Source of the DNA: a virus
Strand: one strand, 5' to 3'
DNA length: 22,331 nucleotides
Virus record (IMG/VR): IMGVR_UViG_3300042463_001379
Location: 1 to 22,331 of that record
Position numbers and translations under genes: made by a program. Positions within the stretch are counted from its first letter, which is position 1. Every line of letters starts with the position of its first letter. Below the pieces are notes generated by a model, which saw only the letters and a list, made by a program, of their open reading frames with translations, made no database searches and was not told the DNA's origin. This document shows, piece after piece, positions 1 to 22,331 of the stretch.

Positions 1-104
1 TCAATAGCGACGGCTGAGCTTTTTTGACTAGAACTATTTGTAATGCCAATCACTCCCGTGATTGCCATTATTCCGCTCGCCATATAGGCGAGCAAAGTCC
101 TCAA
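1..104 (-). CDS. Partial membrane-anchored small protein, N-terminus only
   Basis: The minus-strand frame starting at the TTG at 104-102 stays open to the window edge for 34 codons. An AAGGTGA Shine-Dalgarno-like sequence sits 7 nt upstream of it. The first ~22 residues (MRTLLAYMASGIMAITGVIG...) form a hydrophobic segment, followed by a Ser/Gln/Lys-rich stretch, as in a signal anchor or lipoprotein-like leader. It lies directly downstream of the secreted cell-wall hydrolase, so a lysis-related role (holin or spanin-like) is possible but not shown. The TTG overlaps the stop of a 15-codon ORF. A competing frame starting at the GTG at about 114 also reads as plausible protein for 26 codons before stopping, so the choice of frame is uncertain. 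Confidence 0.35.
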   Translation of the reverse strand, partial: MRTLLAYMASGIMAITGVIGITNSSSQKSSAVAI

Positions 105-148
105 GATACTTCACCTTGATAGGCCAACATTACAATAGAGATTTTCAT
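101..148 (-). CDS. 15-residue leader ORF with strong ribosome binding site
   Basis: The sequence AGGAGGAGATT precedes the ATG at 148-146 and overlaps the TAG stop of the cell-wall hydrolase gene. The ORF encodes MKISIVMLAYQGEVS and then stops at a TGA that overlaps a downstream TTG start (TTGA). Such a strong binding site for so short an ORF suggests a leader that hands ribosomes to the next gene. An undetected frameshift or sequencing error splitting a longer gene would look the same. Confidence 0.3.
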   Translation of the reverse strand: MKISIVMLAYQGEVS

Positions 149-157
149 AATCTCCTC

Positions 158-835
158 CTAATTTGTTCTACGGACACTCCAGTGTCCGAGTCCGTTTTTC
201 GAACTAACTAAAAGAAACTTGGCTACTCTAAGATTGCAATCAACGTTCCTTAAAACTTTTAGATTGCCAAATTCAGCTTCACACACTTCAGACGTGACAG
301 TTTTCCATGATGAATTGATTTGAAGCAACCCAGAGTCGTACGACCCATCTTTATTCAAGGTCCAAACAATCTTGCCGTTTTCCCAAATAGCGTTGACTGA
401 CTTTGGATTGCAACGCGACTCTCGCCAAGCAATGTACGAAAACACCTCGACTGGCTCAAGGCCATGCTCTGCGAATGAGGCTTCGTACTGTGGGCAGCGC
501 TTGCTCTTGTCGTACGAAATGTTGTACTTGATAACTGGCTTTGGCACCTTAGGTACGTTGGTTGTCGGAAGGCCATTCTTCTTTAAAACCGCGATATGAC
601 GCTTGCGAGTTAGTGGGCCATATAGCCCGTCAACCGAAACGCGGCCAATGGCGCGTTGGAGAGTTTTGACTCGCTCACTTCTCTCTTTGAACTTGTACTT
701 GGCAAGTAAAACGTCTTGAGCAACTTGGACAGTTTCAATTTCGTACTTTGTCATTGTTTGATTTTGTGCCATTGCCACATTAGTTACAGAACATAAACTG
801 ACTAAAGACAATAACAAGCCACTAAAAATTTTCAT
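158..835 (-). CDS. Secreted lysozyme/transglycosylase-like peptidoglycan hydrolase
   Basis: This 225-residue protein probably cleaves peptidoglycan glycan strands during lysis or entry. Residues 1-23 form a classic signal peptide with an Ala-Met-Ala cleavage site before Gln24. Residues ~55-90 resemble a short peptidoglycan-binding repeat (VDGLYGPLTRKRH). Residues ~115-222 resemble the SLT/goose-lysozyme fold: SYIAWRESRCNP places the likely catalytic Glu at 139, followed by YDSGLLQINSSW (~166-177) and a C-terminal N-x-x-A...G-x-x-HWS segment. The ATG at 835 has AAGGAGAAA upstream. The signal peptide suggests export by the host Sec system rather than through a holin. It could also be a cargo-type secreted hydrolase; the family call is from motifs only. 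Confidence 0.75.
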   Translation of the reverse strand: MKIFSGLLLSLVSLCSVTNVAMAQNQTMTKYEIETVQVAQDVLLAKYKFKERSERVKTLQRAIGRVSVDGLYGPLTRKRHIAVLKKNGLPTTNVPKVPKPVIKYNISYDKSKRCPQYEASFAEHGLEPVEVFSYIAWRESRCNPKSVNAIWENGKIVWTLNKDGSYDSGLLQINSSWKTVTSEVCEAEFGNLKVLRNVDCNLRVAKFLLVSSKNGLGHWSVRRTN

Positions 836-994
836 CGTATTTCTCCTTGGGAAAGGGGCAAGGGAAGTTATTGAGGTATTAGCAATTATACTCTACTCAC
901 TCAGGAAAAAAGGGACTCATCTATTATAAAAGTGATCATACCCTGGTATATATGGCTCTAAGAGGAAAAAAAGTGTTTTACCCATACACTGCAA

Positions 995-1029
995 GGGTTT
1001 GAGCAAGTTTCGCTAAAAACCCGCTTTTT
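995..1029 (+). terminator. Possible intrinsic terminator or end of a short transcript
   Basis: GGGTTT (995-1000) pairs with AAACCC (1017-1022), with an inner AGC/GCT pairing, and is followed by GCTTTTT. No gene lies upstream on the plus strand, so it could end a short non-coding transcript from the 944-952 promoter-like site or insulate the 1055 gene. The stem is weak. Confidence 0.3.
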
Positions 1030-1038
1030 AGAGACTTT

Positions 1039-1048
1039 TTGATAAAAT
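1039..1048 (+). promoter_or_regulatory. Extended -10 promoter candidate TTGATAAAAT
   Basis: TGA-TAAAAT fits an extended -10 element and lies only 6 nt before the ATG of the small basic ORF, so the transcript would be nearly leaderless. The same ten bases occur at 7589-7598 in front of the tail-fibre block. No good -35 is visible. Confidence 0.35.
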
Positions 1049-1054
1049 AAACAC

Positions 1055-1168
1055 ATGCGAAAAAATTCAGCCGGTGTAAGCAGTCAAAAGCTAAAAAGAG
1101 CTAAGAAGAACCAGCGTCGTATCACTCAAAAAAAGAAAAAGTACGCCGAAAAAGGCCCTTTCTCTTAG
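1055..1168 (+). CDS. Small very basic protein, 37 aa
   Basis: The ORF MRKNSAGVSSQ... is a 37-residue protein dominated by Lys, Arg and Gln (for example KLKRAKKNQRR and QKKKKYAEK), without Cys or hydrophobic segments. Such composition suggests nucleic-acid binding or a disordered tail, but the sequence shows no recognisable domain. It starts just after a TTGATAAAAT promoter-like sequence with no Shine-Dalgarno, so translation may be leaderless. It is separated from the downstream methyltransferase gene by ~100 nt containing strong inverted repeats. The gene is short and may not be real; even codon quality and the promoter placement are the main support. Confidence 0.4.
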   Translation: MRKNSAGVSSQKLKRAKKNQRRITQKKKKYAEKGPFS

Positions 1169-1186
1169 TAGAAACCAAACACGGGG

Positions 1187-1240
1187 AAACCCTTGGTGCA
1201 TAAGGCTTTCTGCCGTAAACCTTTAACATTAAGGGTTTAC
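1187..1240 (+). promoter_or_regulatory. Competing hairpins in leader of methyltransferase gene
   Basis: GTAAACCTTTAA (1215-1226) pairs with TTAAGGGTTTAC (1229-1240), making a 10-11 bp stem with one G-U and a tiny loop. AAACCCTT at 1187-1194 can instead pair with AAGGGTTT (1231-1238), and CCTT/AAGG (1191-1205) forms a third small hairpin. There is no T-run after the stem, so it is not a normal terminator. It could be an attenuator-like switch, a processing site or a protein-binding site. Confidence 0.35.
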
Positions 1241-1272
1241 ATAGGAAGTTGTACAAAACAATAAGGAAAGCC

Positions 1273-2256
1273 ATGGAAACAAACAAGCTCAAGCAAAACA
1301 TTAGTATTTCTACAGAACCCTGGCCAGAAGGTTTGTACCCGATGTCAGTCAGAATGAAAGATAGCAGACGGCGATACATGACTTCTGCGCATGTATCTAT
1401 TTCTCCGCTGCCGCCTCAGACTTTAGTGTACGAGACACGTGATAGCTTCCCAAGCGCTGGTGTAACTCTTGACAAAAATATTAGTCAGCTCAATCTACTT
1501 ATTCCGCCAGGGACGTACCAAGTCACCTGCGAAAAAGCTGATGAAAAGGTAACCACAGAAGTTACTGTTGTAGATCCACTAGCCGCTATTATCAGTAAGC
1601 CATGGAAAGATGGCCGTGACTTCTACTACCGAGACCAAAGATGGGATCGGTACATTCTTCGTGAAAACTCATATAATAGAGTTGTCATCAACGAAAATGA
1701 TAGAGTTCTTGACCTTGGCGCTCATATTGGCATTTTTGCACGAACAGCTCTTGCAGCAGGCGCAACAGTAGCTTGCTACGAACCTGAAGTAATTAACTAC
1801 AAGCTTCTGCAAATGAATGGCACCCTCTACGGTGACAAGTTTTTCTCGGTAAACTCTGCTGTCGTTGCTGATGATTCAGACTTTGCATTGGCAGGTTTTG
1901 CTTCCCTGTGGATCGATGCTGACGGTGACGGTGACTCCGGTCGCTCTGCTTTACATTCCTTGTATCGCACTCGAGGAGCGCGTCTACCTGTCAATGTTTC
2001 AGTTGTATCTTGGTCTCAAATACTTAAAGACTTTAACCCAACCATTCTTAAGGTTGACGTAGAAGGCGCTGAGCTGTCTTATGACTGGCGTGCTCTATCA
2101 GAATGTAATGACTTGCGCACAGTCGCGCTAGAAATTGAAAATAAGCAAAGCCAGGAAGACGACAAACAACGAATCATTGAGTCCCTCAAGGATCTTGGCT
2201 TTACTCTTATCAAAGAAACAAACGGCTGGTCAACGGTTCAACACTGGGAACGATAA
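1273..2256 (+). CDS. FkbM-family SAM-dependent methyltransferase
   Basis: FkbM-type enzymes transfer a methyl group from S-adenosylmethionine, often to hydroxyls of sugars or small molecules. The SAM-binding motif LDLGAHIG is at residues 146-153, followed by an acidic CYEPE strand, and the conserved late motif KVDVEGAE is at 260-267, ahead of an ALEIE strand. Residues ~1-110 form an extra beta-rich N-terminal part of unknown role. The ATG at 1273 was chosen because AAGGAAAG lies just upstream; a TTG at 1249 would add eight residues with no clear binding site. The recombinase gene follows after 2 nt. In phages such enzymes are usually linked to glycan or surface modification; the substrate cannot be read here. 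Confidence 0.75.
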   Translation: METNKLKQNISISTEPWPEGLYPMSVRMKDSRRRYMTSAHVSISPLPPQTLVYETRDSFPSAGVTLDKNISQLNLLIPPGTYQVTCEKADEKVTTEVTVVDPLAAIISKPWKDGRDFYYRDQRWDRYILRENSYNRVVINENDRVLDLGAHIGIFARTALAAGATVACYEPEVINYKLLQMNGTLYGDKFFSVNSAVVADDSDFALAGFASLWIDADGDGDSGRSALHSLYRTRGARLPVNVSVVSWSQILKDFNPTILKVDVEGAELSYDWRALSECNDLRTVALEIENKQSQEDDKQRIIESLKDLGFTLIKETNGWSTVQHWER

Positions 2257-2258
2257 GA

Positions 2259-2924
2259 GTGCCAAAAAAGAATACAAGCGAGATTGCTCTCTTGTATGCA
2301 CGTGTCTCTACTCAGATGCAAGTTAACGATGGCATGTCACTGGGCGCTCAGGAACGTGATCTTCGTCGCGCAGCCGAAATGGCTGGATTTACCGACTTCG
2401 AGCTTTTACGTGAAGAGGGCCGCTCTGGTAAATCAATCCAAGGACGCCCGGTCCTTCGTGACGCACTTGACAGATTAGACAGAGGCGACGCAGCTGCTTT
2501 GTTTGTAACGCGTATTGACCGCCTTGCAAGATCAACTCAGGACTTTCTAAGCATTGTAGATCGCGCTAACAAAAATGACTGGCGTATTGTCATGCTTGAC
2601 CTCAACCTTGACACGGCGACGTACCAAGGTCGCTTTGTTGTCACCATCATGAGCGCTCTTGCTGAAATGGAGCGTGGGATTATTGCAGAACGTCAGAAAG
2701 ATGTTCACAAGGATCGTAGGGAAAAGGGTCTTAAGTGGGGAGTAGATCTTGGACCCAAGCAGCGGATTACCGACGAGCTCTTTGTAAAAATCAAAGACTA
2801 CAGAACAGCCGGGATGTCATACAAGTCAATTGCTGACCGTCTCAACAAAGATGGAATTGCCACTGCCTTTGGCAAAAAGTGGTACCCAGCAACTGTCAAA
2901 CACTACATCGACAAAGACGGATAA
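2259..2924 (+). CDS. Small serine recombinase (resolvase/integrase family)
   Basis: The 221-residue protein starts at GTG, two bases after the methyltransferase stop. It has the resolvase catalytic core: LLYARVSTQ with nucleophile Ser17, GRSGKSIQGRP, and FVTRIDRLARS with the conserved Arg residues, followed by the long E-helix-like segment (IMSALAEMERGIIAERQ). Residues ~160-218 match the start of the recombinase DNA-binding region (SYKSIADRLNKDGI...WYPATVKHYI). Large serine integrases continue for 200 or more residues with a zinc ribbon and coiled coil; these are absent. It may therefore act as a resolvase/invertase, need partners, or be a truncated integrase. A 50-bp dyad resembling an attachment site begins 9 nt after its stop. 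Confidence 0.85.
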   Translation: MPKKNTSEIALLYARVSTQMQVNDGMSLGAQERDLRRAAEMAGFTDFELLREEGRSGKSIQGRPVLRDALDRLDRGDAAALFVTRIDRLARSTQDFLSIVDRANKNDWRIVMLDLNLDTATYQGRFVVTIMSALAEMERGIIAERQKDVHKDRREKGLKWGVDLGPKQRITDELFVKIKDYRTAGMSYKSIADRLNKDGIATAFGKKWYPATVKHYIDKDG

Positions 2925-2932
2925 AGAAAGGT

Positions 2933-2982
2933 GGCCGGAGGAGCAGTCTCAAAGCTGTGTAATCAAGACGCTCACTCCGGCC
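2933..2982. other. Candidate recombinase attachment or crossover site
   Basis: A 50-bp imperfect dyad is bounded by perfect 8-bp inverted repeats GGCCGGAG (2933-2940) and CTCCGGCC (2975-2982). When the two 25-bp half-sites are aligned from their ends, GTCT also matches at the same position in both. The central dinucleotide is GT (2957-2958). Size, terminal inverted repeats and position next to a serine recombinase fit an attP-type site. GAGGAGC (2938-2944) can also pair with GCTCCTC (2988-2994). A terminator for the minus-strand operon is the alternative: after the stem that strand reads ACCTTTCTTTA. Confidence 0.45.
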
Positions 2983-3031
2983 TAGACGCTCCTCTCCCAA
3001 AGCGCCAACCTTAGAAGGAAATAATACACTG

Positions 3032-3053
3032 AGTTACTGAAAAACTAGTAACT
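3032..3053. repeat. Inverted repeat overlapping stop of RHH-like gene
   Basis: AGTTACT (3032-3038) and AGTAACT (3047-3053) are perfect 7-bp inverted arms around an 8-nt spacer, and the right arm touches the stop codon of the minus-strand gene. No T-run follows on either strand. It could be a stabilising 3' stem or a protein-binding dyad. Confidence 0.4.
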
Positions 3054-3250
3054 TAAGAGATATTTTCTTCTGCAAATAAAGTAATTGCGTTGATCAAAAA
3101 CTGGTCAACTTTTAGGCCAACCGCGGCTGCGGTGGTTTCAATCATCTGAAACTCCCGGCGAGTATATCTTAGCGTTGTGATCTTCTGACCAGTTTTTGTA
3201 TACAAGGTAATCGTGTGTCTTCTAATAAGTAGATCAATAATCTTCTTCAT
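3053..3250 (-). CDS. Small ribbon-helix-helix-like protein
   Basis: This 65-residue protein begins with basic, beta-prone sequence (RRHTITLYTKTGQKITTLRYT), then has two amphipathic helices (REFQMIETTAAAVGL and VDQFLINAITLFAEE). That order of a strand and two helices is typical of small ribbon-helix-helix DNA-binding proteins, which dimerise and repress promoters, but it is not a firm match. Its ATG overlaps the stop of the primase/helicase gene in an ATGA junction, so it is probably translated by coupling and is the last gene of the replication operon. Repressor of replication genes is an inference. Confidence 0.5.
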   Translation of the reverse strand: MKKIIDLLIRRHTITLYTKTGQKITTLRYTRREFQMIETTAAAVGLKVDQFLINAITLFAEENIS

Positions 3251-5859
3251 CGAGCAAACCTTGTTGCTACGCCCCAGTCAACATCTCCAGTAGGGACAGA
3301 TCTTGGCATGAGCATTCTGCCCATGATCTCAGCTCGTGAACCAAGACCGTTAATGTCTAGGCCGCGTTCTGCCAACTTGCGTTGAAAGGCAATCTGTGTC
3401 ATTGGCTTTTCACCACGTTCTTCTGACCATACGCGATAAACTGCGTACAACGACTTAATCGGAGTAGACGCACCTTCAAGTTCTTTAGTTTCTTCAGTTA
3501 AAAAGAACCCAATACGATCTTCGTTCTTGCGATAAATCTCTGCTGCTTCACTAACAACTGAGCACCAGCCAAGCGCATCACGTTCGCTTGAACCAAGAAG
3601 CTTAATTGCACCTTCAACTGCCCAAGACAAAACTGCAGGCAGTCCACCTTCTGGGTCGAACAGGTAGTGCTTCAAATCTGGGTCTGGCTTTTCTGGAACC
3701 TTTGTCATTGGGATAGGACGAATACGACGCCACATGGCATCGTCAGAAATAATCGGACGGTGGTTAGTTGTAATCCAAAGCTTGGCACGCGATTGGAATG
3801 TAAACGGCTTTTCACCAGGTGAACGTGCTGAAATTTCAGATGAACCCGTTAACTTCTTAACTGAGTTTTCTTTCATGCGCTCAGACTCTGGCAATTCGTC
3901 TACCCACACAAGACGACGACCACGAAGTTCTGCCCAGTGGTAAAGATCTGACCCGTGCGCGTTCCCGTCACCTTGAGCAAGAATACTCGAGTCAAGTGGC
4001 CATGCGTATTGCGATGTTCCCATTGCTTTAACAAGAGCTTCAACAAGAGTGTTTTTACCAGAACCCGCCGGGCCATAAACCAAAAACATAATGTCGTAAG
4101 TGCGTAAACCTGTCAACGAGTAGCCAGCAGCTTTTTGGATCCACTCTTGCAGTTCTTTATCTCCGCCAGTAGCAAAATCAATAAATTGCTCCCAGCGAAC
4201 ATTACGAATACCGGGATTGTATGCAACAGGCGCTCGGCGCGTAATGTAAAGATCAGGGCGGCCACGAAGAAGCTCTCCCGTGCGTAAATCAATAACTCCA
4301 TTGGATACACCAAGCAATGTTTCATCACTGTCCCATGACTCGACAGCAACTTGCACACGCGGGTCGGACGTAGCGCTTTCAATCGAGCTATTTATGCGCG
4401 CGTTTGATTTTGCTTGCTGCGCCCAACGAATTACTTCCGACTGCTTATCAGCGTCGTCAAGATAGTGAACAACCTCACTTGCAATGATAGGCGCAACTTT
4501 TTTAGATAGCTCACGCATTTCGAGATTTTCAACGTCAGGCTTCCAATATCCGCCGTCCCAATGAAACCATCCAAGGCCTGGAGTGTATCTAATTGCGGGA
4601 CCAAAGGAGTCGACGAGTCGGCGTCCATTACCAGTGTCAGTAAGACTTCGTTTGCCTGGCTCCCCACCCTCTTCTGCACCAAGAGCATCTGGGTCAAGTG
4701 GTACATCGATGTTTTTGAGGCTAGTCGCTGACGATAACGAGTCGCCATCCACCATAGAGTTGTGAACAGCGCCACCAATAGTACCGGGAAGGTTGGTAGG
4801 TGCAATGTCCGGAGCAGAACTCTGCGCCGTCTGCCTTGCCTGCGTAGTAGTTGCACGACTCTCCTCTGTTGATTTGTTTGCCCATTCTTTAAGTCCGGGC
4901 CAGAGTCGTTCAGTCTTTGGATTGTCAGTTACAAATTGAATAGCACGACGGACGTGCATTAGCAAACCGCCAGGGCCTTCAAGCTCCAACGGTGGGCGAA
5001 CCTTTTCAGCATTAAAACGAATCATCATCGTTTCAACTGCAAGCTTACCTGCTTCAGTGTTTACTGGAAACTTATTAGCAAGTGCACAAGCAAGTGAATA
5101 AATATCTACAGCACGCGAACCCTCGTCGATACCGTCAGCAAGAAGACGATCAACATCAACGCGCTCGCCGGCAAAATCGAGTGAGTCTAAGAAACTCCAG
5201 TCACCTTCACCTAACGCTGTTTCCGGGCGCTTGCCTCGTTTACGAAGAGCTGCTAAAAGATCTTCAGGAGCTTGAGCTACTTCAATTTCCCATGGCGCTT
5301 TGCCTGGCGCCCATTCGTAGCAAACACCAGAAAAGTGACGTGACGGCGCAATAAGAACATAGCCATTGTGCTTAATATCAATTCCGCCAAGGCCAGCTTT
5401 TTTAAGATTGCCTACAAGAGCTTCTGACTCATCGCATTTATAAAACAAGTGACGACCGCGTTGAATTTTGCCACCCATTGAGTATTCACCAGTGATTGCT
5501 TCAACCGTCGGTGGAAGTGCACCTTCAACAAGAGCTTCAAACTTTTCAAATGAATCAGGACCGCCAGCACGAGGGTCAATATCAATTACAAAAAATCCAC
5601 TAGGGCGGCAAAACACTGCTGTGTTAAGCTCCGGATTTGCGTCCCACCACTGTTTTACGATGTTTACGTCTGGTGTTGCTTGATTATTCCATTCACCAAT
5701 ACTAGGATGCTTACCAACATCTTTAGGCTCGGCATGAGTGCCACCGCAAGTGCAACGACCACCTACGATCCCATAACATGGAAGCACATGCCAACCTTTG
5801 GCTGCGTACCATTCGGCTGCTGGTCCAAGTCTACCGTTTGCTTTATCCCATCCGCTCAC
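3247..5859 (-). CDS. Primase-polymerase / SF3 helicase replication protein
   Basis: This 870-residue protein combines primer synthesis and DNA unwinding at the phage replication origin. The N-terminal primase-polymerase (AEP-type) domain shows the three expected active-site motifs: VIDID with Asp93 and Asp95, RGRH with His137, and GIDIKHNGY with Asp161. Residues ~25-52 carry a Cys/His-containing segment ending GKHP that is typical of this group. The D5/P4-like helicase domain has Walker A GPAGSGKN (596-603), Walker B VWVDE (Asp654, Glu655) and a motif C-like KLWITTNHRP (Asn ~699), followed by a WRRIRPIP segment. A Ser/Thr-rich linker (~335-380) separates the halves. It overlaps both neighbours by 4 bp, which indicates a tightly coupled operon. 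Confidence 0.92.
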   Translation of the reverse strand: MSGWDKANGRLGPAAEWYAAKGWHVLPCYGIVGGRCTCGGTHAEPKDVGKHPSIGEWNNQATPDVNIVKQWWDANPELNTAVFCRPSGFFVIDIDPRAGGPDSFEKFEALVEGALPPTVEAITGEYSMGGKIQRGRHLFYKCDESEALVGNLKKAGLGGIDIKHNGYVLIAPSRHFSGVCYEWAPGKAPWEIEVAQAPEDLLAALRKRGKRPETALGEGDWSFLDSLDFAGERVDVDRLLADGIDEGSRAVDIYSLACALANKFPVNTEAGKLAVETMMIRFNAEKVRPPLELEGPGGLLMHVRRAIQFVTDNPKTERLWPGLKEWANKSTEESRATTTQARQTAQSSAPDIAPTNLPGTIGGAVHNSMVDGDSLSSATSLKNIDVPLDPDALGAEEGGEPGKRSLTDTGNGRRLVDSFGPAIRYTPGLGWFHWDGGYWKPDVENLEMRELSKKVAPIIASEVVHYLDDADKQSEVIRWAQQAKSNARINSSIESATSDPRVQVAVESWDSDETLLGVSNGVIDLRTGELLRGRPDLYITRRAPVAYNPGIRNVRWEQFIDFATGGDKELQEWIQKAAGYSLTGLRTYDIMFLVYGPAGSGKNTLVEALVKAMGTSQYAWPLDSSILAQGDGNAHGSDLYHWAELRGRRLVWVDELPESERMKENSVKKLTGSSEISARSPGEKPFTFQSRAKLWITTNHRPIISDDAMWRRIRPIPMTKVPEKPDPDLKHYLFDPEGGLPAVLSWAVEGAIKLLGSSERDALGWCSVVSEAAEIYRKNEDRIGFFLTEETKELEGASTPIKSLYAVYRVWSEERGEKPMTQIAFQRKLAERGLDINGLGSRAEIMGRMLMPRSVPTGDVDWGVATRFAR

Positions 5860-6071
5860 TTAGCTACACTCGTTTCGCATTGTAGCGAGGTAACCCAAAA
5901 CAGTGCGTCATCGTATGAAATGTAAACTCTGTCTCTTCCAGTCTCTGTCTTAGTTTTTAGTGCTGGCAGGGCACCGCTGGCTACAGCTCGTGCTACTACT
6001 CGTGCAGGTATTCCGTGCATCAATGCAACTCGGCGAATGCTGAGTCGTTTGCTGATGTCTGAGTTTTCCAT
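5856..6071 (-). CDS. Helix-turn-helix / excisionase-like DNA-binding protein
   Basis: The protein (71 residues from ATG 6071) looks like a MerR/excisionase-type winged helix: ISKRLSIRRVALMHGIPARV, AVASGALPALKT and RVYISYDDALFWV fit the usual order of HTH, 'lining up of a basic residue and wing', and final 'xxDxxxW' helix. It is the first gene of the replication operon and its stop overlaps the primase start (ATGA). An in-frame ATG at 6110 would give 84 residues, but that codon lies inside three tandem iterons and has no Shine-Dalgarno, so the inner ATG is preferred. Likely roles are origin binding, autoregulation through the iterons, or partnership with the recombinase; none is proven. Confidence 0.6.
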   Translation of the reverse strand: MENSDISKRLSIRRVALMHGIPARVVARAVASGALPALKTKTETGRDRVYISYDDALFWVTSLQCETSVAK

Positions 6072-6100
6072 GTTAAATGTCCGTCTCGGGAGAAGTTGTT

Positions 6101-6127
6101 TTTGTGACATTTGTGATATTTGTGACT
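6101..6127. repeat. Three tandem 9-bp iterons (TTTGTGAYW)
   Basis: TTTGTGACA (6101-6109), TTTGTGATA (6110-6118) and TTTGTGACT (6119-6127) are head-to-tail copies of one 9-bp unit. They lie at the head of the replication operon, right after a minus-strand promoter-like sequence. Operator or origin iterons bound by an operon protein is the simplest reading. Confidence 0.6.
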
Positions 6128-6132
6128 AGGTA

Positions 6133-6141
6133 ACTATAACA
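6133..6141 (-). promoter_or_regulatory. Extended -10 promoter candidate for replication operon
   Basis: The minus strand reads TGT-TATAGT here, an extended -10-like element. Transcription would begin around 6126, so that the three iterons would occupy the first transcribed bases and could block initiation when bound. No good -35 is visible. Confidence 0.3.
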
Positions 6142-6234
6142 ACCCAAAGTCTCTCTTACCGAACTAATAGAAGTTTTCTTAAGCATTTTTTTTTAACATC
6201 AAAGGTGGCAAGACTAAAAATTGTATCATAGGTT

Positions 6235-6287
6235 ACTACGGTATGTTCTGTAGTGTATACAATACATAGAACAGTATGTGGTACTGT
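6235..6287. promoter_or_regulatory. Cluster of operator-like dyads between divergent operons
   Basis: Several inverted repeats overlap here: ACTAC/GTAGT (6235-6254), TGTTCT/AGAACA (6244-6273) around the palindrome TGTATACA (6254-6261), and the perfect ACAGTA/TACTGT (6271-6287, 5-nt spacer). The cluster is in the ~200-nt gap between the minus-strand replication operon and the plus-strand HTH/phosphoesterase pair, where a shared operator would be expected. Confidence 0.5.
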
Positions 6288-6314
6288 TAGATTGTCTTTT
6301 AGTAAGGACTACAC

Positions 6315-6566
6315 ATGGAGGTTATTGTGGGATCGCTTTTTGACGATATAAAGAAAGAACAAGGACAAAAAGGCAATCGTTCCCGTATTGCTGAGATCCT
6401 TGAGTCATTGCCAGATGATGAAAGAAAAGACTTAGTCAAGGCGCTTGACGACCACAGTATTCCAGCATCAAATATTTCAAAGGCACTTGCTAAGCGTGGA
6501 CACAAGCTCGCTATCAATGTCATTAGCCGCTACCGTCGCGGAGAATTGTCAACAAAAATCAAATGA
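6315..6566 (+). CDS. Small HTH-like phage protein
   Basis: This protein of 83 residues from ATG 6315 (79 from GTG 6327) is mostly helical and charged. Its C-terminal third (NISKALAKRGHKLAINVISRYRRGEL) reads like a helix-turn-helix followed by a basic tail, as in small DNA-binding phage proteins. Two starts are possible: ATG 6315 with AAGG 7 nt upstream, or GTG 6327 with a stronger GGAGG 5 nt upstream. It is the first gene after the divergent operator region and its stop overlaps the metallophosphoesterase start (ATGA), so it probably regulates or assists that gene. It could equally be a DNA-packaging or recombination accessory; I do not recognise a named family. Confidence 0.55.
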   Translation: MEVIVGSLFDDIKKEQGQKGNRSRIAEILESLPDDERKDLVKALDDHSIPASNISKALAKRGHKLAINVISRYRRGELSTKIK

Positions 6567-7564
6567 GCCTTTCAGACGACATCCGTAAAGAAGACGAAAT
6601 ATCGGAACTTCGTACCGCACTTAAAAAAGCGCAACAGGCAGAGTACAAAGCAAAGCGCAAGGGCGAGGCTCTTATTGAAGCAGTGTACGCCGCAGCTAAA
6701 GAATCTGCGCTAGCGTGTGGGCCAGGGAAGATTCTTAAGCCAGCCGCTACCGCACCTAAGGATCCGCGAAAGACCAAGCCAGAGGTCGCGCTGGTTCATG
6801 CGACAGACTGGCAAAACGGAAAACTAAGCACTACGTACAACATTAAAAAATGCTCAGACCGCATGGAACAACTTGCGCAAAAAGTAATGGAGCTTACGGC
6901 CCTCCAGCGCACCCACCACCCTGTGAGAGAGTGCACACTGATGTTCGGCGGAGACATGGTTGAAGGAATTACTATTTTCCCAGGTCAAGCCTGGGAAGTT
7001 GAAGCCCATCTCTTTGAGCAGTTATTTGAGACAGTGAGAATCGAAGAAACATTGGTAAGAACGTTTGCCGCATTCTTCGACAAAGTGCATGTTGTTTGTG
7101 AGTACGGTAACCACGGCCGCCTCGGCCGCAAGGGTGAAATGCCAGCAAACGACAATATTGACGCTATTTCTTATCGAATTGCTCAAGATCGCACAAAAGA
7201 TCTTAAAAATGTCACTTGGCAAATGTCACCTGACTGGTATCAAATGGTCAAAATTGGCAACTATTCAGCTCTTTTAGTGCACGGAGACGAGTGCAAAGGG
7301 CAAACAAGCATTCTTCGTAAGGCAAATGCGTGGGCTACCGGCGTAGTTGAGCCGTTCCAAGACGTGTATATGGGCCACTTCCATACACCAACAACAATGA
7401 CAATGGCAAACGCTGGTCGTGTATTTATTACAGGTTCACCAGAATCTCACAACGAATACGCCCGCGAAGTCATCGCCGCGGTCGGAAAGCCATCGCAAAG
7501 ACTGCACTTTGTTGACCCAATTAAAGGCAGAGTAACCGCGGAATACACGGTCTGGCTTGACTAA
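6563..7564 (+). CDS. Calcineurin-like metallophosphoesterase (phage DNA metabolism)
   Basis: The 333-residue protein is a binuclear-metal phosphoesterase. After an N-terminal coiled-coil-prone helix (~1-60) the motifs appear in order: HATDWQ with Asp82 (the usual D-x-H has Gln84 in place of His, a variant I recall in phage homologues), GGDMVEG with Asp131, YGNHG with Asn183-His184, VHGD with His240, and MGHFH with His272 and His274. Phage enzymes of this type are related to Mre11/SbcD nucleases and are found with replication or recombination genes. Here it is coupled by a 4-bp overlap to an HTH-like protein, divergent from the primase operon. Nuclease activity is inferred, not shown. Confidence 0.8.
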   Translation: MSLSDDIRKEDEISELRTALKKAQQAEYKAKRKGEALIEAVYAAAKESALACGPGKILKPAATAPKDPRKTKPEVALVHATDWQNGKLSTTYNIKKCSDRMEQLAQKVMELTALQRTHHPVRECTLMFGGDMVEGITIFPGQAWEVEAHLFEQLFETVRIEETLVRTFAAFFDKVHVVCEYGNHGRLGRKGEMPANDNIDAISYRIAQDRTKDLKNVTWQMSPDWYQMVKIGNYSALLVHGDECKGQTSILRKANAWATGVVEPFQDVYMGHFHTPTTMTMANAGRVFITGSPESHNEYAREVIAAVGKPSQRLHFVDPIKGRVTAEYTVWLD

Positions 7565-7588
7565 CCTGCTTATCATATAGGTCATTTC

Positions 7589-7598
7589 TTGATAAAAT
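7589..7598 (+). promoter_or_regulatory. Extended -10 promoter candidate before tail-fibre block
   Basis: TTGATAAAAT repeats exactly the sequence at 1039-1048 and lies 27 nt before the first tail-fibre start, in a 60-nt gap. A small CGATC/GATCG dyad (7600-7616) follows, then a GGAG ribosome binding site at 7616-7619. This is the most likely entry point for transcription of the structural block. Confidence 0.4.
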
Positions 7599-7624
7599 TC
7601 GATCATTCTTAGATCGGAGCTTAT

Positions 7625-8368
7625 GTGACTTGGCCAAATGACGTTATCACACGTACAGTCACAGGCACTTATTTGACAGGCGCAGGTGCGCCAGCAAAGG
7701 GTCGAGTTACTTTCACCCCAACAGCCAGGGTTGTTGACGAAAATGACGCAGTGGTCATTGAAGACACACTGACAGCGGCACTAGACATCAATGGGTCTTT
7801 TGAAATTGATCTGCCAACCACTGACAACCTTATGCTGTCTCCGCAAGGGTGGGCGTATCAAGTCAATGTCAGACTGTACGGAGTAAAGCCGCAAAAGTTT
7901 TTTGCTGTTCTCCCTTATGGCGACGGCACTCCGGTAGACCTTAAAACTGGCATTAGCGGTAGCGCGTCTTCTTCATTAAGCGACGCGTCTGGCTCATACG
8001 CAGCGCGTGGCCCAGTCGGCCCTCGCGGACCTGGAGTGCTAATTGATGACGGTCTACCAAGCGACACTGTAGGTTTTGATGGCGATATCTACATTAACAA
8101 TCAAAACGGAACTTACTATGGGCCAAAGGCTAATGGAACTTGGCCTACAACACCAGCGTACTCAATTTCAGGCTCATCTCGCCATGTGCACACTCAATCA
8201 TCACCATCTGCTTCTTGGTCAATAACTCATGCGCTTGGTGGTTTCCCGTCAGTGATGATAGTCGACTCAGCTCGCTCAGTCGTTGTTGGCGATGTGGTCT
8301 ATAATAGTACTAGCCTAGTGACCGTGTCGTTCACATCTCCGTTCTCTGGGTACGCGTACCTAACATAG
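7625..8368 (+). CDS. Tail fibre / minor tail protein with collagen-like insert
   Basis: This 247-residue structural protein starts at GTG with GGAG 5 nt upstream. Residues ~10-95 look like a beta-sandwich head (VTGTYLTGAGAPAKGRVTF... LDINGSFEIDLP), a form common in phage tail proteins. A short Gly-x-y run (GPVGPRGPG, ~residue 130) forms a hinge. A 'DGDIYINNQNGTYYGP' strand segment follows. The last ~60 residues (WSITHALGGFPSVMIVDSARS...YAYLT) match a small beta domain that also ends the next fibre protein (YTVTHSLGTRDVTVQV). It is the first gene of the fibre block, so it could sit at the tail-proximal end. Confidence 0.7.
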   Translation: MTWPNDVITRTVTGTYLTGAGAPAKGRVTFTPTARVVDENDAVVIEDTLTAALDINGSFEIDLPTTDNLMLSPQGWAYQVNVRLYGVKPQKFFAVLPYGDGTPVDLKTGISGSASSSLSDASGSYAARGPVGPRGPGVLIDDGLPSDTVGFDGDIYINNQNGTYYGPKANGTWPTTPAYSISGSSRHVHTQSSPSASWSITHALGGFPSVMIVDSARSVVVGDVVYNSTSLVTVSFTSPFSGYAYLT

Positions 8369-8387
8369 CTCAAAGTAGGAGTCAGCA

Positions 8388-9977
8388 GTGGCAACAAAAT
8401 TTGTAACAAATTTAGATCTTAATCAAAACCAAATCCTTAACGGACGCTTTGAGGTTTTAAGTTTTGACCCATCGTCTGGCAACTTTGAAGGTCGCATGAT
8501 CTACCGTTCTGATCTTGACGTAGTCAAGTACCATAACGGAACTGCCTGGAAAACGCTCATTAACAGTGTAGCATCAGCAGGTGCCAACACAGACGCAATT
8601 TCAATTAGCAACAACACTGATGGCACAGTTTCTATTACACTAAACGTTGCTGATACTGACTCTGCTGGTCTTCTTTCCGCAACATTTTGGAACTTGCTTA
8701 ATGGCGCAACTGCAGAAGCTACTGGCTCTACATTAGCTAAGCGCGACTCAAGCGCTCAAATTAAAGTTGCTACGACACCGACAGATAACAACCACGCAAC
8801 AAGCAAGAGCTATGTTGACGGTGCAATTTCAAGTGCAACAGTCAGTACAGAAGCAGTTCAAGACATTGTTGGAGCACAAATTGCAACCAATGGCTCGCAC
8901 ACTGGCATCACAGCAACGTACCAAGACGCTGACGCCGATGGCGCAATTGATCTTGCACTTGATTCAACGTACAGCCCAACATTCGCTGGTCTTACAATTA
9001 ACGGTGGGGCAATCGTATTTGAAGGTGCAACTGCAAATGAGTTTGAAACAACTTTAAGCATTACCGACCCGACCGCAGATAACACAATTACAATTCCAAA
9101 TGCAAGCGGCACTGTAGCTCTTACAGCTGACAAACTGTCTGTATTTGCTGCGACTTCTTCATCCGAACTTGCTGGCGTCATTTCTGACGAAACAGGTTCC
9201 GGTGCTTTGGTATTCGGCACTAGCCCAGCAATTACAACATCGTTGACAACTGCGAGCACAACGTTTGCCTTGTTAAACACTGATGCTACAACAATTAACT
9301 TTGGTGGCGCAGCAGATATCAACTTGAGCGCGGCTGGCAAGACAGTAACTATTGCTGGTAACTTGACAGTTAATGGCACAACCACAACCATCTCAAGCAC
9401 AACTATTACAGTTGACGATAAGAACCTTGAACTTGGCTCAGTTGCAAGCCCAGACAACGATACAGCTGACGGTGGCGGTATCACTCTTAAAGGTGCGACA
9501 GACAAGACATTTAACTGGGTTAAGGCAACGCTTTCTTGGACGTCTTCAGAAAATCTCAACATTGCGTCTGGCAAAGAGTACTACATCAATGGTACATCTG
9601 TTCTAAATAGCACTACTCTTGGCTCAGGAGTAACTGGCTCAAGCCTTACGTCAGTCGGAACAATTACGACTGGTACTTGGAACGGCACAGACATTGCAGT
9701 AGCTGATGGCGGTACCGGTGCATCAACTGCTGCTGGAGCTAAGACAAACCTTGGCTTTATGACTCGCTACGCTACAAGCGTTGGCGATGCCGTAGCAACT
9801 AGCTACACTGTTACTCATAGTCTCGGAACACGTGATGTCACTGTGCAAGTGCGCGAAGTTGCTTCTCCTTACGCAGTAGTAATCGCAGACATTGCAGCAA
9901 CTACAACAGATACAGTTACTATCGATTTTGCAACCGCTCCGTCGGAAAATCAGTATAGAGTAATCGTAATCGGTTAA
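8388..9977 (+). CDS. Tail fibre protein, beta-repeat type
   Basis: The 529-residue protein starts at GTG with TAGGAG upstream. Its beginning (MATKFVTNLDLNQNQILNGRFE) is typical of fibre or baseplate-attached proteins of environmental phages. It contains Thr/Ala/Asn-rich repeats: ATANEFETTLSITDPTADNT, LTVNGTTTTISSTTITVDDK followed by NLELG, and a GGTGASTAAGAKTNLGF segment. These patterns recur in tail proteins of marine and freshwater tailed phages. The C-terminus carries the same small beta domain as the previous protein. It probably forms an extended trimeric shaft. Low Cys content and highly repetitive Thr codons are visible; no enzyme motif is present. Confidence 0.8.
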   Translation: MATKFVTNLDLNQNQILNGRFEVLSFDPSSGNFEGRMIYRSDLDVVKYHNGTAWKTLINSVASAGANTDAISISNNTDGTVSITLNVADTDSAGLLSATFWNLLNGATAEATGSTLAKRDSSAQIKVATTPTDNNHATSKSYVDGAISSATVSTEAVQDIVGAQIATNGSHTGITATYQDADADGAIDLALDSTYSPTFAGLTINGGAIVFEGATANEFETTLSITDPTADNTITIPNASGTVALTADKLSVFAATSSSELAGVISDETGSGALVFGTSPAITTSLTTASTTFALLNTDATTINFGGAADINLSAAGKTVTIAGNLTVNGTTTTISSTTITVDDKNLELGSVASPDNDTADGGGITLKGATDKTFNWVKATLSWTSSENLNIASGKEYYINGTSVLNSTTLGSGVTGSSLTSVGTITTGTWNGTDIAVADGGTGASTAAGAKTNLGFMTRYATSVGDAVATSYTVTHSLGTRDVTVQVREVASPYAVVIADIAATTTDTVTIDFATAPSENQYRVIVIG

Positions 9978-9983
9978 TCAGTC

Positions 9984-10001
9984 ACAACCTTGCGGGGTTG
10001 T
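9984..10001. repeat. Intercistronic hairpin
   Basis: ACAACC (9984-9989) pairs with GGTTGT (9996-10001) across a 6-nt loop, in the 49-nt gap between two fibre genes. No T-run follows, so an mRNA-stability or processing stem is more likely than a terminator. Confidence 0.3.
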
Positions 10002-10011
10002 CATAGTATAG

Positions 10012-13999
<3,988 letters not shown>

Positions 14000-14003
<4 letters not shown>

Positions 14004-14764
14004 CAGCGATTACTTTCCCTTCTTCTCCATATGTAAACCAAATATTTACTGTTGGCTCTAAGAGCTGGCAGTGGGATGGGGCTGTCTGGGTTGCTTACTA
14101 CAACGAAACTCCTGACTTTCTTTATGGAACTGGAGCCGACGGTGACGCTGTACTAGACGGCTCAACAACTGTTTTAAGCATGGCACCATCTGCAAGTGTG
14201 TACACAATGACACGCGACATGTATTTCAATGATTTAACAATCAATACAAGTTGTCGGCTTCAGCCCAACGGATACAGAGTATTCGTCAAAGGCACGTTAA
14301 GGTTCATGGGAACGGACTCTGCAATTGGCTTTACAACTGGGTTTTCAACTGCTGGCTCAATTGCTCAAGGTGGCGCAGCAGCAACAGCAGTTACTCACTC
14401 CCTTGGTGGTTCTGCAACTGGATTTACCGCAACTGCGCCAACTGCCGCAACGGGTGGCTCTGCTTACTTCCAAGTGCCACATCAAGCAATCACTGGGTAC
14501 TCAATAACTGCATCGGGCGGTCCGACCTTTCTGCGTGGAGGAGCAGGCGGTTCAGGGCAGGCTGGTGGCGGAGTAGTAATTATCGCTGCTCGCTATATCA
14601 GCGGACCAGCATCTGGGACTGCATATATTCGTGCTCCTGGAACAGCCCCTGCTGGTGGCGGAGTTATTCTTGTTGTTTCTTCTGCTCCTGCGCTACCTGC
14701 TGGTATTTCTACGGTTGTAACTGGACAAAACCCAGGAACCTATTACTATATGCAGCGGGTGTAA
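14000..14764 (+). CDS. Gly-rich tail-tip protein A
   Basis: This 254-residue protein opens with ITFPSSPYVNQIF...WQWDGAVWVAYY, the short beta module often found at the start of phage fibre proteins. The central part has FLYGTGADGD, TRDMYFNDLTINTS and GYRVFVKGTLRF. The C-terminal half is Gly-rich (GGPTFLRGGAGGSGQAGGG) ending with alternating hydrophobic strands (VVIIAARYISG, GGVILVVSS). The next protein shares this architecture, so the two look like diverged duplicates. Gly-rich patches on a beta scaffold recall phage adhesins in which Gly-rich loops make receptor contact, but this analogy is inference. The ATG overlaps the stop of the assembly-like gene. Confidence 0.65.
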
Positions 14765-14765
14765 T

Positions 14766-16055
14766 ATGCCAATTTCAAGAATTGAAACAAGCGTCGCGCG
14801 CATCGGAAATGATTCCGTCTATGGGACTGGCTCCGATGGCGATGTAACAATAAGCGGAACTGTGACGCTTACAAAAGATATGTACTACAAAAACTTGACT
14901 GTCCCTCTTGGTAATGTTTTACTGACCGACGGGTTTAGAGTTTTTGTACAAAATACAGCAACTATCAATGGTGTTGTTGGAATTGGCACAGTAACTGGAA
15001 ACACAAACAATGTTTCAAATGGAACAATTACAAGTCCTGGAAGTGCAACATCAACAAAAACAGCACCTGGGCATATAACAAGTAGTATTTCATACAGAGT
15101 TGGAGGTCAAGGAGGCGGAGGTACCTCTCCGTCAGTCCCAGTCCTACCATCTTATTTAGTAAATCGTGTCGAATCAATGACTGGTCTGTTAATAGATGGC
15201 TCACTAGCAACAACACCAGTAAGCATTTCTGGTGGTTCAAAGGGGACTACTGGTAGTTCTGGAACTACTGCGCTCGCTAGAACCAATAGCGACTCATGGA
15301 GTGGAAAGGCTGGAAGTGCTGGTTCAAATGGTGGATACACGTCTACAGTAAATGCTCCTGGAGGAAAGGGAAATACCGGAGGAGCAGGAACTGCAACAGG
15401 CGCTACCAACGGAGCAGGCGGAGCAGGCGGAGCAGGCGGCAACGGTGGTCCAGTAATTGTTTTGGTAGCAAAATATATTTCTGGCTCTGGTACGATTATG
15501 TCGCTTGGAATGAGTGGAGCGTCTGGTTCTGCTGGGAGCACTGGCTCTCCTGGAACTGCAGGTCAAGGTCCAGTTGCTTATAACTCTGGTACTCAAAGAG
15601 GGACGGCTGGAACTGACTTAAATGACGGGCACCAGGCTCCAAGCCTTACCCATCAAAACCATCACCACTACACTGCGTCAACCCATCATGGCCATCATGG
15701 CGTTCATACACATCATCACTATGTTGCCCACGACGCTAAAAACGGTGACTACCACGTTTGTTGCACTTCTGGTCATCACCATGCCTGCTGCTCTTACCAT
15801 ACACATGACGCATGTTGCACGAGAGGCGCCGACTCCCACTATGCAGGAGGAGCGGGAGGAGCGGGGGGTGCTGCTGCGCCTGCTGTAACTGGTGGAACAG
15901 GAAAAAGAGGCGGCGCAGGCGGCGGTGGGGCTGTTATTATGATTACAGAAGCAGCACCGTCAAGCCTTAACTATGATGTCAGGTCTGGGACAACGTCTGA
16001 CTCAGATACATTTTCTGGCTCTTCAGGAAGTGTATACACAATTCTAAATAGTTAA
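14766..16055 (+). CDS. Gly-rich tail-tip protein B with His/Cys metal-binding-like segment
   Basis: The 429-residue protein shares with its upstream neighbour the modules VYGTGSDGD, TKDMYYKNLTVP and DGFRVFVQN (residues ~18-65). Residues ~100-280 are Gly/Ser/Ala-rich, with many GGAGG-type runs and the strands VIVLVAKYISGSG. Residues 289-358 contain 21 His and 6 Cys, including NHHHY, HTHHHY, VCCTSGHHHACC and HTHDACC, with three Cys-Cys pairs. This strongly suggests binding of transition metal such as zinc, iron, nickel or copper. The end returns to Gly-rich loops and a short strand tail. T4-like long tail fibres bind iron through HxH motifs, a useful but unproven comparison. It is the last clear tail gene of the block. 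Confidence 0.7.
   Translation: MPISRIETSVARIGNDSVYGTGSDGDVTISGTVTLTKDMYYKNLTVPLGNVLLTDGFRVFVQNTATINGVVGIGTVTGNTNNVSNGTITSPGSATSTKTAPGHITSSISYRVGGQGGGGTSPSVPVLPSYLVNRVESMTGLLIDGSLATTPVSISGGSKGTTGSSGTTALARTNSDSWSGKAGSAGSNGGYTSTVNAPGGKGNTGGAGTATGATNGAGGAGGAGGNGGPVIVLVAKYISGSGTIMSLGMSGASGSAGSTGSPGTAGQGPVAYNSGTQRGTAGTDLNDGHQAPSLTHQNHHHYTASTHHGHHGVHTHHHYVAHDAKNGDYHVCCTSGHHHACCSYHTHDACCTRGADSHYAGGAGGAGGAAAPAVTGGTGKRGGAGGGGAVIMITEAAPSSLNYDVRSGTTSDSDTFSGSSGSVYTILNS
15411..15437 (+). repeat. 9-bp tandem repeat, three copies (GGAGCAGGC)
   Basis: Three perfect copies encode Gly-Ala-Gly triplets inside the Gly-rich part of tail-tip protein B. Like the longer repeat in the giant fibre gene, length change would keep the frame. 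Confidence 0.75.
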
Positions 16056-16068
16056 ATTTAAGGAAATC

Positions 16069-16299
16069 ATGGAATTCAATCTCACTACACAGAAAAAAAT
16101 TAAAGCGCTTAATGATACGAAGAATGCTCTTCATTCGGAAATGTATACAGTTCTTGTCATTCTTGGCCATGACCCAGACACTTTTGATATGAATTCGTGG
16201 GAACCAGAAGAAATTGTTACATCTGGAGAAGACCATAGACTAAGAAGACTAGTCCAATCTCTTAAGTTGATTGAATTGAAATTGACCGAATTGCAATGA
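16069..16299 (+). CDS. Small unknown protein 1 of halogenase cassette (76 aa)
   Basis: This 76-residue mostly helical protein starts at ATG with AAGGAAA 4 nt upstream. It contains LHSEMYTVLVILGHDP near the middle and ends in a long amphipathic helix (HRLRRLVQSLKLIELKLTEL). It resembles the third gene of this group (ORF at 16489): both have E-M-Y followed by a hydrophobic stretch, Gly, and an acidic loop before a closing helix. It overlaps the next gene by 4 bp (ATGA). I do not recognise the family; the helix pattern suggests a dimerising or adaptor protein. Confidence 0.55.
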   Translation: MEFNLTTQKKIKALNDTKNALHSEMYTVLVILGHDPDTFDMNSWEPEEIVTSGEDHRLRRLVQSLKLIELKLTELQ

Positions 16300-16496
16300 A
16301 TCAATTTAATGATTCGGGAATAACCGAACAAGACCTCTCTGACATTGAGTCAATGAAAAAAATTGCCAGCAAATGGGACCCATCTAATTCTTCAATTAAA
16401 GGTCCTAATGACCCAGTTGACATATGCTTAATTCATGTCCTTCCTAATATTTCTCAAGAAATATTAAATGCCAACCTAGAAGAAACAAATGATTAG
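16296..16496 (+). CDS. Small unknown protein 2 of halogenase cassette (66 aa)
   Basis: This 66-residue, rather acidic protein (MNQFNDSGITEQDLSDIESM...) has a helical N-terminus and a Pro/Asn-rich middle (WDPSNSSIKGPNDPVD), then LIHVLPNISQEIL. Its start overlaps the previous stop (ATGA) and its end overlaps the following start by 8 bp, so it is embedded in a coupled run. There is no Shine-Dalgarno of its own. No known motif was found. Confidence 0.45.
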   Translation: MNQFNDSGITEQDLSDIESMKKIASKWDPSNSSIKGPNDPVDICLIHVLPNISQEILNANLEETND

Positions 16497-16719
16497 TTAT
16501 TCAAAAGAAGAACATCTTTCCTTCATAAACGAAGAGATGTATAAACTTTGCGTTGTTTCTGGTTTACCTTATGAAACCGTAACAAGAGAAAACTATGACG
16601 AAATATTGCAGTCTCTCCGTGTTCTAATTGTTGACCCTGCCGAGTTCCATAGAATACATTATGCATTGAGATACCTATACTTTAATAAATTAGTTGCTGA
16701 GCAACTAGAGGATAACTAA
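16489..16719 (+). CDS. Small unknown protein 3 of halogenase cassette (76 aa)
   Basis: The same length (76 aa) and similar pattern as the 16069 protein suggest a diverged duplicate: NEEMYKLCVVSGLPYETV here against HSEMYTVLVILGHDPDTF there, each followed by an acidic loop and a closing helix (HYALRYLYFNKLVAEQLED). The start lies inside the previous gene (8-bp overlap). A small helical partner for the neighbouring enzymes is possible, but no function can be assigned. Confidence 0.5.
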   Translation: MISYSKEEHLSFINEEMYKLCVVSGLPYETVTRENYDEILQSLRVLIVDPAEFHRIHYALRYLYFNKLVAEQLEDN

Positions 16720-16721
16720 AG

Positions 16722-17402
16722 ATGATTACTTCTGACATTATTTCTTCATGGTCCTTGCGATTTACTTCGCATGCAGAGCCTTCATCAGTGTTAAATACCC
16801 GTGAAAAACTTACAGCACTTACAGTTCAAGCAAATTCTATAATTGAGTCTGCCTCGATTGAACCAGAGAGAGTTCTCTTAGTTGATGAATATCATGCTTT
16901 TCATGGATACACCAACGGTCTTACAGAACTAATAGACGCCGCTACCGAAGAAATAGAAGTGCTAATTAGATTGATAAAACCTACAAATGCTCTTGTTTTG
17001 TCAACTATTTACACAACAGACAGAGCGATTGGGCTTATAGAAGATGTTCATATTTTAAACAATTTAACTTCTGCGATGCTTTTGCGTTCGCCAAACGGTT
17101 ACAATGCTAATAATGTTGAAACAATTTCTTATGACAGATTTTTTGATGGCGAAGATAGCTACGATTTAGTTATTGGTTTTTTAGGGATATGTTCGTATCT
17201 TCCAAATGTTTTGCAAAAACTTCTTGAACGAGTAAAACCGGGCGGTGTTCTTATAATGCACAATGCCTCTGATTTTGGCTCAGCATATCGGTCGGAGATA
17301 AGCGTAGGAACAACAGCGATGACTGAAATCGTTGATAGCGGCCTTTTCGATGTGTACCATTACGCCAGCACAGTGTCTTTGGCTTTGTGTATTAAAAAAT
17401 AG
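16722..17402 (+). CDS. Methyltransferase-fold protein, apparently degenerate
   Basis: The C-terminal half of this 226-residue protein follows the class I methyltransferase pattern: a strand and acidic loop (VETISYDRF), then SYDLVIGFLGICSYLPNVL, the helix LQKLLERVKPGG and strand VLIMHNASDFGSAY. The first half (NALVLSTIYTTDRAIGLIEDV) occupies the place of the SAM-binding strand but lacks the usual D/E-x-G-x-G-x-G. It may bind a different ligand, be inactive, or act as a scaffold. It starts 2 nt after the previous stop with AGAGGAT upstream, and the halogenase follows 9 nt after its end. The tight spacing suggests joint work with the halogenase. Confidence 0.5.
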   Translation: MITSDIISSWSLRFTSHAEPSSVLNTREKLTALTVQANSIIESASIEPERVLLVDEYHAFHGYTNGLTELIDAATEEIEVLIRLIKPTNALVLSTIYTTDRAIGLIEDVHILNNLTSAMLLRSPNGYNANNVETISYDRFFDGEDSYDLVIGFLGICSYLPNVLQKLLERVKPGGVLIMHNASDFGSAYRSEISVGTTAMTEIVDSGLFDVYHYASTVSLALCIKK

Positions 17403-17411
17403 AGAGTTTAA

Positions 17412-18905
17412 ATGCAAACAAAAAATATGTCTATTGGCATTGTTGGTTCTGGTACTGCTGGATTGATCACAGCGTTAACACTAAGAAAAGCGTTCCCAAG
17501 CTCAGAAATAACAATCGTAGCGTCTTCAAAAATTGGAATCATTGGTGTTGGCGAAGGCTCGACTGAGCATTGGCGTCAGTTTATGGACCTATGCAATATC
17601 CCAACAGAAGAACTTATTTCAAACACTTCAGCAACGCACAAGTACGGGATTAGGTTTGAAAACTGGACAGAGAAGATTCCGGACTATTTTCATAGCGTTA
17701 GCGGACCTGATGAAATTTTTGCGCACGGACTATTTGCATCTTACTTGCATTTTATAGAAAATGAAAAACTAATCACTTCTCAAACAGCGAGTATTGGATT
17801 AGTAAGAAATCAAGTAGCAAGACAAAATCTGCATAGAACAACAAATCAATTTCATTTTGACACATTTAAACTTAATGATTATTTGACAAGCTTGTGCTTT
17901 AGCAGGATGATTAGATTTATTGATGATTCTGTAAGCAAAGTTAATCTTAACTTTGAAAATGGTTGTATTGACTCTGTTGATACAGAATTAAGCGGATGCA
18001 TTTCTGCCGACTTTTGGTTTGACGCTAGTGGTTTTAACAGAGTATTGATGACATCTCTTGGGAATACTAAGTGGACTAGTTTTTCTCCGTACTTGCTTGC
18101 TGATTCCGCAATAGCATTCCCAACGGAGTCTGACCCAAATGGGCAAATAAGGCCGTACACACGGGCACGTGCAATGAGTAGCGGTTGGGTGTTTGAAATT
18201 CCCACTCAAGAACGGCGTGGAAATGGGTATGTTTATTCATCTGCTCACATAAGTCAAGATGAAGCGATTAACGAAGTGCAGCAACTGACGGGATACAAAG
18301 TTCCAGACAATCCCAGAACTTTTAAGTTTGACGCCGGGTTCTTAGAAACCCAGTGGGTAAAAAATTGTGTTGCGGTTGGGCTTGCGTCGTCTTTTGTTGA
18401 ACCTCTTGAGGCGACAAGTATTGGTAGCAGCATCATTCAGGCAAAGTCAATAATAGAAAGTCTTTCTTCGTATCAACATGGATATGAAAAAATACAAAAC
18501 AAATACAATAAAAACATGACAGAAATGATGAGAAATATATTGACGATGATTCGTCTTCACTACATTTCCGATAGGAGAGATACTCCTTTTTGGAAAGCGC
18601 AAGCAGAAATGCGGATAAATTCAGAACTGCAAGAGCTTATTGAATTGTGGTCAGAAAAACCACCATCTCGGTACGACATTTCAGGAAAACATAACACGAT
18701 GTTTCATGTCCCACACTTTGTGCACGTCATGCAAGGCCAGGGTTTGATTCCAACCACCCCTTCATCAGTTGCTATTGACAGAATGGGTCTTAGAGAAATT
18801 GTTACAAAAGAAGTTCATGACATTAGAAACAGTAGACACTCTCACGAACTTGTTGACCATCGTCAAGCGCTACTTGAGATAGACGAAATAGACGATGAAT
18901 TCTAG
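17412..18905 (+). CDS. Flavin-dependent tryptophan-halogenase homologue
   Basis: The 497-residue protein belongs to FAD-dependent halogenases, which use reduced flavin, oxygen and halide to halogenate tryptophan or other aromatic substrates. The dinucleotide-binding motif is G12-S-G14-T-A-G17. The region IGVGEGSTEHWRQF...ATHKYGIRFENW matches the PrnA/RebH family and places the catalytic Lys at 77. VEPLEATSI (from Glu330) matches the segment that carries the active-site Glu. The family motif WxWxIP appears as GWVFEIP (W-x-F-x-I-P), followed by GNGYVYSS. Length is close to the usual ~500-540 residues. Cyanophages carry related genes, and one (VirX1) has been characterised as an iodinating halogenase. 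The substrate cannot be predicted. It overlaps the next gene by 11 bp. Confidence 0.88.
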   Translation: MQTKNMSIGIVGSGTAGLITALTLRKAFPSSEITIVASSKIGIIGVGEGSTEHWRQFMDLCNIPTEELISNTSATHKYGIRFENWTEKIPDYFHSVSGPDEIFAHGLFASYLHFIENEKLITSQTASIGLVRNQVARQNLHRTTNQFHFDTFKLNDYLTSLCFSRMIRFIDDSVSKVNLNFENGCIDSVDTELSGCISADFWFDASGFNRVLMTSLGNTKWTSFSPYLLADSAIAFPTESDPNGQIRPYTRARAMSSGWVFEIPTQERRGNGYVYSSAHISQDEAINEVQQLTGYKVPDNPRTFKFDAGFLETQWVKNCVAVGLASSFVEPLEATSIGSSIIQAKSIIESLSSYQHGYEKIQNKYNKNMTEMMRNILTMIRLHYISDRRDTPFWKAQAEMRINSELQELIELWSEKPPSRYDISGKHNTMFHVPHFVHVMQGQGLIPTTPSSVAIDRMGLREIVTKEVHDIRNSRHSHELVDHRQALLEIDEIDDEF

Positions 18906-19650
18906 AAAAAAAATTAAACCTGGTGAAATTCGCATAACACCAGAAGATAATCGCCTTATGGAGATGCCTCCATTTATAAACACTCAAGTTTCAATGCCTT
19001 CATGGTTTAGAAGAATGAGAAAAGGACAAGGCTCCATAAGATCGTGCGCAGGCGTAAGCGACTATTTGACGACAGGAATTACTGTTCCTCTGTGGACAAA
19101 TGTTTATTTCAGGCCAAATTTTGAAGTGAACATGTGGGAGTCACGCATAGACCAAATGAGTCCTCCATTAAGACACATCAGTATAGATGGATTTCCATTT
19201 GGCTCAACAGGAGAATGCCCTGTGTCTAAAAATAGAAATTTAGACACAATGCCATATCCAAAAATAACAACACCCTGGAGAATTGAGACAGCGCCGGGGT
19301 GGTCATGCATCGTTTTACCAGTTCACTGGGAACCAAGCCCTGATTATGATGTTCTGCCAGCAGTTGTTCACACAGACTATTACCATGTTATAAATATTGT
19401 TTTAAACATAAAAACAAATACAGATTTTTCCATTAAATACGGAACCCCGATGCTTCACATAATCCCATTCAAACGAAGTGATGACGTTTCAAACATAGTG
19501 TTTCAAGATGAATCGTTATTCAAATACGTCGAGTCTCGCGGTTTTGGTTTTGGGAATATAATTCCGTCTGGCGGGACCTCTGGCCCGTATAGGCGAAAAA
19601 AGATCAAAGTCGATTCGGAAGCAAAAAACAAAAAATGGTATCAAAAATAG
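18895..19650 (+). CDS. Halogenase-partner protein, beta-rich unknown (possibly DUF6065-like)
   Basis: This 251-residue protein has a chain of beta segments: FINTQVSMPSWFRRM, SIRSCAGVSDYLTTGITVPL, then PWRIETAPGWSCIVLPVHW and YGTPMLHIIPFKR. From memory, the W-x-I-x-T-x-x-G-x-S ... GTP-x-x-x-x-IPFKR pattern resembles DUF6065 proteins, which I recall occurring near tryptophan halogenases; I could not check this. The basic tail (YRRKKIKVDSEAKNKKW) is disordered. The start lies 11 bp inside the halogenase gene and has no clear binding site, so it is probably translated by coupling. Substrate delivery or a second enzymatic step are possible roles. Confidence 0.55.
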   Translation: MNSRKKIKPGEIRITPEDNRLMEMPPFINTQVSMPSWFRRMRKGQGSIRSCAGVSDYLTTGITVPLWTNVYFRPNFEVNMWESRIDQMSPPLRHISIDGFPFGSTGECPVSKNRNLDTMPYPKITTPWRIETAPGWSCIVLPVHWEPSPDYDVLPAVVHTDYYHVINIVLNIKTNTDFSIKYGTPMLHIIPFKRSDDVSNIVFQDESLFKYVESRGFGFGNIIPSGGTSGPYRRKKIKVDSEAKNKKWYQK

Positions 19651-19922
19651 TTGACGCCGTTAAAACTATGAGTTCCAGAACTTACTGGAATCGTGTGAAC
19701 ACAGTTGAGGCATGGGGTTTTGCTACAAAAATTGCGATTATTTTCCCTGGTCTCCTTTTAGGCAAGCAGTTCTGGTGGCTTTATATTTTTGCTATCATTT
19801 CAAGCGTTGCCTTGATTTGGACATCCACACGCAAGACTCTCCCAACAATCATCCTTTTTAACGTTACATGGGTTGTCTTGGCTAGTCTTTCTATCCTCAA
19901 ACACTTCTGGTGGGGCCAATGA
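19635..19922 (+). CDS. Small multi-pass membrane protein
   Basis: The 95-residue protein has a charged N-terminal ~25 residues and then three likely membrane segments: around IAIIFPGLLLG, LYIFAIISSVALIW and TIILFNVTWVVLASLSIL, with Trp-rich interface patches (FWWLY, HFWWG). It overlaps the halogenase partner gene by 16 bp and the glycosyltransferase start by 4 bp (ATGA). It could anchor the cassette at the membrane or act as a transporter-like partner or holin-like protein; no family is recognised. Confidence 0.6.
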   Translation: MVSKIVDAVKTMSSRTYWNRVNTVEAWGFATKIAIIFPGLLLGKQFWWLYIFAIISSVALIWTSTRKTLPTIILFNVTWVVLASLSILKHFWWGQ

Positions 19923-20986
19923 GATTTCACGTAGTTAGTCTACCGCATACAAATACCACTTTAGATTTCACCGCATGTGCGTACACAGAAAAAGTCCGCA
20001 AGTTCTGCATCATGATGAAAAGTCTTGGGCACGCTGTTTTCTTATACGCCGGCGAGTTTAATGAAGCTCCTTGTGATGAGCACATTACGTGTATTACTGA
20101 AGAAGAACGTTTAGCTGCAGTTGGAAATAGTCACTACTCTGCAGCGTCATTTGATTGGAATCTTCCGCACTGGCAAAACTTTAATGCAAACGTTACTGCT
20201 GGAATTAAACAACGTCTTGAACACAAAGACTTTATTTGTTTAATTGCTGGCTACGCGTCAAAGCCAATTGCAGATGCATTTCCACAGGAACTAAGCGTTG
20301 AGTTCGGTATTGGCTATGGCGGCTCATTTGCGCAGTACAAAGTCTTTGAGTCGTACGCTTGGATGCACTCGTGCTATGGCTCAAAAGTTACAGACCCTCA
20401 TGCTCTTGACGGTAAGTTCTATGACACAGTTATTCCAAGCTACATTGATACTAAAGACTTTCCACTTCAAGAAGAGTCAAGCGACTACTACTTGTACATT
20501 GGGCGTTTGATTGAGCGCAAGGGCTATCAAATTGCCGTAGACGTTTGCAAACAACTTGGCAAGCGTCTTATTATCGCCGGGCAAGGCACACCGCCAGAGT
20601 ACGGCGAATACGTCGGCGTTGTAGGCACAGAAGAACGCGCTAAACTTATGGGCGGTGCAATTGCTACTTTTACCCCAACTATTTACGTTGAACCTTTTGG
20701 GACGGTGGCGATTGAAGCAATGGCTTGCGGGTCTCCGATTATCTCTACCGACTGGGGCGCGTTTACCGAAACTGTCATTGACGGCATAACCGGGTACCGC
20801 TGTCACACTTTACTTGAGTTTATAAATGCGGCAGAAGATGCAAAAAGCTTAGATCGTGCTGCTATTAGCAAATACGCTAAAGACAGATACGGACTTGACG
20901 CTGTAGCAAAGATGTACGATAGATACTTTACAAGATTGCAGTCTTTGTGGGACAAGGGCTGGTATGATCTTGAATACCTTAACTAG
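19919..20986 (+). CDS. GT4-family glycosyltransferase
   Basis: Group 1 glycosyltransferases of fold GT-B transfer a sugar from a nucleotide donor. The C-terminal donor domain shows YLYIGRLIERKGYQIAV, RLIIAGQGT and the E-x7-E motif EPFGTVAIEAMACGSP, with Glu258 and Glu266, followed by DGITGYRC. The start at ATG 19919 overlaps the upstream stop (ATGA); a GTG at 19910 would add three residues. With 355 residues it has normal length for the family. It sits after the tail and halogenase genes, so glycosylation of virion protein, host surface or DNA base precursors are all possible. Its base composition is higher in G+C than the cassette just upstream. Confidence 0.88.
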   Translation: MRFHVVSLPHTNTTLDFTACAYTEKVRKFCIMMKSLGHAVFLYAGEFNEAPCDEHITCITEEERLAAVGNSHYSAASFDWNLPHWQNFNANVTAGIKQRLEHKDFICLIAGYASKPIADAFPQELSVEFGIGYGGSFAQYKVFESYAWMHSCYGSKVTDPHALDGKFYDTVIPSYIDTKDFPLQEESSDYYLYIGRLIERKGYQIAVDVCKQLGKRLIIAGQGTPPEYGEYVGVVGTEERAKLMGGAIATFTPTIYVEPFGTVAIEAMACGSPIISTDWGAFTETVIDGITGYRCHTLLEFINAAEDAKSLDRAAISKYAKDRYGLDAVAKMYDRYFTRLQSLWDKGWYDLEYLN

Positions 20987-20995
20987 GAGCTACAC

Positions 20996-21148
20996 ATGGA
21001 AATCAATACACAAGTCGTAATTGAAGATCTTCTCGAGCAGAACAAGCAGCTTACTCTTCAGCTTTCAGTTGCTCGTGCAGCAATCAGTCAACTTCAGGCG
21101 CAGATTCAGGAGCTGACACAACAGGCAAGCTCCGAGAACGAGAAGTAG
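20996..21148 (+). CDS. Short coiled-coil protein, 50 aa
   Basis: The ORF MEINTQVVIEDLLEQNKQL... encodes 50 residues with hydrophobic positions spaced at heptad intervals (LLEQNKQLTLQLSVARAAI and SQLQAQIQELTQQ), so a parallel coiled coil is likely. TAGGAG lies close upstream of the ATG, and it follows the glycosyltransferase by 9 nt. Its 3' end runs 65 nt into the end of the convergent WhiB gene. It may be an oligomerisation or anti-repressor-like protein; function unknown. Confidence 0.65.
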   Translation: MEINTQVVIEDLLEQNKQLTLQLSVARAAISQLQAQIQELTQQASSENEK

Positions 21149-21611
21149 TCTTAGACTTCTTAGCGTTTCTACTTGCGTGGTAGGCATTTACAGCATTTGC
21201 ACTTGTTCTACTTCGCCATGTGAATTCGCATTCTGAGCAGACAACCAATTTCATAGTCGTCCAACGCCCACCGCCAGGCGCGTCTTTTATTTCGACACTT
21301 AATTTGCTTGGGCGTGCTCCGCAGTACGGGCAATTTGGAAAACGTTGACGGCGGATTTCTTGCCCTGTATGAGAAACTGAAAGAGCACGGCGAAGTTCTG
21401 ACTCGTCTTTTCCACCCCAGATACCCCAAATTTGTTTGTTGTCAAGTGCCCACTTGAGACATGTGCGTCTTACAGGGCAGTTAAAGCACAGATTCTTAGC
21501 ATCATACTTTTCGCTAAGAACACTTGAAAAGAAAAAAGGTTTAAGTCGTTTATTTTCTGGTTTCTTACACTCGGCATCTTCGTGCCACGAAATGTCGCCA
21601 AACTTAGACAT
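21084..21611 (-). CDS. WhiB-family regulator fused to a zinc ribbon
   Basis: WhiB proteins bind a [4Fe-4S] cluster through four Cys and regulate transcription by contacting the main sigma factor. Here the four are Cys15, Cys42, Cys45 and Cys51 (C-x26-C-x2-C-x5-C), followed by the usual GIWGG turn and a basic helix. At 175 residues it is longer than common WhiB proteins (~80-120). A second module at 94-128 has two CxxC pairs (NCPYCGARP and VVCSECEFTW), a zinc-ribbon pattern, with a Ser/Lys-rich tail. Phage WhiB proteins may alter host transcription. The last 65 nt of the gene overlap the convergent coiled-coil gene; its start overlaps the upstream gene by 8 bp. Confidence 0.88.
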   Translation of the reverse strand: MSKFGDISWHEDAECKKPENKRLKPFFFSSVLSEKYDAKNLCFNCPVRRTCLKWALDNKQIWGIWGGKDESELRRALSVSHTGQEIRRQRFPNCPYCGARPSKLSVEIKDAPGGGRWTTMKLVVCSECEFTWRSRTSANAVNAYHASRNAKKSKTTSRSRSLPVVSAPESAPEVD

Positions 21612-21963
21612 AGAAGTCGACCCAGGTTATTTCTAAAACCTCGTCTACTTCGTCACCTTCACGCGTCTCTCCAAGCTCATCACAGACTGCGAAGTCAACA
21701 TCGCTGTCAACTATGCCAGCAAATCCGTGAGTCACTCGTGCTCGTTCAACAAGTCGAAACCCGTCTCCCAAAGTCACTGCTGAACCGTCTCTCTGCAATG
21801 CAGAAGCCAGTGCTCTACTGACTACTTCATGTTCAATATCGATGTGCCCCTGTGTAAAGAAGATTGGCTCTGAAGAATCAGAACTAAATCCATCTCCAGT
21901 CCATTCAGACCACAGGCACTCACCGGTTCTTAGGTCCCGCATGTTCTTATAATTATACACCAT
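21604..21963 (-). CDS. Acidic unknown protein upstream of WhiB
   Basis: This 119-residue protein (or 112 from an inner ATG at 21942) is acidic, with Asp/Glu-rich segments (SSDSSEP, DSDVDFAVCDELGETREG) and a beta-like FRLVERARVTHGFAGIV. A TATAAT at 21952-21957 lies inside the first codons, which would put the transcription start almost at the inner ATG; a leaderless start there is possible. Its stop overlaps the WhiB start by 8 bp, indicating a two-gene operon. No family is recognised. Confidence 0.5.
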   Translation of the reverse strand: MVYNYKNMRDLRTGECLWSEWTGDGFSSDSSEPIFFTQGHIDIEHEVVSRALASALQRDGSAVTLGDGFRLVERARVTHGFAGIVDSDVDFAVCDELGETREGDEVDEVLEITWVDFYV

Positions 21964-21964
21964 A

Positions 21965-22061
21965 AGGCGGCTCTCAGGCGGCTACTAGACGGTAGTACCT
22001 ACAAATATCAGTTTCTATTTACAAGTTATTAGAGCGGCTCTGAGTGGCTTCTAAACTGATA
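21965..22061. repeat. Direct and inverted repeats in promoter region
   Basis: AGGCGGCT occurs at 21965-21972 and 21976-21983, and near-copies AGCGGCT (22033-22039) and AGTGGCT (22043-22049) recur as a second pair with similar spacing. In between, TATCAGTTT (22006-22014) and AAACTGATA (22053-22061) are perfect inverted copies. The cluster lies in the 113-nt gap upstream of the minus-strand acidic gene/WhiB pair, so it may be an operator array. Confidence 0.55.
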
Positions 22062-22076
22062 CTACGACAGGTCTGG

Positions 22077-22331
22077 CTAAACCGGCCACAAGTAATCGTA
22101 TGTCGGCGGCACAACGCCTGAATCTTCAGCCCAGCCAAATTGCTTATACCAGTCATAGTTTTTGACAAGTAGCGCTGTGCGGTGGGTAGAACAAAGATCT
22201 TCAAAGTACTGGCAATCTTGCATCCAAAAAGGGAGAGTTAGCTCAGACGAGATACGGCCTAGATCAACAGCACGGTCGTACGTGCGATAGGTCTTTTCAA
22301 GAAGCGTAGACTTATAGCCACGTGAACGCCA
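22077..22331 (-). CDS. Unknown protein, C-terminal 84 residues only
   Basis: The minus-strand frame is open from the window edge to a TAG at 22079-22077 and gives 84 residues. It is rich in aromatic residues: PFWMQDCQYFEDLC, KNYDWYKQFGWAED and PPTYDYLWPV at the end. It has good codon quality and no stop codon across 252 nt. No family is recognised and the N-terminus lies outside the window. Confidence 0.55.
   Translation of the reverse strand, partial: WRSRGYKSTLLEKTYRTYDRAVDLGRISSELTLPFWMQDCQYFEDLCSTHRTALLVKNYDWYKQFGWAEDSGVVPPTYDYLWPV

Follow-up and report, generated by a model that had tools for sequence, protein, structure and literature searches.

The window, by which we mean the whole stretch of DNA that was analysed (a virus record of 22331 bases), carries on its minus strand a gene at 21084..21611 (stop codon counted) that starts with ATG and encodes a protein of 175 aa, referred to here as the fusion. 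A Wbl (WhiB) domain occupies aa 5-80 (21372..21599), as judged from a Pfam match, an alignment and a fold match to WhiB3, WhiB7 and WhiB1. It is followed by a basic linker and a ribbon-like module spanning aa 82-150 (21162..21368), delimited from conserved cysteines and a structural model, and by a variable C-terminal tail of aa 151-175 (21087..21161). The gene directly upstream on the same strand, called the partner, lies at 21604..21942 and encodes 112 aa when read from its conserved start (the mechanical ORF starts at 21963); it overlaps the start of the fusion by 8 nt. The minus strand also carries a TATAAT -10 box at 21952..21957, 9 nt before the conserved ATG of the partner, and two pairs of half-sites. 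The proximal pair, TAGTAGCCGCC/TGAGAGCCGCC, is located at 21966..21987 near the expected -35 position, and the distal pair, TTAGAAGCCAC/TCAGAGCCGCT, was located at 22033..22054 by motif search and inspection. Both pairs are arranged as 11-bp tandems and lie between the partner start and the upstream gene.

Neighbouring genes in the window encode a tryptophan halogenase, collagen-like repeats, a glycosyltransferase, a Prim-Pol/D5 primase and a resolvase. The flavin-dependent halogenase (17412-18905, plus strand; Pfam 3.8e-102, PHROG 2928) is found near the glycosyltransferase gene, and its surroundings are similar in DSL-LC01, a metagenome-assembled phage from Dishui Lake in which glycosyltransferase, halogenase and collagen genes are convergent to the phage's own WhiB fusion. 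A glycine-rich ORF of 429 aa (14766-16055, plus strand) adjoins the collagen-like region and contains a His/Cys-rich patch, HHHHYTASTHHGHHGVHTHHHY ... CCTSGHHHACCSYHTHDACC, which is possibly metal-binding. After the glycosyltransferase gene comes a coiled-coil-like ORF of 50 aa (20996-21148, plus strand), the 3' end of which overlaps that of the WhiB fusion in antisense by 65 nt.

Domain layout and structure of the fusion

Residues 9-75 of the fusion match the Pfam family Whib (PF02467) with 62.3 bits (E 6.2e-17), the curated cut-off being 23.6. The cysteines of the Wbl domain are C15, C42xxC45 and C51, and four more, at positions 94, 97, 125 and 128, belong to the ribbon-like module. Translation and alignment place these in two CxxC pairs on the minus strand, CPYC (aa 94-97, 21321..21332) and CSEC (aa 125-128, 21228..21239), with 27 residues between them (CPYC-x27-CSEC). 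An earlier note on this DNA had described four WhiB cysteines followed about 40 residues later by two CxxC pairs within 175 aa, and we found this to be accurate, counting 42 residues between C51 and C94. The linker and ribbon follow the pattern RRQRFPNC94PYC97 ... GGRW ... C125SEC128EFTWRSRTSxN. The glycine turn of the Wbl domain reads GIWGG (residues 63-67) and is preceded by KQIW, while the AT-hook RGRP and the EPW triplet of the WhiB7 type are both missing from the translation.

WhiB domains hold a [4Fe-4S] cluster, and the module thus counts as one zinc-ribbon-like unit beside the Wbl domain. The earlier note had spoken of a second zinc-ribbon module; a Wbl domain is indeed joined to a conserved ribbon-like module, but there is just one such module and not a second. 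It is probably metal-binding, and we infer zinc as the metal.

An AlphaFold model of the fusion, built from 27 sequences, was weak overall (mean pLDDT 62, pTM 0.45), with block-mean pLDDT mostly of 71-87 in the ribbon region. The modelled ribbon is three-stranded (residues 104-110, 119-125 and 131-133), with a helix from residue 135. When the model was submitted to a structural aligner, WhiB3, WhiB7 and WhiB1 came out on top (Z 4.3-4.6 over 58-64 residues), and the ribbons of Rpb9, NrdR and TFIIS ranked next (Z 2.9-3.4 over 41-48 residues), at scores that unrelated chains reach alike. Foldseek returned nothing at E<=0.001 for the full fusion against the PDB. The best PDB profile match of the family was 8dy9, 'Transcriptional regulator WhiB', which we take to be a Streptomyces protein, and the Rpb9-like chain 1qyp appeared in the profile search at a non-significant E of 0.38. 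In family scans of the ribbon, the window protein stayed under the curated cut-offs. With E<=1 as the limit, 17 of 25 members hit the FdhE central domain (PF24859), the best at 2.6e-4, and the window protein scored 15.5 bits for a cut-off of 27; the Lar restriction-alleviation family (PF14354) was hit by 4 of the 25 (best 0.012); a Lar-like PHROG match of the fusion stood at 0.019. The modelled fold supports, with moderate confidence, a predicted membership of the module in the structural class of zinc ribbons, with family and function unspecified.

Conservation and distribution of the fusion

Relatives were gathered in seven scans of IMG/VR viral contigs. Searching with the window protein gave 150 confirmed stretches. 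Two scans with alignment queries gave 509 and 474, and the 80 best of each were used. Among the loci collected, 389 complete fusion ORFs reduced to 164 distinct proteins (distinctness being counted from the first cysteine onward), and all 164 have the pattern of four plus four cysteines. The spacing between the CxxC pairs is 27 residues in 162 of them and 21 in the other 2. Across 25 diverse aligned relatives, with identity down to 29%, the eight cysteines are invariant. The earlier note had staked its reading on the CxxC pairs being conserved in close homologues, and every one of the 164 distinct relatives keeps them.

Substitution patterns between the window protein and six relatives indicated that the linker and ribbon are held by strong purifying selection, with pN of 0.09-0.15, pS of 0.72-0.88 and pN/pS of 0.11-0.18. 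The WhiB domain gave an equally low pN of 0.08-0.17, and over the two regions pS is 0.69-0.88, which is saturated or nearly so. Five of the six comparisons gave values for the C-terminal tail (pN 0.25-0.61, pS 0.30-0.84, pN/pS 0.73-0.91), which looks almost free of constraint. A hand count in a 27-member alignment found 21 invariant columns in residues 5-81 and 28 in residues 82-150, so that conservation of the ribbon is at least that of the Wbl domain. Invariant residues in this alignment include Arg87, Arg88, Arg116, Trp132, Arg135, Ser137 and Asn139. Within the Wbl domain, a Trp six residues ahead of a Cys is present in 162 of the 164 distinct fusions, and 159 of 163 have a Trp in their glycine turn, the turn reading GIWGG or GVWGG in 153, GTWGG in 5, GTRGG in 3, and GIWAG and GTRAG in 1 each.

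The same domain pair, which the earlier note had proposed to seek in other phages, is present in many, both IMG/VR contigs and annotated phages. A tblastn search of a phage collection with the whole fusion matched 261 records, most of them ordinary Wbl matches and 2 covering at least 80% of the query. The ribbon alone matched 8 records at E<1e-3, from Microbacterium phages and DSL-LC01, and the ninth match listed was short and partial (E 0.9). All 8 sit in genes annotated WhiB, and no stand-alone ribbon gene was seen among them. Similarly, 244 of 244 ribbon ORFs also carry WhiB, a count biased toward fusions since the loci were mostly fetched with WhiB-ribbon or partner queries. Single-sequence scans returned no relatives for the Pumpernickel protein and 1 for the Racecar protein. 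A bacterial origin was looked for with two pattern scans of a genome collection, in which none of 32 and none of 42 candidates held up; the patterns were so narrow that even host Wbl proteins were missed, and these counts are no evidence of absence from bacteria. Among plasmids, 203 records match the fusion, none of them with a query coverage of 80% or more. A Wbl protein of a Streptomyces plasmid (NZ_CP023408.1, 162588-162869) aligns to query residues 6-123 at 32% identity, and the match extends into the ribbon.

The same fusion is found in Pumpernickel gp105 and A3Wally gp108 of Microbacterium phages, in WJZ48551.1 of DSL-LC01 and in gp193 of Arthrobacter phage Racecar, all annotated 'WhiB family' in public records with the ribbon unmentioned. 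In the Microbacterium phage fusions the turn reads GTR(G/A)G, and the pI of three of them is acidic; the Racecar fusion has a CxxC-pair spacing of 21 and no partner gene. DSL-LC01 carries its fusion at 100673 and a short WhiB gene at 38673; a third ORF with a WhiB domain, at ~12689-13225 on the plus strand, is not annotated as WhiB. We conclude that the fusion is a real and recurrent variant of the known WhiB regulator family in actinobacterial phages. It is already public as 'WhiB family', to which the present analysis adds its ribbon, its partner and the layout of the promoter.

The partner gene and its promoter

Partner and WhiB-ribbon fusion, in this order, make up a two-gene cassette, a linkage that the earlier note did not mention. 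Counting the best 80 rows per scan, with the same contigs recurring among scans, the partner lies directly upstream of the fusion in 237 of 240 fusion rows (78/80, 79/80 and 80/80 in three scans), and of 160 partner rows, 148 have the fusion downstream (75/80 and 73/80 in two scans). All 3 and 12 exceptions, respectively, are contig ends. The ribbon is present in six of nine annotated-phage loci, and an HMM detected the partner in five of those six, Racecar being the exception; the gene upstream of the Racecar fusion was considered as a distant partner and discarded, as it had no similarity. A tblastn search of the phage collection with the partner found 7 records, all of them fusion-carrying phages. 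In a divergent branch, an extra short wbl gene is seen just upstream of the pair (1977-2285 in locus L079, ~1928-2224 in L078), and in L079 one short gene separates it from the pair.

The partner is strongly acidic (net charge -16 and pI 4.2 for the 119-aa form), with pI 4.05-4.43 in 23 of 23 sequences, whereas 22 of 25 fusions are basic (pI 8.75-9.89), the three acidic ones coming from Microbacterium phages. No Pfam or PHROG family matched the partner. Its model was fairly confident (pLDDT 82), and no PDB entry matched it with E<=0.001 or with Z>=5; among predicted structures of viruses, four that are nameless or without function resemble it at E 0.0036-0.015. The partner defines a widespread, unannotated family.

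From the position of the -10 box, the partner-fusion mRNA is likely leaderless. Of 52 distinct upstream regions, 29 have a -10-like hexamer at a distance of 6-10 nt to the start codon. The half-sites were first spotted by eye in the window promoter and then put to statistical tests. From 53 distinct upstream regions, the coding-like region of locus L107 and those shorter than 80 nt were excluded, leaving 47, with a strict subset of 32, and the motif search was confined to intergenic DNA. In the 47 regions it returned two motifs, ATACAAT, which is -10-like, and a tandem motif of 22 bp. The width-22 motif CTCAGangcncTtAGAGaCaCT, in the distal part, reached a log-likelihood of 276.9 as against 65.4-76.3 in six shuffled sets, a score inflated by common descent as the motif was learned on related sequences. 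Internal repeats exceeded shuffles at lag 10 (z 8.4) and lag 12 (z 5.6); they did not at lag 11 (z 0.8), which is the spacing within the half-site pairs of the window. When the 32 strictly de-duplicated promoters were ranked against control segments of the same locus (p<=0.05), lag 10 stood out in 10 and lag 12 in 2, with lags 8, 9, 11 and 13 in 0, 2, 3 and 1, respectively. An automatic repeat finder reported no repeat in the promoter.

Scanning the complete phage DSL-LC01 (in three pieces) and the window with the 22-mer motif gave matches at about the shuffled level, so that no regulon is visible there. Tandem half-sites beside a -10 box belong to the window's branch. In the divergent branch, a different gene ends just ahead of the partner (the median spacing over 156 cases is 3 nt), which leaves no space for a promoter, and the half-sites are thus not general. 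For the same reason, the held-out promoter test was limited to 1 usable promoter in that branch, in which no site was seen (0/1). The earlier note had suggested that the fusion could bind both sigma factor and a second target such as RNA polymerase or DNA, as a form of host takeover; the sole promoter clue suggests that control would be exerted first on the phage's own operon.

Candidate functions and known systems

We favour, at a probability of roughly 40%, a reading in which the fusion would be a WhiB7-like phage transcription factor whose zinc ribbon replaces the AT-hook. The Wbl domain would carry a [4Fe-4S] cluster and dock onto region 4 of the host sigma-A, and the ribbon would contact promoter DNA, with the tandem half-sites as the first candidate. 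In this way, the fusion would guide host RNA polymerase towards or away from the operon of the phage itself, and possibly further promoters. The operon would be autoregulated, the fusion being an activator or repressor that acts first on its own promoter, and the co-translated acidic partner would bind the mostly basic fusion and tune it. According to section 5 of PMC10245118, F31, F32 and W76 of WhiB3 (equivalent to F17, F18 and W60 of WhiB1) are each needed for binding to region 4 of sigma-A. In our alignment, the docking aromatics W3, F17, F18 and W60 of WhiB1 correspond to W9, F27, F28 and W65 of the window protein, and the presence of these counterparts makes docking of the fusion on sigma-A region 4 plausible. 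WhiB7, as described in the accessible part of PMC3905903, is an autoregulatory activator that binds region 4 of SigA, with its AT-hook binding just upstream of the -35 hexamer. Set against the WhiB7-like reading are the Arg at the W60 counterpart in 4 of 163 distinct fusions, all of the Microbacterium phage type, the three acidic fusions, and Racecar with a ribbon and no partner, together with the motif scan at shuffled level in DSL-LC01, the divergent branch that lacks a promoter at this place, the inflated motif score and the weak full-length model. The fuller version, in which the cassette would be a self-contained phage promoter switch combining sigma-A capture, a helically phased tandem operator read by the ribbon, and control by the acidic partner with its unmatched fold, is more doubtful. 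If true, it would describe a phage-evolved Wbl class with its own DNA reader and partner that the searched papers do not describe, widespread in actinophages of environmental metagenomes.

Among the alternatives, the fusion could instead be a dominant-negative Wbl protein of the WhiB-TM4 type, competing with host WhiB1- or WhiB2-type proteins for sigma-A or WhiA sites so that septation stops and superinfection is blocked, with the ribbon contributing stability or affinity. We consider this possible, though unlikely. Excerpts of PMC11075535 list Girr gp57, Hammy gp53 and TM4 gp49 as cytotoxic, the top PDB profile match of the family is a WhiB regulator (8dy9), and the distal half-site consensus contains AGAGACACT, which includes GACAC, given as the WhiA core in the available text of PMC6282962. 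However, the half-sites of the window read GCCRC instead of GACAC, and the proposal leaves unexplained both the linked partner and why the ribbon, under the same constraint as the Wbl domain, is retained throughout.

The ribbon might also be a TFIIS/Rpb9-shaped contact with RNA polymerase, the WhiB domain sitting on sigma-A region 4 and the ribbon on the core enzyme. The alignments to Rpb9, TFIIS and NrdR ribbons and the 1qyp profile match point that way, but a Z of about 3 and an E of 0.38 are insignificant and unrelated folds score equally. The tip of the TFIIS ribbon has acidic residues, whereas the tip in the window protein is GGRW and lacks them, and we hold this reading to be improbable. 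About as little can be said for the partner being an antagonist, antitoxin-like or DNA-mimic-like, that would shield or titrate the fusion in a two-gene toxin-control module. A constant gene order (partner, then fusion), overlaps of 4-8 nt in many loci, the strongly opposite charges and the toxicity possible among phage Wbl proteins (PMC11075535, in part) are in keeping with it; the partner, however, has no clear match to an antitoxin or DNA-mimic fold or family, and the fusion is itself acidic in the three Microbacterium phages. That the extra CxxC pairs are functionless cysteines, arisen by chance or decaying, is ruled out for practical purposes by their retention in all 164 distinct complete relatives, the near-constant spacing and the purifying selection.

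Wbl proteins are among the commonest regulators of actinophage genomes. A large Wbl subgroup with its own module, promoter layout and partner offers a concrete handle, namely two small proteins and a short promoter that are tractable in vitro. Actinophage Wbl proteins serve as host markers (PMC6802176, available sections), and TM4 is called, in the accessible text of PMC8612146, the sole WhiB-encoding phage studied for WhiB function in infection. WhiB-TM4 (gp49 of mycobacteriophage TM4) and other actinophage Wbl proteins are phage-borne, as is the fusion, and neither a ribbon nor a partner is mentioned for them in the available portions of PMC8612146, PMC10202952, PMC6802176 and PMC10611076, the last of which names ORF69 and ORF135 of DSL-LC01 simply WhiB. 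In the open-licence literature, no paper was found that pairs Wbl with a zinc ribbon, or WhiB and Microbacterium phage with zinc, and the sole paper with WhiB, phage and zinc ribbon concerns DtxR. The Wbl review PMC6282962 contains neither 'phage' nor 'zinc', and PMC8612146 no 'zinc'.

Mycobacteriophages Fruitloop (gp55; L086 2956-3357) and MooMoo (gp58; L090 1465-1866) also encode a Wbl domain with four further cysteines (CxxC ... YCSxxC), as in the fusion, and gp55 of Fruitloop is annotated 'WhiB/HNH endonuclease'. They differ from it in cysteine pattern and spacing, are negative with the ribbon HMM and have no partner. Tails that bind metal may have been joined to Wbl domains on several occasions. 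A precedent for joining Wbl to a transcription module is WblP of the Streptomyces plasmid SCP1 (PMC6282962, available text), in which a Wbl domain is fused to an ECF sigma factor where the fusion carries a ribbon. Mycobacterial WhiB7 resembles the fusion in that its Wbl domain is succeeded by a distinct module at the C-terminus (PMC3905903 and PMC10245118, in the sections available). In WhiB7 this is an AT-hook (RGRP), and the turn is preceded by the triplet EPW. The fusion has a 69-aa linker-plus-ribbon and KQIW, and it is encoded in a two-gene operon with its partner.
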